Origin: Palleronia sp. THAF1 | Lineage (GTDB): Bacteria; Pseudomonadota; Alphaproteobacteria; Rhodobacterales; Rhodobacteraceae | Direction: 5' to 3' | Length of the DNA stretch: 64,000 nucleotides | NCBI RefSeq assembly: GCF_009363795.1 | Contig: NZ_CP045420.1 | Location: 1,717,001 to 1,781,000 of the forward strand | In this document: positions 1 through 64,000 of the stretch, piece by piece | How the letters are laid out: the number at the start of each line of letters is the position of its first letter | Position numbering within the stretch: the stretch's first letter is position 1 | Position numbers and translations under genes: made by a program | The notes under the pieces: model-generated | Told to the model about the DNA's origin: nothing | Seen by the model: the letters and a program-made list of their open reading frames with translations, nothing else | The model's database searches: none

Positions 1-915
1 CTCGAAGGACTGGAAGAACTCGTTCGAGACCTCGTGGAATGTGAAGCCGCCGATCTCTTCTAGATCGGCCATGGCCTCGTCCTCATCCTGCTGCCAGACC
101 CGTCCGATGATTTGCGCCAGTGCGGGGCCCGAGACCTCGGAGATCGCGGCGCGGTCCTCCTCGGACAGCGAGTCCCACTTGCGCTGGTTCATCAGGAGCG
201 CGATTACCGACTGGCCCATGCCGCCAGGCATCTCAGTCACTTCCTTGAAGATCTCGGCCGTATTCCACGAAACAATGGGCGCCAGCGAGAAGAAGGTACC
301 GTCGACGACGCCCGTGGAGGCCAGCTCGTAGATCTCGGTTACCGGTTTCTGGACGGCGACGGCGCCCACGGCGTCGATCACCGCGCTGGCAGTGGTGGAG
401 GGGGCGCGCAGCTTGAGGCCCGCGAAATCCTCCATCGAAGTGACCGCGTTTCCGCTCGATGTCACGATGGAGGTCGGCGCCGAGGCGAAGACCGTCAGGG
501 GATGAGTGCCCTCAAAAGGATCGTATTGCGCCAGCTGGTCCTCGTAGACCCGGTTGAACACCGGAGCGAGCGTCGCCTGATCCGTCGGCACAAGAAGCGG
601 CAGCTCGCCCATCTCCATCAGCGGGAAGCGGCCCGGCGTGTATCCCGGCAGGATCAGCGTGATGTCGGCCAGCCCGTCACGGGCCACGTCGAACTGGTCG
701 CGTACGGCGCCCACGGTGGCGGGCAGATACTCGATGGTGACGCGCCCCTCGGTCGCTTCCTCGACATTGCCGATCCATTCGCGCAAGGCAGTGTTCAGCG
801 AATGGCTCTCGGGAAACCACGAGGAATAGCGTAGCACGGTCTCTTGCGCAGTCGCTGGAACAGCGCAGAGCGCCCCGATGAGCGCGGTCGTCGCGGCAAG
901 GTGGGTCAGTGTCAT
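1..915 (-). CDS. dctP: TRAP transporter substrate-binding protein DctP (C-terminus cut by window edge)
   Basis: Periplasmic solute receptor of a tripartite ATP-independent transporter. Reading leftward from an ATG at 915 (preceded by AGGGAGG) the protein begins with a Sec signal peptide ending near AVPATAQ, then shows the DctP fold signatures: a mature N-terminus YSSWFPESHSL, a central GLKLRAPSTT segment containing the conserved Arg that binds carboxylates, and VVDGTFFSL. About 305 residues are visible and the frame is still open at base 1. It follows DctQ and DctM in the same operon, so it is the receptor of that system. The ligand is probably an organic acid that feeds the neighbouring CoA-ligase pathway (inference). 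Confidence 0.9.
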   Translation of the reverse strand, partial: MTLTHLAATTALIGALCAVPATAQETVLRYSSWFPESHSLNTALREWIGNVEEATEGRVTIEYLPATVGAVRDQFDVARDGLADITLILPGYTPGRFPLMEMGELPLLVPTDQATLAPVFNRVYEDQLAQYDPFEGTHPLTVFASAPTSIVTSSGNAVTSMEDFAGLKLRAPSTTASAVIDAVGAVAVQKPVTEIYELASTGVVDGTFFSLAPIVSWNTAEIFKEVTEMPGGMGQSVIALLMNQRKWDSLSEEDRAAISEVSGPALAQIIGRVWQQDEDEAMADLEEIGGFTFHEVSNEFFQSFE

Positions 916-968
916 GGTCAGGTCCTCCCTAGGGTGCCCGGACAAGGTCCCGAGCGGTTTAAAATGCG

Positions 969-2258
969 TCAGAAAAACAGTCGCGGCAGGAAAAGCGCGA
1001 GCGCAGGCACCAGACCGATCAGGATCAGCCGAGCGATATCGGCGGCGATGAAGGGCACGATGCCTCGGATGATGGTACCGAGCTTCACGTCCGGCACCAC
1101 AGACTTGAGTATGAAAAGATTAATGCCGATGGGGGGCGTAATGAGCCCCAGCTCGACCAGCATCACGACCATTATGCCGAACCAAACCGGATCGTAGCCG
1201 AGGTTCGTCACGATCGGGAAGAACATCGGCAGCGTCAGCAACATCATGGCGAGACTGTCTAGGACGCAGCCCAGCAGGATGTAGATCAGGCAGATGATGA
1301 GCATGACCATGGGCGCCGACAAGTCGCCGTCCTGTACGACGCTCAGAACGCCCCGGTGCGCGCCAGTGAGATTGATGAATTCGGCGAAGATCTTAGCCCC
1401 AATGATGAGGGCGAAGAGGACCGCCGTGGTCTCGGCCGAGTCGACGAGGACACGCGTCAGCCGCCGCAATGGCATGCGCCGCAGGAGCGCGAAGAACAAA
1501 GCGCCCGACGCGCCGATGCCGGCCGCCTCGGTCGCCGTGAAGAACCCCGCGTAGATGCCGCCGAGGACCACGATGAACAGAACGCCGACGGTCCAGGTGC
1601 GCGATACCGCGGCCCAGCGTTCGGCGCGGGTGGCCCTTTCGGTCTCGGGGGCTGCACCGGGATCGCGCGAGATGGTCCAGCGCACGGCGAGGATGTAGCC
1701 TACCATGCCGATCAGGCCCGGAACGATTCCGGCAGCGAAGAGCGCGCCGATATTGGTTTCGGTGGTGATGCCATAGACCACCATGATGATCGACGGCGGG
1801 ATCAGGATGCCGAGGGTGCCGCCCGCCGCTACGGTGGCAGTGGCCAGCCGGTCCGAATATCCGAAATCACGCATGGGCGGGATCGCCACGCGTCCCATGG
1901 TGACCGCGGTCGCCACGGAAGAGCCGCAGACGGCCGCGAAGCCGCCGCAGGACAGGATCGTCGCCATCCCCAGCCCGCCCTTGCGGTGGCCGATGAAGAC
2001 CTGCGCGGCGCGGAACAACTCCTGCGCGATCCCCGCGGCAGCGATCAGATTGCCCATCAGGATGAAGAGCGGGATCACCGCGAGATTGTAGTTCAGCGTC
2101 GAGCTGACCGCAGACAGGCCGATCATGGCAAGGGCCGGCGAGAGCCCGACCGTGAGGGCGTAGCCCGCCATACCGGTTAAGCCCAGCGCAAGGGCGATAG
2201 GCACCCGCAGGAAGATCAGTGCGAAGGCGCAGAGAAATCCCAGACCCGCCGTCAGCAT
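969..2258 (-). CDS. dctM: TRAP transporter large permease DctM
   Basis: Membrane subunit (429 residues) that carries the solute with Na+. It has about 12 hydrophobic segments from the first residues (MLTAGLGFLCAFALIF) and the DctM family motifs, including GSSVATAVTMG, GGTLGILIPPS and a C-terminal ITPPIGINLF. The start at 2258 is chosen because its ATG overlaps the TGA of DctQ (ATGA) and gives an N-terminus typical of the family. A longer open frame to 2585 has a composition unlike protein. It is co-transcribed with DctQ and DctP. Confidence 0.93.
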   Translation of the reverse strand: MLTAGLGFLCAFALIFLRVPIALALGLTGMAGYALTVGLSPALAMIGLSAVSSTLNYNLAVIPLFILMGNLIAAAGIAQELFRAAQVFIGHRKGGLGMATILSCGGFAAVCGSSVATAVTMGRVAIPPMRDFGYSDRLATATVAAGGTLGILIPPSIIMVVYGITTETNIGALFAAGIVPGLIGMVGYILAVRWTISRDPGAAPETERATRAERWAAVSRTWTVGVLFIVVLGGIYAGFFTATEAAGIGASGALFFALLRRMPLRRLTRVLVDSAETTAVLFALIIGAKIFAEFINLTGAHRGVLSVVQDGDLSAPMVMLIICLIYILLGCVLDSLAMMLLTLPMFFPIVTNLGYDPVWFGIMVVMLVELGLITPPIGINLFILKSVVPDVKLGTIIRGIVPFIAADIARLILIGLVPALALFLPRLFF

Positions 2259-2791
2259 CACTCGATACCCTTCTTGGCGTCCTGCGCATCGGCATCCGGC
2301 AGCCGCCTGGGCGCCGCGATCACCAGCGCCAGACGGGCGAGATAAGCCGCTGCCGTCACGCCGCAGAGTAGCGCCATGGCGTAGTAGACCGGGCCGAGGG
2401 GGAGGCGCAGGTAGGGTGTCACGTCGCCGTAGCCAGTGACCCGTTCGCCAAGGATCCAGATCCGCCAAGCCAGAGCACCGAAGGCGAGCGTCCCGATGAC
2501 CGCGGCGAGGACGCGCTGCAAGCGCCGCGCAGCCCGGCCCATGAAGCCGTCGAGCAGATCGACCGAAATATGCGTGTCGCGCCAAGCAACGCGCGGGTAG
2601 AGCAGGAAGGTGATCGCGACGAGGGCCAGCTCGGTCAGCTCGGTCGCCCCCGGTACCGGCGCATCGAATAGGTTGCGCCCGATCACATCCGCCAGCGTCA
2701 GAAGCGCGGTCAGCAGCAGAACGATACCTGGACCCAATCCCAGCGCGAGGGCAAGGCGGTCGTTCGCCGTGGTGGGCGCGTCAGGTTCCAT
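2258..2791 (-). CDS. dctQ: TRAP transporter small permease DctQ
   Basis: Small four-helix membrane subunit (177 residues from the ATG at 2791) that joins DctM to form the transport pore. Hydrophobic helices begin near LALGLGPGIVLLLTALLTL, and the first periplasmic stretch has the usual IGRNLFDAPVPGATELTE pattern. The ATG at 2791 has GGCGGAG upstream; an in-frame GTG at 2809 is an alternative. The gene overlaps the end of the TetR gene and its stop overlaps the DctM start, so regulator and transporter are translationally coupled. Confidence 0.88.
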   Translation of the reverse strand: MEPDAPTTANDRLALALGLGPGIVLLLTALLTLADVIGRNLFDAPVPGATELTELALVAITFLLYPRVAWRDTHISVDLLDGFMGRAARRLQRVLAAVIGTLAFGALAWRIWILGERVTGYGDVTPYLRLPLGPVYYAMALLCGVTAAAYLARLALVIAAPRRLPDADAQDAKKGIE

Positions 2792-3476
2792 CGGGGCGCT
2801 CCGCCGCACCCAGCATCATCAGCGTCGAGCGCGTGACATGGGCTGCGATCTCATGCGGCTCCAGACGCCCGCCCTCGACAAACCAGAATGCCATCCAGGT
2901 GACCGAGCCGCCCAGCTCGAGCGCGCTCAGTAGCGGATCGGAGGTACTGAGCGTGCCCTCGTCCCGGCCGCGCTCGAGGAAGGCGGCCAGCATGTGGAAG
3001 AAGGCGCGCCGCGCCTCGTTGACCCGGTACGCATCCTCGGCCGGCAATGCCTTGTCCTCGCGGGTGTGGACGGCGATGTAGCGCTGATATTTCAGGACGG
3101 TGGTGACATAGCGCTCGACGACCAGAGCCAGCGTCGTGCGGGTGTCGAGCCCCAGATCGAGGGCGCCCTTGACCGCCTTGTGGACCTCCGCGATGCCCAT
3201 CTCGCAGATCGCGACCAGAAGCTCGGTCTTCGAGCGGAAATTGGCGTAGATCAGCGCCTTGGAGAACCCCATTTCCTCGGCCACCTGATCCAGCGTCGTC
3301 TTGGCATATCCACGTTCGTGGAACAGGCGCGCGGCCGTGTCGAGGATGCGCTCGCGCTTGGGCCCCTCGTTCGCGCCTCGGACAGTGCGCTGACGGCGCG
3401 GCGGTCGGCCGCGCGGGGCGCTCGTCCCGCGTGCTTCGGTCTCCTGCGACGGTTGGGTGTCCGCGGTCTTGCTCAT
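2781..3476 (-). CDS. TetR/AcrR-family transcriptional regulator
   Basis: DNA-binding repressor of 231 residues. After a basic, low-complexity N-terminus of about 45 residues comes a TetR helix-turn-helix (LDTAARLFHERGYAKTTL, then AEEMGFSKALIYANF). The C-terminal ligand domain ends with a VTWMAFWFVEGG segment. The TetR gene at 20759 has the matching VSWTTFWFKPGG, so the two look like paralogues. The gene sits inside the operon it probably controls: its ATG overlaps the upstream MaoC stop (ATGA) and its end overlaps DctQ. The likely operators are the TAC-N6-GTA palindromes at 6905 and 6980, and the effector is probably an acyl-CoA (inference from family and context). Confidence 0.9.
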   Translation of the reverse strand: MSKTADTQPSQETEARGTSAPRGRPPRRQRTVRGANEGPKRERILDTAARLFHERGYAKTTLDQVAEEMGFSKALIYANFRSKTELLVAICEMGIAEVHKAVKGALDLGLDTRTTLALVVERYVTTVLKYQRYIAVHTREDKALPAEDAYRVNEARRAFFHMLAAFLERGRDEGTLSTSDPLLSALELGGSVTWMAFWFVEGGRLEPHEIAAHVTRSTLMMLGAAERPDGT

Positions 3477-4003
3477 AACGACATGATATCCCGCACCTCG
3501 CGCATGTAGCGCGTCCCGCTCTCGGTATCGCTGACCACGACCTCGTGGCGCACGTAGCGCCGCCCGCGTTTCTCGAACTTGTCGATGGCCTCGGCACGGA
3601 TGGTCACAGTGGCGCCCACAAAGATCGGCGCGAAGATCTCGGTCTCGTGCATCGTATGCACCGAGCCAATGGCGAAGGGCTTGGTGTGGTCGAATTGCAC
3701 GGACAGCACGAAATGGCTCATCATCAGCGGCGGGACGATGGCGCCGCCAAAGGGGCTTTCCCCCTCGATCCGCCAGGTGTTCATTCGCCAACCCTCGTAC
3801 CACGGGTTATAGTCCTCGACCGCGTCGGCATAGAGGATCACCAGCTCGGGCGTCACGGTCAGGTCGCGCTCCAGCACGTCGCTGACGGCGATCATGTCCC
3901 AGTAGGTCTGGCTGTCTTCTTTCAGGCTCTCGACGAAGGCCCGTTCCTGCGCGATCTGCAGCTCAGTCATCGGGCGCAGGTCGTCCGTCTTCGGATCGCT
4001 CAT
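3473..4003 (-). CDS. MaoC/FAS1-like dehydratase, hot-dog fold (first of a pair)
   Basis: A 176-residue hot-dog-fold protein of the MaoC/FAS1-like dehydratase type, which hydrates enoyl-CoA or dehydrates 3-hydroxyacyl-CoA. The stretch VEDYNPWYEGWRM resembles the hydratase region where Asp/Asn and His act, but here the usual His is not obvious; GGAIVPPLMMSHFVLSV is the substrate-tunnel helix. Its start overlaps the stop of the second MaoC gene (ATGA). Adjacent MaoC pairs often form heteromers in which only one partner carries the catalytic dyad, as in steroid side-chain degradation (established for that family), and this pair may do the same. Confidence 0.75.
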   Translation of the reverse strand: MSDPKTDDLRPMTELQIAQERAFVESLKEDSQTYWDMIAVSDVLERDLTVTPELVILYADAVEDYNPWYEGWRMNTWRIEGESPFGGAIVPPLMMSHFVLSVQFDHTKPFAIGSVHTMHETEIFAPIFVGATVTIRAEAIDKFEKRGRRYVRHEVVVSDTESGTRYMREVRDIMSL

Positions 4004-4428
4004 GAGGTCACTCCCACATCTGCTTCGACGGTGCCGACCGTCTTGGTCTCGCCGCTCTCGTTCTTGGCCCAGACATCCAGCGTGAAGCGGAAGCCCCCGC
4101 CCTTAGGCGCCTTGCCCGTGACGCGGCCGCCGGTTTCGATCACCTCGTTCGCGGTGGTCGAGGCGACATATTTGCAGGTGATCTTGGCGCCGGTGAACAT
4201 GGCCTCGCCCAGCCAGGCCACGCACATCTCGGCGATATAGGCCGAGCTCATCTCGCCTGTCTGGATCGGCGCCGGCAGGCCTGTCTCGGCGGCATAGACC
4301 GGGTCCCAATGGTTCGGATTAAACCGCCCCCAGAGGCGCGAGCCCATCAGCTGGATCGCCGCCTTCTTCTTGACGCCCACCAGCTCGAAGCCGACGGGCG
4401 TGTCAGGCGTGATGCGGTATTTCTCCAT
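4000..4428 (-). CDS. MaoC-family dehydratase (second of a pair)
   Basis: A 142-residue hot-dog protein, starting at the ATG at 4428 (MEKYRITPDTPVG) with GAAAGGACC just upstream. The NPNHWDPVYAAETGLPAPI region has the MaoC signature in which Asn/Asp and His near NHWD are placed to act on a 3-hydroxyacyl-CoA, followed by QTGEMSSAYIAEM. The N-terminus could also be read from 4446. It is tightly linked to the SDR upstream and the other MaoC gene downstream, which fits one hydration/oxidation step of a beta-oxidation-like pathway. Confidence 0.78.
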   Translation of the reverse strand: MEKYRITPDTPVGFELVGVKKKAAIQLMGSRLWGRFNPNHWDPVYAAETGLPAPIQTGEMSSAYIAEMCVAWLGEAMFTGAKITCKYVASTTANEVIETGGRVTGKAPKGGGFRFTLDVWAKNESGETKTVGTVEADVGVTS

Positions 4429-4439
4429 TCGAGGTCCTT

Positions 4440-5186
4440 TCAGCATTTCGGGCCGCCGGTCACGTAGAGGATCTGGCCGGAGACGAAGTCAGAGCGCGCG
4501 TCGCAGAAGAACGACACGGCGTGGGCGATGTCCTCGGGCGTGCCGAGGCGGCCCATGGGGATGCCGGCGAGCGCCGTGCGCTCCATCTCGTCCACGCCCT
4601 CGCCGATGCGGTCCGACATGCCGTCGATCATGGGCGTCAGCGTCAGGCCCGGCGCCACAGCGTTAACGGTGATCCCGAAACGGCCCAGCTCGACCGCGAG
4701 CGATTTCGTCAGGCCATGCAGCCCCGCCTTGGCCGCGGAATAGGCCGACAGGCCGGTCTCGCCCAGCGCGCCGGTGGACGTGAGGTTGACGATCCGCCCG
4801 GTTCCGGCGTCCCGCATGCCCTGCTGCGCGGCCTTGCTCATGTTCCAGGCGCCGGCGAGGTTCACGTCGATCGCCGCGCGCCAGTCCTCGACCGTGCTGC
4901 GCCGGAGCGTGCCCTCGCGCATCAGCCCGGCGTTGTTGACGAGGACCGTGGGCGCGCCCAGCGCCTCGGCGATCTCGGCGACCGCGGCCTCGCAAGCAGG
5001 CAGATCGGAGACATCCGCGGCGGCGGCATGGGCGCGGACGCCCAGCGCCTCGATCTCGGCGGCGACCGGATCGCAGGCCTCGCGGGCCAGATCGACCAGG
5101 CCGATGTCGAAGCCGTCGCGGGCAAGGCGCAGAGCGATGGCCGCTCCGATGCCGCGAGCGCCGCCGGTGATCAGCGCGGCGCTCAT
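4440..5186 (-). CDS. Short-chain dehydrogenase/reductase (FabG-like)
   Basis: A 248-residue classical SDR that interconverts a hydroxyl and a keto group using NAD(P). It shows the Rossmann motif TGGARGIG near the N-terminus, NNAG in the middle, the catalytic Ser followed by YSAAK (Tyr and Lys of the active site), and the C-terminal SGQILYVTGGP. The start ATG overlaps the TGA of the acyl-CoA ligase. With the MaoC pair it could hydrate and oxidise a CoA ester, or it could oxidise an alcohol released from a lactone or ester; sequence alone does not decide. Confidence 0.9.
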   Translation of the reverse strand: MSAALITGGARGIGAAIALRLARDGFDIGLVDLAREACDPVAAEIEALGVRAHAAAADVSDLPACEAAVAEIAEALGAPTVLVNNAGLMREGTLRRSTVEDWRAAIDVNLAGAWNMSKAAQQGMRDAGTGRIVNLTSTGALGETGLSAYSAAKAGLHGLTKSLAVELGRFGITVNAVAPGLTLTPMIDGMSDRIGEGVDEMERTALAGIPMGRLGTPEDIAHAVSFFCDARSDFVSGQILYVTGGPKC

Positions 5187-6865
5187 GCCTCGATCCCCAG
5201 CGTCTGAACGGCGCGTTCGCTCAGGAGAAACTTGCGGGCCCGCCCCGAAGGCGTCACCGGCAGGTCCGCCTCCGCGATGAACAGCACATGAGCCGGCACC
5301 TTGAAGCGCGCGAGCTTTTCGCGGCAGAGGTCCGTCAGGTCCTCGGCAGTCACCTGCCCCCCGTCCCGCAGAACGATGTAGGCCACGCCGATCTCACCCA
5401 TCCGCGCGTCGGGGACCGGGACGACATGGGCCTGCATCACGTCGCCATGGGCGGTCAGCACATCCTCGATCTCGGTCGGCATCACCTGCTCGCCGCCCAT
5501 CCGGTAGGATTCCTTGGTCCGGCCGTCGAGCACCAGATAATCGTCGTCCAGCATCCGGCCCAGATCGCCGGTGCGCAGCCAGCCGTCGGCCGTGAAGGTC
5601 TTCGCCGTCTCTTCTGGCTTGTTGTAGTAGCCCTGCGTCACGCACAGACCGCGCGCCTGCAACTCGCCGGTCTCGCCCTTGGGCATCTCTGCGCCCGTCT
5701 CGGCGTCGGCAACGCGGTAGAGGACCAGCTTGCCGTTCAAATCGTCCGAGCCTGCGGGCCCGGCGTCCCGCATCCGGCCATTGGTGGTCTGCAAGGTGGA
5801 GACCGGATCGCCCACGCGGGTCATGGACATGGTCGCCGTGACCTCGCTCATGCCGTAGCCGGTCGTCAGCTCCACCGGCCCGAAATGCGCCCGGATCTCG
5901 TCCCAGATGCCCTTGGGACTGCGCTGTCCCGAGGAGATGACCGAGACGAGGCTGGGCATGGGCGTCGGGTTGGCCTTCAGATGATCGAGGATCGCCAACG
6001 TCATCGTCGGCACAAGCAGGATATCGTTGGCTTCGTGGCGGACGACGGCGTCGACCGTTGTATCACCTGCGAAGGACGTCCGCGGGATGATCGCCCCGCC
6101 GACCCAGGGTACCGTCAGCATACCCTCGACGTAGCCATAGACGTGATACATCGGCAGCGAGAAGAGAACGCGCCAGCCATCACCGAAACCCCGCGTCAGA
6201 ACGCTGGTAAAGGCGGCGCGGGTGAGCATGTCGTGCGTCATCAGCACGCCCTTGGGCTGACCCGTGGTGCCGGAGGTGTAGATGATATCGCTGACAAGGC
6301 TGACGTCCGTCTCGATCTCGGCGGGCGCGGGGCCAGTCAGTTCCGACAGGGACATCGCAGAGGCCCGGCTGTCATCGGCCACCACGACCCGCTCCAGCCG
6401 CGGCAGAACCCTGCCGCCGCCAGACGCCTCCCAGCCGGGGGCGATGTTGTCCAGCATCGACAGATAATCGAGGTCCTTGAACCCGGACATGGTGATTAGG
6501 ACCTTGGCGTCCGACTGCTCCAGCACATAGGCGAGCTCGTCGCGGCGGTTGAGGAAGTTGATCGGCAGCGCGACCGCCCCGAGGCGCGAGATCGCGTATT
6601 TGATCCAGACGAACTCGGGGTGGTTGGCAATCAGAAGGGCCACGTGCTCGCCCTGCCCCACCCCGAGCCGCGCGAGGCCGCCGGCCACTTCGCGTGAGCG
6701 GCGGATGACCTCGGCGTAGGTGAATGCGCCATCGTCCGTGAGGATATAGGGGCGATCCGGGGTGCGTTCGCCAGCGCGGTCGAGCACCTCGTGCAGCATT
6801 AGGGGCGTCCACGAGGGATAGGCCTCCAGAACCGCTGCGTGCCGCTCGGCAAATGGCTTCGTCAT
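5183..6865 (-). CDS. AMP-dependent acyl-CoA synthetase/ligase (first gene of left operon)
   Basis: A 560-residue ANL-superfamily enzyme that activates a carboxylic acid to its CoA thioester through an acyl-AMP. It has the P-loop YTSGTTGQPKG, the TGYGMSE motif, GWLRTGDLG and the hinge/C-terminal GRTKESYRMGGEQ with a catalytic Lys near PSGRARK. The ATG at 6865 is preceded by GGGAGGTGC; an upstream in-frame start at 6934 would run through the operator. The gene heads an operon reading left and diverges from a crotonase. Two TAC-N6-GTA operators lie between them. Confidence 0.93.
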   Translation of the reverse strand: MTKPFAERHAAVLEAYPSWTPLMLHEVLDRAGERTPDRPYILTDDGAFTYAEVIRRSREVAGGLARLGVGQGEHVALLIANHPEFVWIKYAISRLGAVALPINFLNRRDELAYVLEQSDAKVLITMSGFKDLDYLSMLDNIAPGWEASGGGRVLPRLERVVVADDSRASAMSLSELTGPAPAEIETDVSLVSDIIYTSGTTGQPKGVLMTHDMLTRAAFTSVLTRGFGDGWRVLFSLPMYHVYGYVEGMLTVPWVGGAIIPRTSFAGDTTVDAVVRHEANDILLVPTMTLAILDHLKANPTPMPSLVSVISSGQRSPKGIWDEIRAHFGPVELTTGYGMSEVTATMSMTRVGDPVSTLQTTNGRMRDAGPAGSDDLNGKLVLYRVADAETGAEMPKGETGELQARGLCVTQGYYNKPEETAKTFTADGWLRTGDLGRMLDDDYLVLDGRTKESYRMGGEQVMPTEIEDVLTAHGDVMQAHVVPVPDARMGEIGVAYIVLRDGGQVTAEDLTDLCREKLARFKVPAHVLFIAEADLPVTPSGRARKFLLSERAVQTLGIEA

Positions 6866-6904
6866 GCTGCACCTCCCAGTCGGCCAATTCGATGCCGACA
6901 GGTA

Positions 6905-6920
6905 TATACTGACACGTATA
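6905..6920. promoter_or_regulatory. Palindromic operator TATAC-N6-GTATA (site 1)
   Basis: TATACTGACACGTATA is a perfect 5-bp inverted repeat with a 6-bp spacer in the divergent promoter region between the acyl-CoA ligase and the crotonase. TATAAT at 6917-6922 overlaps the right half, so a bound repressor would cover a possible -10 box. Matching sites occur at 6980, 20652 and 21395. A TetR protein of this window is the likely ligand (inference). Confidence 0.7.
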
Positions 6921-6979
6921 ATTTCTCTAAGCAATTTTTTAGGTACCGTGCGAAAATAACGTCCCTTGCCGTTTAAAGA

Positions 6980-6995
6980 GATACGCGCCAGTATA
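6980..6995. promoter_or_regulatory. Palindromic operator, degenerate (site 2)
   Basis: GATACGCGCCAGTATA matches site 1 in ATAC-N6-GTAT and keeps the C at spacer position 4. It lies about 35 bp upstream of the crotonase ATG, where it could control the rightward operon separately from site 1. Confidence 0.6.
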
Positions 6996-7029
6996 TTGAC
7001 CGAGAACCGCTGACGGACGGAGCCGTTGC

Positions 7030-7830
7030 ATGACCCTGGACAGCTATGAGACGATTTCCTTCTCGCGGCGCGGGCGGGTCCTGACGGCCACCTTGAACCG
7101 ACCCGAGGCGCGGAACGCCGCCAATGCGCAGCTCCATGCGGAACTGGCGCGCCTCTTTCCCGATCTCGATGCCGATCCGGGCAGCGACGTCATCGTCCTG
7201 ACCGGTGCGGGCGAGTCCTTCTCCGCCGGCGGCGATCTGAAGTGGATGCAGGACGCCATCGACAAGCCGGCGAAGTTTCACCAGACGATCCGTGAGGCGC
7301 GGCAGATCATCCTCGGGCAGCTCTCCATGGAAAAGCCGCTGATTGCGCGCGTCAACGGCGCGGCGATGGGGCTGGGCGCATCTCTGGCGATCTCCTCGGA
7401 CATCGCGATCGCCACTACGGAGGCCAAGATCGGCGATCCGCACGTCAGTGTCGGTCTGGTGGCGGCGGACGGGGGCGCGCTGCTCTGGCCGCAGATGGCC
7501 GGCTATCTGCGGGCCCGCGAGTATCTGCTGACCGGCGCGCCCATCCCCGCCCCACGCGCTGTCGAGCTCGGCCTCCTCAGCGATGCCGTGCCCCCCGCCG
7601 ATCTTGACGATCGGGTGGACACCCTGGCCGACCGCCTCGCCCAAGGGGCGACGAAGGCGATCCGCTGGACCAAGATGGCGATCAACCGCCCCCTCGTCGC
7701 CCATGCCCAGACCCATATGGATGCAGGCTTCGCCTACGAGATCCTGTCCAACGAGACCGACGAGCACGCCGAAGCGGTCAGGGCCTATGCCGAAGGTCGG
7801 CGCCCCAACTTTTCAAGCGAGACAGGATGA
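7030..7830 (+). CDS. Crotonase-fold protein lacking both catalytic glutamates
   Basis: A 266-residue member of the enoyl-CoA hydratase/isomerase superfamily. The CoA-binding and oxyanion-hole segments are clear (LNRPEARNAAN, TGAGESFSAGGDLKWM, GAAMGLGASLA). At the two positions that hold Glu in classical hydratases (Glu144 and Glu164 of the rat enzyme) it has Ser118 (GLGAS) and His138 (GDPHV). It is therefore unlikely to be an ordinary hydratase; isomerase, C-C hydrolase or lyase activity on a CoA ester is possible. It is the first gene of a rightward operon with the cyclase and BKACE genes. Confidence 0.88.
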   Translation: MTLDSYETISFSRRGRVLTATLNRPEARNAANAQLHAELARLFPDLDADPGSDVIVLTGAGESFSAGGDLKWMQDAIDKPAKFHQTIREARQIILGQLSMEKPLIARVNGAAMGLGASLAISSDIAIATTEAKIGDPHVSVGLVAADGGALLWPQMAGYLRAREYLLTGAPIPAPRAVELGLLSDAVPPADLDDRVDTLADRLAQGATKAIRWTKMAINRPLVAHAQTHMDAGFAYEILSNETDEHAEAVRAYAEGRRPNFSSETG

Positions 7831-7894
7831 GCGTTCTTCCTCCATCCTTCTCGTCTATCGCCACGTCGCACCAGAATGCCCGCCAGGAGAACCC

Positions 7895-8671
7895 ATGTCC
7901 CGCCGTTTGATCGATCTTTCCGTGGCTCTGGAAGCCGAGATACAGTCCGATCCGCCGCCGATGCTGCCGCAAATCGAGTATTTCGATCACAAGGACACCG
8001 CCCAGCAGATGGCCTCCTTCTTTCCCGGGCTGACGCCGGATCAGCTTCCGGGTGGCGACGGCTGGGCGCTAGAGAAGCTGACGATCTACACCCACAACGG
8101 CACCCATCTGGATGCGCCCTATCACCACCACTCCACCATGAGCGGCGGTGAGCGCGCGATCACCATCGACGAGGTGCCGCTCGACTGGTGCCTTGCGCCG
8201 GGGGTGAAGCTCGACTTCCGGGACCGACCCGATGGGCACATGGTCACGCCCGCCGAGATAGACGCCGAGCTGGAGCGCATCGGTTATACGCTGCGGGAGC
8301 GGGATATCGTTCTGGTGAACACCTCCGCCGGCGCCGCCTACGGTCAGCCCGACTACCTGTCCAAGGGCTGCGGGATGGGGCGGGACGCGACCCTGCATCT
8401 GCTGGAGCAGGGCGTGCGGGTCACCGGCACCGACGCCTGGAGCTGGGACGCGCCCTTCGGCGTCACCGCCGAGCGTTTTGCCAGGGACGGCGATCCGTCA
8501 ATCATTTGGGAAGGACACCGCGCTTCGATGGAGATCGGCTATTGCCACATCGAGAAGCTGGCCAACCTCGACCAGCTTCCGCCCAGCGGGTTCACCGTTT
8601 CCTGCTTTCCGTTCAAGATCAAGGCGGCCTCAGCGGGCTTCGTGCGCGCCGTCGCCATTCTGGAGGACTGA
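7895..8671 (+). CDS. Cyclase-family (PF04199, KynB-like) metal-dependent hydrolase
   Basis: A 258-residue protein of the family that includes arylformamidase KynB and isatin hydrolase. The metal-binding motif HNGTHLDAPYHHH is present in full near residues 65-77. The ATG at 7895 follows CAGGAGAACCC; a longer open frame reaching back to 7583 overlaps the crotonase and is not protein-like. Family members hydrolyse amides or cyclic substrates, so ring opening in this pathway is reasonable but not shown. BKACE starts three bases after the stop. Confidence 0.87.
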   Translation: MSRRLIDLSVALEAEIQSDPPPMLPQIEYFDHKDTAQQMASFFPGLTPDQLPGGDGWALEKLTIYTHNGTHLDAPYHHHSTMSGGERAITIDEVPLDWCLAPGVKLDFRDRPDGHMVTPAEIDAELERIGYTLRERDIVLVNTSAGAAYGQPDYLSKGCGMGRDATLHLLEQGVRVTGTDAWSWDAPFGVTAERFARDGDPSIIWEGHRASMEIGYCHIEKLANLDQLPPSGFTVSCFPFKIKAASAGFVRAVAILED

Positions 8672-8673
8672 CC

Positions 8674-9597
8674 ATGTCCAAAACCATCATCACCTGCGCG
8701 ATCACTGGCGCCATCCACACGCCCACCATGTCGGAGGCGCTGCCGGTCAATTCGGAGATGATCGCCGAGCAGGCCATCGCCGCCGCCAAGGCCGGCGCCG
8801 CGATCCTGCATCTGCACGCGCGCCATCCCGAAACCGGCGCGCCCTCGATCGATCCCGCGCATTTCATGGAATTCCTGCCCCGCATCCGCGCCGAGACCGA
8901 TGCCATCGTGAACATCTCAACGGGCGGCAGCCTGAGCGCCAGCATCGACGAGCGCCTTGCCCCGGCCTATGCCGCCTCTCCCGAGATGTGCTCGATGAAC
9001 ATGGGCTCGCTCAACTTCGCGATCCACCCGCTGGCCGAAAAGCTGACGGGCTACAAGCACGACTGGGAAGAGGGCTATATCCGCGGCTCGGAGAACAATA
9101 TTTTCCGCAACACCTTCGGCGACATCGCCCAAGTCGCCGAGAAGATGCGGCCCCACCGCGTGAAGTTCGAGCACGAGTGCTACGACGTGGGCCATCTCTA
9201 CAACCTGAAGTTCTGCCTCGACCGCGGCATGTTCGAGGCCCCGATCTTCCTGCAATTCGTCATGGGCATCCTCGGCGGGATCGCGGCCGAGGTCGACAAT
9301 CTCGTCTTCATGAAGCGAACCGCTGACCGCCTGTTCGGCAGCGACTACCAATGGTCGGTGATCGGCGCTGGCGGGCAGCAGATGAAGATGGCCGCCCTTG
9401 CCGCGCAGATGGGCGGGCACTGCCGCGTCGGCCTCGAGGATTCGATCTTCATCGAGCGGGGCGTGCCGGCGACCTCGAACGCCCAGCAGGTCGAGAAGAT
9501 CGTTCGCATCCTGACCGAGCAGGGCAACACGCCCGCCACACCCGCCGAGGCCCGCGAGATGCTGGCGCTCAAGGGTGCGGACCGGGTGTCGTTCTGA
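8674..9597 (+). CDS. Beta-keto acid cleavage enzyme (BKACE, DUF849)
   Basis: A 307-residue Zn-dependent TIM-barrel enzyme. The family condenses a beta-keto acid with acetyl-CoA and splits it into acetoacetate plus a CoA ester (established for Kce and other BKACEs). Visible hallmarks are AITGAIHTPTMSEALPV, the zinc ligands in HLHARHP (His-x-His), NISTGG, and the C-terminal GLEDSIF with the conserved Glu. The substrate subtype cannot be read by eye. Its place beside the cyclase and crotonase suggests that a 3-keto acid is released and recycled as acyl-CoA. Confidence 0.92.
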   Translation: MSKTIITCAITGAIHTPTMSEALPVNSEMIAEQAIAAAKAGAAILHLHARHPETGAPSIDPAHFMEFLPRIRAETDAIVNISTGGSLSASIDERLAPAYAASPEMCSMNMGSLNFAIHPLAEKLTGYKHDWEEGYIRGSENNIFRNTFGDIAQVAEKMRPHRVKFEHECYDVGHLYNLKFCLDRGMFEAPIFLQFVMGILGGIAAEVDNLVFMKRTADRLFGSDYQWSVIGAGGQQMKMAALAAQMGGHCRVGLEDSIFIERGVPATSNAQQVEKIVRILTEQGNTPATPAEAREMLALKGADRVSF

Positions 9598-9603
9598 TCG
9601 CGC

Positions 9604-9631
9604 GGCTGCTCCAATCGCTGTCGGAGCGGCC
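9604..9631. terminator. Stem-loop between convergent genes
   Basis: GGCTGCTCC at 9604-9612 pairs with GGAGCGGCC at 9623-9631 with one non-Watson-Crick position and a 10-nt loop. It fills the 37-bp gap between the convergent BKACE and thiolase genes. There is no good T-run, so termination is only suggested by position. Confidence 0.4.
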
Positions 9632-9634
9632 TCC

Positions 9635-10816
9635 TCAGATCTCGAAGAGCGCCGCGGCGCCCATGCCGCCGCCGACGCACATCGTGGCCACGACGTAGCG
9701 CACGCCCCGCCGCCGTCCTTCGATCAGAGCGTGGCCGACGACGCGGCTCCCGGTCATGCCGTAGGGATGCCCGATGGAGATCGCCCCGCCGTTGACGTTG
9801 TAGATCTCGGGGTCGATGCCGAGCTTGTCGCGGCAGTAGATCGTCTGGCAGGCGAAAGCCTCGTTCAGCTCCCACAGGCCGATTTCCTCGACCTTCAAAC
9901 CATGCCGCTCCAAGAGCTTCGGGACCGCTAAGACCGGGCCGATGCCCATCTCCTCGGGGGCGCAGCCGGCCACGGCCATGCCGCGATAGGTGCCCATGGG
10001 GGTCAGGCCTCGGCGCTCGGCCTCGGCCCGCTCCATCAAGACGCAGGCGCTGGCGCCGTCTGAAAGCTGGCTGGCGTTGCCCGCGGTAACGACCCCGCCC
10101 TCGATCACCGGGTTCAGCCCCTGGAGGCTGGCAAGCGTCGTCGAGGGGCGGTTGCTCTCGTCGCGGTCCAGCGTCACGTCGTGGTGGGAGTATTCGCCAG
10201 TCTCCTTGTCCTTCACCTTCATCGTGACGTGGAACGGCACGATCTCGTCGTCGAAGCGGCCCGCCTCCTGCGCGGCGGCGGTGCGCTGCTGGGACATCAG
10301 GGCATATTCATCCTGCGCCTCACGGCTGATGCCGTAGCGCTCGGCCACGACCTCGGCGGTCTTCAGCATCGGCATGTAGGCGTGATCGACCTTGCGCGTC
10401 ACATCGGGGTCGGCGTCTTTCACAGCCCATTCGAAATAGGGCCCCTGCACAGCCGAGATGTTGTCCTGCCCGCCCGCAAGGGCGATCTGCTGGCCGTCCA
10501 CGATGATCTGCTTGGCGGCCGTGGCGATGGCCATGAGGCCCGAGGCGCATTGCCTGTCGATGGTCTGCGCGGCGACCGAGGTCGGCAGTCCGGCGGCAAA
10601 GACCGCGTTGCGCGCGATGTTGAGGCCAGCCGTGCCGGCGGCGAGGACCGTGCCCATCACGGCGTCCTCGATCTCCGAGCCGTCGAGCCCGGCGCGGTCC
10701 ACGGCATGGCGGATGGCGTGGCCCATCATGGTGGGCGACTTGGTGTCATTGAGCGCGCCCTTGAAGGCGCGGCCGATGCCCGTGCGGGCGGTTGATACGA
10801 TGACGGCGTCTCTCAT
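9635..10816 (-). CDS. Thiolase (acetyl-CoA acyltransferase)
   Basis: A 393-residue thiolase that cleaves 3-ketoacyl-CoA with CoA. The nucleophilic Cys90 sits in DRQCASG, NEAFA and the [10 protein letters not shown] His motif follow, and the second active-site Cys is in MCVGGGMG. It is the last gene of the long leftward operon that starts at 20605. CCGGAGA lies before the ATG. It should provide the final carbon-chain cleavage of the pathway. Confidence 0.94.
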
Positions 10817-10832
10817 GTCGGTCTCCGGAAGG

Positions 10833-12137
10833 TCAGCCCAGCGAGGGCAGGAAGGTGATGATGGACGGCACCGCGACGAGCAGCGCCAGAAGGAGGATGT
10901 CGATGACGAAGAACCAAAGGACGCCCTTGAACACGACGTCCGAGGGCGCGGCCTTGCCGACGGTCGAGCTGAGGACGAAGACGTTCATGCCGACGGGCGG
11001 CGTGATCATCCCGATCTCCAGCAGCTTGGCCACGAAGACCCCGAACCAGATGGGATCGATCCCGGCGTCCTGCGTCAGCGGCAGAAAGATCGGCAGGGTG
11101 ATGAGCATCGCGCCGATGGGCTCGAGGAACATGCCGAGGATCATGTAGACGACCGCGATCCCTGCGAGCAGCAGGATCGGCCCCGCGTCGAGCGCGGTCA
11201 CGGCATCCGAGATGACCCAGCCGATGCCCGAGAGCGTCAGGAAACGGGTCAGCATCGACGCGCCGATGGTGATGATGAAGAGGCTGCCGCAGGTTACCAG
11301 CGTCTCGACCAGCGCTGAACGGATCACCTGCCAGTTCAGAGCGCGCTGAAGGCCCGCCACGACGAAGGAAAGAAGCGCGCCGACCGCACCGGCCTGCGTT
11401 GCGGTGAACAGGCCCGCGAACAGCCCGCCGAGCACGCCGACGATCAAGAGGATGATCGGCAGCGTCTGTTTCAGCGCGCCGATCTTGCGACGCATGGGGA
11501 TGCGCTCGGTCACGCGCGGCGCGAGCGCCGGCTTTAGCGAGACGCGCACCCAGATCACGAGGATATAAGCCAGCGCCGTGACCAGCCCCGCGCCGATGCC
11601 GCCGAGAAACAGGTCGGTGATCGAGGTCTGGGCGATGACGCCGAAGACGATCAAGAGGATCGAGGGCGGGATCAGCGCGCCGACTGTCCCCGCCGCGGCA
11701 ACAGTGCCGGTGGCCAGACCCGGATTATAGCCGTGGCGCAGCATCTCGGGCACCGCGACCTTGCCCATGGCAGCGGCAGTCGCCACCGACGAGCCTGTCA
11801 CAGCGGCAAAGCCCGAGCACCCGAAGACCGAGGCGATGGCCAGACCGCCCGGCAGACGCGCCAGCCACAGGCTGGCCGAATCGAAGAGGCCGCGCGTCAG
11901 GTTGGCGTGGTAGCAGACGTAACCCATCAGCACGAACATCGGCACCGAGCTGAGCGTCCAGTTCGAGATGAAGGTGAAGGGCACGACCTGAAGCATCCCC
12001 CAGGAGGCGGCCTCGCCGACAAGGGCCCAGAGGCCAAGGTAGGACACGAGGATCAGCGCGATGCCGACGTGGACGTTCGCCGCGATCAGGACGAGCAGGC
12101 CGCCAAGGCCCAGAAGGCCAATCATGATGTCAGACAT
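10833..12137 (-). CDS. dctM: TRAP transporter large permease DctM (second system)
   Basis: A 434-residue multi-span permease with the family motifs [33 protein letters not shown] and [11 protein letters not shown]. It starts inside the end of DctQ (8-bp overlap). It differs clearly from the DctM at 969, so the locus encodes two separate uptake systems, possibly for different intermediates or stereoisomers of the same substrate class. Confidence 0.93.
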
Positions 12138-12687
12138 CGTCGGACTCTCCCAGTTGCGGTGCCTCGAGGGGCTCTTCGGCGGGGATGTCCTGCCCGATCA
12201 GGCGCAGGACGGAGCGCGCCAGAAGCAGAAAGCCCATGGCGCCGAAGCCGATGGGCACCATGAAATAGGCGGGCCAGATCAGGATGCGCGTGGTCTGCTC
12301 GACGACGAAGCTGCCCGATGAGAACTTGTTGCCCGCCTCCTCCAGCGATTGCGTCATCAGCAGAAGGTAGACGCCGGCGGTCACCAGCCCCACCACGGTC
12401 TCCAGACCGCGCCGGGCGCCCTCGGGCAGCCGGTCGGTCACGATGGTGACGCCCACATGCGCCCCGCGCCGCTCGGCGCTGAGGATCGGCAGGAAGGCGA
12501 CGGCGATCATCGCGTAGTTGGTCACCAGCGCCGAGGTGATCGAGATCGGCGCATTGAGGAGGAGGCTCGACAGAATATCGACGCTGACGAGCCCCATCAT
12601 TACGATCAGCGCGATCCCCGCGCCGATCAGCAGCGCCATGTCCACGCCGCGCGCAAGGCGCTGGGCGAGACGTGCGGTAGAAGACAT
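12130..12687 (-). CDS. dctQ: TRAP transporter small permease DctQ (second system)
   Basis: A 185-residue protein with four membrane helices, the first being ALLIGAGIALIVMMGLVSV. The ATG at 12687 has GAGGGG upstream; a GTG at 12702 overlaps the DctP stop as GTGA and is an equally reasonable coupled start. The gene ends overlapping DctM. It partners the DctP and DctM on either side. Confidence 0.87.
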   Translation of the reverse strand: MSSTARLAQRLARGVDMALLIGAGIALIVMMGLVSVDILSSLLLNAPISITSALVTNYAMIAVAFLPILSAERRGAHVGVTIVTDRLPEGARRGLETVVGLVTAGVYLLLMTQSLEEAGNKFSSGSFVVEQTTRILIWPAYFMVPIGFGAMGFLLLARSVLRLIGQDIPAEEPLEAPQLGESDDV

Positions 12688-12698
12688 GGCGCGGCCCC

Positions 12699-13826
12699 TC
12701 ACAGTCCGTAGGTGGTTTCGTCGAGCTTTGAGAAGATCTCGGCGCGGTAGACTTCGGCGATCTCCTCGGGGCTCCAGTCACGGTCGAGGGGCAGAAGGCC
12801 CTCCCACTTCGTCACCAGCTCCTGGAACCGGGCGATCTTGGTGTCGACATCGTCGAGACCATGGGTCTCGGCCGCGATCTGGGCGATGTTGGACAGATCG
12901 TCCTGAATCACCTGATCGGACATCGCCTTCGCCTCCGGGGAGGCCTCGGACACCGTGATCCCCTGCGCCTTGGCCATTTCGAGGTTGCTGGCCACGTCAT
13001 CGGCGAACTTCCACGTCGTCGCGGCATTGGCCAGCGCGGCGGCGTCCATGTAGGCCCGGCGCTGCGCATCGGTCAAGCCGCGCCAGAAGTCGCGGTTCAC
13101 GCTCATCAGGTCGAGACCGTGGACCGTGCCGCCCGGCATGTTCGTGGTCACATTGGTCGCCACGTCGATCAGGCGGATCGAGCTGAGCTCGGACGGCGCG
13201 TTCATAGCCCCGTCGATGGTGCCTTGGCTAACGGCCTCGAAGATCTCGTTGCCCGAGAGGCTGACCCCCACGGCGCCCATGGCCGCCGCCCAGCGGGACC
13301 AGGCACCGCCGGCGGCGCGCAGCTTCTTGCCCTGCAGCTCGGCCTCAGTGGTCATTGGCGCGGTGCCGAGGATCGCATAGGCGCCCGTCGAGGCATTGCC
13401 GAGCGGCACCATGTTCGCCGCCAGACGCTCTTCGATGCAGGCGTCGCAGGTCAGGATGTATTCGCTCATCGCGCCGGCCATGGCGTAGGGATTCTGGCCC
13501 AGCATCGCCATCTCGATGGGCAGTTGCGCCTGCGGCAGCTCGGCCGGGAAATAGTTCAGCACCATGTAACCACCGTCGACGACCCCGTCGCGGATGCCGC
13601 CGAAAGTCTGGCGCAGGTCCAGAAGCGAGGGCGGAAAGACGCGGACCCGCAGATCGCCATCAGTGCGCGCGGCGAGATCCTCCGAGAATTTCTCGATCCC
13701 GTAGTGGGCGCCCGATCCGTCGGGCACGCCGATCACGATGCGGACGGTCTCGGCCATGGCTGCCCCTGCGGACAGGGCAATCGCGGCGCCGGCGACGCTG
13801 GCCAGCATGGTCTGTCGGATGTTCAT
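12699..13826 (-). CDS. dctP: TRAP transporter substrate-binding protein DctP (second system)
   Basis: A 375-residue periplasmic receptor. The start at 13826 (AGGGAGGAACGACA upstream) gives a textbook Sec signal peptide ending SAGAAMAET. The mature part has DctP features including GKKLRAAGGAWSRW, with the ligand-binding Arg, and GTIDGAMNAPSEL. Two Cys in LTCDACIEE are unusual and may form a disulfide. It heads the TRAP part of the ten-gene operon, just after the second crotonase. Confidence 0.92.
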   Translation of the reverse strand: MNIRQTMLASVAGAAIALSAGAAMAETVRIVIGVPDGSGAHYGIEKFSEDLAARTDGDLRVRVFPPSLLDLRQTFGGIRDGVVDGGYMVLNYFPAELPQAQLPIEMAMLGQNPYAMAGAMSEYILTCDACIEERLAANMVPLGNASTGAYAILGTAPMTTEAELQGKKLRAAGGAWSRWAAAMGAVGVSLSGNEIFEAVSQGTIDGAMNAPSELSSIRLIDVATNVTTNMPGGTVHGLDLMSVNRDFWRGLTDAQRRAYMDAAALANAATTWKFADDVASNLEMAKAQGITVSEASPEAKAMSDQVIQDDLSNIAQIAAETHGLDDVDTKIARFQELVTKWEGLLPLDRDWSPEEIAEVYRAEIFSKLDETTYGL

Positions 13827-13887
13827 TGTCGTTCCTCCCTTATCGGGCCGTCTCGGCCCCGTTGTCCGCTTGCGCGGTTCATGGACG

Positions 13888-14646
13888 CTAGCGGCCCTTC
13901 CAGACCGGCTCGCGTTTCTCGGTGAAGGACGCCGCCCCCTCGCGAGCGTCCTCGGAATTGATGACGGGCTCCAGTTCCGCGTCCTGGCGGTCCCAGACGG
14001 ACTCCTCGGGCCAGCGCGGCGACTGTGAGACCATCCGCTTGGTCGCGGCGACAGAGAGGGGCGCGTTGCTTGCGATCTCCGCCGCAAGCGCGCGCGCGCC
14101 GTCCAGCGCGCCGCCCTTCTCCGTCAGCCGGTTGACGAGACCCCAGCGTTCGGCCTCTTCGGCGTCCATCATCCGTCCGGTCAGGCCCAGTTCCATCGCG
14201 ATCTGCGGCGGGATCCGTTGGGGAAGACGGACCAGACCGCCCGAGCCTGCAATCAGTCCGCGCCGGGCCTCCGGCAGGCCGAAGCGGGCGCTGCGGGCCG
14301 CCACGATCAGATCGCAAGCCAGCGCAATCTCAAACCCGCCCGCCAGAGCGTTGCCCTCGACGGCCGCGATCAGGGGTTTCTCGGGCGGTGTGCGGATGAG
14401 GCCCGCAAGGCCCCGGCCCGGTAGCTCCACCCGCTCGCCGGCGAGAAAGGCCTTGAGGTCCATGCCGGCCGAAAACTGTCCGCCCGCCCCCGTCAGGATA
14501 CCGACCCGCAGGTCGTCTTCGGCGTCGAGGCGGTCCATGGCGGCGGCGATCGCCGCGGAGGTCGCCCGGTCGATGGCGTTGCGCCGCGCGGGGCGGTCGA
14601 TGGTGACGGTCAGGATGCCGCCCTCGGTGTCGAGATGCACGCTCAC
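13888..14646 (-). CDS. Enoyl-CoA hydratase/isomerase (canonical glutamates present)
   Basis: A 252-residue crotonase beginning at a GTG (14646) that overlaps the upstream TGA as GTGA. It has TGAGGQFSAGMDLKAF, the first catalytic Glu in AGGFEIALACD and the second in FGLPEARRG. Unlike the crotonase at 7030 it keeps both residues needed for syn-hydration. It is expected to hydrate the enoyl-CoA made by the acyl-CoA dehydrogenase of the same operon. Confidence 0.9.
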   Translation of the reverse strand: MSVHLDTEGGILTVTIDRPARRNAIDRATSAAIAAAMDRLDAEDDLRVGILTGAGGQFSAGMDLKAFLAGERVELPGRGLAGLIRTPPEKPLIAAVEGNALAGGFEIALACDLIVAARSARFGLPEARRGLIAGSGGLVRLPQRIPPQIAMELGLTGRMMDAEEAERWGLVNRLTEKGGALDGARALAAEIASNAPLSVAATKRMVSQSPRWPEESVWDRQDAELEPVINSEDAREGAASFTEKREPVWKGR

Positions 14647-15404
14647 AGCCGCCGCCTCCGGGCGCGCAGGCCCATCCGGTCGCGGATAACACGGCCCGAG
14701 ACCACACGCCCGCCGCGCACATGCACGATGCCGTTCACGTCGATAAAATCGGGTCCCGGCACCGCGCCCGGCAATCCGCCGAGGAAGGTGCCCGATTGGC
14801 GCACCGCGAAGGCCACCGTCTCGCCGACCGAGCGCATTTCCAGCACGTCGGTCACGTCCACCTCGAAGGTGACGCGCTCGCCCGTCAGGTGCTCGTCGTC
14901 GCAGCGCACGTCTGGCCGCGGCCAGCCCCCTTCGAGCCATTGCGCCACCACCGCCTCGGCCTCGGGATCGGCCGCCCCCGGCGTCACGTCCCAGGGGGCA
15001 ACGGCGGCGCGGTCGATGCGGTCGGGCTTGCCAGATTTCAGCTGGCGGCGGCGGGTGAAGTAATCCTCCTGCGCGATGCACCGGGTCAAGACATCGCCGG
15101 TCCGGCGGTAGATCGACACACCGGACCACGCGGCGCTGGTGCCGTCACGCTCGCCGTGCTCGCTGAACCACAGGGCCGTCCAGTCGTCTCCCGTCAGCGC
15201 CTCATGCACCGTCATCGACAGGCCGGGATAGTCGCGCATCTGCACATCGACGGCGGGCAACCATGCGTTGTCGCGCCCCGAGAAAGCCACGTCGCCGATG
15301 GACAGCGTGTAGCCGCGGGCGCAGATCTGACGCGCGACTGACGGATCATGCCCGTTGAAGTAGCCCTGCACCCAAGACCGCACGAGGGACAACGCCGGGC
15401 TCAT
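14643..15404 (-). CDS. Tandem SnoaL/NTF2-like protein
   Basis: A 253-residue soluble protein that reads as two NTF2/SnoaL-type domains. The first (residues 1-125) contains FNGHDPSVARQI and YPGLSMTVHEALTGDD, typical of ester-cyclase-like SnoaL proteins. The second (about 140-245) has LEMRSVGETVAFAVRQ. The ATG at 15404 overlaps the ligase TGA (ATGA). SnoaL proteins include hydrolases, cyclases and isomerases, so it may act on a cyclic intermediate; no reaction can be assigned. Confidence 0.72.
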   Translation of the reverse strand: MSPALSLVRSWVQGYFNGHDPSVARQICARGYTLSIGDVAFSGRDNAWLPAVDVQMRDYPGLSMTVHEALTGDDWTALWFSEHGERDGTSAAWSGVSIYRRTGDVLTRCIAQEDYFTRRRQLKSGKPDRIDRAAVAPWDVTPGAADPEAEAVVAQWLEGGWPRPDVRCDDEHLTGERVTFEVDVTDVLEMRSVGETVAFAVRQSGTFLGGLPGAVPGPDFIDVNGIVHVRGGRVVSGRVIRDRMGLRARRRRL

Positions 15405-16909
15405 GCGGACGCCCCGTAGAGGCGGCGCAACTCGGGCTTGAGCAGCTTGCCGGAGGCGTTGCGCGGCAGGCTGTCCACGACCTCGATCCGGGTCGGGCAC
15501 TTGTAGGTCGCAAGGTTCTCTCGGGTGTAGGCGATCAGGTCGGCCGGCGCGGCCTCGGTGCCGTCCTTCAGAACGACCACGGCCAGCGGCGTCTCGCCCC
15601 ATTTCTCGTGCGGCACGCCGATGACGCCCACCTGCGCCACGGCATCGTGACCGTTCAACACGTTCTCGATCTCGGCAGGGTAGATGTTCTCGCCGCCCGA
15701 AATGATCATGTCCTTGTATCGGTCAAAAAGGAAGATGTGCCCCTCCTCGTCGAGGTAGGCGGCATCTCCCGTGCGGAACCAGCCCCCCTCGGTGATCGCG
15801 TCAGCCGTCGCATAGGCGTTCTTCCAGTAACCGGTCATCAGCATCCGGGAGCGCAGCCAGATCTCGCCGACCTCGCCCGCCGCCGCATCTTCGTCCGACC
15901 CCGGCGCGACGACGCGCAACTCGACCCATGGCAGGACCCGGCCGCAGGATTTCAGAAGTCTGGCCTTCGGCCCCTCGGGATCGTGGCTCTCGGGGGGCAA
16001 CACGACTACGGTGCCCGCGCTTTCGGTCATGCCGTAGGCGTGCATGAACCCGCAGTCCATCGCGGACATGGCCTTGCGCAGAAGCACGTCGCCCATCGGC
16101 GAGGCACCGTACATCAAAAGCTGGAGCGAGCTCAGATCGCTCCCATCCAGACCGTCGGAATTCAGCATCATCTGAACGACCGCCGGCACGAGGAAGGTGT
16201 GCGTCACGCGGTGCTCGGGGATCAGATCGAGGATCGTCCCCACATCCACATCCGCCATCAGGACGGTGTGCCCGCCCGCGAAAAGCGTGGACGAGCCGTA
16301 GCCGCAGCCCCCGATGTGAAACAGCGGCATCGCGACGAGGTTGACGCTCTCGGGGCCCATGCCCCAGGCCTCGGCCAGCTGGGCCGTGTAGGACATCGCG
16401 GCATTGGACAGCATCGCCCCCTTCGGCAGACCCGTGGTGCCCGAGGTGTAGAGGATCAGCGCGATCTCCTCGGGGCGGCCCTCATGCCCCGGATCGGCTT
16501 CGCTTTCATCTTGAAGTATTGCATCAAGATTGCCTCCGAAGCGCATGATTTCGAGGGATAGATTTTCCGGCGCGAGGTCCGCGCCGGTCTCGTCCACGAA
16601 AAGCAGCGAGAGGTCGGCATCGGCCATGATCTCGGCGATCTCTCGCTTGGACAGACGCCAGTTGAGACCCACCAGCGTCGCCCCGACCTTCGAGGCGGCG
16701 ATGATCGCGTGGAAGAATTCGGCGCGGTTCTTCGACAGGACCCCGACGCGGTCGCCGGCCTTGACCCCGGCCGTCGCCATGGCGTTTGCCAGCTGGGAGC
16801 TGGCGCGGTCCAGCTCGGCGAAGCTTTCGGTCCTGCCCTGAAACGTCAGCGCGGCGGCATCGCCCCGCTCGGCGGCATGGCGGCGCAGGATGCTTGCGAA
16901 TGTCTCCAT
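15401..16909 (-). CDS. AMP-dependent acyl-CoA synthetase (second ligase)
   Basis: A 502-residue ANL enzyme. Motifs are YTSGTTGLPKGAML, MYGASPMG, HAYGMTESAG, GWFRTGDAAYLD and the hinge DRYKDMIISGGENIYP, with the catalytic Lys in PRNASGKLLKPEL. The ATG at 16909 follows GGGAGGGG. It is only distantly similar to the ligase at 5183, so the pathway activates two different acids, or one before and one after ring or ester cleavage. Confidence 0.94.
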   Translation of the reverse strand: METFASILRRHAAERGDAAALTFQGRTESFAELDRASSQLANAMATAGVKAGDRVGVLSKNRAEFFHAIIAASKVGATLVGLNWRLSKREIAEIMADADLSLLFVDETGADLAPENLSLEIMRFGGNLDAILQDESEADPGHEGRPEEIALILYTSGTTGLPKGAMLSNAAMSYTAQLAEAWGMGPESVNLVAMPLFHIGGCGYGSSTLFAGGHTVLMADVDVGTILDLIPEHRVTHTFLVPAVVQMMLNSDGLDGSDLSSLQLLMYGASPMGDVLLRKAMSAMDCGFMHAYGMTESAGTVVVLPPESHDPEGPKARLLKSCGRVLPWVELRVVAPGSDEDAAAGEVGEIWLRSRMLMTGYWKNAYATADAITEGGWFRTGDAAYLDEEGHIFLFDRYKDMIISGGENIYPAEIENVLNGHDAVAQVGVIGVPHEKWGETPLAVVVLKDGTEAAPADLIAYTRENLATYKCPTRIEVVDSLPRNASGKLLKPELRRLYGASA

Positions 16910-16935
16910 CTCGATACCCCTCCCAAGGCGCCCGA

Positions 16936-18111
16936 TCAGTAGCTCTTCGGCAGCCCCAGAGAGTGCTGCGCAAAGAAATTGAGCACCATCTCGCGGCTGA
17001 CGGGTGCCGTCTTGTGCAGGCGGGCGATGAACCACAGGTCGGCCAGCCCGTATTCCAGCGCGAGGCCGTTGCCGCCGTGGACCTGGATCGCCTGATCAAG
17101 CGCCTTGAGCGACGAGTCGGCGGCGGCGAATTTTGCCATGTTGGACGCCTCGCCGGCTTCGGGCGAGCCCTCATCGTAGAGAACCGCCGCCCGCGCCGTC
17201 ATCAGACGGGCCTGCTGGACGCCGACGTAGGCCTCAGCAAGGGGATGCGCGACACCCTGGTGCGCGCCGATGGGCACGTCCCAGACGCTGCGGTCCCCGG
17301 CGTAGGCCGCGCCCTTCTCGATGGCGTAGCGCGCGATGCCGTTGTTGATGGCGGAGGCGCAGATCCGTTCGGGGTTCAGGCCCGCAAAGAGATGCTTTAG
17401 GCCCTTTCCCTCCTCCCCGACCAGCGCGTCGGCGGGCAGTTTCACGTCATCGAACCACAGCATGAATTGCGTCTCGGGCACTTGCAGGGCCGTCTCGATG
17501 GGCGTCTTGCGGATGCCCTCGGCGTCCACCGGCACGAGGAAGAGGGACAGCTTGCCGCGGCCCTTTTCGTCCAGCTTCTCGCCGCGGGCGACGACCATGA
17601 TGGCATCCACCTCGTCCACCGCGGAGGTCCAGTATTTTTGGCCGTTCAGCGTCCAGCCGTCGCCGTCGCGGCGCGCGATGGTCGAGACCTTGTGCGTGTT
17701 CGATCCGGCGTTGGGTTCGGTGATGGCGAAGGCGAGGCGCTTCTTGCCGCTGGCCAAGCCCGGCAGCCACTCGTCTTTCATCGCATCGCTGGCGTGGCCC
17801 TGGATGATCGGGGCGCAGATCGAGCCGATGACCAGGCTCAAGATCGGGCAGCCCTGCGCCGCCGTTTCCTCGACGATGACGTTGTAGTCGGCCATGCCGC
17901 CGCCGCCGCCGCCGTATTTCTCATCGACATGCACCCCGAGGAAACCTGCCTCGCCGAGCGCGTTCCACAGCTCTTCGGGCTTGCCGTTGCGCTTGGTGAC
18001 GTCTTGGAAATACTTGCGTCCGAAGCCGCCGACCAGCTTGCCGACGCTGTCGCGCAGCATCGCGTGATGGTCTGCGGTATCCACGAGGGTTGTCGAGAAG
18101 ATCGTGCCCAT
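16936..18111 (-). CDS. Acyl-CoA dehydrogenase
   Basis: A 391-residue FAD enzyme that introduces the alpha,beta double bond into acyl-CoA. It has LAFAITEPNAGSN for FAD and substrate binding, QKYWTSAVDEVDAIMV, and the C-terminal QVHGGNGLALEYGLADLWF. The catalytic YEGT Glu found near the end of medium-chain enzymes is replaced in this region by TAPVSREM, so the base may lie elsewhere or the enzyme belongs to a divergent branch. AAGGAAAGGAC precedes the ATG, and it follows 3-hydroxyacyl-CoA dehydrogenase in the operon. Confidence 0.92.
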   Translation of the reverse strand: MGTIFSTTLVDTADHHAMLRDSVGKLVGGFGRKYFQDVTKRNGKPEELWNALGEAGFLGVHVDEKYGGGGGGMADYNVIVEETAAQGCPILSLVIGSICAPIIQGHASDAMKDEWLPGLASGKKRLAFAITEPNAGSNTHKVSTIARRDGDGWTLNGQKYWTSAVDEVDAIMVVARGEKLDEKGRGKLSLFLVPVDAEGIRKTPIETALQVPETQFMLWFDDVKLPADALVGEEGKGLKHLFAGLNPERICASAINNGIARYAIEKGAAYAGDRSVWDVPIGAHQGVAHPLAEAYVGVQQARLMTARAAVLYDEGSPEAGEASNMAKFAAADSSLKALDQAIQVHGGNGLALEYGLADLWFIARLHKTAPVSREMVLNFFAQHSLGLPKSY

Positions 18112-18120
18112 GTCCTTTCC

Positions 18121-18993
18121 TTATGCCTTGTCTGCCGCCTCGGCGGCCCAATCGTAGAAACCCCGGCCCGACTTGCGACCCAGATCGCCGCGCGAGACCA
18201 TGTCCTTCAGAAGCTGCGGCGGCGCGAAACGCGGGCCGAGCGCCTTGTCGAGGTGGGTGGCGATGTCGAGCCGCACGTCGAGCCCCACCACATCCGAGAG
18301 CCGCAGCGGCCCCATCGGATGGCGGTAGGCGGTCGTCACCGCGCGGTCGATGTCCGCCGGCGAAGCGACACCGTCCTCGACCATGCGCATCGCCTCGATG
18401 GCGAGGATCAGGTCGAGGCGGCTCGTCGCGAAGCCCGGCGCGTCCGCGACCACCGCAGAGACCTTGCCGATGGCGGCCGTGAAGGCCTCGGCCTGCGCCA
18501 GTGCCGCATCCGAGGTGGCCGCGCCGCGCACGATCTCGACCAGCTTCAGGGACCAGACGGGGTTGAAGAAATGCATGCCCAGGAAGGCCGCCGGATCGCC
18601 CACCGCGCCCGACAGGTCGTCGACGCTGAGCGCGCTGGTGTTCGTCGCGATGAGACGCGGGCGCCGCGTGGCGATCTCGGCCAACACACGGTCCTTCAGG
18701 GCGCGCTGCTCGGGCACGGTCTCGATCACCAGATCGAGGGTCTCGGGCAGATCCGCGGCGGCGGGCAGTATCGTGATCGCGGACAGCCAGGCGTTGGCCA
18801 CCTCGGCCTCCACCTTGCTGCGCTGGATCGCCGCCGTCGCCGCGCCTTGCATGGTCGCGCGGGCTTCCTCGGCTCGGCCGGCGTCCGGCTCGACAAGGGT
18901 CGTCTCAAAGCCCGCCATGGCGAAGACATAGGCGATGCCCGCCCCCATGGTGCCGCCGCCGACCACCGCGATGCGCTGCGCCTCAGGCGTCAT
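18121..18993 (-). CDS. 3-Hydroxyacyl-CoA dehydrogenase
   Basis: A 290-residue stand-alone NAD-dependent dehydrogenase that oxidises 3-hydroxyacyl-CoA to the 3-keto ester. The N-terminal VGGGTMGAGIAYVFAMAG is the Rossmann loop; MHFFNPVWSLKLVEIV carries the catalytic His; the C-terminal domain has HPMGPLRLSDVVGLD and GRKSGRGFYDW. The ATG at 18993 lies within the end of the monooxygenase gene. It precedes the acyl-CoA dehydrogenase. Confidence 0.94.
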   Translation of the reverse strand: MTPEAQRIAVVGGGTMGAGIAYVFAMAGFETTLVEPDAGRAEEARATMQGAATAAIQRSKVEAEVANAWLSAITILPAAADLPETLDLVIETVPEQRALKDRVLAEIATRRPRLIATNTSALSVDDLSGAVGDPAAFLGMHFFNPVWSLKLVEIVRGAATSDAALAQAEAFTAAIGKVSAVVADAPGFATSRLDLILAIEAMRMVEDGVASPADIDRAVTTAYRHPMGPLRLSDVVGLDVRLDIATHLDKALGPRFAPPQLLKDMVSRGDLGRKSGRGFYDWAAEAADKA

Positions 18994-20605
18994 GGGTAGC
19001 CTCCGCGGGTTCGGGGCGCAGGGCGAACCCGGCGTAATCCTGCTCGGCGCATTCAATCAGGAGACGGCGGTAGGCGCGCACGCCGCCCGAATAGGGCATG
19101 AAGACCCGCGGCTTACCCTTCACCTCGCCGCCGTTGTAGAAGCTGTCGGCGGTCATGTAGAGCGTCTCCTGCGCGCGCTCCTGCACATGGGAGGTCCAGG
19201 CCTCTTCGGCCTCTTTCGTGACCTCGAACTCGGCGATGCCGCGATCCCGCAGGTCCGAGAGCATCGCGACCATCCAGTCCACCTGCTCCTCAATCGAGAC
19301 GATCACGTTCGACAGGACCGAGGGGCTTCCGGGCCCGGCGACGATCAGCATGTTGGGGAACCCAGCGGTGCCGAGCCCGTAATGCGTCAGAGGCCCCTGC
19401 CCCCACTTGTCACGCAGAAGCTCGCCGTCCCGGCCGCGGATATCCGGCTTGAAGAGCGCGCCAGTCAGCGCATCGAAGCCGGTGGCATAGATCACCATGT
19501 CGAGCTCGTGGAACGCATCCTCGGTGCGGATGCCGCTTTCGGTGAACTCGGTGATCGGATGCGCTCGGATATCGGCGAGGGTGACGTTCTCGCGGTTGAA
19601 CGCCTCGAAATAGCCGCTGTCCACCGACGGGCGGCGGGTGCCGAACTTGTGGGTGTCTGGGATCAGTTTCTCGCGGGTCACCGGATCGTCGACACGCGCG
19701 CCGATCTTGCGGTGCAGGAACTCGGAGGCCTTCGCGTTGGCGTTCGCGTCCAGAAGAATGTCGGGATAGGTCAGCGCGAAGCCGAAACCGAGACGATGAT
19801 AGGCCTCCTCGAAGGCCTTCTCGCGCTCGGCGTCGCTGACCTCCAGCGTCTTGATCTTGCCGGGCTTGAAGCCGAGGCCCGTCGGCGAGTTGCGCATCAG
19901 CTGGCGCCGCTCTTCGTAGCTTTCCTTGACGCGGCGGTCCTCGTCCTCGGTCAGAGGCGCGTTCGCCGCGGGCACCGAGTAATTGGCCGTGCGTTGGAAG
20001 ACCGTGACATGGGCGGCCGATTGGGCGATCAGCGGCGTCATCTGCATGCCGGACGATCCGGTGCCGATGATGCCCACCCGCTTGCCGTCAAAGGACACCT
20101 CTCGGTCGCGGGGCCATTCGGCGCTGGTAATCGTCTCGCCGGCGAAAAGGTCCTGACCGGGGTACTCGGGCAGCTTGGGCGCCGAGAGTTGCCCCAGGCA
20201 CAGCATTATCCGGCCCGCAGCATAGCTGCGTCCGTCTTCGGTCTCGATGCGCCAGACGGCAGCGTCCTCGTCATAGATGGCGGAGGTGACGCGGGCGTTC
20301 AGCTCGACCCCCGAGCGCAGATCGAAGCGGTCGGCGACATGGTTGATGTACCGCAGGATCTCGGGCTGCGTGGGATAGCGCTCGGTCCATCGCCACTCCT
20401 GCTCGAGCTCCTTGGAGAAGCTGTAGGAGTAATCGTAGCTTTCCACGTCGCAGCGCGCGCCGGGATAGCGATTGTGATGCCAGACGCCCCCGATCCCGTC
20501 CGAGGCCTCCAGAACGGTCACGTCGAACCCGGCTTCCCGAAGGCTGTAGAGCGCCCTGAGCCCGGCCAGACCGGCACCCACGACGATGACATCGCGCGTC
20601 TGCAT
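18983..20605 (-). CDS. Flavin monooxygenase, Baeyer-Villiger type (altered signature)
   Basis: A 540-residue FAD/NADPH monooxygenase of the length and layout of cyclohexanone-type Baeyer-Villiger enzymes. It has an N-terminal VGAGLAGLRALYSL FAD fold, GGVWHHNRYPGARCDVES (the BVMO GGxWxxNRYPGxxxD motif), and a second Rossmann IGTGSSGMQ for NADPH. In the BVMO fingerprint FxGxxxHxxxWP the sequence is FAGETITSAEWP, so Thr replaces the conserved His. It is the first gene of the ten-gene operon, 47 bp from operator site 3. A role in turning a ketone into an ester or lactone fits the divergent esterase gene. Confidence 0.88.
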   Translation of the reverse strand: MQTRDVIVVGAGLAGLRALYSLREAGFDVTVLEASDGIGGVWHHNRYPGARCDVESYDYSYSFSKELEQEWRWTERYPTQPEILRYINHVADRFDLRSGVELNARVTSAIYDEDAAVWRIETEDGRSYAAGRIMLCLGQLSAPKLPEYPGQDLFAGETITSAEWPRDREVSFDGKRVGIIGTGSSGMQMTPLIAQSAAHVTVFQRTANYSVPAANAPLTEDEDRRVKESYEERRQLMRNSPTGLGFKPGKIKTLEVSDAEREKAFEEAYHRLGFGFALTYPDILLDANANAKASEFLHRKIGARVDDPVTREKLIPDTHKFGTRRPSVDSGYFEAFNRENVTLADIRAHPITEFTESGIRTEDAFHELDMVIYATGFDALTGALFKPDIRGRDGELLRDKWGQGPLTHYGLGTAGFPNMLIVAGPGSPSVLSNVIVSIEEQVDWMVAMLSDLRDRGIAEFEVTKEAEEAWTSHVQERAQETLYMTADSFYNGGEVKGKPRVFMPYSGGVRAYRRLLIECAEQDYAGFALRPEPAEATHDA

Positions 20606-20651
20606 GCTTCCTCCCTGTCGGGGGGACCCCGACTTGCTGAGGATAACAGTA

Positions 20652-20667
20652 TATACTTACGGGTATA
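20652..20667. promoter_or_regulatory. Palindromic operator TATAC-N6-GTATA (site 3)
   Basis: TATACTTACGGGTATA is a perfect 5-bp inverted repeat with a 6-bp spacer in the promoter region of the monooxygenase operon. It shares TATACT-N2-C-N2-GTATA with site 1, 13.7 kb away. Confidence 0.72.
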
Positions 20668-20758
20668 AATCAAGATCCTAAGTAGAAAGCTGACGTCAGC
20701 AAGTCTCAGAGCGTCACGCCGTGCGCTCTAGAACTCTGAAGATATTGCATTTATTCCG

Positions 20759-21358
20759 CTATTGCGCTTCGGGTCGCGCGAGCGTGACGAACATGCGGGT
20801 CATGCGATCCGACACCTCTTCGACGGAAAGCGTACCGCCCGGTTTGAACCAGAATGTCGTCCAGCTGACCGCCCCGACGAGCGCATAGGCCGCGATCCGG
20901 GCGTCGGGCACGTTGATCTCGCCATTCGTCAGACCGCGCTCCAGCAAGGCTTCGACGCGCATCATGAAAGACTGGCGCAACTCACCCAGCCGCTCGGCGG
21001 CCGCCGGCTCGAGGTTCTTCTCCTCACGGATGTTGATCGCGATGCTTCGCTGCGACTCGAGGATTGCCGTGAGGTATCTGGGAATGAAATAGCGCAGGGT
21101 CTCTGCTGGCCCGCTCTGCCGCGCGTCAGCTTCGTCGAAGGCAAGAATCGCGCGTCGTATGCCGATCGCGCTGACCTGCTCGAGAAGCGCTGCCTTGTTG
21201 CCGGCGTGGGAATAGAGAAACGGTTTGGTCACGCCAAGCAGCTCAGCCACGTCATCGAGCTTGGTATTTGCGTAACCGCGTTCGTAGAACAGTTGTGTCG
21301 CTGCATCGATTATCCGCGCGCGCTTGAGCGCGGCAACCTCGTCCTTGACCCGATTCAT
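20759..21358 (-). CDS. TetR/AcrR-family transcriptional regulator (second)
   Basis: A 199-residue repressor. The helix-turn-helix spans AATQLFYERGYANTKLDDVAE and VTKPFLYSHAGNK. The C-terminal VSWTTFWFKPGG matches the paralogue at 2781. The ATG at 21358 has AAGAGGAA upstream; an earlier in-frame ATG at 21391 is possible but closer to the operator. It stands between the monooxygenase operon and the divergent esterase, with operators on both sides, so it most likely represses both and itself. Confidence 0.91.
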   Translation of the reverse strand: MNRVKDEVAALKRARIIDAATQLFYERGYANTKLDDVAELLGVTKPFLYSHAGNKAALLEQVSAIGIRRAILAFDEADARQSGPAETLRYFIPRYLTAILESQRSIAINIREEKNLEPAAAERLGELRQSFMMRVEALLERGLTNGEINVPDARIAAYALVGAVSWTTFWFKPGGTLSVEEVSDRMTRMFVTLARPEAQ

Positions 21359-21394
21359 GGGCGTATTCCTCTTGTAATGCGGCTTTCGCACCAG

Positions 21395-21410
21395 ACTACT
21401 GGCAAGTATT
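21395..21410. promoter_or_regulatory. Palindromic operator, degenerate (site 4)
   Basis: ACTACTGGCAAGTATT keeps the TAC-T-N2-C-N2-GTA core of the other sites. It lies in the 75-bp divergent gap between the TetR gene and the esterase, 24 bp upstream of the esterase ATG. Confidence 0.6.
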
Positions 21411-21433
21411 ATTTTTTACTATACCATAAGGCC

Positions 21434-22351
21434 ATGTCGTTGCATCCTGCCCTCACCCCGATCGCCGCAGATCCGAAAATGACCGTCCGCGTCCCGCCGC
21501 CGACCGTTCCCTTCGCGGCCATCCGCAAGGCCGCGAATGCCGCGATGAGCACGGGGCCACGCCCCGACATGGCTCGCGTCGAGGACACCATCGTCGACGC
21601 CGCCACCCCGGTGCCCGTGCGTCTATACCATCCTTCAAACATTTCCTCATCGTCCGTGATCGTCTTCTATCATGGCGGCGGCTTCGTCTGGGGCTCGCTC
21701 GATACCCATGACGGACTATGTCGCCGCATGGCGTCGCGCACCGGCGCAAAAGTCGTCTCTGTCGGGTATAGGCTGTCGCCTGAAGCGCCCTTTCCGGCTG
21801 CGGAAACGGATGTCGGCCTGGTCACCGATGCGCTGATTGAAGGCTTCTTCGAAACGACAGTAACCGCGGACCGTCTGATACTCTGCGGAGACAGTGCGGG
21901 TGGATATCTCGCTTTCCTAGAGACCTGTCGTTTGGTGGACCGCGGGACGACACCCGCGGGGCTTGGACTGATCTACCCGGCGCTCGATCCATCGTGCAGC
22001 GGACAGAGCCACGTCACCAATGCTGGCGGACCGATCCTGACTACCGAGGCCATGCGCTGGTTCTGGACGTGCCATGCGCCATTCGATATCGCCCCTCCCT
22101 TCGAGAAGGCGCCACTTCACACATTCCCGCCAACTCATATCCTTGTGGCTGGCCACGACCCGCTGCGAAACGATGGGACGCGCTTGCACGACCATCTGTC
22201 GGATCTCAACGTCAAATCGACTTTATTAGAGGCGCCGGACATGGCTCACGGCTTCCTCAATCTGCCAATGGCATACGATGTCTGGAAGAGCCATGAGATG
22301 GCACTATTCGACTCTTTGGGAGCCACAGTAATGTCCCATGGGGCAGTGTGA
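21434..22351 (+). CDS. Alpha/beta hydrolase, hormone-sensitive-lipase type esterase
   Basis: A 305-residue carboxylesterase. The oxyanion-hole motif HGGGF begins at His80, the nucleophile is Ser154 in CGDSAGG, and Asp242 (AGHDP) and His272 (MAHGF) complete the triad. No signal peptide is visible, so it is cytoplasmic. The frame is open back to 20762 on the antisense of the TetR gene, but the ATG at 21434 in the operator-bearing gap is the logical start. Together with the Baeyer-Villiger enzyme it could hydrolyse the lactone or ester formed (inference from co-regulation). Confidence 0.9.
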   Translation: MSLHPALTPIAADPKMTVRVPPPTVPFAAIRKAANAAMSTGPRPDMARVEDTIVDAATPVPVRLYHPSNISSSSVIVFYHGGGFVWGSLDTHDGLCRRMASRTGAKVVSVGYRLSPEAPFPAAETDVGLVTDALIEGFFETTVTADRLILCGDSAGGYLAFLETCRLVDRGTTPAGLGLIYPALDPSCSGQSHVTNAGGPILTTEAMRWFWTCHAPFDIAPPFEKAPLHTFPPTHILVAGHDPLRNDGTRLHDHLSDLNVKSTLLEAPDMAHGFLNLPMAYDVWKSHEMALFDSLGATVMSHGAV

Positions 22352-22422
22352 GAACTCTTGAGCCGAGTAACTCTAATCAGGCTTCGATAGCGACTGGATG
22401 GAAGTTATTTGGCAGGTCACCA

Positions 22423-22773
22423 TCACCGTGACATCGTCGAAACCAGCAACGAGATCTGGCGCTTTCGGACCGGGGATCGGCCCAAATGAAACCGGCGAGC
22501 CTCGGCCGCGATGTACGTAGGGCCTTGGTGTGGTTGCCTGACGGTCGGTGTCTCAAGCCGACCAGGCCTAAGAGTCCGCCCGTTCAGACCTGAGATAGGC
22601 AACTGGCCCGCTTCTTGGATGCCCTCTACCTTTATCATCAGGCATGCCTGGACCGACGGATCCGAGACGGTCTGCGGCCTGCCACGCTTGCCGGACGAGG
22701 TCGCGTGCCGGGTCATGACAGCGTCGAATTGAAACTTAGCGACCCGCGCGCGCAGCGAGATCGTGAAAGACAA
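22423..22773 (-). pseudogene. IS5-family transposase remnant
   Basis: On the minus strand a frame contains FQFDAVMTRHATSSGKRGRP and then VSDPSVQACLMIKV. These line up with the N-terminal part of the IS5-type transposase seen at 26000 (EATPTGKRGRQ, YSDRAIQTCLTITV). After about residue 50 the similarity stops, so only a decayed fragment is left. No inverted repeats were identified around it. Confidence 0.6.
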
Positions 22774-23282
22774 CCCCTTCAGGGTGCGGAAGCATGCGGG
22801 CTCAGGCCCGGAGTGTCCGCTGCACAGAGCGCCTGACGCCCGACTCTATCCCGATGTTGATGGTGCGGCGCATATTGACCTCGACCCTTCTCCTCGGTGC
22901 GCATCATGCATCGTCGATCCAATTTTTCAGAAGAGCATCAACTTTTCCCGTGGAGGCTTCAGATATCCTGAGCCATCCCTCCGATCTGCTCTTGAACCTG
23001 TCTGCCCACCTTCCCTCTTGACTGCGAACGGCACTGCGACACATATTTCTAGATATAGCAGACAGATTTCTGTTTTAATGAGCGTTCTAGTATCTTCGTT
23101 ATGCTCGAACCTTCGCTGGGAATCCTACCACCCCAGCCAACTTCGTCGTAAGCCGTTAAATTCGAACCGAAACTCTGCCGCAGCAGGGAATCGGATTTGC
23201 AGTGCGACACACGTGTGCTTTACACCCCTGCGTCACACGGAGGTTTTCGGGTCGTCCTTTCGGTCTCTTCAAGGAGACGACG
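22774..23282. other. Non-coding gap upstream of integrase fragment
   Basis: No convincing gene is seen here. Codon use in the open frames is not protein-like and the AT content rises toward 23040-23100. The last bases carry the ribosome-binding site AAGGAG for the integrase fragment at 23283. Confidence 0.5.
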
Positions 23283-23520
23283 ATGGGGAAGATCACGCAT
23301 GGCAGTCGTCGGGGCGCGGTTTATATCTGGCGTCGGCGGTGCTCTACACGGTCGGACACACAATCCACAGGAATGATGCAGATCAGCTTGCGGACGCGAG
23401 AGTTGTCCACAGCAAGGCGGCTGGGCGCCCTTGTCTCAAACACGGCTGAGCGGATGTATGAGGGTATGGAAAGCGGAACCCTCACTAAAAGCGACGTTCG
23501 GACCTATCTCGACGCCTTTG
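23283..23520 (+). pseudogene. Truncated tyrosine integrase, N-terminal part
   Basis: The ATG at 23283, preceded by AAGGAGACGACG, opens a frame starting MGKITHGSRRGAVYIWRRR with QISLRTRELSTARRL. This is the N-terminal region of DUF6538-type phage or island integrases. About 79 residues remain before the terminal repeat of the IS3-family element at 23521; the core and catalytic domains are missing. It faces another truncated integrase across the IS. Confidence 0.7.
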
Positions 23521-23737
23521 TGGACCTGTCACGCTTTTGTGCCGCCCCAAGTGCTCGTTTAGGCCGCCTTTCGTTCGAAGGCGACGGGACTTTTCCAGCC
23601 CAGTGCTGAGTGGCGGCGACGTGGATTGTAGAAGCCGTTGATGTATTCGAAGATCGCAATTTCGGCTTGCCGCCTTGTTTCCCATGTCTCCCGCCAGATC
23701 AGCTCTGCTTTGATGGTTTTGAAGAACGTCTTTACTA

Positions 23738-23777
23738 CTGCCCGGCAGAGTTTTGCTGCGCAAAATCCCGAGAGGGG
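23738..23777 (+). repeat. Three-hairpin micro-element, copy A
   Basis: The order is CTGCCCGGCAG (perfect palindrome), TTTTGC-tgc-GCAAAA (perfect 6-bp stem) and CCC-gaga-GGG. It splits the orfB segment that normally encodes the CYDNAAVETF region, adding 41 nt. Confidence 0.8.
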
Positions 23778-23977
23778 GCGGCATTGTCATAACAATTACC
23801 CGTGCCGCTCATCGAGACTTGGAAGCCATGCTGGCGCAGGATCTTCTGATAGTCGTGAGAACAGTATTGGCTGCCGCGATCGGTGTTATGGATGCAGCCC
23901 GCGGGCGGTGTTGTGAATGCGATGGCCATGTTCAGCGCCCGAATTGCCAGGTCTCGCTTCATCCGATTGCTGTACCG

Positions 23978-24017
23978 CTGCCCGGCAGGGTCATGCACAG
24001 CATGATCCCGAGAGGGG
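23978..24017 (+). repeat. Three-hairpin micro-element, copy B
   Basis: The order is CTGCCCGGCAG, TCATGC-aca-GCATGA and CCC-gaga-GGG, in the same orientation as copy A. It adds 42 nt in frame to orfB (a reading PSRDHAVHDPAGQR between GWA and SNRMKRD). The middle stem differs from copy A yet remains fully paired. Confidence 0.8.
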
Positions 24018-24454
24018 GCCCAACCGATGACCCGCCGGGAATGCAGATTCAGGAACGAGCCTTTGTCCGCCATCGGTCCGAGGACAATGGCGAGTGCCAA
24101 ATACAATCAGGCCTCTCGCGTCCAGATATAGCTGATGTCACCAGCCCATTTCTGGTTGGGGCGTTTGGCAGCGAAGTCTCGATCCAGCAAGTTCGGCGCG
24201 ATGTTGAACTTGTGGTCGCTGTCCGTGGTCACTTTGTGTTTGCGTGTGCGCACAACCGATGTGCCGTTCTGGCGCATCAATCTGCCAACGCGGCGGTGGC
24301 CTATATCCAGTCCAATTCCCTTGAGCTCGTCGGTCATTCGTGGGCGACCATAGCTGCCCAGGCTGAGACGGGATTGCTCTTTGATGTGCGCCACCGTCAC
24401 CATATCAGATCGCTGCCGGAAATGTGTCCCGGTGTTCTTCGACGAACCTAAACC

Positions 24455-24730
24455 TCACGGCTTTTGGCTCGCGAAGAACTGCGTTGCTTTTTCTAGGATG
24501 TCCCGCTCCTCCTTGAGGATGCGAACCGCGCGCCGAAGCTGGTCATTCTCTTGGGCCAGCCCCAAATCCTCTTTCGACACCACATCCGTGTCTCGATGAG
24601 CTGTGATCCATTTGTTCAGCGTCGACATCCCGACGCCCAGATCATCAGCCACCTGCTTACGCGTTAACCCGCTTGTCAGCGCTATGCGCACCGCATCCTT
24701 GCAAAATTCGTCCGTCCGTTTCAGTCCCAT
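24455..24730 (-). CDS. IS3-family OrfA transposase subunit
   Basis: A 91-residue helix-turn-helix protein: MGLKRTDEFCKDAVRIAL, GLTRKQVADDLGVGMSTLNKW, then a leucine-zipper stretch QENDQLRRAVRILKEERDIL. This is the usual OrfA of IS3-family elements, made in frame 0 before the programmed shift into OrfB. It is intact, but OrfB is not, so it is probably a relic. Confidence 0.85.
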   Translation of the reverse strand: MGLKRTDEFCKDAVRIALTSGLTRKQVADDLGVGMSTLNKWITAHRDTDVVSKEDLGLAQENDQLRRAVRILKEERDILEKATQFFASQKP

Positions 24731-24793
24731 AGTCAGTCTCCCTTAGTGCAGTGAATGCTATCAAAGGAGCGGCATCAAACCGCGACAGGTCCA

Positions 24794-25363
24794 GAATGCT
24801 TCCTGCCAGGCCGTATACTTGCCAGTAATCCACGCGTCCAACAATTCGAGGAAGCCGAGGGCAGAGCGTTCCTCACGGCCGGTAAGGGCCTCGAAATTCC
24901 GAACAATGCTGGTGCGGCGCGGATCACTCGCCAGATTCTGCGTGAGTATCTCGACATTTCGGGCCAATAGCCCGTCTCCGAGCTCGGTGGTATCAGCCTT
25001 CAGATCTTGGTTCGCAAGAAACGCCCATGCATCGCGCATCGTGACGTTATGCCGGCGATCATCCTCCGGAGACAAACTGTCGGTACGCTCTAAAATCTGA
25101 AGCGTTTCGATCTTGCGGCGTTCGGTTTCCACGACGTTGGCGAGCCACTTTCGGCCCTCATCCACAGAGATCCGCTGTCCGACGATCTGGTTCATGATTG
25201 CATCGCTCTCCGCGCTGACCCTTCGCGCCAGAATAGACGCTCGACGCAGGTTTGTCGTCCTCAAGGAGAGCTTGATATCCGCCAAAGTTGTGGATTGCCA
25301 ACGCAGGCGACGCCGCCAGTGATACACGTTCCCACGACGAAAAAGATGAGGTTGAGCCAGCAT
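24794..25363 (-). pseudogene. Truncated tyrosine integrase (second), N-terminal part
   Basis: The protein begins MLAQPHLFRRGNVYHWRRRL and has KLSLRTTNLRRASILARRV, the DUF6538-type N-terminus of island integrases, followed by about 140 residues of the core-binding region ending LLDAWITGKYTAWQEAF. It is cut at the IS3 terminal repeat, so the catalytic Arg-His-Arg-Tyr domain is missing. The start lies about 120 bp from the tRNA-end attachment remnant at 25484, the normal place for an integrase. Confidence 0.75.
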
Positions 25364-25483
25364 GGTGCGGTCCGCTTCCTAGCAAGACAGACGAACGCAG
25401 AGATCTGGGATGCCACGCAGCTATGCCACATCCCGAAGCCTTTGAACGGCTTTACCCGCCTTTTCGGGGACTTACGCGGGAAA

Positions 25484-25504
25484 TGGCTCCGGCGGTAGGG
25501 ATCG
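25484..25504 (-). other. tRNA 3'-end remnant, probable attachment site
   Basis: Read on the minus strand the 21 nt form the last part of a tRNA: T-loop residues CGATC, the 3' strand of the T stem CCTAC, then CGCCGGAGCCA (acceptor strand, G discriminator and CCA). The sequence fits an alphaproteobacterial tRNA-Asn (UCCGGCG acceptor). The rest of the tRNA is absent, as expected for the duplicated att core left by a tRNA-targeting integrase. Confidence 0.68.
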
Positions 25505-25628
25505 GAGCGAAATTCTTACAACGCGCAAGTCACTGAGATCACACGAAGTTAAAACATACGTCGGACCGCTGTGCTACAGTTTTCTGTAACAGTGTCACAC
25601 AGACTGATCTCATGAGCAACTGCAGGTC

Positions 25629-25936
25629 TGACCTGCCACGGGATTTTTCCTCCACCGTCGATTAGAGTCCGGCCCAACCTGAGGACGGACAATGAAGCGA
25701 ACGAGATTCAGCGACGAACAGATCATCGGCATCTTGGCCGAACACTCGGCGGGCCCGAAGTGCGCGGACCTGTGCCGCAAGCACGGCATGTCGGAAGGCA
25801 CTTTCTACGACTGGAAAGCTAAGTTCGGCGGCATGGCGGTGTCTGAGGTCAAGCGGCTGAAGGCGCTTAAGGATGAGAACGCCAAGCTGAAGAAGCTCTT
25901 GGCGGAACAGATGCTGGACTCGGCGGCGATGAAGGA
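25629..25936 (+). mobile_element. Second IS3-family element, left end only
   Basis: The terminal repeat TGACCTGCCACGGGATTTTT at 25629 is of the IS3 type (compare TGAACTGCCCCGGG). It is followed by the orfA leader and gene. The element is interrupted at 25936/25937 by the IS5 element, and its orfB and right end are not found on the far side. Confidence 0.72.
25692..25936 (+). pseudogene. IS3-family OrfA fragment
   Basis: The frame begins MKRTRFSDEQIIGILAEH and has CADLCRKHGMSEGTFYDWKA, the helix-turn-helix of the OrfA of another IS3 subgroup, then KRLKALKDENAKLKKLLAEQ. It is cut after AAMKE, where the IS5 inverted repeat begins. The frame continues about 12 more codons into IS5 DNA. Confidence 0.8.
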
Positions 25937-25999
25937 GGCTCTGTTGCGCAAATCGGGTTGGGGATTCATCTCGTGAATCCAGCGTGATAGCTGGCGATT

Positions 26000-26981
26000 A
26001 TGAGCAGACCGACACCCCCGAGCTACAAGATCAAGAACTGGGCGGCCTATAACGAAGCGCTCAAGCGCATCGCTTCGCGACCTCGCTGACGATCTGGTTT
26101 GATCCCGAGATGACATGGGAGGCGACTCCGACGGGCAAGCGCGGCCGGCAGCGGACGTATAGCGATCGTGCTATCCAGACCTGCCTGACGATTACAGTGC
26201 TGTTCGACTTGGCCCTCCGGCAGACAACCGGCTTTGTCGAAAGCCTCCTGCAACTGAGCGGGCTGGACTGGACGGTGCCGGATTTCAGCACGCTGTCCCG
26301 CCGTCAGAAGACACTGGACGTGAGCATACCTTATCGTGGGTCGGAGGGACCGCTGCACCTTCTGATCCCCTCTCGGGATCATACTTCGCATGACCCTGCC
26401 GGGCAGCGGACAGCACCGGGATCAAGGTCGAGGGCGAAGGGGAATGGAATGCCCGCAAGCATGGCGGCGCCAAACGCCGTGTGTAGCGCAAGGTTCACCT
26501 CGGGATTAACGAGAAAGCTCTGGAAATTCGGGCAGTCGAGTTCACCAGCAGCGACATCGGCGATGCGCCCATGCTGCCCGAATTGCTCAACCAGATCCCG
26601 CCCGACCAGGAGATCGGCAGCGTCACTGCGGACGGCGCCTACGACACCCGAAAGTGCCACAATGCCATCGCCGACCGGGGCGCTGCCGCTGTCATTCCGC
26701 CCCGCAAGAACGCCAAACCCTGGAAGCCGGACACGGCTGGCGCGATTGCGCGCAACGAGGCCCTCCGCGCATCGAAATACCTCGGCCGAGCGCTCTGGCG
26801 GAAATGGAGTGGCTACCACCGCCGAAGTCGCGTCGAGACGAAGATGCACGGCATGAAGCTGCTGGGCCCACGGCTGATGGCACGTGACCCAGACCGTCAG
26901 GTCGCCGAGCTTCAGGTTCGTATCGCCGTCATGAACGGTTTCACCGCGCTCGGCATACCCGTCACACAGGCCGTGGGATAA
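26000..26981 (+). pseudogene. IS5-family DDE transposase, broken
   Basis: Pieces of one transposase can be followed in order: MSRPTPPSYKIKNWAAYNEA, EATPTGKRGRQ, RQTTGFVESLLQLSGLDWT, LSRRQKTLDVSIPYRGSEG, then after the breaks LNQIPPDQEIGSVTADGAYD, YHRRSRVETKMHG and AVMNGFTALGIPV. A small insertion near 26070-26085 shifts the frame. The hairpin element at 26367 adds 41 nt, and the usual VWRK Trp codon near 26485 is a TAG. It cannot make a full protein. Confidence 0.88.
26367..26406 (-). repeat. Three-hairpin micro-element, copy C
   Basis: Inverted relative to copies A and B. Along the plus strand it reads CCC-tctc-GGG, TCATAC-ttc-GCATGA (one mismatch) and CTGCCGGGCAG. It splits the IS5 transposase between LHLLI and the expected DSTGIKVEG and adds 41 nt, destroying the frame. 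Confidence 0.8.
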
Positions 26982-27035
26982 GTGCGTCCGGGGAAAGGGG
27001 AAGCTTGCCCGTCAGTCGATTTGTGCAACAGAGTC

Positions 27036-27407
27036 TGTTTCAAGCGGCGGTGTTGGATTGTCAGCATCTTGGCCTTTTACCTTTCCCTCAGAGTGCTTTT
27101 GTCGCAGCCAAAGGGCATTGATGATGTGACCGCTCCCCGACGGCATTAGAGCCATCCCTGTCCCAAAAACCTTGAGATCGGTTTGTCTGGGGAAAGGCGA
27201 GCCTTGTCCCACAGCTGACTTGTGCGGAAGGGTCCGATGACCCGGGACATCGGGTTGGCTTTAAACGATAGTCCAAGAATATCCCGCTGCGACGAACGAC
27301 GTTCCGGCCAACACTCACTACCGGAACATCTGCCTTAGTTCTGCAATATCCATTGATAGGGACGCGGCCCGACGACAGATCCATAATCCAACGCCAGCAG
27401 GAGTTTT
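27036..27407. other. Gap between IS5 and ABC transporter operon
   Basis: No gene is seen. The segment around 27175-27235 (CTGGGGAAAGG ... ACTTGTGCGGAAGG) resembles the right end of the IS5 element (CCGGGGAAAGG at 26988) and may be part of another decayed end. The last 100 bp presumably hold the promoter of the ABC operon, but no box stands out. Confidence 0.4.
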
Positions 27408-28181
27408 ATGATGTTGAGAACGGTTATTGCCGCCGCGATTGCCACCGCGGGTCTATCGGGCGAAGTCGTGGCGCAAGAGGCGGACACGCTTCAGGTCGGG
27501 ATGTCGGGCGGCTATTTCCCCTTCACCTTCGTGCAGCAGGACGAACTGCAGGGCTTCGAAGTGGACGTGATGAATGCGGTCGGCGAACAGGCCGGGCTGG
27601 ATATATCCTTCGAGACGATGTCGTTTTCTGGCCTAATCGGTGCGTTGCAGGCGGGACGGATCGATACGATCGCCAACCAGATCACCATCACGCCCGAGCG
27701 CGAAGCGGCGTTTGTTTTCACCGAGCCCTATGTGATCGACGGCGCCCAAGTCGTGACGCGCGACGGCAACGATGAGATCGGTGGGGTCGAGGACCTGAAG
27801 GGGCGGACCGTGGCCGTCAATCTTGGCTCTAACTTCGAGCAGCTGTTGCGCGATCTGCCCTACTCCGAAGAGATCGACATCCGCACCTACGAGTCCAACA
27901 TCGAGCAGGACACCGCGCTTGGCCGTGTCGATGCCTTCGTGATGGACCGCGTCTCCTCGGCACAGGTGATCCAGGAAAGCCCGCTGCCGCTGCAACTGGC
28001 GGGTGAGCCGTTTTCTGAAATTCGGAACGCCCTGCCCTTCCGCGACGATGAAGACGGGCGCGCGATGCGGGATCGGGTGGATGAGGCTTTGGCCGCGCTC
28101 CGGGAAGACGGCACCCTGTCCGAAATCTCGCAGAAGTGGTTCGACAGCGATATCACGACCTCTGCAGCCAGCTCGGACTGA
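27408..28181 (+). CDS. Amino-acid ABC transporter substrate-binding protein (cystine type)
   Basis: A 257-residue periplasmic receptor of SBP family 3. A Sec signal peptide ends near SGEVVAQE; the mature protein has GMSGGYFPFTF, GFEVDVMNAVGEQ, GALQAGRIDTIANQITITPER and FTEPYVIDGAQV, typical of the FliY/TcyA cystine and polar amino-acid binders. CAGGAG precedes the ATG. Permease and ATPase genes follow directly. The exact amino acid is not certain. Confidence 0.88.
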   Translation: MMLRTVIAAAIATAGLSGEVVAQEADTLQVGMSGGYFPFTFVQQDELQGFEVDVMNAVGEQAGLDISFETMSFSGLIGALQAGRIDTIANQITITPEREAAFVFTEPYVIDGAQVVTRDGNDEIGGVEDLKGRTVAVNLGSNFEQLLRDLPYSEEIDIRTYESNIEQDTALGRVDAFVMDRVSSAQVIQESPLPLQLAGEPFSEIRNALPFRDDEDGRAMRDRVDEALAALREDGTLSEISQKWFDSDITTSAASSD

Positions 28182-28189
28182 CCTGATCC

Positions 28190-28864
28190 ATGCGGGCACT
28201 TGACCTTGACTATATGGTGGGGCTGGTGCCCGTGATCCTGGGCTACGTGCCGCTGACGCTGTTCATGGCGGCGGTGGCCATGGTTTGCGCACTGATGCTG
28301 GCGTCGCTTCTGGCCGTGGAGCGTGTGATCCGCGTACCGGGACTGGACTGGCTGGTGGTGCTGTTCATCAGCTTCTTCCGCGGCACCCCGCTGCTCGTAC
28401 AGCTGTTCCTGTTTTACTACGGGCTGCCGCAGGTGGTGGGCTTCCTTACCCAGATCAACGGCGTGACGGCGGCGATCATGGGGCTGACGCTGCACTTTTC
28501 GGCCTACATGGCCGAAGCGATCCGCGCCGCGATCACAGGGGTCGACCGCAGCCAGTGGGAAGCTGCGCAATCCATCGGGATGACACAGGGGCAGACGATG
28601 CGCCGGATCGTACTGCCACAGGCCGGGCGGATCGCCGCGCCGACGCTGGTGAACTACTTCATCGACATGATCAAAGGCACGTCGCTGGCGTTCACCTTGG
28701 GCGTCACAGAGATGATGGGCGCGACGCAGAAGGAAGCATCCGGCAGCTTCCTGTATTTCGAAGCGTTCCTCGTGGTGGCGATCCTGTATTGGGTAATCGT
28801 CGAAGTGCTGAATCAAGGCCAGAAGCAGCTAGAGACCTATCTCAACAAGGCCTACGCGCGATGA
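28190..28864 (+). CDS. Amino-acid ABC transporter permease
   Basis: A 224-residue HisM-type inner-membrane permease with about five helices. The stretch ISFFRGTPLLVQLFLFYYGLP is the family signature near helix 2, and EAAQSIGMTQGQTMRRIVLPQA is the EAA loop that contacts the ATPase. Its stop overlaps the ATPase start (ATGA). A single permease gene implies a homodimer. Confidence 0.93.
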   Translation: MRALDLDYMVGLVPVILGYVPLTLFMAAVAMVCALMLASLLAVERVIRVPGLDWLVVLFISFFRGTPLLVQLFLFYYGLPQVVGFLTQINGVTAAIMGLTLHFSAYMAEAIRAAITGVDRSQWEAAQSIGMTQGQTMRRIVLPQAGRIAAPTLVNYFIDMIKGTSLAFTLGVTEMMGATQKEASGSFLYFEAFLVVAILYWVIVEVLNQGQKQLETYLNKAYAR

Positions 28865-29592
28865 TTTCCCTACAGGGCCTGACCAAACGCTTCGGTGACA
28901 CGACGGTTCTCGACGGGATCGACCTGCAGATCGCCGATGGTGAACGGGTCGTTGTTATCGGCCCGTCCGGCACCGGCAAATCGACACTGCTGCGTTGCCT
29001 CAACTTCCTTGACCGTCCGGATGCGGGGACCATCACGGTCGGCGATGTGCGCGTCGATGCCGCCCGCGCCACGCGGAGCGATATCCTTGCCTTGCGCCGG
29101 GCCACGTCCTTCGTGTTCCAGAACTACGCGCTGTTTGCCAACAAAACGGCGGTCGAGAACATCACGGAGGCGCTCACCACGGTTCAGGGCCGCCCCCGCG
29201 CCGAGGCCGAGCAGCGCGCCCGTGACATCCTTGCGGAAACCGGGCTGGCCGAGAAGGCGGACAGCTATCCGGCAGCGCTTTCGGGTGGGCAGCAACAGCG
29301 CGTCGGGATCGGTCGGGCGATGGCCATCGGGGCCGATCTCATGCTGTTCGACGAGCCGACCTCTGCGCTTGATCCCGAATGGGTCGGCGAGGTGCTCGAC
29401 CTCATGCGCCGGGTGGCCGAGCAGCGCCAGACCATGCTGATCGTGACGCATGAGATGCAGTTCGCCCGCGAAATTGCAGATCGGATCGTGTTCATCGATA
29501 ATGGCCGGATCGTCGAGTCCGGCCCCCCACAAGCGGTCCTTGATGCGCCGCAGGACGAGCGGCTGAAACGTTTCCTGCGCCGCGTCGCGTGA
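28861..29592 (+). CDS. Amino-acid ABC transporter ATP-binding protein
   Basis: A 243-residue ATPase. It has Walker A GPSGTGKST, the Q-loop VFQNYALFANKT, the signature LSGGQQQRVGIGRAMA, Walker B LMLFDEPTSALD and the switch His in VTHEMQFA. It is the last gene of the three-gene uptake operon. Confidence 0.95.
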   Translation: MISLQGLTKRFGDTTVLDGIDLQIADGERVVVIGPSGTGKSTLLRCLNFLDRPDAGTITVGDVRVDAARATRSDILALRRATSFVFQNYALFANKTAVENITEALTTVQGRPRAEAEQRARDILAETGLAEKADSYPAALSGGQQQRVGIGRAMAIGADLMLFDEPTSALDPEWVGEVLDLMRRVAEQRQTMLIVTHEMQFAREIADRIVFIDNGRIVESGPPQAVLDAPQDERLKRFLRRVA

Positions 29593-29729
29593 CCGGCTTT
29601 CATGAACGCGGAACGGATTTGCCATAGAATGGTAGGTCTCGGTCCGTGGAAACGTCATTGGGCAACTTCGCATCCCCCGCTCCCTGATAGGAAAGATCGG
29701 AATACGGGCCTAGCCCGAGGCGGGTAACG

Positions 29730-29975
29730 CGTTGGCCGAACATAAGAGGGCCAAATTCACCTCCTCACACAGTCGTAGCTCCGACCGGGTGTCGAAGCGG
29801 GAACCAAATATCAGCATGGGGATCAGCAACGCGGGATTGATGGGAAGACGGCCCGTATGGCTGGAGAACTGGGCGAGACAGGTGCGCCGAGCATACTTTC
29901 AGGATCAGTCGTACTGCGTCGATGACCGACGATATTTCCTGATCTGTTTTCCGAGATGTCGTGTGTGGTGAGGTC
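29730..29975 (-). pseudogene. DUF772-type (IS1182-like) transposase remnant
   Basis: On the minus strand, two adjoining frames together read ISSVIDAVRLILKVCSAHL and, after a frameshift, AQFSSHTGRLPINPALLIP, MLIFGSRFDTRSELRLCEEV. This is the conserved N-terminal region of DUF772 transposases (compare FYSHTGRPSIDPELMIRMLI). The rest of the gene and its ends are gone. The surrounding 29593-30047 holds nothing else recognisable. Confidence 0.65.
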
Positions 29976-30047
29976 AACTGGTTGGCGAGGTCAGACAAGA
30001 AGCATCGCCACCAAATTTCCCGACTAAAATTATCGGGCTTGAATTAG

Positions 30048-30071
30048 CTGACTGAATAAGTCAGGTTTTTT
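30048..30071 (+). promoter_or_regulatory. Perfect palindrome CTGACT-N5-AGTCAG followed by T-run
   Basis: CTGACT (30048-30053) and AGTCAG (30059-30064) form a perfect 6-bp repeat, followed by GTTTTTT. It lies 66 bp upstream of the first imelysin gene. It could be an iron-responsive operator, because it resembles the palindromic Iron-Rhodo-box type described for Rhodobacterales iron genes. It could equally be a weak rho-independent terminator. Sequence alone does not decide. Confidence 0.5.
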
Positions 30072-30136
30072 GTATCCGCTATGACCCTAACATCCAAAGC
30101 ACCGAGACCGACTTCGATCCCAACCAAGGACCTCCA

Positions 30137-31393
<1,257 letters not shown>

Positions 31394-31455
31394 GGGGTCT
31401 TGACCGGTCCGCCTTGGCGGGCCGGTCCGACGCGATCGAGACAGGAAACCGCGAT

Positions 31456-33030
31456 ATGGTTCTTCCCAAACCCATCGTGTTGATGGTGTCAGTGCTTTGC
31501 TTCGGTGCGTTTGCGGCCGTGGCCCAGCATACGACGGTCGAAAGCTCGCCCGAGCTGACCCTGCCATTTCTGGACATTGTGCCACGGAGCGCGGATGAAA
31601 CAGCGCGCGTCGCGCATGTGCTGTCCCCCACGACCAGCTTCGACCAGGCTGAACCTTTCGAAGCGAAGCCGGGTGGCGCTGCAAGCGTCCGGGCGCGGAC
31701 CAACGCGGATGCCTTCTCTCAACCCTCTGGCAACATGCCGCTAGAGCGGCGTTTGAACTTTCAGGTCGGCAACGGGCTGTTCAAGAAGCTTTGGGTCTCG
31801 TCCCCGTCGTCCACTTTGGCGTCGGACGGTCTGGGGCCGCTGTACAACGCGCGGTCTTGTCAGCGATGCCACCTGAAGGATGGTCGGGGCCACCCGCCAG
31901 AGGGACCACAAGATGACCAGACCTCCATGTTCCTGCGCCTGTCCGTTCCGACAGCTCCGGATACGGAGATAAGCAAGATCGAAGCGTTCCTTCTGTCGGC
32001 GGGCGACAATGGACCGCGCACCAGCCCCGATCCGATTTACGGCGGGCAGTTGCAGGATACCGCGGTTGCCGGACACGCCGCCGAGGGGCGAATGGATATC
32101 ACCTACGAAGAGATCGCCGTTTCCCTGTCCGGCGGGGAAATGGCCAAGTTGCGCTCGCCCAGCTACGCCATCGCCGATCCGGCCTACGGCGCACCCGACC
32201 CCCAGGTGATGCTCAGCCCCCGCGTCGCACCGCCGATGATCGGGCTGGGCCTTCTGGAAGCGATCCCCGCGGCCGACCTGCTGGCGGCTGCCGATCCTGA
32301 AGACGCGAACGGCGATGGCATATCGGGGCGCGCGCAGGTGGTTTGGTCCTTCGAGCATGACCGCCCGATGCTGGGCCGTTTTGGCTGGAAAGCCGGTGCT
32401 CCGACGATCCGAGAGCAGTCTGCCAGCGCGTTCGCAGGCGATATCGGCATCTCCAGCCCTCTGTTCGACACGCCGGCCGGCGATTGCACCGACGGCCAAC
32501 CGGCCTGCCTTGCCGCGCCGCACGGGGATGGCGATGCGCGGGGGCAGGAAGTCGATGCCGAAGGGCTCGATCTGGTGACGTTCTACAGCCGCAACCTCGC
32601 GCTGCCGGAACGCCCCGATGCGGGCGATGCCGACGTTCTGCGTGGCAAAGAGATGTTCTACACGGCCGGCTGCACGTCCTGCCACACGCCGAAACACGTC
32701 ACGCATCGTTTGTCGGACCAGCCTGAGCAAAGCTTCCAGCTGATCTGGCCCTACAGCGACCTGCTGCTCCACGATATGGGCGACGGGCTTGCCGATGATC
32801 GACCGGAAGGCCGCGCGTCGGGGCGCGAATGGCGCACGCCGCCCCTATGGGGGATCGGGCGCACCGAGCAGGTGAACGGCCACACCTATTTCCTCCATGA
32901 TGGGCGCGCCCGCTCTCTATTAGAGGCGATCTTATGGCATGGTGGCGAGGCAGAGCAGTCACGCGATGCCGTGGTGGATATGCCGCCCGAAGACCGCGCT
33001 GCCCTCGTTCGTTTTCTGGAGAGCCTGTGA
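31456..33030 (+). CDS. Di-heme oxidoreductase (thiol-oxidoreductase-like, DUF1111)
   Basis: A 524-residue exported c-type cytochrome. The ATG at 31456 (CAGGAAA upstream) gives a signal peptide ending near FAAVAQ. Heme sites are CQRCH at 125-129 and CTSCH in the C-terminal domain; IGLGLLEAIPAADLLA and GRFGWKAG are family stretches. The next gene starts within the stop codon (TGATG). In these operons it probably supports a redox step of iron acquisition; its electron partner is unknown. Confidence 0.9.
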   Translation: MVLPKPIVLMVSVLCFGAFAAVAQHTTVESSPELTLPFLDIVPRSADETARVAHVLSPTTSFDQAEPFEAKPGGAASVRARTNADAFSQPSGNMPLERRLNFQVGNGLFKKLWVSSPSSTLASDGLGPLYNARSCQRCHLKDGRGHPPEGPQDDQTSMFLRLSVPTAPDTEISKIEAFLLSAGDNGPRTSPDPIYGGQLQDTAVAGHAAEGRMDITYEEIAVSLSGGEMAKLRSPSYAIADPAYGAPDPQVMLSPRVAPPMIGLGLLEAIPAADLLAAADPEDANGDGISGRAQVVWSFEHDRPMLGRFGWKAGAPTIREQSASAFAGDIGISSPLFDTPAGDCTDGQPACLAAPHGDGDARGQEVDAEGLDLVTFYSRNLALPERPDAGDADVLRGKEMFYTAGCTSCHTPKHVTHRLSDQPEQSFQLIWPYSDLLLHDMGDGLADDRPEGRASGREWRTPPLWGIGRTEQVNGHTYFLHDGRARSLLEAILWHGGEAEQSRDAVVDMPPEDRAALVRFLESL

Positions 33031-34007
33031 TGTTTCGCCCGACCCTTGTTGCCCTTGCCGTCCTCGCCGCTCCTGCGTTTGCGGGGATAAAAGACGCGGT
33101 CGACACGCACGTCCTGCCGGCTCTTGACGAATTTGCATCCGCAAGTGCGGACCTTGCGGCAGCGGCGGAAGACGATTGCAGTGCGCAAGCGTTACGTCCG
33201 GCCTATCAGGTTGCCTTCGACGCGTGGATGGGCATCAGTCACTTGCGGTTCGGTCCGATGGAACAGAATGGCCGCGCTTTGGCTATCGCCCTCTGGCCGG
33301 ACGAACGCGGCATGGTGCGCGACACCGTGGATCGCATGCTGGATGATGAAGACCCGATCGCAGCCGATCCGAACGCGTTCGCCGATGTCTCGATCGCCGG
33401 ACGGGGCCTGTTCGCTCTGGAACGGCTGATCTACGAGACTGATTATGCAGAGGGGTCTTATGCCTGCACCTACGCCCAAGCTGTAACGTCCGATCTGTCA
33501 CGGATGGCCAAGGCCCTGCGTTCCGACTGGCGCGACAATTATACAACCGCCATCAGCGGTGCGGGCGAAGAGGGAAACACCGTCTTCCTGTCGCAGGATG
33601 AACCGGCGCAGGCGTTCTACACCGCTTTGACCACCGGCCTTGAATTTATCGCAGACCAACGGCTTGGCCGACCTCTCGGCACCTTCGATCGTCCACGCCC
33701 CGAGCGGGCCGAGGCGCGCCGGTCTGACCGGTCCCTGCGCAACGTCGTCCTGTCGCTTCAGGCGACGCACGATCTGGCCACCGCGCTGGCCGACGTCCCG
33801 ACGCCGAATACCGATGCCGCCTTCGCCGCGGCATTGGAGCAAGCCGATGGTATCGACCCGCTGCTGGCAGATGTGACCGATCCCGCCGGTCGCCTTGGGG
33901 TCGAGATCCTTCAACAGCGCGTGGGAGCGATCCTGCCTGCGATCGCGAATGAGATCGGCGTACCGCTGGGAGTTTCGGCAGGCTTCAACGCGTCGGACGG
34001 GGACTAG
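33030..34007 (+). CDS. Imelysin-family protein (second)
   Basis: A 325-residue exported protein with a short signal peptide (MFRPTLVALAVLAAPAFA). It shows the imelysin bundle (WMGISHLRFGPMEQNGRAL, IAGRGLFALERLIYE), with GRGLFALE at the place of the GxHxxE motif, so the metal-binding His is not conserved. This fits the pairing of a canonical and a divergent imelysin in one operon. It overlaps the di-heme gene by one base. Confidence 0.88.
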   Translation: MFRPTLVALAVLAAPAFAGIKDAVDTHVLPALDEFASASADLAAAAEDDCSAQALRPAYQVAFDAWMGISHLRFGPMEQNGRALAIALWPDERGMVRDTVDRMLDDEDPIAADPNAFADVSIAGRGLFALERLIYETDYAEGSYACTYAQAVTSDLSRMAKALRSDWRDNYTTAISGAGEEGNTVFLSQDEPAQAFYTALTTGLEFIADQRLGRPLGTFDRPRPERAEARRSDRSLRNVVLSLQATHDLATALADVPTPNTDAAFAAALEQADGIDPLLADVTDPAGRLGVEILQQRVGAILPAIANEIGVPLGVSAGFNASDGD

Positions 34008-34010
34008 GCG

Positions 34011-35084
34011 ATGACCACCCGACGCGGCTTCATGGCAAGCATTCTGGCGGCATCCCTGACGCCCCGGTTAAGCTGGGCCGAGGCCGGTGGTCCCGCCTAT
34101 CTTGCAGCTGCCCGAGAGCCGGACGGCGGCTTTGCCCTATTCGGACTGAACGGCTTGGGTGCCGACCTCTTCCGTATCCCCCTGCCCGACCGCGGCCACG
34201 CTGCCGCCGCGCATCCAACGGCGCCAGAAGCTGTCGCCTTCGCCCGGCGGCCAGGAAGCTTCGCGCTGGTCATCGATTGCGCGCGAGGACGCCTATCGCA
34301 CCGCCTGGACGCGCCGAAAGGCAGGCATTTCTATGGTCACGGCGCGTTTCTGCAGGACGGAGACCTGCTCTGCACCACCGAGAATGACATCGAGACAGGC
34401 GCCGGTGTCATCGGCCTGTGGTCGCGGCCCGACGGCTATGCGCGAATCGGCGAAGTTCCATCCGGCGGCATCGGCCCACACGAACTGCGCGCTCTGCCAG
34501 AGGGGGAGTTGGCGATTGCGAACGGTGGCATCCGCACCCGTCCTTCGCGCGGTCGCGATAAGCTGAACCTTGAAACCATGCGCCTCAATCTGACCTATCT
34601 CGACCCGGAACGCGGGATTTCGGAGCAGGTGGAACTGGAACCCGATCTATATCGCAACTCTATCCGCCATCTCGCCCTTGGCCCCACTGGACAGGTGGCC
34701 TTCGCGATGCAGTGGCAAGGCAACCCTAGGGAAGTGGTCCCGCTGCTTGGGCTACATCGCCGCGGCGAACCTCCAATCCTGACCGAAGCGCCCTTTGCAG
34801 AACAAATGCTGATGGAGGGTTACGCGGGCAGCGTCGCCTTCGACGGCAGCGGCAATCGCGTGGGTATCACCTCTCCTCGCGGCGGACGGTTGCACGTCTT
34901 CACCTCGGATGGCGCCTACGACACGACGGTCCAACGGACCGACATCTGCGGTCTTGGCCCCAAGGCCAACGGCTTCATGGCCACTGACGGCTTTGGTAAC
35001 ACCTGCACCATAGAGGCAGGGACGCTTTATCCACTGACAAGGGCTGATCGCGCATGGGACAATCATCTGGTTCACATCGGATAG
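34011..35084 (+). CDS. DUF1513 family protein, Tat-exported beta-propeller
   Basis: A 357-residue protein with a twin-arginine signal (MTTRRGFMASILAASL). The body has propeller-like repeats such as LCTTENDIETGAGVIGLW, GGIGPHELRALPEG and ANGGIRTRP that define DUF1513. The family regularly closes imelysin operons and is presumed to act in periplasmic iron handling; no enzymatic role is known. It starts three bases after the second imelysin gene. Confidence 0.9.
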   Translation: MTTRRGFMASILAASLTPRLSWAEAGGPAYLAAAREPDGGFALFGLNGLGADLFRIPLPDRGHAAAAHPTAPEAVAFARRPGSFALVIDCARGRLSHRLDAPKGRHFYGHGAFLQDGDLLCTTENDIETGAGVIGLWSRPDGYARIGEVPSGGIGPHELRALPEGELAIANGGIRTRPSRGRDKLNLETMRLNLTYLDPERGISEQVELEPDLYRNSIRHLALGPTGQVAFAMQWQGNPREVVPLLGLHRRGEPPILTEAPFAEQMLMEGYAGSVAFDGSGNRVGITSPRGGRLHVFTSDGAYDTTVQRTDICGLGPKANGFMATDGFGNTCTIEAGTLYPLTRADRAWDNHLVHIG

Positions 35085-35633
35085 CGCGCTCAAGCCGAAC
35101 GCAGAACTGCAAATAACCCTTGATTCCCTAACGAGCAGTCATTCTCTGAAGTGACACGAATTGCGTCGATCATGACTTGAGCCATAGCTTTCAAGAGAAG
35201 CGGCGGATGTCTCTTAGCTGCAGCGAAGTTCTGCGTCTCACTTTGCCAATTAATATGTAGTTCCCGGCCCTCACCGGACATTCGAATCACCCTTGCGCGC
35301 TGCGGCGCGGCTTCACCGGACCGGTCATTCGCCCTATCTCCCGGAGCGATGCAAGTAAAATCCCTGTAATACTTTAGGGAGTTGTCGACTGGTCTTCTTC
35401 CGCGACTGGCGCATCAGGCGCGACGAGAAGGATCGCTACGAATGGATGACCCGCGATATCGTCTGGTTTTGCTCCCCGATCCTCCGCGCGTCGCGCGTCG
35501 TCGATCTCGACAATCAGGCATAAGCACAGCCCCTTCTTGGCATCCTGCTCCGCAATACCCTGCCAGGCAGCGGGATCCTACGCTTCTGTCGAAAGACGGA
35601 AACCTGACGGAAGGTAATTCCGCAAGCTCAACT
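35085..35633. other. Gap with possible 3' gene remnant
   Basis: Nothing intact is seen between DUF1513 and hemN. A plus-strand stretch at about 35388-35523 reads VFFRDWRIRRDEKDRYEWM and on to a stop after VVDLDNQA with protein-like composition, suggesting the tail of a lost gene. I do not recognise it. TCCCT/AGGGA arms at 35361-35380 form a small palindrome. A diverged hairpin element follows at 35530. Confidence 0.4.
35530..35570 (-). repeat. Three-hairpin micro-element, diverged copy D
   Basis: It aligns along its length with copy C: CCCCTTCTTGG, then ATCCTGCTCCGCA, then CCCTGCCAGGCAG. The last palindrome CTGCCaGGCAG is perfect, the middle stem is partly decayed and the first is lost. It lies outside any transposase gene. 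Confidence 0.55.
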
Positions 35634-36965
35634 TTAGCTTGCTTGGCTGTAGCGTCGGTTCGTGCCTGACGTCTCGCCCCCTCCCGTTTCGACGGCATTT
35701 GAAAGCAGTCGGGCCGCGCGACGGTCACGCAGCCGCAGTGTATTTTCGTTGATTTCTGCCGCATCGGGAAAGCGTTCGACGAAGTCTCGCGCCGAAGCGA
35801 CGAGCGGTGCCGGTTGCGGTGCAAGGTCCACATCCGCGCAGCACATCAGTTGTTCGATCATGCGCGCGACATCCTTGTCGGTTTGCGAAAGCGCGGTACC
35901 GCGCGTGGTCGGAACTTCATCGGCGGCAACGAGGCGCTGCCACGCGTCCGTGGCGGGCGCATTCTGCGCGTAGCCCTGCCGGAAGCGCGAGATGGCAGAG
36001 GGTCCCATCGCTATCAGCGTCGCCGCTTGGTCCGTCGTGTAGCCTTGAAAATTTCGGCGCAGCGATCCCGTTTGCGCGGCGTTCGCCAGTTTATCATCAG
36101 GCTTGGCGAAGTGGTCGATTCCGACCGCGACGTACCCGGCGTCGGTCAGGACGCCGCGCGCCATCTCATCCAGGTCAAGCCGTTCTTCGGGCGTAGGAAG
36201 CGCCGCTTCCGGGATCAGCTTTTGCCGACGCGCAACCCATGGCACATGAGCGTAGCCATACAGCGCAACGCGCTCCGGCTGCATGTCGATCACTTGCTCC
36301 AAGGTGTGGTTCAGTCGCGTCCGGGTCTGATGTGGCAAGCCGTAGAGCAGGTCGAAATTGATGCTTCCGATCCCCCTATCACGAAGGGCCTGCACCGTAT
36401 CTCGTGTTGTTTCTGCGGATTGCCGTCGCCCGATGGCGGCCTGCACCAGGGGGTCGAAGTCTTGGACGCCGATGGAGGCGCGGGACAATCCAAGCGCCAT
36501 CAGTGCGTCGATGCGGTGCGTGTCGCATTCGGTTGGGTCGATCTCGGCCGCGATCTCGCAGCCATCGATGGGGAAGTGTTCGCGGATCATGGCATCCAAC
36601 CGTGCGATCCGGTCGGGCGACAGAAGCGTCGGCGTGCCACCGCCCAGATGGAGCGCCGACACCGCCAGATCGTCCGGAAGAAGGTCACGCGTCAGTGCGA
36701 TTTCCTGCGCCAGGTGATCGAGGTAGCGGTCGAGCGGCGCATCGGTGCGCGTCCCTTGCGTACGACAGGCGCAGAACCAGCACAGTCTGCGGCAAAACGG
36801 GACGTGGATGTAGACGGAGACCGCCTCGCTAGGTGAAACGGCAGCCAGCCATTTGGACTTCGTGGTTGCACCGACAGCATCGGTGAAGCGGTCGGCGGGA
36901 GGATAGCTGGTGTAGCGCGGCACGCGCGATGTCAGCAGGGCGGTTCTGAGTGGATCATGTGTCAT
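35634..36965 (-). CDS. hemN: Oxygen-independent coproporphyrinogen III oxidase HemN
   Basis: A 443-residue radical-SAM enzyme that decarboxylates coproporphyrinogen III in anaerobic heme synthesis. The cluster motif is in PFCRRLCWFCACRTQ (CxxxCxxC followed by C), with YTSYPPADRF at the N-terminus and LHLGGGTPTLLS and NFDLLYGLPHQT further on. The start at 36965 is preferred; an upstream extension to 37085 would cross the FNR box. It diverges from fnrL, and the shared box at 37000 fits low-oxygen induction. Confidence 0.94.
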   Translation of the reverse strand: MTHDPLRTALLTSRVPRYTSYPPADRFTDAVGATTKSKWLAAVSPSEAVSVYIHVPFCRRLCWFCACRTQGTRTDAPLDRYLDHLAQEIALTRDLLPDDLAVSALHLGGGTPTLLSPDRIARLDAMIREHFPIDGCEIAAEIDPTECDTHRIDALMALGLSRASIGVQDFDPLVQAAIGRRQSAETTRDTVQALRDRGIGSINFDLLYGLPHQTRTRLNHTLEQVIDMQPERVALYGYAHVPWVARRQKLIPEAALPTPEERLDLDEMARGVLTDAGYVAVGIDHFAKPDDKLANAAQTGSLRRNFQGYTTDQAATLIAMGPSAISRFRQGYAQNAPATDAWQRLVAADEVPTTRGTALSQTDKDVARMIEQLMCCADVDLAPQPAPLVASARDFVERFPDAAEINENTLRLRDRRAARLLSNAVETGGGETSGTNRRYSQAS

Positions 36966-36999
36966 GCGCGCAGATTTCACGCGAGACGTGCGAGGTGCA

Positions 37000-37013
37000 T
37001 TGATCGAGATCAA
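37000..37013. promoter_or_regulatory. FNR box between hemN and fnrL
   Basis: TTGATCGAGATCAA is a perfect match to the FNR consensus TTGAT-N4-ATCAA. It lies 34 bp before hemN and 21 bp before fnrL, so FnrL probably activates hemN and controls its own gene. Confidence 0.88.
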
Positions 37014-37034
37014 GGGGACGAATAGGTAAACGAC

Positions 37035-37766
37035 ATGGCAAAACTGACCCCGATCATCGCGTGCTCGAACTGTCCGATCCGGCACAGTGCCGTCTGTGCG
37101 GAATGCGATGCCGAAGAGCTGGAAAAGCTCGCGTCCATAAAGACTTACAAGACGGTTCCTGCCGGCGCGTCACTGGCCGAGGCGGGAGAGCGGCTCGATC
37201 ACTTCTCGTCCATCGTTTCGGGCTGCGCCAGCATGTCCCGGACCTTGGAGGATGGGCGGCGTCAGACCGTCGGTCTGCTTCTGCCGTCCGACTACATCGG
37301 CCGTCCCGGTCGCTCCGTCGCGGCTTTTGACGTTGAGGCGTTGAGCGACGTGACGCTCTGCCGGTTCGAGCGGGGCGCCTTCGAGAAGTTACTGCGCGAC
37401 ACACCCCACGTCGCCACGCGTCTCCTGACCATGACGTTGGACGAGCTGGATGCGGCACGGGACTGGGCCGTTGTGCTGGGCCGGATGACCGCGCGCGAGA
37501 AGGTGGCCGCGTTCCTCGTCAGTCTCGTGCGGCGTCAGGCGGTGGCGCTTCCGAGCGCTACCGGAACGGACCTGCACCTGCCCCTGTCGCGCGAGGCAAT
37601 AGCCGACCACCTTGGCCTGACGATCGAAACGACGAGCCGCCAGTTCACGGCCCTGCGCAAAGAGGGGCTGATCGAACTGGTGTCGAACCGCGACATCCGT
37701 ATTCCCGATTTCGATGCGCTGGCTATCGAGGCCGGAGACGACGGGGACGGCGGCCCCATCGTCTAA
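37035..37766 (+). CDS. fnrL: Anaerobic regulator FnrL (Crp/Fnr family)
   Basis: A 243-residue oxygen-sensing activator. N-terminal cysteines C10, C13, C21 and C24 (CSNCPIRHSAVCAEC) provide ligands for the [4Fe-4S] cluster. A cyclic-nucleotide-binding-like beta-roll and a long dimer helix (TMTLDELDAARDWAVVLGR) follow. The C-terminal helix-turn-helix has LSREAIADHLGLTIETTSRQ, with the Glu-x2-Ser-Arg recognition pattern of Fnr. Its three predicted sites here lie before hemN/fnrL, ccoN and ccoG. Confidence 0.95.
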   Translation: MAKLTPIIACSNCPIRHSAVCAECDAEELEKLASIKTYKTVPAGASLAEAGERLDHFSSIVSGCASMSRTLEDGRRQTVGLLLPSDYIGRPGRSVAAFDVEALSDVTLCRFERGAFEKLLRDTPHVATRLLTMTLDELDAARDWAVVLGRMTAREKVAAFLVSLVRRQAVALPSATGTDLHLPLSREAIADHLGLTIETTSRQFTALRKEGLIELVSNRDIRIPDFDALAIEAGDDGDGGPIV

Positions 37767-37770
37767 CCGC

Positions 37771-38583
37771 TTAGCGGGCCAGGAACAGCGGCACCGGCGC
37801 GGCGCCCAGCATGTTTCGGGTCACACCGCCGATGAAGATCTCGCGCAAGCGGCGATGCCCGTAGGCTCCCATCACGATCAGGTCGGCTTCGGTATCGCGG
37901 GCGTGGTCCGTCAGCGCCTCAGCGATCCGCTTGCCGTTGCGGGTCAGGCCCATGACCGGGGCCGGAGTGCCGTGGCGGTTCAGCATGATCGCAAGATCGT
38001 GGCCCATCGTGTCGCTCTCCGGCTCCACGATGACGATCTCAACCGATGCGGCTTGCGCAAGGATCGGCAAGGCGGCTCGGGTCGCGGCGAGCGCCGCATC
38101 GCTGCCGTCCCAGGCCAGCATCACCCTGTCAAAGTCGGACTCTATGCCGTCCGGTGCCAGCAAGACCGGCACCCGGCTGGTGTAGAGCAGGGCTTCCAGC
38201 ACGCCGTGCATCAGGCCCGACGGTTCCGCGCCGGACGCCGCCAGCACGGCGAGGTCTGCAAAGCGGTTTGTCTGGGCGAGCCGGCGCGCGACATCGGCAC
38301 CGTACGTCGCAAACGCGTCAACGGACCAACCGAAGGTCTCACCGGTCAATCGCTGTTCAAGACGCTTCTGTACCTCTTCCAACGCCTTGGCATCGTCATC
38401 GCGCAAGGTGGGGGCGGCGACGACCATATCGGGCGCGACGAAGGTCGGCACGTCGATGGCGTCGGCAGTCGTGCAGGTCACGTCCAAATGGGCGGACCAT
38501 TTGCGCGCACAGGCGATGGCGGTATCGACGGCGTCGTCTTCGTCCGTCGGCGTCGCGACTGAGAAGATGCTCTTGTAAGACAT
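37771..38583 (-). CDS. Tandem universal stress protein
   Basis: A 270-residue protein built from two Usp domains. The first starts MSYKSIFSVATPTDEDDAV and is degenerate. The second starts DRVMLAWDGSDAALAATRAA and ends with the ATP-binding GAYGHRRLREIFIGGVTRNML. It converges with fnrL (four bases apart) and diverges from ccoN, so the FNR box at 38660 may serve both. Usp genes next to cco genes are common in Rhodobacterales. Confidence 0.92.
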   Translation of the reverse strand: MSYKSIFSVATPTDEDDAVDTAIACARKWSAHLDVTCTTADAIDVPTFVAPDMVVAAPTLRDDDAKALEEVQKRLEQRLTGETFGWSVDAFATYGADVARRLAQTNRFADLAVLAASGAEPSGLMHGVLEALLYTSRVPVLLAPDGIESDFDRVMLAWDGSDAALAATRAALPILAQAASVEIVIVEPESDTMGHDLAIMLNRHGTPAPVMGLTRNGKRIAEALTDHARDTEADLIVMGAYGHRRLREIFIGGVTRNMLGAAPVPLFLAR

Positions 38584-38659
38584 CGGGTCCTCCTGTGATG
38601 GCCGCCTTCAATTTAGATCGCCCGCTCGGGTCCCGCCTTGATGCGGATCAACCGGCGGC

Positions 38660-38673
38660 TTGATCCATGTCAA
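38660..38673. promoter_or_regulatory. FNR box upstream of ccoN
   Basis: TTGATCCATGTCAA matches TTGAT-N4-NTCAA and is identical, base for base, to the box upstream of ccoG at 42420. It lies 59 bp before the ccoN ATG. Confidence 0.85.
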
Positions 38674-38731
38674 AGCGCGCGGCCCCGTCTGCGTGCGACT
38701 GGGATGCTCAAGGCGAATCGCAGGAGACGAC

Positions 38732-40327
38732 ATGCAATACTTCAAGCTCATCATACTGGCGCTGATCGCGCTCTTCGCTGCGGTGGCGGCGGATTGGGGG
38801 CGCGATCTGGCATATTCGACCCATGCGATCATCATCATGCTGGTCGCGGGCGGCTTGTTCCTATGGGAACTGCGCCGCACGGATGCGCCGCTCCTCGTTG
38901 CAGATCAGACCGCCTACCTAGACGGTCCGATCCGGGCCGGTGTGATCGCTACGGCCTTCTGGGGCATCGCGGGCTTTCTGGTGGGCACCTTCATCGCGTT
39001 CCAGCTGGCTTTCCCGGTCCTGAACTTCGACTGGTCCGAAGGCTTTGCGAATTTCGGTCGCCTGCGGCCACTGCACACCAGCGCCGTCATCTTCGCCTTC
39101 GGCGGCAACGCCCTGATCGCGACCTCGTTCTACGTGGTCCAGCGGACGAGCGCGGCGCGGCTTTGGGGCGGCAACGCGGCGTGGTTCGTCTTCTGGGGCT
39201 ACCAGCTCTTCATCGTACTGGCCGCCACGGGCTACCTGCTGGGGGCCACCCAATCCAAGGAATACGCCGAGCCGGAGTGGTATGTAGACATCTGGCTGAC
39301 CATCGTGTGGCTGGTCTACCTTGCCGTCTTCTTCGGCACGATCATCAAGCGGCGCGAGCGCCATATCTACGTCGCCAACTGGTTTTTCCTCGCGTTCATC
39401 GTGACTGTCGCGATGCTGCATGTGGTCAACAACCTGTCGGTCCCAGTCAGCATCTGGGGCAGCAAATCCGTGCAGGTCTTTGCAGGCGTTCAGGATGCGA
39501 TGACCCAGTGGTGGTACGGCCACAACGCGGTCGGATTCTTCCTGACCGCAGGCTTCTTGGGGATGATGTATTACTTCATTCCCAAGCAGGCCGGTCGCCC
39601 GATCTACAGCTACAAGCTGAGCATCATCCACTTCTGGGCACTGATCTTCCTGTATATCTGGGCCGGTCCGCACCACCTGCACTACACCGCGCTGCCCGAC
39701 TGGGCGTCGACGTTGGGGATGGTGTTCTCGATCATGCTGTGGATGCCGAGCTGGGGCGGCATGATCAACGGCCTGATGACGCTGGAAGGCGCGTGGGATA
39801 AGATCCGCACCGACCCGATCATCCGCATGTTCGTGGCCAGCCTCGCCTTCTACGGCATGAGCACTTTCGAAGGCCCGATGATGTCGATCCGCGCGGTCAA
39901 CAGCCTGTCGCACTACACCGACTGGACCATCGGCCACGTTCACTCCGGCGCGCTGGGTTGGAACGGGCTGATCACCTTCGCCTGCATCTACTTCCTGGTG
40001 CCCAAACTGTGGGGCCGCGTTCAGATGCATTCCATGGCCGCGATCAACTGGCACTTCTGGCTCGCGACCGTGGGGATCGTTTTCTACGCGGCGTCCATGT
40101 GGGTGACCGGCATCATGGAGGGCCTGATGTGGCGCGAGGTCGATGCCAACGGCTTCCTCGTCAACTCCTTCGCCGACACCGTCGCCGCCAAGTTCCCGAT
40201 GTACGTGGTGCGCGGTCTGGGCGGGGTCCTCTACCTCTCTGGTGCGCTGATCATGGTCTGGAACATGTGGATGACCATCCGCGCCCCCCAAGCCAGCCCT
40301 GCCACTGCCACCGTTCCTGCGGAGTGA
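38732..40327 (+). CDS. ccoN: Cytochrome cbb3 oxidase subunit I CcoN
   Basis: A 531-residue, roughly 12-helix catalytic subunit that reduces oxygen at the heme b3-CuB centre. Ligand regions are visible: [19 protein letters not shown] (low-spin heme His), [30 protein letters not shown] (CuB His pair) and [15 protein letters not shown] (heme His). The ATG at 38732 follows CAGGAG. The FNR box 59 bp upstream implies low-oxygen induction. First gene of ccoNOQP. Confidence 0.97.
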
Positions 40328-40331
40328 GACA

Positions 40332-41147
40332 ATGACCAACGACAAGATCCCCCCCGCAGAGCAGGACTCGAAGGTCACGCAACCGGGTGATGGCGGTATC
40401 CCGAACGAGCTGCCGCACCACACCAAGCTGATCGACAAGCACGCGGTATTGGAGCGCAACGCGACGCTGCTGCTCGTGGCCTCCCTGCTGGTAGTCACGG
40501 TCGGCGGCATCGTCGAGATCGCGCCGCTGTTCTGGCTGGAGAATACCATAGAGGAGGTGGAAGGTGTGCGCCCCTACAGCCCGCTCGAACTGGCGGGACG
40601 CGACATCTACCTGCGCGAGGGCTGCTACGTCTGCCACAGTCAGATGATCCGCCCGATGCGCGACGAGGTCGAGCGCTACGGCCACTACTCCCTAGCCGCC
40701 GAGTCGATGTACGACCACCCGTTCCAATGGGGGTCGAAGCGCACGGGGCCGGACCTGGCGCGTGTCGGTGGGCGGTATTCGGACGAATGGCACGTGGATC
40801 ACTTCACCGATCCGCAGACGGTCGTGCCCGAGAGCGTCATGCCGAAATACGACTACCTGTCGCGCACGCCACTGGACGGCAAGCACATCGACGAGCTTCT
40901 GGCGACGCACCGCATCGTGGGCGTGCCCTATACCGACGAGATGATCACCGAGGCGCGCGCCGACTTCCGCGTGCAGGTGGATCCGTTCGGCGACATCGAC
41001 GGCCTGCTGGAGCGCTACCCTAACGCGCAGGTCCGCAATTTCGACGGGACCGATCAGTTGACCGAGATGGACGCCCTGATCGCCTACCTGCAGATGCTCG
41101 GCACGCTTGTCGACTTCTCGACATTCACCGCCGATGCCAGCCGCTGA
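40332..41147 (+). CDS. ccoO: Cytochrome cbb3 oxidase subunit II CcoO
   Basis: A 271-residue membrane-anchored monoheme cytochrome c. A cytoplasmic N-terminus of about 40 residues precedes one helix ([18 protein letters not shown]). The heme motif is CYVCH in [15 protein letters not shown]; Met ligands follow in [10 protein letters not shown]. It passes electrons from CcoP to CcoN and starts four bases after ccoN. Confidence 0.96.
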
Positions 41148-41159
41148 AGGAGCCATTCC

Positions 41160-41390
41160 ATGACCGACACCTATTCGATCCTGCGTGAATTCGCTGACAG
41201 CTGGGCGCTCCTGGCGCTGACGGCCGTATTCGTCGGCGTGATCCTGTGGGCCTACCGCCCCGGCTCTCGCGCCCTGCATGACCAGGCCGCGACCTCGATC
41301 CTGCGGGATGATACCCCTCCACGCGTCGCGGACTGCGCGAATGCCTGCCCCGACTGCACCTGCGCATCCATCCTGGAGAAGCTGGCATGA
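41160..41390 (+). CDS. ccoQ: Cytochrome cbb3 oxidase small subunit CcoQ with cysteine tail
   Basis: A 76-residue single-helix protein (ADSWALLALTAVFVGVILWAYRP) at the usual place between ccoO and ccoP. CcoQ stabilises the complex. This one has an extra C-terminal cysteine cluster, CANACPDCTC, which is not part of the usual short CcoQ tail and could bind metal. It overlaps ccoP by four bases. Confidence 0.9.
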   Translation: MTDTYSILREFADSWALLALTAVFVGVILWAYRPGSRALHDQAATSILRDDTPPRVADCANACPDCTCASILEKLA

Positions 41391-42322
41391 GCAAGCGCCG
41401 TATCGACCCTGTCACTGGCACCGAGACCACGGGCCACCAGTGGGACGGCATCGAAGAGTTGAACAACCCGCTGCCGCGCTGGTGGCTTTGGACCTTCTAC
41501 GCCACCTGCGTCTTCGCGCTGATCTACGTGATCCTCTATCCGGCGATCCCACTGGTCCGCGATGCCACGGGCGGTGCCCTTGGTTGGTCCACCCGCGGTG
41601 ACGTCGCCGCCGAGATCGCGGAGGTGGACGCCAGTCAGGCGGACATGCGCGAGTCTTTGGTCAGTATCGATCTGGCGGCCTTGGATGAAAACGAAGCGCT
41701 TCTCTCCTTCGCCACGAACGCGGGCGGCGCGGTCTTCCGTACCAACTGCTCGCAATGCCACGGTTCCGGCGCAGCAGGAGCCATCGGCTACCCGAACCTT
41801 CTGGACGACGAATGGCTGTGGGGCGGCACGATCGAAGATATCGCCTACACCGTCCGCCACGGGATCCGGAATGAAAACGACCCGGACGCCCGTTGGAGCC
41901 AGATGCCTGGTTTCGCCGAGATATTGGAGAAAGAGGAAATCGCCACGCTCGTCGTTCATGTCCAATCGTTGCCAGAAGGTCAGGACCCGCTGGCCGGGGC
42001 AGGTGGGCAGTTGTTCGATGAAAACTGCAGTTCGTGCCACGGCATGGATGCGGGCGGTGACCGCTCCCTTGGCGCGCCGAACCTGACCGACGCGATCTGG
42101 CTTTACGGCAACTCGACAGAGCGGCTGACCCAGCTGATCGAACGCGGTCCCTTCGGCGTCATGCCACCGTGGAGCGAACGGCTGAGCGAAGCCGAAGTGC
42201 GCGCCGTTGCAGCCTATGTCCACGGTCTGGGTGGCGGCGAAGCACAGGTGGGGGAACCTGCGGATGATACCGCGGCAGGCAATCCGAACGATTTGATGCT
42301 TGGAGATGAGACACCGGAATAG
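41387..42322 (+). CDS. ccoP: Cytochrome cbb3 oxidase subunit III CcoP
   Basis: A 311-residue membrane-bound diheme cytochrome c. A helix lies near residues 32-55 (WWLWTFYATCVFALIYVILY). Heme motifs are CSQCH (121-125) and CSSCH (214-218). It accepts electrons from the bc1 complex through soluble or membrane cytochromes c. It ends the ccoNOQP operon and is followed by a strong terminator. Confidence 0.96.
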   Translation: MSKRRIDPVTGTETTGHQWDGIEELNNPLPRWWLWTFYATCVFALIYVILYPAIPLVRDATGGALGWSTRGDVAAEIAEVDASQADMRESLVSIDLAALDENEALLSFATNAGGAVFRTNCSQCHGSGAAGAIGYPNLLDDEWLWGGTIEDIAYTVRHGIRNENDPDARWSQMPGFAEILEKEEIATLVVHVQSLPEGQDPLAGAGGQLFDENCSSCHGMDAGGDRSLGAPNLTDAIWLYGNSTERLTQLIERGPFGVMPPWSERLSEAEVRAVAAYVHGLGGGEAQVGEPADDTAAGNPNDLMLGDETPE

Positions 42323-42365
42323 GGCCTCCGACGACCTGTTCGCACCAGCGACGGATGGCCCGGAT

Positions 42366-42401
42366 CGGGGCGGCGGAGGAGCGCCGCCCCGTTTCTTTTT
42401 T
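42366..42401 (+). terminator. Rho-independent terminator after ccoP
   Basis: CGGGGCGGCG (42366-42375) and CGCCGCCCCG (42382-42391) form a perfect 10-bp GC stem with a 6-nt loop, followed by TTTCTTTTTT. It separates ccoNOQP from ccoGHIS. Confidence 0.93.
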
Positions 42402-42419
42402 GAGACCGATTTCGCGCCT

Positions 42420-42433
42420 TTGATCCATGTCAA
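42420..42433. promoter_or_regulatory. FNR box upstream of ccoG
   Basis: TTGATCCATGTCAA, the same 14 bases as at 38660, lies 53 bp before the ccoG ATG and just after the terminator. The oxidase and its assembly genes are therefore likely induced together. Confidence 0.85.
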
Positions 42434-42485
42434 TGCAGCCAGCCCCGCAACGCGCGAGACAGGGCCTGCGAACAGGACGAAAAAC

Positions 42486-44018
42486 ATGTCAGACCAACCT
42501 CTTTACGTTAGCCGCATACCGATCTTCCCGCGCCGCGTGTCGGGCAGCTACCGCACGCTCAAATGGTGGATGATGGGTCTTACCCTTGCGATCTACTACC
42601 TGACACCGTGGCTGCGCTGGGACCGTGGCCCCAATATGCCGGATCAGGCGGTGCTGATCGATCTGGTCAACCGCCGCTTCTACTTCTTCTGGATCGACAT
42701 CTGGCCGCACGAATTCTACTTCGTGGCGGGCCTGCTGGTCATGGCGGGGCTGGGGCTGTTTCTGTTCACCGCCGCGCTGGGCCGGGTCTGGTGCGGCTAC
42801 ACCTGTCCGCAGACGGTCTGGACCGACCTCTTCCTTGTCGTCGAACGCTGGGTGCAGGGGGACCGTAACGCGCGGATGAAGCTACACAACGCGCCATGGA
42901 CCGCACGAAAGATGCGCCTGAAGGGCACGACCTGGGCGATTTGGCTTCTGATCGGGCTGGCGACCGGGGGGGCGTGGGTCTTCTACTTCACCGACGCGCC
43001 GACGCTGGCGCGCGACCTTGTGACGTTCCAGGCCCCCGGCATGGCTTGGTTCACAATTGCCATCCTGACCTTCACCACCTTCGTCTTCGGCGGCTTCATG
43101 CGCGAACAGGTCTGCATCTACATGTGCCCCTGGCCGCGCATCCAGGCCGCGATGATGGACGAGGGCACACTGACCGTCGCCTACCGTGATTGGCGGGGAG
43201 AGCCGCGTGGCAAGGGCTTGCGCCGCCGCGAAGCCGCCGCCGACCTGCGAGTCGCGGGTCCGCTGGTCGGTGGGCGCTCTCCGCTGATCCCGATGCCGGG
43301 CGTGCCGAATACAACCACCGGCGCACGGCTGGAAACCGCAGGGCAGGACACCCGGCCACCGGGCGACTGCATCGATTGCAACGCCTGTGTGACCGTCTGC
43401 CCCATGGGGATCGACATTCGCGATGGGCAGCAGATGGCCTGCATCACTTGCGCGCTGTGCATCGACGCCTGCGATCAGGTGATGGAGAAGATCGGGCGTC
43501 CTCGGGGACTGATTGATTACGTGGCCCTCTCTGACGCCCCACGAGAGGCCGCAGGCGGCGCGCCGATCCCAGCGTGGCGGCACGCCGTTCGGCCCCGGAA
43601 CCTGATCTATTTCGGTATCTGGGCAGGCATCGGCATCGGACTGGTCTTTGCGCTTTTCGTGAGGCCAGAGATTGAGATGACCGTCGCACCCGTTCGCAAC
43701 CCGACCTTCGTAACCCTTGCCGACGGCAGTGTGCGCAACGCCTACGACGTGCGTCTGCGCAACAAGAACGGGGAAGCGCGCGCCTTCCTGCTGTCGCCCT
43801 CCATGGGAACTGCCGCCGATGTGTCCATCGAAAGCCGCCCCGGCAGCGTCGTCCGGGTGCCTGCCGATGCGCAGGAACGGGTGCGGGTCTACCTGACCGC
43901 GCCGGCTGACAGCGAAATGGCGCGGGAGGCCGCATCCGATGCACGGCTGTGGGTCGAAGACCTGGCCGGCGGCGCACGCGCCCACGTGGACACCACCTTC
44001 AACGGAAGAGAGAACTGA
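42486..44018 (+). CDS. ccoG: Cbb3 oxidase accessory protein CcoG (RdxA-like ferredoxin)
   Basis: A 510-residue membrane iron-sulfur protein with about five helices. Membrane Cys motifs include WCGYTCPQTVW, and a ferredoxin-like pair CIDCNACVTVCPMGIDIR and CITCALCIDACDQVM follows. A periplasmic immunoglobulin-like tail ends the protein. CcoG reduces copper for delivery to CcoN (established for the family). It starts at 42486 and overlaps ccoH by one base. Confidence 0.95.
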   Translation: MSDQPLYVSRIPIFPRRVSGSYRTLKWWMMGLTLAIYYLTPWLRWDRGPNMPDQAVLIDLVNRRFYFFWIDIWPHEFYFVAGLLVMAGLGLFLFTAALGRVWCGYTCPQTVWTDLFLVVERWVQGDRNARMKLHNAPWTARKMRLKGTTWAIWLLIGLATGGAWVFYFTDAPTLARDLVTFQAPGMAWFTIAILTFTTFVFGGFMREQVCIYMCPWPRIQAAMMDEGTLTVAYRDWRGEPRGKGLRRREAAADLRVAGPLVGGRSPLIPMPGVPNTTTGARLETAGQDTRPPGDCIDCNACVTVCPMGIDIRDGQQMACITCALCIDACDQVMEKIGRPRGLIDYVALSDAPREAAGGAPIPAWRHAVRPRNLIYFGIWAGIGIGLVFALFVRPEIEMTVAPVRNPTFVTLADGSVRNAYDVRLRNKNGEARAFLLSPSMGTAADVSIESRPGSVVRVPADAQERVRVYLTAPADSEMAREAASDARLWVEDLAGGARAHVDTTFNGREN

Positions 44019-44458
44019 TGACCGAACTGACAGGACGCCGTGTCGCCGCAATCTTCGTCGGTGGCTTTGGGATCATCATCAGCGTGAACCTGGCCCTTGC
44101 GTTCAACGCCGTGCGCAGCTTTCCAGGGCTGGAGGTCGCCAATTCCTACGTCGCCAGCCAGTCCTTTCAGGACCGCCGCGATGCGCAGGAAGCGCTGGGC
44201 TGGCGTGTCGATGCCTCTTATGACGGCGAGCAGGTCCACGTTGCCGTGCTGGATGCGAGCGGGGACCACGCGCCCGCGGAAAATCTGAGCGTGCATATCG
44301 CGCGTCCGACCGAGGCGCGGGACGATCAGGACCTGACCCTGACGGACGGTTCCGCACGTCTCGACCTTGCTCGCGGCACGTGGCGGCTGGACATCGCCGC
44401 AACCGCTCCCGACGGCACTGCGTTCGCACAGGCCATCACGCTACGGGTCGCACCGTGA
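44018..44458 (+). CDS. ccoH: Cbb3 oxidase accessory protein CcoH (FixH)
   Basis: A 146-residue protein with one N-terminal helix (VAAIFVGGFGIIISVNLALAF), the FixH segment VANSYVASQSFQDRRDAQEA and a periplasmic beta domain ending in GTWRLDIAATAPDG. It helps assemble CcoN into the complex. Its start overlaps the ccoG stop (TGATG) and its stop overlaps the ccoI GTG start (GTGA). Confidence 0.93.
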   Translation: MTELTGRRVAAIFVGGFGIIISVNLALAFNAVRSFPGLEVANSYVASQSFQDRRDAQEALGWRVDASYDGEQVHVAVLDASGDHAPAENLSVHIARPTEARDDQDLTLTDGSARLDLARGTWRLDIAATAPDGTAFAQAITLRVAP

Positions 44459-46593
44459 CCGCCGCCTGCCCCGCCTGTGCCGCTTTGCCCCCGCCCTCGC
44501 CGGTCGCACCGAGCGAGGCCACGCATCTGCTACACCTGCCTGACATCCACTGTGGCGGCTGCATCGCATCGGTAGAACGCACGTTGATAGTGCTACCCGG
44601 CGTCGCCTCCGCCCGCGTAAACCTGACGCTGAAGCGGGTCTCGGTTCAGGCCCCCGGACTGGACGCCAACCGACTGATCGACGCCCTTGCGCAGGTCGGG
44701 CACCGGGCCGAGCGATTGGACGGCGCACGGCTGGGGCCAGCCGACACGACGTCCCGCGACCTGCTGACCCGCATCGGTGTGTCGGGCTTCGCGCTGATGA
44801 ACGTCATGCTCCTGTCCGTCGCGGTCTGGAGCGGGGCGACGGGTGTCACCGCGCACGTCTTCCATCTGATCTCGGCCTCAATCGCGATCCCGGCCGTCGC
44901 CTATGCAGGCCACCCCTTCTTCCGCTCGGCCCTGCGCGCGCTGGCCAAGGGGTACCTGAACATGGACGTACCAATTTCGCTGGCGATCATTCTGGCCTCG
45001 GTGGCGTCGTTGGCGAGCGCGCTGGGGATCAGCGATCGCGCCGGCTGGTTCGACGCGGCGCTGGCGCTGACGTTCTTCCTGCTGGTGGGCCGATATCTCG
45101 ACCGTCGAGGTCGCGCGGCGGCCAGATCCGCCGCCGCCGAACTGGCCGCACTCGAAGCCCCGCAGGCGCGACGCATCGACGGCGCGTTAGAGCGGATCAT
45201 CGCCGCCGACGCCCTGCAGCCTGGCGATTTGATCCGCCTCCGTCCCGGAGACCGACTGCCCGCCGACGGTACGATCGTCACCGGGCGCACCGATCTCGAC
45301 CGCTCTATCCTGACCGGGGAGAGCCGCCCCGAAGCGGTCGGTCCGGGAGATAACGTGACGGCTGGCGAGACCTCTCTGACCGGCGTGCTGACCGTTCGGG
45401 TGGACCGCGCCGGGCGCGATACGTCTCTGGCCCGCATCGCCGAAATCGTCGCGACGGCCGAGAGCCAGCGCAGCCGCCACACCGGCATCGCGGATCGTGC
45501 GGCGCGGGTCTACGCGCCTGCCGTTCATTTGTTGGGCGCGCTGACGTTTCTCGGCTGGCTGCTGGCGACCGGAGACGGCTGGCAGTCGCTCGACATCGCG
45601 ATCTCGGTGCTGGTCATCACCTGCCCCTGCGCGCTCGGCCTCGCCGTCCCTGCCGTATCGACCGTCGCCACCGCACGTCTGTTCCGCGAGGGTATCCTGG
45701 TGAAATCGCAGACAGCGCTCGAGCGTTTGTCGCAGATCGATTGCGTAGCGCTCGACAAGACTGGCACGCTGACGACCGGAACACCCGTTCTGGATCGGGA
45801 CGTGCCGGCGGGCGCGCTTTCGGTGGCCGCGGGTCTGGCCCAAGGCTCGTCGCACCCCGTCTCGCGGGCCATCGTGGCGGCGGCGAACGAGCGTGGCATC
45901 ACCCCGGCCGACGTCCGAAGCGTCGTCGAACGTCCGGGCGACGGGGTCGAGGGACGGCTGGACGGGCATCCGGTGCGATTGGGACGCGGCGTATGGGTCG
46001 GCGCGTCGACCTCCGGTGCGACATGGTTGGCCGGGATAGACGAGCGGCCCGTTCCAATGCCCACGACCGAGATGCTCGCCGCCGACGCGGTGAGCCTGAG
46101 CGCTGCTCTGCAGGACGAGGGCAAGACCGTAACCCTGCTGTCCGGTGATGCGCCGCACGTCGTCGCCCGGATCGCAGGCCGTCTGGGTATCGTACAGGCC
46201 AAGGGCGCGCTCAGCCCTTCGGAGAAGGTGGATTGGGTGACGCGTGCCGGCCGCGACGGGAAACACGTCCTGATGGTCGGCGACGGGCTCAACGATACGG
46301 CGAGCCTAGCCGCTGCACATGCCAGCATTGCCCCCGGCACCGCGCTGGATGCCGCGCGGAATGCCGCCGATGTGGTGCTGCTGTCCGGCGGGCTGAAAGG
46401 GGTCTCGACGACGCTGACCATGGCGCGACTTGCGGTTTCGCGTATGCGGCAGAACATCGCCCTGGCACTGGCCTACAACGTCATCGCGGTCCCGCTTGCC
46501 ATAGGAGGCCTCGCGACGCCCCTCTGGGCCGCGCTGGCGATGTCGACATCTTCGCTCGTCGTGACTCTGAACGCCATGCGGCCCGCCCGATGA
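44455..46593 (+). CDS. ccoI: Copper-transporting P-type ATPase CcoI
   Basis: A 712-residue P1B ATPase that exports Cu+ for cbb3 assembly. A GTG start overlaps ccoH. Features in order: CPAC at the N-terminus, a heavy-metal domain with CGGC (HCGGCIASVERTL), eight helices, TGES in the actuator, the CPC membrane motif in TCPCALGLAVPAV, the phosphorylated Asp in DKTGTLTTG, SSHPVSRAI and the hinge GDGLNDTASL. The HP locus is present as SHP. Confidence 0.95.
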   Translation: MTAACPACAALPPPSPVAPSEATHLLHLPDIHCGGCIASVERTLIVLPGVASARVNLTLKRVSVQAPGLDANRLIDALAQVGHRAERLDGARLGPADTTSRDLLTRIGVSGFALMNVMLLSVAVWSGATGVTAHVFHLISASIAIPAVAYAGHPFFRSALRALAKGYLNMDVPISLAIILASVASLASALGISDRAGWFDAALALTFFLLVGRYLDRRGRAAARSAAAELAALEAPQARRIDGALERIIAADALQPGDLIRLRPGDRLPADGTIVTGRTDLDRSILTGESRPEAVGPGDNVTAGETSLTGVLTVRVDRAGRDTSLARIAEIVATAESQRSRHTGIADRAARVYAPAVHLLGALTFLGWLLATGDGWQSLDIAISVLVITCPCALGLAVPAVSTVATARLFREGILVKSQTALERLSQIDCVALDKTGTLTTGTPVLDRDVPAGALSVAAGLAQGSSHPVSRAIVAAANERGITPADVRSVVERPGDGVEGRLDGHPVRLGRGVWVGASTSGATWLAGIDERPVPMPTTEMLAADAVSLSAALQDEGKTVTLLSGDAPHVVARIAGRLGIVQAKGALSPSEKVDWVTRAGRDGKHVLMVGDGLNDTASLAAAHASIAPGTALDAARNAADVVLLSGGLKGVSTTLTMARLAVSRMRQNIALALAYNVIAVPLAIGGLATPLWAALAMSTSSLVVTLNAMRPAR

Positions 46594-46787
46594 ATGTCCT
46601 CGCGATCCTCATCCCGATATCGGTGGCCATGGGTCTGGCCGGGCTCGCGGCGTTCGTATGGACCATCCGGTCCGGCCAATTCGACGACCCCGAAGGCGAT
46701 CAGGCCCGCGCGCTATCCGATGCACAAGACGCTCGTCCGATCTGCAATTCCAACGGAGACGGCCACGGCAAGCCGGAAGACGAATAA
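46590..46787 (+). CDS. ccoS: Cbb3 oxidase maturation protein CcoS
   Basis: A 65-residue protein with one N-terminal helix (AILIPISVAMGLAGLAAFVW) and the family hallmark GQFDDPEGDQARAL. It starts in the ccoI stop (ATGA). CcoS is needed for cofactor insertion into cbb3. It closes the ccoGHIS operon; accessory DNA begins after it. Confidence 0.93.
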   Translation: MNVLAILIPISVAMGLAGLAAFVWTIRSGQFDDPEGDQARALSDAQDARPICNSNGDGHGKPEDE

Positions 46788-47189
46788 ATGTGAAGTCTCA
46801 AACGCGAATCTGCCGAAGTCGAAAGTCGAGAGCGAAAATCTGCTTCCACCCTTGGCATCACCCTTTGCATTTTGCACGGCAAAGGCTCGCTTTCCGCCTA
46901 TTCCGTAGGCTGGCGGTCCTTTCTGATCACCGCTGGTTTGGAGGGGCGCTTCCGTAGTAGCCTGTGCCTGCGATGCTGCAGCGCCGCAAGTCCGCTTTCC
47001 GCCCTTCTGAGACCATCGCATAAGGTACATATCATTTGACGGGTTCGCTGTGCGACCGGCAGTGAGGTCTCTACTTTGAGCGATCTCTAACCTGTCTCTG
47101 TTGAGGAGCGTACTCTCCGCCTGTTCTTACCGAGTACGCTCCCCGATCGCCTCGTGCGTAGGATACGAACCTTACCGCTTGGCGCGTCC
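46788..47189. other. Gap at the left border of the mobilizable region
   Basis: No gene is seen. The motif GCTTTCCGCC occurs twice (near 46890 and 46992), giving a short imperfect direct repeat. GAGTACGCT-type sequence appears twice, in GGAGCGTACTCTCC and CGAGTACGCTCCCC near 47103-47142, and forms an inverted repeat that could be a terminator or a protein site. Confidence 0.4.
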
Positions 47190-47354
47190 CTACTCTTCGA
47201 GCCCGAACTCTTTCGCGAGTATTCGCCTGATGATCTCAGGCCTGGACGGCAAATCCACGTCGGCGCGACGTAGATCGTCGATGGCTTTCGCCATGTCGGG
47301 CGGCAGTTTGACCATCACGGCGACTGAATCGGGTATGGGAACACCTCTGGGCAT
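47190..47354 (-). CDS. Small ribbon-helix-helix protein
   Basis: A 54-residue ORF starting at an ATG at 47354 with AGGAGATTGC upstream. It reads MPRGVPIPDSVAVMVKLPPD, MAKAIDDLRRADVDLPSRPE, then IIRRILAKEFGLEE. A short beta strand (SVAVMVKLP), a helix, a turn and a second helix with SRPEIIRRIL are the marks of CopG/Arc-type DNA-binding proteins. It diverges from the gene at 47503 and could regulate it, or be an antitoxin whose partner is not obvious. Confidence 0.65.
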   Translation of the reverse strand: MPRGVPIPDSVAVMVKLPPDMAKAIDDLRRADVDLPSRPEIIRRILAKEFGLEE

Positions 47355-47502
47355 TTTTGCAATCTCCTGTTGACGCCGTGAAGATATCTCTTATGTTGGT
47401 CGGTATCAAGAGGGTCTTGCGGTCTTGCTCGCTGAGGAGCGGACCGATGGGGGGCGGCAACCCCCCACCTGCCCTGATCACATTGATCGTATGAGGATCA
47501 AC

Positions 47503-48003
47503 ATGACTACTGATTGCACTAGCACTCCGTTCGGGGTGTCTGAACCCCTCCTCTTCCTCTCCACGTCTTCGATCGCGCGGCGGTTCACGTCGATCCTCGA
47601 CTTGCTCGACATCGTCATCAATCTCGAGCCGGAGATCGCGGGTGCTTGGCCGGGTGAAGCCCCGGGTTTGCAGAAGCGGCAAGATCTGATGTGGGAACAC
47701 GCGGACAACGAGCTGCGGAGTTTCGCGGGTAAGACCGCCGACACGTCGAACGTGCAAAGTCCCGAAGCGCTTCGGCTCGGGATCCTGGCCTTCCTGATGC
47801 ACCGCACCATGACCAGCGAGACCCCGGAAGACGTGGCGCATTTCTCGGCGCGGCTTGATGATGCGGTCTTCGACTGGCTCGACGTTGCCGTATCCGAGCT
47901 CGCCCTTCACGCGCGTGCCCGGGAGCTGACGCAGGCGTTCGCTTCCGTCTTCGATCTGTCCGAATGCGACATCTTCGCGGAAGATCTGTTCCCGGTCCTC
48001 TGA
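47503..48003 (+). CDS. Unknown acidic helical protein
   Basis: A 166-residue protein that I do not recognise. The ATG at 47503 has GAGGA six bases upstream; an ATG at 47491 is an alternative. It is predicted largely helical and acidic (LDLLDIVINLEPEIAGAW, HTRT-free, with LMWEHADNELRSFAGK and DDAVFDWLDVAVSELALHA). It has no signal peptide or membrane helix. It precedes the nuclease-like and AAA+ protease genes with gaps of about 80 and 70 bp, so the three may form an operon. Confidence 0.6.
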   Translation: MTTDCTSTPFGVSEPLLFLSTSSIARRFTSILDLLDIVINLEPEIAGAWPGEAPGLQKRQDLMWEHADNELRSFAGKTADTSNVQSPEALRLGILAFLMHRTMTSETPEDVAHFSARLDDAVFDWLDVAVSELALHARARELTQAFASVFDLSECDIFAEDLFPVL

Positions 48004-48084
48004 GGCTGATCACCGACAACGATATCGTTTCCGGCGCGGCCCTCCCGCGCCGGCCGGACCTGCCTGTCGTAAGGACCAACTCCC

Positions 48085-48618
48085 ATGTCTCTCCAGCCTC
48101 CCCTCCCCGGCTTCGCCTCTCGTCCCGGCACCGACCTCACATCGGCCGCCGATCTCCGTCACTATCCGAACGTTCCTGGTTCGACACTCGCTCGTCACGG
48201 TCGCCTCATCGGCCGCGCAGGCGAGGATCTCGTCGCCTCGATCCTGCGCCGCCACGGGTTCATCGTCCTCGATCTTGACGATCACTCCGCGGACAAGCTG
48301 ATCACTGTCGGTAACTCGATCTGCGGGTTGCAGATCAAGACGGTCACGCATCCGGACATGAGCGGAAGCTGGCGCGTTCAGGCTCGAAAGGGCTGCTCGC
48401 GCGGCGCCGGTCGCCGGGGCTACGCAGTAGCGGACTTCGATCTGCTCGCCATCGCTGTCCTGCCCATGAACGTTGTTCTTTTCACCTCGGATCGCAGTGA
48501 GTGTCACGCGATACGCCCCTGCGAGATCGCCGGCCTGCGCGCGGATCCCATGGCGTCCTTGAGGCAAGCGCTTTGCACGATCGGACTCGATCTCTGCCCC
48601 GCGCCTCCCGCGCCATAA
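48085..48618 (+). CDS. PD-(D/E)XK nuclease-like protein
   Basis: A 177-residue protein. GRAGEDLVASILRRHGF followed by VLDLDDHSADKLITVGNS and CGLQIKTVTH has the layout of the PD-(D/E)XK core: Glu47 in the first helix, Asp70, and Gln83-Ile-Lys85 in place of the usual (D/E)xK (QxK variants are known). It resembles the PDDEXK families related to restriction enzymes and group I intron nucleases. The residues after the core, WRVQARKGCSRGAGRRGYA, are basic. Nucleic-acid cleavage is an inference. Confidence 0.68.
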   Translation: MSLQPPLPGFASRPGTDLTSAADLRHYPNVPGSTLARHGRLIGRAGEDLVASILRRHGFIVLDLDDHSADKLITVGNSICGLQIKTVTHPDMSGSWRVQARKGCSRGAGRRGYAVADFDLLAIAVLPMNVVLFTSDRSECHAIRPCEIAGLRADPMASLRQALCTIGLDLCPAPPAP

Positions 48619-48688
48619 CACCTAGCGGGACGGCCACCGCCGCCCCGCCCTTTCCGATGCTTTGATCCGATACAAAGGAGGCACTTCA

Positions 48689-50872
48689 ATGCCGACCGAC
48701 CGTACACTTGCACCCTGGGCCTCGCTCGCTGACACCGCCGTCACGCGCCTGCGTAGCGCTATCGCGAAAGACGAGTGGTTCGACGCCACGGACCTTGAGA
48801 CAGTTCGAGACGACGCGCGCTCGGCCGAGGGCCTGGCCTTCAAGATGGCCCGCGCGACCGCACGTCTCGATCCCCCTAATCATTTGCCGGAAGAACAGAT
48901 CGCGGCGATCCGGCGCGCCGGTGGCGATCCGCATCGTACCGACGCTGAAGGTCGGGACCGTCCGAAGGTCCGTATTCCCAATGACACGTTACTGCTCACC
49001 ATTCGTCTGGCCGCCACGCTGGGCACGTTCACCCAAAAGGACAAAGCCCTGGCGGAAGGTGCGGTCACAGTGATCGAGACCGACCGCCCGATCGGCGCCG
49101 AGCTGTTCCAGCGCGTCCTCCGAGCGCTTTTGCCGGTCGGCTGGCGGATCGCGACAGGGTTTGAAGCGGGGGACGGGATTGCCATCGATGTTCACGTGAT
49201 GCCGACTGATGACGAGCTGAAGGCAACGGTCGAGAGATCCAGGCGAGATCTGATGAAAGCCCTTTCCAGCGCACTGCCGATCCTGATCGTCACCGACAAC
49301 ATCGCGGCGTTTCCGGATGCTGTCCGGCGTGGCTGCGATGTGCTGCGCCTCGCGCGGCCCAACGCCGATATCATTCTGACCGCGCTGTCCGCGTCTCACT
49401 CCGCCACCGGTGCGATCGATGGGATCCCTGTTCGCGCGGCATTGCCCACCGACGCACATCTCGCTCGGATCGACGACACCGCCCTTCTGCTGGCGTTCCG
49501 GGCGTCGTCGCCCGTGGAGGTCGCCCATCGCATCGCCGCGACCACTGGACCGCGCGCCGGGGACGGCCCTACCCTGGCTGATATCGCTGGTGGCGGTAAG
49601 GCGGAGGCGCAGGCCCGCCGCATGGTGCGCGATCTGCAGGCCTGGCAGTCCGGCGAGGTCGCGTGGTACGATGTGGAACGCAGTGTGATCTTCAATGGCG
49701 CACCAGGCACCGGCAAATCGTACCTGGCCCGTGCGATGGCCGGCGAAGCGGGTGTCAGTCTCGTGCGCGGCAGCCTCGCCGCCTGGCAGGCGTGCGGCCA
49801 TCTCGGCGATATGCTGCGGGCCATGAGAGATAGCTTCGCCGAGGCGCGCCGGTCGGCCCCGGCAGTCTTCATCATCGACGAGATCGATGCGATTGGGTCG
49901 CGCTCGGACGGGGACCGCCACGGGCAGCGGTACCATCGGCAGGTAATCAATGCCTTCCTCCAAGAACTCGATGCTCTCGGTGAGATGGAGGGCGTTCTGG
50001 TCGTCGGCACCTGTAACGACCTCACGGCCATCGACCCCGCGGTCTTGCGTCCCGGGCGCTTCGACGCCCATGTCCGGGTTCCGGTTCCGGGCCGCGCGGC
50101 GGTGTCCGGAATGCTCCGGGCGGCATTCCCGGACACCGACGGGGGTGAGCTCGCGCCAGCAATCCGCGCCGCGACGGGGCTGACCGCCGCCGAGATCGAC
50201 GGCGCCATCCGCGCCGCCCGTTCCGCCGCGCGGGACGCCGGTACAGGTGCGCCGCACAAGCATCTGCTCGCAGCATTGTCGGACCGCGTATACCCCCCGG
50301 ACATCGCCCGTCGCATCGCGCTCCACGAGTCGGGACACGCCGTCATCGCGTTCGCGCTCGATCTTGGGATGATCGAGAGGATCGCCCTCACACCGGGCGG
50401 CGGCGAGATCGAACTCGCACGCCATAAAGTGAGTGGATTGCTGTCTGAACTCGAGGACCACCTCGTCTACGACCTCGGAGGGCGCGCGGCGGAGACCTTG
50501 GTTCTCGGGACACCTTCGGCAGGCGCGGGCGGGCCCGATAACTCGGACCTCGCACAGGCGACCGCACGAGCTCGCAACATCGAACTGACCTCAGGCCTGG
50601 GACTCAGCGGACTTGCATGGAACGGCGCCGTCTCCGATCTCGATGCGGCGATCCGGGACCGGCTGCAGAACGCGGAGGCGCGGGCGACGGATATCTTAAC
50701 GGCGCATAAGGCTGACCTGCTCCGGATCGCAAACAAGCTTATGGAGCATGGGGTGCTGGAGCGGGAAGAGGTCGAGGACCTTGTGGCGACGGCATGGGTC
50801 CCGGCCGAACGCTCGCGCACCGTTGGTCAGGATTGTCCGGAACACGCCCGTGTCCTCCGGGAAGGTGCATGA
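48689..50872 (+). CDS. Soluble AAA+ ATPase fused to M41 (FtsH-like) metalloprotease
   Basis: A 727-residue protein with AAAGGAGG before the ATG. Residues 1-320 form a novel region without membrane helices. The AAA+ module has Walker A GAPGTGKS (337-344), Walker B FIIDEID (394-400), the second region of homology TCNDLTAIDPAVLRPGRFD with the Arg fingers, and a helical lid. The C-terminal peptidase has HESGH (546-550) and Asp620 in PDNSDLAQATARARN as third zinc ligand. Unlike FtsH it lacks the transmembrane N-terminus, so it is cytosolic. Its target and the role of the N-domain are unknown. Confidence 0.88.
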   Translation: MPTDRTLAPWASLADTAVTRLRSAIAKDEWFDATDLETVRDDARSAEGLAFKMARATARLDPPNHLPEEQIAAIRRAGGDPHRTDAEGRDRPKVRIPNDTLLLTIRLAATLGTFTQKDKALAEGAVTVIETDRPIGAELFQRVLRALLPVGWRIATGFEAGDGIAIDVHVMPTDDELKATVERSRRDLMKALSSALPILIVTDNIAAFPDAVRRGCDVLRLARPNADIILTALSASHSATGAIDGIPVRAALPTDAHLARIDDTALLLAFRASSPVEVAHRIAATTGPRAGDGPTLADIAGGGKAEAQARRMVRDLQAWQSGEVAWYDVERSVIFNGAPGTGKSYLARAMAGEAGVSLVRGSLAAWQACGHLGDMLRAMRDSFAEARRSAPAVFIIDEIDAIGSRSDGDRHGQRYHRQVINAFLQELDALGEMEGVLVVGTCNDLTAIDPAVLRPGRFDAHVRVPVPGRAAVSGMLRAAFPDTDGGELAPAIRAATGLTAAEIDGAIRAARSAARDAGTGAPHKHLLAALSDRVYPPDIARRIALHESGHAVIAFALDLGMIERIALTPGGGEIELARHKVSGLLSELEDHLVYDLGGRAAETLVLGTPSAGAGGPDNSDLAQATARARNIELTSGLGLSGLAWNGAVSDLDAAIRDRLQNAEARATDILTAHKADLLRIANKLMEHGVLEREEVEDLVATAWVPAERSRTVGQDCPEHARVLREGA

Positions 50873-51606
50873 GACCGTGAACGATGACGCACGCGGGCCT
50901 CGATGTGGTCTTTGTCCGTGTGTTCCGCGCCTTGGCCGAGAGATCGAGTGCCGGCAGGACGCTTCGGCCTATTCCGGACAGCATCACGGAATGGGCGACG
51001 GTCGCCGGGGGCCGCGCATAGAAGGGCTTCCCAGCCATCGAGTTTGTTTCCGAATCGCGCGGGATTGTCGATGACCGCGGGTCGTATATGCGGAGGAAGA
51101 CAAGGCGGACCTTCAAGAAGGGCGCTCCGATACGGCCGATAGCCGCCAAACACGCTGCGGTCTTGGAGACAGGGCCTTTTGCGCGCAGGACTTGCTACGC
51201 GCATGTCAAGGACGTTTGAGTCCGGAAGTTGCAAGATGGAGATCGCATCCGATGCAGGCCGAGCTTTCAGGTTGTCCGGTCTTCCATCCGGATCCACGGG
51301 CGATGAGGTATTGTCGAGGTGCTCTGCACAACCCGACAGCGGGGATCGACGAAACAAACCGCATATCGCGATCGGTACGTTGCGGATCGAAATGCGGTTC
51401 CGAAATGCGACGGAATGCGGCCGGTTTTTTGTTGGACCGATGCGTCGATCAGATAGGCCTCGTCGAAGAAGCATTGTCCGGAAAGTACGGCACACAAGGT
51501 TCAGCTTCCCATTGCGAATGCGGCGCAATTCTCGAAAGCGATGATGCAGTCTGGCTCCCTGCCCCAAGGTGGCGAGATCGGACAGGAGAAGCCGAACAAG
51601 CCATTG
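50873..51606. other. Unassigned 734-bp gap
   Basis: Open frames exist on both strands, for example 50827-51567 on the minus strand. They are rich in Arg, Ser and Pro, lack a credible start and match no family I know. The plus-strand frame at 51192-51674 contains CGSKCGSE and HCECGAILESDDAVW, a faint zinc-ribbon look, but codon use is poor. Best read as decayed sequence. Confidence 0.4.
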
Positions 51607-53373
51607 TCAGAACGGTGCCGGACCCTCATCAGGCGCATTCTTACACGTATCGTCGACGCCGGAGATCAGATTGACAACTTCGCCGACGATACGCGCTAGG
51701 TCGGCGTTCTCCGGACCCGCGAAGATGCCCTTCGTATCGACCAAGTATGCCTTTTCACCAAGGCGCACCCGGAAGGCAAGATCCGACATCGAGAGCAACG
51801 GCAGGACCGAGATCGTCCGGTCAGGAAAAGCCTCGATCAATGCCGACCTGAGGACCCGCCATGCGGCGATCCAAGGTCGGCCGGCCCTAACATCGCGTCG
51901 TGGAGCTTCGTTGTCTGTGCGCTCATCTGCATCATCATGTTCTCCAGCCGATCCATTCGCGCCTTCAGCTGTTCGGTCGCCTCGGCCGCCGGTAGGATCC
52001 GTTGTAAATCGCCAGTCACACGATCCATCGCGGCCATCGTTTCGTCCAGCATGGTCACGAAGCTTCCGATCGCCTCCCGCATGTCCGCAGTCTGCGCTTT
52101 CTCGAGCATCGCCGACAGAAGCGTGATAAGGTGTTCGATCTGAGCCGCGTTCGGTAGGTCGGTGTGAGACGGTGTTTGGGTAGGATACTGGGACATGTAA
52201 GGCCTTTAGTTTCTGGGTAAGGGAATGTGCGGAATGCTGCAGTTTTTGAAATCGCGGGGCCAAAGGGGCGAAAGCGATAACCTGGCTCAGCGCCAGCGCC
52301 ATCCTGGTCGTGATCTTTTCTGTCAGCTGTGAAATCGGCCCCTTATGGTTGGCAGTGTAGGGTCTACCAGCGTGGCGTTCCGGTATCTTAAGTGACGGTT
52401 CTGCGAGTATTCGCGACAAGTCCGGCTCGGGTACCGGGATGAACCCGTAGCGATGAGCGTTGTACGCCGCGCGCTTTTGCCACGCGGCTGCAAGGCGCTC
52501 CTTGGTCCGCGCCATATCGAACTCGTAGCGTTGGAAGTCGGACACGGTTGGACCGCCGTCGATCAGGCTGCCGCGAAGCGTAAGCCCTTCATTCTCCTTC
52601 GGGCCGAGCTTGAGTTTTCTCCTATCTCGTTTCAGCACTTCAAACTCGACCTGATTCCTCAAGGGCGCTGCAGAGATGAGTAAGTCATCGACATCCTTGT
52701 AGCCTTTCGCCTCTCTTTTCAGCGCATCAAGAAGCCATAGGACAGGCCGATCTTGCGTGGCGCCGACGTCGTATCTGGCCATCTCCGCCAGTTCTTTTTC
52801 CGCCCAGTCCGATCCACAAATCCATGCGCGGCGAGCGGGATCGCGTGGGTTCGCATAGCCGAAAGCGGCAATTATCCGGTCGCAGACCGCGTCGAGATCA
52901 GCCGTGCTGCCCTTCGTCGGCGGATGTGGATTGAAGCTGCGAACCTTTCCGACGGGGGTAATCACCCCACGCGGGAACGCGAAGTTTAACTCCATCCTTT
53001 TAGTGTGCGTATGTGTGCCAGCCCAGAACGGAAGCCGCGCCGCGCTCGGCACGCCCGCATGCAGAAGTTGTTCGACCATTTCGACAATCGCCGCAATCTG
53101 CCCGCGCAGCTCGGGATCGCCTTCGTTGAAGGCATGTGCGTCGAATTCCTTCAGCGCCCACGACAGCGTTCCGGAGCGATATGCTAGCTTGAACGGCAGA
53201 CGCGTCGCCGCGGACTGGAAGAGCTGTGGATCACCCCAGAGAAGTTCGGGTACGGGATCACGAGCAATCTGCCTTCTCCCCTGCCCGAGCGGTTTCTCGA
53301 CGACAACATTGAGCCCGTAGGCTGTCGGCTCGTGCAGTGAGCGCTCTTGATGTTTCGACCAGCCGAAATTCAT
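51607..53373 (-). CDS. Relaxase/mobilization nuclease (MobA-like)
   Basis: A 588-residue protein whose first 340 residues resemble plasmid relaxases of the HxH type. It has RDPVPELLWGDPQLFQSA, YRSGTLSW, the metal site THTHTKRMELNF (His121, His123) and SFNPHPPTKGSTADLDAV. Its ATG overlaps the stop of the MobC-like gene (ATGA). Residues of about 395-500 read like out-of-frame sequence and cover a second ORF (51837-52196), after which the C-terminus again looks like protein (LRSALIEAFPDRTISVLP, ARIVGEVVNLI). Either the gene is frameshifted or two frames are used. Confidence 0.78.
   Translation of the reverse strand: MNFGWSKHQERSLHEPTAYGLNVVVEKPLGQGRRQIARDPVPELLWGDPQLFQSAATRLPFKLAYRSGTLSWALKEFDAHAFNEGDPELRGQIAAIVEMVEQLLHAGVPSAARLPFWAGTHTHTKRMELNFAFPRGVITPVGKVRSFNPHPPTKGSTADLDAVCDRIIAAFGYANPRDPARRAWICGSDWAEKELAEMARYDVGATQDRPVLWLLDALKREAKGYKDVDDLLISAAPLRNQVEFEVLKRDRRKLKLGPKENEGLTLRGSLIDGGPTVSDFQRYEFDMARTKERLAAAWQKRAAYNAHRYGFIPVPEPDLSRILAEPSLKIPERHAGRPYTANHKGPISQLTEKITTRMALALSQVIAFAPLAPRFQKLQHSAHSLTQKLKALHVPVSYPNTVSHRPTERGSDRTPYHASVGDARESADCGHAGGDRKLRDHAGRNDGRDGSCDWRFTTDPTGGRGDRTAEGANGSAGEHDDADERTDNEAPRRDVRAGRPWIAAWRVLRSALIEAFPDRTISVLPLLSMSDLAFRVRLGEKAYLVDTKGIFAGPENADLARIVGEVVNLISGVDDTCKNAPDEGPAPF
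51837..52196 (-). CDS. Coiled-coil-rich ORF nested in the relaxase gene
   Basis: A 119-residue ORF in the +1 frame relative to the relaxase. The ATG at 52196 follows TAAAGG. The sequence is a convincing protein: AAQIEHLITLLSAMLEKAQ, then ETMAAMDRVTGDLQRILPA, then EQLKARMDRLENMMMQMSA, with heptad-like hydrophobics. It may be a separate small mobilization protein encoded inside mobA, as mobB is in RSF1010, or the N-terminal half of a gene whose end was shifted into the relaxase frame. Confidence 0.6.
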   Translation of the reverse strand: MSQYPTQTPSHTDLPNAAQIEHLITLLSAMLEKAQTADMREAIGSFVTMLDETMAAMDRVTGDLQRILPAAEATEQLKARMDRLENMMMQMSAQTTKLHDAMLGPADLGSPHGGSSGRH

Positions 53374-53687
53374 TTCCGTTGCCTGGCGATTGCCGCGCCA
53401 GCCTCAGAGAGGCGTTCCTCGACAAGCGTCAGCGCGGAGAGGAGCAGCGTCGCATCCAGACACTCTCGACGACCCAGACCGACGGCGATTTCGTTCAATA
53501 GCTGCCTGATCAACTCGAGCAGCGCGATGATACGAACGGGATCGCTGCGGCCCATGGGGCGCCCGCCTGCCACTGCACACTGCACTACGAATTTCGTTCG
53601 GGACATGCCGGCGCGCTGCGCTTTCGCGTCAATCTTCGTGAGCTGTTCAGCCGTCGCGCGAACTGTGAATCTTTGTTGAGTGCCCAT
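53370..53687 (-). CDS. MobC-like relaxosome protein (ribbon-helix-helix)
   Basis: A 105-residue protein. The N-terminus QQRFTVRATAEQLTKIDAKA followed by AGMSRTKFVVQCAVAGG is the ribbon-helix-helix of MobC-type accessory proteins that open oriT. A helical C-terminus follows (ALLELIRQLLNEIAVGLG). The ATG at 53687 is chosen by its position; an upstream start at 53738 is possible. It is directly coupled to the relaxase gene (ATGA). Confidence 0.78.
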   Translation of the reverse strand: MGTQQRFTVRATAEQLTKIDAKAQRAGMSRTKFVVQCAVAGGRPMGRSDPVRIIALLELIRQLLNEIAVGLGRRECLDATLLLSALTLVEERLSEAGAAIARQRK

Positions 53688-53971
53688 GCTTGCAGTCCGT
53701 GCTTCGAACCCCGGTGATCGGGATTTCCTTGACTGCAATTTCAGGGTTCACGGCATTTGAAGCAAACGGTTGTCCACAGGAATCAGCTTCGGGCGAACAA
53801 ACAGTACGACCATCGATGAGCGCGATCAGAGCGCAGAAGAATGTCTCACAGGCAACCTGAGGCGAAAAAACGTCGTGTCGGTCAAGGCAGTTGGACCTGT
53901 CTGACACATCAGTAGGTCAGCGCTTGTGGCGTAACACCTCACGCATGGTGGCGTCACTTCGGGGGGCCTTG

Positions 53972-53993
53972 CTCCTGCGTCCCTCCTGCGTCC
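53972..53993 (+). repeat. Tandem repeat, 2 x 11 bp
   Basis: CTCCTGCGTCC occurs twice in perfect tandem in the candidate oriT region. Short direct repeats (iterons) are common near nic sites and replication origins. Confidence 0.6.
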
Positions 53994-54030
53994 CAACCGA
54001 CGAGAAGCCGCGGAACTCTTTATAGAAGTG

Positions 54031-54089
54031 TTCTCTAGAAAAATTTCCGGCATACAGATTCATGAAAAAAGCGAGCTTAATCTAGAGAA
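54031..54089. repeat. Inverted repeat, 9-bp arms
   Basis: TTCTCTAGA at 54031-54039 pairs with TCTAGAGAA at 54081-54089 across 41 bp of AT-rich DNA. It may be a binding site for the ribbon-helix-helix proteins or part of oriT. Confidence 0.55.
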
Positions 54090-54322
54090 ATGATAGCTCG
54101 AGGAAGATGAGGTGTGGTCGACCACATCAATGGAACAGTGTCGAAACAGATCTGCTCAGCGAGCCGCCCGATCCTTATGACCGCCGGTGTTCGATGTCGC
54201 AGACATGACCCTCTTCATTGAACTTCTTCTCTCCGACCCACGTGGTCTCGATGCTGTGACCGCTCACCTTGGCACATTGATGCCGTCGGAGGTCGGTCAC
54301 ATCATCAGAACCCTGTTGAGGA

Positions 54323-55303
54323 TCACTCGCCGGACCACATGTCCTCTGGCTCAATTCGGTTCAGCATTTCCTCTCCGGCTCGATAACGACGAAGGTTTTC
54401 GAGAATCGTGACGAGCGACCGCTCGGATCGGTCGGGCAGCGTTGCCGTGAAATGCGGGGTAATCAAGGTGTTCGGCGCGTCCCATAGCGGGTGGTCCGTA
54501 GGCAGGGGTTCGGGCGTGGTGACATCCAGCCCCGCCCCCGCGATCCGTCCTTCGGTCAATGCGGCCAGCAAGGCGTCCTGATCCACGACCGGGCCGCGCG
54601 CGAGGTTCACAAGGATCGCCGAACGTTTCATCCGGGACAGTTCAGGCGCTCCGATCAGATGGTGTGTCGCGTCGGACAGGTTCACCACGAGGGCGACCAC
54701 ATCGGACTGCTCTAGCAACTCATCCAAGCCTTCGCCGCGGTCGCTGGAATACATGCGATCCACGCCCTCGGGCGGCGGCGCATCGCGGCGGCGATAGCCC
54801 AGAACGGTCATATCGAAGGCCTTTGCACGCTGCGCCAAGGCCTTGCCCGTATGGCCCATCCCTACGATGCCCATGGTCCGCCCCGCCAGCGCGCGAAGAT
54901 TTGCCATTTCAGGCACGCGCCGCCATTCATGATGCTTCTGAGCCTCGTAGAAGGCCGGATAGCCGGAGCACAACATCAGAGAGAACATCATCACATGCTC
55001 GGCCAAGGCCGGTCCTGATCGTCCGGCAGAACCGGTGACGATCAGGCCCCGCTCGAACACCTCTGGGCGGGCTGATCGGGTGAGACCTGCGTGGTCGCAA
55101 TGAACCCAGCGCAGGTTCGGGGCGGCTGTGAAGCGCGCGTCCAGATCGCTCTTTAGGATCGCTATTTCTGCCGTTTCCAACGCGACCGCGACGGCGGCGT
55201 CGTCCGAGGTATCGCCTCTTTTGATCGGATCGGGAGCCAACGCAGCCTCTAGCCGGGACCATTGGTCTTCGTCGAACGGAAGGTCTTTGGACAGAAGGAT
55301 CAT
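54323..55303 (-). CDS. D-isomer-specific 2-hydroxyacid dehydrogenase
   Basis: A 326-residue NAD(P)-dependent dehydrogenase. The Rossmann motif is GIVGMGHTGKALAQ; NLARGPVVDQDAL contains the catalytic Arg, GLDVTTPEPLPTDHPLW the Glu, and NTLITPHFTAT the catalytic His. The family reduces or oxidises 2-keto and 2-hydroxy acids such as glyoxylate, hydroxypyruvate and sugar keto acids. It is the last gene of the leftward sugar-acid operon and its end lies near the border of the mobilizable region. Confidence 0.92.
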   Translation of the reverse strand: MILLSKDLPFDEDQWSRLEAALAPDPIKRGDTSDDAAVAVALETAEIAILKSDLDARFTAAPNLRWVHCDHAGLTRSARPEVFERGLIVTGSAGRSGPALAEHVMMFSLMLCSGYPAFYEAQKHHEWRRVPEMANLRALAGRTMGIVGMGHTGKALAQRAKAFDMTVLGYRRRDAPPPEGVDRMYSSDRGEGLDELLEQSDVVALVVNLSDATHHLIGAPELSRMKRSAILVNLARGPVVDQDALLAALTEGRIAGAGLDVTTPEPLPTDHPLWDAPNTLITPHFTATLPDRSERSLVTILENLRRYRAGEEMLNRIEPEDMWSGE

Positions 55304-55345
55304 AAGGGTTCTCGTTTCTTGTCAAACCGCGCCGCGGCCGAAGCG

Positions 55346-56056
55346 TCAGTCGATCTGGTTCAGACGCTTTCGCCGCAGACGATCCAGGAAGCTGGCCTGC
55401 GCATTGTTCAGGTGCAGCGCGATAGCCTCTGCCGCCTCTTCCGTCTCACCGTTTTCAACGGCCTCTACGATCCGCCAGTGCTCGGCGGTGGACCGACGCA
55501 TCTGGGCAAGGCTCAACGGTTCCGATTTCGCGAAGGCCTTCATCCAGCCGTTGTGCTTGCGGATGATGGCAACGGCCTCTGCATTGAAGTGGTGATCGAC
55601 GATCATGTCGTGGAAAGCGATATTTGCAGCGTGGAAGGCCGGGTAATCCTCTGCCTGTACGGCTTTTTCGCAGGCCTCTTGCAGCCGCCGCAGCTGAACG
55701 ATGTCGTCTTGCGATGCCATTTCGACGAAGGTTCTGACGATATAGACCCACAGCACGCGGCGCAGGTCGAATACGTTGTGCAGTGTGTCTTCGCTCATCT
55801 CGCGAACACTGGCACCGCGGTTCGGCATGATCGTCACCAGCCCCTCGCCCTCCAGCACCTGAAGTGCCTCACGCGCCGGGTTCGTGCTGGTGCCATACCG
55901 TTTGGCGATCTCGGACACTTTCAGCCGGTCACCCGCCTTCACGCTGCCGTCGAAGATCTCTTCGCGGATCAAATGGGCAAGACGGCTATATCCCGGCTCG
56001 CGGACCTTCTTGCCCTTCTGCGCGCCGCCCGCGGTCTTCCTGACAATCTGATCCAT
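55346..56056 (-). CDS. GntR-family transcriptional regulator (FCD domain)
   Basis: A 236-residue regulator. The winged helix has HLIREEIFDGSVKAGDRL, ISEIAKRYG-like VSEIAKRYGTSTNPAREAL and GLVTIMPNRGASV. The all-helical FCD ligand domain follows, with metal-binding positions in FHAANIAFHDMIVDHHFN and EHWRIVEAVENG. The ATG at 56056 with GGGAAGAG upstream is preferred to that at 56071. FCD regulators usually sense a sugar acid or organic acid, here probably an intermediate of the operon. Confidence 0.92.
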   Translation of the reverse strand: MDQIVRKTAGGAQKGKKVREPGYSRLAHLIREEIFDGSVKAGDRLKVSEIAKRYGTSTNPAREALQVLEGEGLVTIMPNRGASVREMSEDTLHNVFDLRRVLWVYIVRTFVEMASQDDIVQLRRLQEACEKAVQAEDYPAFHAANIAFHDMIVDHHFNAEAVAIIRKHNGWMKAFAKSEPLSLAQMRRSTAEHWRIVEAVENGETEEAAEAIALHLNNAQASFLDRLRRKRLNQID

Positions 56057-56205
56057 AAATACTCTTCCCATCGCGCCGTTTCTACGCCTTCTGGACTAAA
56101 GCAGCCTAATGCGGAACCGGCGGCTCAATTCAACTTTCGTCTGCGTGGACCACGTTAACGCACAAGAGCGGTAGGCACAGACGATGCCCCGCAGGGAACG
56201 GTACC

Positions 56206-57237
56206 TCATGCCGGCCCCACCGACACTGCGGCTAGCCCAAAAGGCAGGACCCAGCTGGGTCCATCACCGACGCGCAGGCTGCCTGCGGCGGTCAGCGTGC
56301 CATCGTGACCAACGTGGTAGCTGCGAACCTCTCCGCTACTCTCGCCCAAGGCGATCAGGACGCGGCCCGCCCCGTCCAGTGCGAAGGCACGCGGGCAGTC
56401 TGGCGCAGCGACAACTTGAATGACGTTCATCTGGCCGTCGTTCAAAGCGATGCTGAATATCTGGGACGTGTTTCGTTCAGAGGCATACAGCACCTGCTCA
56501 TCTGCCCCCAAATGCGACTCTGCGGCCCATGCCTTCTGCCCCTCCGGCAAAAGCGGCATCGTTTCGCGCGCGTGCAGGCCTCCGTCGTCCAGAACGTCCA
56601 ATCGGGTGATGGTCCCGACGAATTCGGACAGCAGGTAGGCCGTCCGGCCGTCCCTGGTGAACCGGATGTCTCGGGGCCCGGAATCCTCGGGCGCATCCCA
56701 TCGGGCCACGGGGCGTAACGCGTTCTGATCGTCCGTCAACTCGTAAACCTGAACGAATCCGCCCTTCAGGCTGGGCGCGTAGAACAAGCCGTTCGGAGCT
56801 TCGACCAAGCAATGTGCAAAGGGCGCGTCCTGTATGGATAGCGGATCACCGGGCTGGCCATTGTCGTCAACCGGACTGACCGCGACCGTGCTGTCCCCCA
56901 TGGATGCCGTGACGATGCGCCGATCCTTTGCGGTCAGTGCGACGTAGCAAATGCTGGCGGGCAAAGGGGTGTTCGATAGCGGTTCCAAACGACCCGAGGC
57001 TTGATCGAATGTGAATCCGAACAGACGCTTTTCCGCACCCCGCCAAGCGGCGTAAATGCAATCGCCGGCGTTGTTCGCAACCAATGGCATGCCGCCGCAC
57101 GACCCCTCGACCCCCGGCAGGGCTACCTTTTCGCGCAGGGTCATGGCGCCCGTTTGCATGTCTAGATCGCACAACGCCAGCGCGGCCTCGCCTGACAGGG
57201 CTATGATGAGGCGCTGGATTTCGCTTCGATCCTGCAC
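56206..57237 (-). CDS. Beta-propeller lactonase-family protein (PF10282-like)
   Basis: About 343 residues from a GTG at 57237 that follows three bases after the dehydratase TAG stop, which suggests translational coupling. A longer frame to 57306 also exists. The sequence shows lactonase-type propeller repeats: PFAHCLVEAPNGLFYAP, GPRDIRFTRDGRTAYLLSE, VLYASERNTSQIFSIAL and CPRAFALDGAGRVLIALGE. Members hydrolyse sugar lactones such as 6-phosphogluconolactone, which fits a neighbour that acts on aldonic acids. Confidence 0.8.
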   Translation of the reverse strand: MQDRSEIQRLIIALSGEAALALCDLDMQTGAMTLREKVALPGVEGSCGGMPLVANNAGDCIYAAWRGAEKRLFGFTFDQASGRLEPLSNTPLPASICYVALTAKDRRIVTASMGDSTVAVSPVDDNGQPGDPLSIQDAPFAHCLVEAPNGLFYAPSLKGGFVQVYELTDDQNALRPVARWDAPEDSGPRDIRFTRDGRTAYLLSEFVGTITRLDVLDDGGLHARETMPLLPEGQKAWAAESHLGADEQVLYASERNTSQIFSIALNDGQMNVIQVVAAPDCPRAFALDGAGRVLIALGESSGEVRSYHVGHDGTLTAAGSLRVGDGPSWVLPFGLAAVSVGPA

Positions 57238-57239
57238 GG

Positions 57240-58445
57240 CTATCCGTCCGTCCGCTTCAGCCTTAGACGCTTCCCACGTCGCAATCGGGACTGGAAATAC
57301 ACGCACTCGCCAACCGTTCCGGGCTCATACGCGCTCTCATTATCGGGCATGTCTGTCACGTTGCGCTCACTGGGATACTTGGCGATCTCGTCCTCTACCA
57401 ATTCGACACCCAGACCCGGCGCGTCAGGCACTTTCAGAGCGCCATTCTCGGACATCAGCGCCGGGGAGACGACTTCGAAGCGCCCTTCCCAGTCGAACTC
57501 CACGCGTTCCAGCATCAGCGCGTTCGGGATCGTCGCCATCATATGTACGGCGGCGAATTCCGCAACAGGACCGAGAGAGCCGGAGTGCGGGGCCATCGTG
57601 ATGAAGTGGGATTCCGCCATTGCCGCCATTTTGCGCATTTGGGTGATCCCCCCTGCCCGCCCTGTATCGGGCTGGATAACATCCACAAGGTCCCGTTCGA
57701 CATACGGACGAATGCCCCAGATCGTGCTGACCCGCTCTCCGGCGGCCAGCGGAATATCCACCGCGTCGCGCACGCGTTGCAGGGCGTCCAGGTTCTCCGG
57801 TGCGATGGGATCTTCGTAGAACAGCAAGTCCAGCTGCTCAAGCTCGCGTCCCACGAGGATGGCGTCGGCGGGCGTCATCCATGAGGGCCCGTGCGCATCG
57901 ACCATCAGGTCCTTCTCGGGACCGATCTCATCACGGATCCAAGCGACGAGATCCAGATCCACACCGCCGGTGAAGCCGACCTTCACCGCCGAATATCCGC
58001 GGTCCATCAACTCCCGCGCGCGCTTCGGTGTCTTCGCATGGCCATAACAGGGCACCGTGTCGCGGAACTTGCCACCCAGCAGGTTCCAGACCGGCTGGCC
58101 CAGCACCTTGCCCTTGATATCCCACAGCGCCATCTCGATGCCTGTCAGCGCGCCGCCGCCCACCGTTCCGGTCATGCCGTGGCCCATTGTGGCAACGTAC
58201 ATGCGGTGCCAAAGGCGGTCGATGTCGCGCGGATCCGCACCCTTCAAGATGGTTGCAAGATCCTGTACGGCGCGTTCGATCACACGCGGCCAGCCTGAAC
58301 ACTCGCCGACGCCGTAGATGCCTTCGTCCGTCTCGACCTTCACGAACAGCCAGTTGCGCGAGCCTCGGAACGATCCTTCGCCTTTGGGGACGCCGGGGCG
58401 CTGACCGGGGGCCATCAGGAAGGTCTTGATGTCTGTAATCTTCAC
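57240..58445 (-). CDS. Mandelate racemase/enolase-superfamily dehydratase (DgoD-like)
   Basis: A 401-residue sugar-acid dehydratase. The metal ligands are visible as Asp in MVDAHGPSWMT, Glu in LFYEDPIAPEN and Glu in AAGERVSTIWG. His in TMAPHSGSLGPVAEFA acts as acid/base, and the motif GHAKTPKRARELMDRGY lies in the barrel. It resembles D-galactonate dehydratase and related aldonate dehydratases. With the 2-hydroxyacid dehydrogenase and the lactonase-like protein it suggests catabolism of an aldonic or uronic acid. Confidence 0.9.
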   Translation of the reverse strand: MKITDIKTFLMAPGQRPGVPKGEGSFRGSRNWLFVKVETDEGIYGVGECSGWPRVIERAVQDLATILKGADPRDIDRLWHRMYVATMGHGMTGTVGGGALTGIEMALWDIKGKVLGQPVWNLLGGKFRDTVPCYGHAKTPKRARELMDRGYSAVKVGFTGGVDLDLVAWIRDEIGPEKDLMVDAHGPSWMTPADAILVGRELEQLDLLFYEDPIAPENLDALQRVRDAVDIPLAAGERVSTIWGIRPYVERDLVDVIQPDTGRAGGITQMRKMAAMAESHFITMAPHSGSLGPVAEFAAVHMMATIPNALMLERVEFDWEGRFEVVSPALMSENGALKVPDAPGLGVELVEDEIAKYPSERNVTDMPDNESAYEPGTVGECVYFQSRLRRGKRLRLKRTDG

Positions 58446-58457
58446 GGGGCGGTATCC

Positions 58458-60200
58458 TTATGCGGCTCCGGTGTACCTGACGCGCTGCTTTTGCCCACGC
58501 GTGCGCGGATCGGCGACCGGAACGGCAGACAGCAGGGAACGGGTGTAGTCGTGGGCGGGGTTTTGGCAGACGTCTTCGGTGTCACCGGTCTCGACGATCT
58601 GACCGCGATACATCACCGCGATCCGGTCGCAGAAGTAACGGATCACCGCGATGTCGTGGCTGATGAGGATGAAACTCAGGTCCAGCCGTTCCTGCAGGTC
58701 GAGAAGCAGGTCTAGGATCTGCGTGCGCAGGCTAACATCCAGCGCCGACGTCGCCTCATCCGCGATGATGATGCGCGGGTTCGGTGCGATGGCGCGTGCG
58801 ATGGACACGCGCTGCCTTTGACCGCCAGAGAAAGCGTGCGGATAGCGCATGTAGGCGGACTCCGGCAGGCCCACCAGGTCGAGCAGTTCGTAGACGCGCG
58901 CGCGGATCTCGGCACCCGACATCTTGCTCTCGACGATCAGCGGCTCGGCGATGATCTGGCCGATGGTCATGCGGGGGTTCAGTGACGAGAACGGGTCCTG
59001 AAACACTGTGCGGATGGCCCGCCACGGCTCGGCCAACTGGTTCTCGGTCATCGGCGCAAGGTCAAGTTCGCGGCCTTCTTCGGTGGTGTAGAGGACCCGG
59101 CCCGACGTCACTTCATGCACCCTTTGCAAACAGCGGCCCAGCGTCGTCTTTCCGGACCCGCTTTCGCCCACGATCCCAAGGTTCTCGCCCTTGCGCAGCT
59201 CAAGATTGGCGTCGTTCACCGCCACCAGCCCTTCGACCTTGCCGCCCAGCCATGTGTTGCTGCCGCCGAAGACTTTGCGCACGTTATCGGACACCAGACA
59301 CGGCGCGCCGACAGGGCGTTCAGCGCGCATGTTAAGACGCCGCTCGGACGGCTTGTCCAGCTCCTTTACGGAACTCAGCAGGCGCTGCGTGTAGGGGTGT
59401 TTCGGCGCTTCGAAAATCTCGTAGACGTCGCCCGTTTCTACGACCTTGCCGAAACGCATCACGGCGATCTCATCGGCGATCTCGGCCACCACACCCATAT
59501 CGTGGGTGATGAACAGCACCGCCATATCACTTTCGTCCTGGATCGAACGGATCAGGTCGAGGATCTCTGCCTGGATCGTCACGTCGAGCGCCGTCGTCGG
59601 CTCGTCCGCGATCAAGACCGTGGGATTGCAAGCCAAAGCCATGGCGATCATCGCGCGTTGGCGCATGCCGCCAGAAAACTCGAAAGGATACTGGTCGATG
59701 GCCTTGCCGGGGTTCGGGATCTCGACTTTGCGCAGTAACTCCAACGTCCGCTCGCGCATCTCTTTCTTGGAGACGCGTTCGTGCAGTCGGATTGCCTCGC
59801 CCACCTGATCGCCGATGCGGTGAACCGGCGACAGCGAGCTCATTGGTTCCTGAAAGATCATCGCGATGTCACGGCCGCGCAGGTTGCGAATGGCCTTGGA
59901 CTTCGGGTTCAGTTGCAGCAGATCGACCGTATCTTCGATCCCCGCATCCCGCGCTGTGCGGTGGCGGTGCAGCAGGACCTGCCCGCCGGTCACACGCCCC
60001 GGCGCATCGACAATCTGCAGGATCGAGCGGGACATGACACTTTTGCCCGATCCGCTTTCCCCCACAACGCATAGGGTTTTGCCGGCGTTCAGCTCTATCG
60101 AGACGTCATCGACCGCACGGAACAGGCCCTGCTTGTTATTGAACTCGGTCGTCAGGTTCTTGATTTCCAGAACCGTGGTGTCCTTGGGGCTATGGTCCAT
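58458..60200 (-). CDS. Peptide/opine-type ABC transporter, fused dual ATPase (DppD-DppF)
   Basis: A 580-residue protein holding two complete ABC domains. The first has GESGSGKSVMSR, Q-loop FQEPMSSLSP, FSGGMRQRAMIAMALA and LIADEPTTALDVT. The second has GESGSGKTTLGRC, FQDPFSSLNPR, FSGGQRQRVSIARAIA and IIADEATSALDVS. Each ends with the Opp/Dpp C-terminal extension. The start overlaps the permease stop (ATGA). Fused DppDF ATPases are a known arrangement in alphaproteobacteria. Confidence 0.94.
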   Translation of the reverse strand: MDHSPKDTTVLEIKNLTTEFNNKQGLFRAVDDVSIELNAGKTLCVVGESGSGKSVMSRSILQIVDAPGRVTGGQVLLHRHRTARDAGIEDTVDLLQLNPKSKAIRNLRGRDIAMIFQEPMSSLSPVHRIGDQVGEAIRLHERVSKKEMRERTLELLRKVEIPNPGKAIDQYPFEFSGGMRQRAMIAMALACNPTVLIADEPTTALDVTIQAEILDLIRSIQDESDMAVLFITHDMGVVAEIADEIAVMRFGKVVETGDVYEIFEAPKHPYTQRLLSSVKELDKPSERRLNMRAERPVGAPCLVSDNVRKVFGGSNTWLGGKVEGLVAVNDANLELRKGENLGIVGESGSGKTTLGRCLQRVHEVTSGRVLYTTEEGRELDLAPMTENQLAEPWRAIRTVFQDPFSSLNPRMTIGQIIAEPLIVESKMSGAEIRARVYELLDLVGLPESAYMRYPHAFSGGQRQRVSIARAIAPNPRIIIADEATSALDVSLRTQILDLLLDLQERLDLSFILISHDIAVIRYFCDRIAVMYRGQIVETGDTEDVCQNPAHDYTRSLLSAVPVADPRTRGQKQRVRYTGAA

Positions 60201-61423
60201 CAGTCATTGTCCTGCACGTAGGGATCGGCTGCGTCGCGCAGACCATCACCAAGGAAGTTGAGCGCCAGCACTGCCAGGCACACCGCCCCGCCCGGCACAA
60301 AGAGCCATGGCGCCTGCGCGATAGACCGGATGTTCTGCGCCTCTTTCAGCAGCACGCCCCAAGAGATAATCGGTGGCGTCAGGCCAAGGCCAAGGAACGA
60401 CAGCGACGTTTCTGCGATAATCATAACCGGGATCGCCAACGTCACGGACGCGATGATGTGGCTGACCATCGACGGCATCATGTGTCGGAAGATCACTCTG
60501 CCCCGCGATCCGCCGTCCAGTCGCGCTGCGGTGACGAAATCTTCGGTTCGCAACGTCAGGAAACGCCCGCGCACGACACGCGCCAGTTCGGTCCACGCTA
60601 CCAGAGATAGGATGACCGTGATCGCGAAATATCGTGTCAGCGGCGACCAATCCTGTGGAAGGGCAGCACTAAGGCCCAGCCAAATCGGGATAGTCGGCAG
60701 CGAAATGACCAGTTCCACGATACGCTGGATGAACATGTCCACCTTACCGCCGAAGTAGCCAGAGATACCGCCAAGGATCAGACCCAGCACAAGGCTCAGG
60801 CTGACGCCGACCAGTCCGATCGACATGGACACGCGGGTTCCGTAGATCGTCCGGCTGAGCATGTCGCGCCCCAGACGGTCGGCACCGAACAGAAAGAACA
60901 TCTCGTCCGGGTTCTCGGTCGTCAGGAAGTGACGCTCCATTGGGATTAGGCCCCACAGCTTGTAGGGATCGCCTTTGCCGAAGAAGTCTAAGTAGATTTT
61001 CTTGTCCGGATCGGGGCTGAATGTGGTCTCCAGCGTGAAGGTGTCCCGTTCGGCCACCATGGCGTTGACATGCGGGTTGATCGAAAACTCACCATCGGAT
61101 CGGTCGATGAAACGGATCATCTGAGGCGGGTGGTAGATATCCGGCGCCGAAGTCAGGTTGGGATCGAAGGGCGCAAGAAACTCTGAGAATGCGCCGATCA
61201 GATACATCGCCACGACGATGATCAGACCTGTCATCGCCAGCTTGTGCTTGCGGAACGAGATCCAGATAAGCTTCCACTGGGACGCGAAATCCTCTGGCGC
61301 AAGGTCCTGGGCGCGCGGGTCATCGTTCGCCGTGTAGGTGCGCGGATCGGGATAAGGCTCGGCCCCCAAAGCGCCGGGCTTCACCATCGTGACGTCGGGG
61401 TCGGATTGGATTTTGGTGCTCAT
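60200..61423 (-). CDS. Peptide-type ABC transporter permease (DppC)
   Basis: A 407-residue inner-membrane subunit with an N-terminal cytoplasmic extension of about 45 residues and a first helix MTGLIIVVAMYLIGAFSEFL. A periplasmic insert of about 110 residues then precedes the core. FGADRLGRDMLSRTIYGTRVSM is the DppC signature and RHMMPSMVSHII part of the EAA loop. The large periplasmic insert is typical of the MalF-like carbohydrate branch of this family rather than of plain DppC, which supports sugar transport. Confidence 0.92.
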   Translation of the reverse strand: MSTKIQSDPDVTMVKPGALGAEPYPDPRTYTANDDPRAQDLAPEDFASQWKLIWISFRKHKLAMTGLIIVVAMYLIGAFSEFLAPFDPNLTSAPDIYHPPQMIRFIDRSDGEFSINPHVNAMVAERDTFTLETTFSPDPDKKIYLDFFGKGDPYKLWGLIPMERHFLTTENPDEMFFLFGADRLGRDMLSRTIYGTRVSMSIGLVGVSLSLVLGLILGGISGYFGGKVDMFIQRIVELVISLPTIPIWLGLSAALPQDWSPLTRYFAITVILSLVAWTELARVVRGRFLTLRTEDFVTAARLDGGSRGRVIFRHMMPSMVSHIIASVTLAIPVMIIAETSLSFLGLGLTPPIISWGVLLKEAQNIRSIAQAPWLFVPGGAVCLAVLALNFLGDGLRDAADPYVQDND

Positions 61424-61427
61424 GGGA

Positions 61428-62414
61428 TCACTGGAACCTGATACGGGGGTCGATCAGCGCGAGAAGGATGTCAGAGACGAGCATGCCCACGATCGACAGA
61501 CAGCAGAGCAGCAGGATGAAGGCACCGGCCAGATACATGTCCTGCGCCAAGAGCGCCTGTAGCATCAGCGGACCAGACGTTGGCAGCGACAACACGAAGG
61601 CGGTGATGACGGCACCCGAGATCAATTGCGGGAACGCCCAGCCGATGGTCGAGATGAACGGGTTGATTGCAATGCGGACGGGGTATTTCAGGATCAACTG
61701 CCATTCCGACAGCCCCTTGGCCCGCGCGGTGGTCACGTAGGGGCGATACAGCTCATCCAGTAGGTTGGCGCGCATGATCCGCACGAGGCTGGCTGTCGCG
61801 CTGGTGCCGAGGATGATGACGGGGATCCAGATATGGGACATGAGATCGCCGAACTTCGCCAGAGACCATGGCGCGTCTTGGTAGTCTTCCGAGAACAGGC
61901 CGGACACGTCTGATCCGAACACGACGACCGCGACGTACATAAGAACGAGAGCGAACAGGAAGTTCGGCGTCGCAAGGCCGATGAAGCCAACAGTCGTAGC
62001 GACGTAATCCCCGATCGAATACTTGCGCACCGCCGAGTAGATACCGATGGGCAGCGCCAGCGCCCAGGTGAACATCAGCGTAGCGAGGGCAAGCGTGACC
62101 GACAGGGCCATACGCTCCCAGATCAACTGGCCGACAGGTTGCTGCCATTCGAACGAGATGCCGAAGTCACCCTGCAGCACGCCCCAGATCCAACGAAAAT
62201 ACTGCACTAGGAAGGGTTGATCGAAGCCATAGCGTTCGCGCAGGGCGTCGAGACGGGCTTCGTCCACGATGTCGCCTGACTGGGCCAGCGTGGCGGCGAA
62301 GGATGTCAGGTAATCGCCGGGAGGCGCCGTGATCAGCGCGAAGGCGATGAGCGAGACCGCGAACATGAACGGGATCGCCCAGAGGATCCGTCGCGCGATG
62401 TAGTAGAGAAGCAT
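61428..62414 (-). CDS. Peptide-type ABC transporter permease (DppB)
   Basis: A 328-residue, six-helix permease. The N-terminus MLLYYIARRILWAIPFMFAV and the segment GFDQPFLVQYFRWIWGVLQGDFGISF are DppB signatures. TARAKGLSEWQLILKYPVR is the EAA loop. It starts six bases upstream of the DppC gene and follows the binding protein after a 206-bp gap. Confidence 0.94.
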   Translation of the reverse strand: MLLYYIARRILWAIPFMFAVSLIAFALITAPPGDYLTSFAATLAQSGDIVDEARLDALRERYGFDQPFLVQYFRWIWGVLQGDFGISFEWQQPVGQLIWERMALSVTLALATLMFTWALALPIGIYSAVRKYSIGDYVATTVGFIGLATPNFLFALVLMYVAVVVFGSDVSGLFSEDYQDAPWSLAKFGDLMSHIWIPVIILGTSATASLVRIMRANLLDELYRPYVTTARAKGLSEWQLILKYPVRIAINPFISTIGWAFPQLISGAVITAFVLSLPTSGPLMLQALLAQDMYLAGAFILLLCCLSIVGMLVSDILLALIDPRIRFQ

Positions 62415-62582
62415 CTGTCGGACTCCCGAACATTGCAGTCAACTTGGAGAGCAGGTTGGACCTTGGATACCGGCTGAACGCATCTTTCACGTGTGCCGGT
62501 CAGATCGTTTTACCTGCAAGCATTGCCTCTGTGTCGGAGTGCTTTGTCCGGCGTGTGACCGGTGCAGCAAACAGAACAGGTG

Positions 62583-62610
62583 TGGCGGCGCCCCCGGATC
62601 GGGGACGCCA
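62583..62610 (-). terminator. Stem-loop after the binding-protein gene
   Basis: TGGCG...CCCCCG (62583-62596) pairs with CGGGGACGCCA (62600-62610) with a 3-nt bulge, directly downstream of the solute-binding protein stop on the minus strand. Such stem-loops often raise the binding-protein mRNA over that of the permeases by partial termination or 3' protection. Confidence 0.45.
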
Positions 62611-62620
62611 CCGCCAAGGG

Positions 62621-64000
62621 TTACTCTTCAGCCCAGAACCAGCTTTGCGGCAGGGTCGGCGACGGCGTGGCGTAGTACCACGAGCTGACCATGCTCTCGG
62701 GGACGTTGTTCAGACCGTTCTTGACGATGCCGTAGGTCGGGATGGATTTGTACACACCCATGACCTCGAACTCCTCGGCCGCGATGTCCGCGATCTCCTG
62801 GAACTGCGCGATACGCTCTTCGGGGTCGGTGAGGGTCCGCGCGGTGTCGTAGAGATCGAAACGCGTCTTGATGGTCTCCGGGGGCTCCTCCCCGGCCTCG
62901 CCACCGCTCAGGTACCAGTCCTTCCACGCGATGCCGTACCGGCTGTCATGGTGTACGGGAACCAGCATCTGCGGGATCTGGCCGGGCACCCAGCTTTGCG
63001 TCGCGGTCCAGATCGCGGCGTCATGGTCGTTGGAGTTGGAGGTTCGCTCGTAGAAGAACGTCCGCTCCATCGGGTTGATCTCCATGTCGACGCCGATCCT
63101 GGCCCATTGCTGCTCGATGATCTGCAGCGCGTCGACCCATGTGGGTTCGAACGTCGGGATCACGTCGATCTGGAAGCGCAGCGGATCGCCGTTGGCCATG
63201 GTCCGAACGCCGTTGTCGCCCATTTCCAGACCGAGATTGTCCAGCAGCGCATTCGCCTGTTCGGGATCGTAATCGAGATACTGCGAGGCGATCTGCTCGT
63301 GGTAGTAGGGATGATCCTCGAACGGACCATGTTGATAAGGCTCGCTCTGGCCCAGCAGAACCGTGTCGATCACTTCTTGGCGGTCCAGTCCGAGGGACAG
63401 GGCGACGCGGAAGTCCTTCTGGTTGAACAGCTCGCGCTTGGCCGGGTCCTTGTGGGTGAGGTTGAAGCTGATCGACATGTCGGTGCCACCGGTCGCCGTC
63501 GCTTCGAAGAACTTGTAGTCGCCCGCCTCGCGGTTCTGGGCCAGGACCGGACGGTTCGAGGGCGGATCAATGTGGCGGAGGCCGAAGTCGATGTTGCCGC
63601 CGATGACCGACAGGATCAGGCTTTCGACGTCCTGATCGATGGGCGCCACGATCCGGTCGATGTAGGGAAGCTGGTTCCCTTCAGTGTCGATCTGCCAGAA
63701 GTAGGGGTTGCGATCCATCGTGACGCGGGTGGTGCCGCCGACATAGGGATCCGTGACGATCCACGGGTCTAGCGTCGGACGCTCGGGATTGCCCCAACGC
63801 GCCGGAATCTCCAGATCGCCGCATTTCTGGAGGAAGAGGTTCTGCCAGTCGGTAGCCTGAACTTCCGAGATCAGGGTTCCGATGTCGCCATTGTAGGCCG
63901 GCAAGAACTGCGAGCAGTAGTGCTTTGCATGAAGGACCGGATGCTGGCCCAGCGGGCTGGCGAGTTCTGCCAGGAAGTCGCCGTAAGGTTCCGCGAAGGT
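62621..64000 (-). CDS. Peptide-type ABC transporter substrate-binding protein (N-terminus beyond window)
   Basis: A family-5 solute-binding protein. The visible 459 residues include YVGGTTRVTMDRNPYFWQID, PYIDRIVAPIDQDVESLIL, REAGDYKFFEATATGGTDMS, KDFRVALSLGLDRQEVIDTV and the C-terminal SWYYATPSPTLPQSWFWAEE. The frame is open to base 64000, so the signal peptide is not seen. Binding proteins with VTMDRNPYFW-type mature regions often bind oligosaccharides as well as peptides. The context favours a sugar or sugar acid (inference). Confidence 0.93.
   Translation of the reverse strand, partial: TFAEPYGDFLAELASPLGQHPVLHAKHYCSQFLPAYNGDIGTLISEVQATDWQNLFLQKCGDLEIPARWGNPERPTLDPWIVTDPYVGGTTRVTMDRNPYFWQIDTEGNQLPYIDRIVAPIDQDVESLILSVIGGNIDFGLRHIDPPSNRPVLAQNREAGDYKFFEATATGGTDMSISFNLTHKDPAKRELFNQKDFRVALSLGLDRQEVIDTVLLGQSEPYQHGPFEDHPYYHEQIASQYLDYDPEQANALLDNLGLEMGDNGVRTMANGDPLRFQIDVIPTFEPTWVDALQIIEQQWARIGVDMEINPMERTFFYERTSNSNDHDAAIWTATQSWVPGQIPQMLVPVHHDSRYGIAWKDWYLSGGEAGEEPPETIKTRFDLYDTARTLTDPEERIAQFQEIADIAAEEFEVMGVYKSIPTYGIVKNGLNNVPESMVSSWYYATPSPTLPQSWFWAEE

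Follow-up and report, generated by a model that had tools for sequence, protein, structure and literature searches.

A ~41-nt bulged hairpin that looks like a parasite of insertion sequences in marine Rhodobacteraceae

Results

The window, a 64,000-nt stretch of DNA from Palleronia sp. THAF1, contains two decayed insertion sequences (ISs) that carry three copies of a small hairpin element: an IS3 (23522..24792, minus strand) and an ISPko1-type IS5 transposase gene (26000..26984, plus strand). Copies 1 (23736..23776, 41 nt) and 2 (23976..24016), both on the plus strand, lie within the same IS3 orfB, the first near the region of the third catalytic residue; their targets read TTTAC^GGCGGC and GCTGTAC^GCCCAAC, respectively. 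Copy 3 (26368..26408, minus strand, 41 nt) sits within the IS5 transposase, directly ahead of the first catalytic Asp codon (target GTGCTGTC^GATCAG). The initial annotation had placed these copies at 23738, 23978 and 26367 (inverted), interrupting orfB twice and the IS5 transposase once and adding 41-42 nt each time, and intact relatives confirm it: in ISPko1 and ISSpo9 CTGATC is followed by GACAGC, and the IS5 copy separates the two by exactly 41 extra columns; the IS3 copies add 42 (at 23978) and 41 columns (at 23738). The borders are precise, and intact ISs do not contain the segment. Against the same kind of relatives, the host IS3 also misses ~77 nt and carries an extra, unrelated insert of ~36 nt, and the host IS5 has 8 extra nt and an internal stop (TAG). 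The broken IS3 is repeated elsewhere in the genome at 100% over 1226 nt (G000:C1:147414-148639), with both elements inside.

Within the window, the exact ATCCCGAGAGGGG is confined to the three copies. With two mismatches allowed this 13-base tail has 4 matches, a number that 43 of 100 shuffles reach and that is therefore at chance level, meaning that the whole 41-nt sequence counts and not its tail; CTGCCCGGCAG with at most one mismatch matches 10 times, a count that none of 100 shuffles attains. Rfam returned no match in the window at gathering scores and none at E<=10 for 23600-26500, and no description of the hairpin element was found in open-access PMC papers.

The element is ~41 nt long (range 36-45) and is built from a single hairpin of free sequence set between two conserved boxes, CRYTGCCCGGCA on the 5' side and GAGAGGG on the 3' side. 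Its middle stem has 9 bp and a conserved bulged T, is preceded by TGCCCGGCA or near variants in 136 aligned copies, and mostly carries a GC-GNA-GC loop. Three hairpins had been proposed, with selection on structure read from the middle stems TTTTGC/GCAAAA and TCATGC/GCATGA; these are indeed paired, and the middle stem is kept by paired changes (covariation 0.372 vs 0.103; 0/500 shuffles), whereas no compensatory change was seen in CTGCC-GGCAG or CCC-GAGA-GGG across the 136 copies. A shorter palindrome of the element, TGC/GCA, has not retained its pairing, with the inner pair mismatched in 32 of 136. A first regular expression was too loose, returning 873 strings that were largely noise, and was abandoned. 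A later set of 238 copies, for which boxes with at most two mismatches and a folding middle were required, retains a few chance strings (e.g. L016 minus strand 2161, L167 763), and the pairing test was therefore rerun on a set selected by the boxes alone, not by folding: across its 87 distinct middles 97.6% of pairs are kept (shuffles: mean 76.5%, maximum 79.4%), and the bulged T is present in 84. The loop is three bases long in 207 of 230 copies; 137 of these 207 loops are GNA (about one third are not), 201 are closed by C-G and 184 by GC..GC. GNA loops closed by GC..GC characterise DNA mini-hairpins of very high stability, as described in PMC4686876.

The window's own genome holds 14 strong copies and one weaker, with 20 matches at E<=0.01; genomes have ~15-20 copies each. 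The search model (R2) was trained on nine own-genome sequences, whose high scores thus arise by construction. Carriers make up 43 of the 194 genomes searched, all within the Rhodobacteraceae, the window's own family (119 genomes). A longer, autonomous version did not turn up in the fetched loci: the left box without the right occurs at 52 places and the right without the left at 43, none of them a longer version, and by eye the left-box-only places are mostly complete copies lost to the filter and a few chance strings. Likewise, 58 TGCCCGGCAG (reversed control, 12) and 26 CGAGAGGGG (reversed, 13) in the own genome yielded no element of a longer type; a single TGCCCGGCAG/CGAGAGGGG pair in the right order, a few kb apart, proved by eye to be no element.

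Empty homologs were found elsewhere for 160 of 232 tested sites. In 99 comparisons the difference is exactly the element length and in 61 it is 1-2 nt off; these deviations, together with two unexpected bases at the left edge of the second S1704 copy, indicate that the element ends are not perfectly fixed. Filled and empty versions of closely similar ISs are found in Sulfitobacter, namely SK025 (empty), BL28 (one copy, 98.4%) and S1704 (with a second copy, 98.8%), and the pairs DSM 110093 (empty) and D7 (filled, 99.1%) and W027 (empty) and W028 (filled, 93.4%). Since Sulfitobacter ISs that are 98-99% alike differ by the presence or absence of the element, its movement is recent, and it is mobile and separate from either IS of the window, as had been suspected. 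Neither the window ISs nor the Sulfitobacter pairs show a target duplication. Most insertions follow (A/G)TC, and both orientations relative to the gene occur; of 98 gap-free empty homologs, 62 have TC on the 5' side of the junction. In ISPko1, 36 copies in both orientations fall on 12 mapped positions, nine ending in TC, two lying one base off such a site and one ending in CC. In ISs of the ISPko1 type, the codon for the first catalytic Asp is hit by twelve copies. Every one of the 20 spread-sampled sites falls in a transposase or recombinase gene, as do 20 of 30 harder sites, and the genes hit come from many IS families; of 20 control positions taken 2.5 kb away, 2 fall in such genes.

Discussion

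The element inserts precisely after a short target without duplicating it, has moved recently, keeps one covarying hairpin and lies near-exclusively in IS transposase genes. It looks like a parasite that lives on other parasites, having repeatedly entered transposase genes that belong to many unrelated ISs of marine Rhodobacteraceae. An element of this size has no room for an enzyme gene, so that its mobilisation must come in trans, as initially proposed. We slightly favour the reading that it is a non-autonomous ~41-nt element moved as folded single-stranded DNA by an HUH-type (Y1-like) enzyme, its bias towards ISs being due to survivorship and hitchhiking. The strand bearing the GNA loop would fold as single-stranded DNA, and the enzyme, acting in trans, would recognise the folded hairpin and the boxes, cut both ends and insert the 41-mer downstream of RTC in a second single-stranded target. 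The loop and the bulge point to such an intermediate only indirectly. Insertions outside ISs would be purged or stay single, and those in ISs would be tolerated and multiplied whenever an intact relative moves the IS, as the perfect duplicate of the broken IS3 suggests. The bias towards ISs would follow from this survivorship and hitchhiking; a TC target alone does not account for the confinement to ISs.

A close known system is that of the IS200/IS605 ends (IS608, ISDra2) and their non-autonomous derivatives: the family transposes strand-specifically as single strands, inserting after short targets without target duplication, and the IS608 hairpin has an extrahelical T. The element similarly inserts 3' of a short target without duplication. 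It differs in having one hairpin and not one per end, in measuring ~41 nt in all and in its target, (A/G)TC, where IS200/IS605 elements use TTAC or TTGAT.

Among the alternatives, a conventional double-strand element is the least improbable, though we consider it unlikely; it could be a MITE mobilised by a DDE transposase, or else a tyrosine or serine recombinase site, for instance one related to integron attC. The element does move, it has fixed ends, and its conserved boxes could be protein sites. By eye, however, CRYTGCCCGGCA and GAGAGGG do not form terminal inverted repeats, which together with the lack of target duplication sets the element apart from such MITEs; the paired GTTRRRY / RYYYAAC core boxes of attC are also absent, by eye, from the 136-copy consensus, and it is the fold and not the sequence of the middle that is kept.

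Somewhat less probable still is a guided insertion, in which the mobilising system prefers transposase genes (for example active ISs and their single-stranded or circular forms), making the element a suppressor of ISs. The enrichment in transposase and recombinase families and the twelve copies at the catalytic Asp codon would fit. Yet the host families share no common sequence, the (A/G)TC target suffices for Asp codons (GAY on the other strand), copies that share a site may have been inherited, and survivorship and hitchhiking account for the bias without guidance. We judge it about equally improbable that the covariation stems from template switching in replication and not from selection on a folded intermediate. 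Template switching is a known mutational process that perfects imperfect palindromes, and such correction of quasi-palindromes can also yield paired changes; but it would correct the bulged T away, which persists in nearly all middles, and the shorter TGC/GCA palindrome is not kept paired.

An RNA-level element, intron-like or bypassed by the ribosome and leaving the transposase functional, would explain the location in genes and the host IS3s of Sulfitobacter D7 and W028, which are still annotated as transposases (D7 reads through), but is very improbable given that, at 164 sites with a clear frame, both orientations occur (100 vs 64), no frame is kept (insert length modulo 3: remainder 2 in 134, 1 in 22, 0 in 8), the frame is open through the insert in only 29 and both 120-nt flanks are open in only 84, that no target repeat could serve as take-off and landing codon, and that the loop preference suits DNA hairpins. 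Removing the element leaves 134 of 218 frames open against 98-119 at other phases, a weak test in GC-rich DNA. Mitochondrial byps are likewise mobile hairpins, tens of bases long, that interrupt coding sequences; unlike them, the element is found in both orientations, without matching take-off and landing codons and without frame restoration. Rickettsia palindromic elements, to which the initial annotation had likened it, are also small palindromic inserts in protein genes, but they stay in frame in host proteins, whereas the present element sits in transposases and mostly breaks the frame (insert length not a multiple of 3 in 156 of 164), making the match a poor one.

The other likeness drawn at the outset, to REPs, holds in part. 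As presented in PMC8266576, GTAG-tagged REPs, which have TnpA-REP (RAYT) transposases, are alike in being 20-50 nt long and non-coding, with one imperfect bulged palindrome (group 2), and in being proposed to move in trans as single-stranded DNA; a bulge and strand-specific processing of single strands are features of REPs with TnpA-REP. The element, however, has no GTAG tag at the hairpin foot in the 136 aligned copies and has two longer conserved boxes; it lies inside genes at modest copy number, where REPs are mostly intergenic and often number hundreds; its exact insertion without duplication is documented, and its genome has no Y1 transposase. The element works like a REP yet does not qualify as one. 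CGTC-tagged REPs (including dRS3, RPE-4 and RPE-6) are likewise Alphaproteobacterial, with stems of 8-9 bp and, according to PMC3733652, no dedicated transposase known. That paper describes a CGTC (TGTC, CCTC) tag, loops of 4-5 bases, A-T as first pairs and a CCA tail; the element is set apart by loops of 3 bases, G-C as first pairs, its bulged T and a tail that reads GAGAGGG.

The REP-type Y1 transposase expected in the same genome did not appear: Y1_Tnp (PF01797) has no match in the 99.99%-complete own genome and is absent from 35 of the 43 carriers, being present in 8/43 carriers against 5/76 non-carriers of the same family. Neither IS91-type Y2_Tnp (three copies in the own genome, missing in some carriers, e.g. 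G026) nor reverse transcriptases showed a clear link to the element in our surveys. In L081 a Y1 gene lies 0.6 kb from an element; it looks like a separate IS200 and we judged the adjacency to be chance. None of these surveys turned up a helper.

At ~41 nt the element is at the lower limit of possible mobile element size and looks to be among the smallest known. Its minimal parts list, two boxes and a free-sequence hairpin with a bulged T, makes single-strand transposition directly testable, with exact filled and empty pairs available in culturable marine bacteria, and recognising it would benefit annotation, as such inserts give transposases a frameshifted appearance. A more speculative possibility, to which we lean less than not, is a new class of single-stranded DNA hyperparasite, a ~41-nt hairpin that lives and spreads specifically inside ISs across the Rhodobacteraceae, breaking transposases and riding on their trans-mobilisation. 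If the restriction to ISs exceeds survivorship, it would be a natural hyperparasite that checks transposases, explaining part of the IS pseudogene load of roseobacters. The second small insert in the IS3 of the window (24060..24090, minus strand; core CCATTGTCCTCGGACCGATGGCGGACAAAGG), unrelated to the hairpin element and found in the same genes, hints that there are several such element families.

A small element repeated in insertion sequences

The three copies that the initial annotation had recognised are copies of one sequence: those at 23736-23776 (+) and 23976-24016 (+) interrupt the same IS3 orfB, and that at 26368-26408 (-) interrupts an IS5 transposase. When aligned, intact relatives from plasmids also bear out the proposed gain of 41-42 nt per copy: the IS3 gains 42 and 41 columns (against L192 and L193) and the IS5 gains 41 columns between CTGATC and GACAGC, with neither loss nor duplication at the site (against ISPko1, L190, and ISSpo9, L194). 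The IS5 insert lies directly 5' of the codon for the first catalytic Asp, which we take to be that of the motif DSTG. In these alignments, both hosts have decayed by other changes too. ISs that carry elements continue to be moved, presumably through intact relatives, because the broken IS3 exists twice: the stretch 23521-24746, which has a broken orfB and holds two elements, recurs at G000:C1:147414-148639 in the strain's own genome with 100% identity over 1226 nt, a match that includes both elements and ends near the IS ends.

A second, unrelated small insert with the core CCATTGTCCTCGGACCAATGGCGGACAAGG lies at 24060-24090 (-), where it accounts for ~36 nt that are extra relative to intact IS3 relatives. 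It sits in IS genes, is often flanked on both sides by CTCG or a near form, and is also found in other fetched loci (L015, L045, L046, L058, L068, L109, L111, L144, L165 and L182). Two ORFs in the window, at 23284-23609 (+) and 24761-25363 (-), have similar starts (RGAVYIWRRR and RGNVYHWRRR) and resemble truncated N-termini of phage-type integrases.

One hairpin between two conserved boxes

Among 238 strings from fetched loci, for which both boxes and a folding middle were required, the general form is CRY-TGCCCGGCA, then a middle of 17-28 nt (22 nt in 181 of 240), then GAGAGGG. When elements were selected on their boxes only (114 elements with 87 different middles), pairing at the nine positions of the middle stem holds in 97.6% of cells, against a mean of 76.5% and a maximum of 79.4% in 500 shuffles and 33-43% in a slid register; a single unpaired base on the 3' side of the stem is T in 84 of the 87 middles. 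Across 136 distinct rows, for whose selection a fold filter was applied, covariation scores 0.372 versus 0.103 in shuffles and 204 versus 58 cells are changed on both sides, while the number of pairs with two-sided change is less striking (8 versus 6.2, reached in 39 of 500 shuffles). In the same rows the 5' palindrome shows no compensatory change, its inner pair being broken in 32, and the CCC-GAGA-GGG hairpin does not exceed its shuffles. The three hairpins originally proposed thus reduce to one: the middle stem alone covaries and, because the outer palindromes show no pairing support, we describe the element as one hairpin with two conserved boxes.

The loop has three bases in 207 of 230 copies; 137 of these 207 are GNA, 201 have C-G closure and 184 GC..GC closure, and about a third of loops misfit the GNA pattern. 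GNA loops with G-C closing pairs form unusually stable DNA mini-hairpins, with a Tm of 78 C for GCGAAGC (extracts of PMC4686876), so that the loop pattern speaks for a single DNA strand that folds, and indicates which strand it is. Variants were also encountered: at an IS5 first-Asp site in L032 (1806-1877) the element is partly doubled (TGCCCGGCAG and the hairpin being repeated), and Candidatus Halocynthiibacter alkanivorans (L081, ~3090-3140) has a diverged copy within an IS5-like gene, close to an IS200.

Borders, targets and host genes

For 160 of 232 sites an empty homolog spans the junction at another locus, the remaining 72 having none in the fetched DNA. Among these 160, the net insert matches the defined element in length at 99 sites, falls one base short at 37, exceeds it by one at 19 and is two off at 5; many of the one-base differences sit in the terminal run of Gs. 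Five full alignments showed no target duplication. Of 98 gap-free empty homologs, 62 have TC immediately before the junction and 15 have CC. In ISPko1, 36 copies occupy 12 mapped positions in both orientations (nine positions end in TC, two lie a single base from such a site and one ends in CC), and the first-Asp site holds 12 copies from 12 loci with differing stems; such site counts are not all independent events, because sites common to relatives may be inherited.

Homology-based assignment of reading frames, with the other fetched loci as reference, retained 141 of 146 loci, and many of the 141 flank fragments match transposase families of unrelated types (DDE_Tnp_1 25, rve 18, HTH_Tnp_1 12, Mutator 4, IS66 2, IS91 1, IstB 1 and others); one member matches DUF6638. 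All 20 sites picked at steps down the list match transposase, integrase-core or IS-type HTH families, including IS110, IS66, IS256, IS4/IS5, IS3 and IS481 types, a few assignments resting on HTH domains only. In a harder sample of 30 sites, drawn from 45 loci for which the fetched set held no homologs, 20 match such families; several of the 10 unassigned sites resemble IS genes by eye only. Control positions 2.5 kb away at 20 loci (17 the same as sampled loci) gave two mobile-type matches (one transposase domain, one resolvase) and no family in 13; this comparison is less sensitive, because length instead of homology decided the frames.

Most insertions break the host gene, since insert lengths are mostly off frame and few sites stay open: across 164 clear-frame sites the length leaves a remainder modulo 3 of 2 in 134, 1 in 22 and 0 in 8, and the frame is open through the insert in 29 (both 120-nt flanks are open in 84). 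The element is antisense to the gene at 100 of these sites and sense at 64. Many host genes are decayed.

Distribution

A search model trained on nine sequences from the strain's own genome (3.34 Mb, 99.99% complete) finds 14 copies there with E<=1.3e-10, a further one with 7.3e-7 and another five between 6e-4 and 4e-3. Under strict filters that drop weak matches, matches at E<=0.01 occur in 43 of 194 relatives, and every one of the 43 belongs to the window's own family (119 of the 194 genomes by handle order); none was found at this threshold in the remaining 75, outside that family. An exact-pattern scan of GTDB genomes returned at least 120 stretches, with nearly all names Rhodobacterales among the 80 matches listed. 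The pattern occurs in 96 of 72,556 plasmid records, the hosts being all roseobacter-type genera among the 60 matches listed, and in 0 of 50,697 phage records; IMG/VR holds three stretches, on contigs L212, L213 and L214. Two fetched loci from a nominal actinobacterium (L118 and L120; JAFKDC01, Enemella evansiae TN21-6) apparently belong to the same contig as one of genome G015; because the genome tree puts G015 in the window's Rhodobacteraceae family, the name is probably wrong and the assembly mislabelled.

Candidate movers and known systems

The proposed movers of REP sequences are Y1 TnpA-REP enzymes that act on single strands, a bulge being required in one group (extracts of PMC8266576). 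The initial annotation had likened the element to REP sequences; a REP-associated Y1 transposase was looked for in the same genome and is absent, no Y1_Tnp being found there. Y1_Tnp occurs in 8 of the 43 carriers versus 5 of the 76 non-carriers of the window's family, Y2_Tnp in 16 of 119 genomes of a smaller set (three copies in the strain's own genome) and reverse transcriptase in 39 of 119; none of these surveys revealed a family common to all carriers. We lean slightly towards a folded single strand mobilised in trans by an HUH-like enzyme, and rank recombinases next.

Rfam gave no match, and we recognised no earlier description among titles and abstracts of the open-access literature. By its features the element falls outside GTAG-REP, CGTC-REP, MITEs, integron attC sites and Rickettsia elements, and it has its insertion mode in common with IS200/IS605. 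What has no known parallel that we could find is its confinement to insertion sequences.

Recent movement in Sulfitobacter

Closely related Sulfitobacter ISs differ in their elements. The intact annotated IS30 of SK025 has none; BL28 has one copy in an IS 98.4% identical to it; and S1704 (98.8%) has BL28's copy and a second, of another stem type and in opposite orientation, with two extra bases on the left and fewer Gs on the right than in the simple model. One site is empty in DSM 110093 and filled in D7 (99.1%), where one further base beside the insert makes 42 nt and the frame therefore stays open. W027 and W028 likewise differ by presence and absence, at 93.4% identity.
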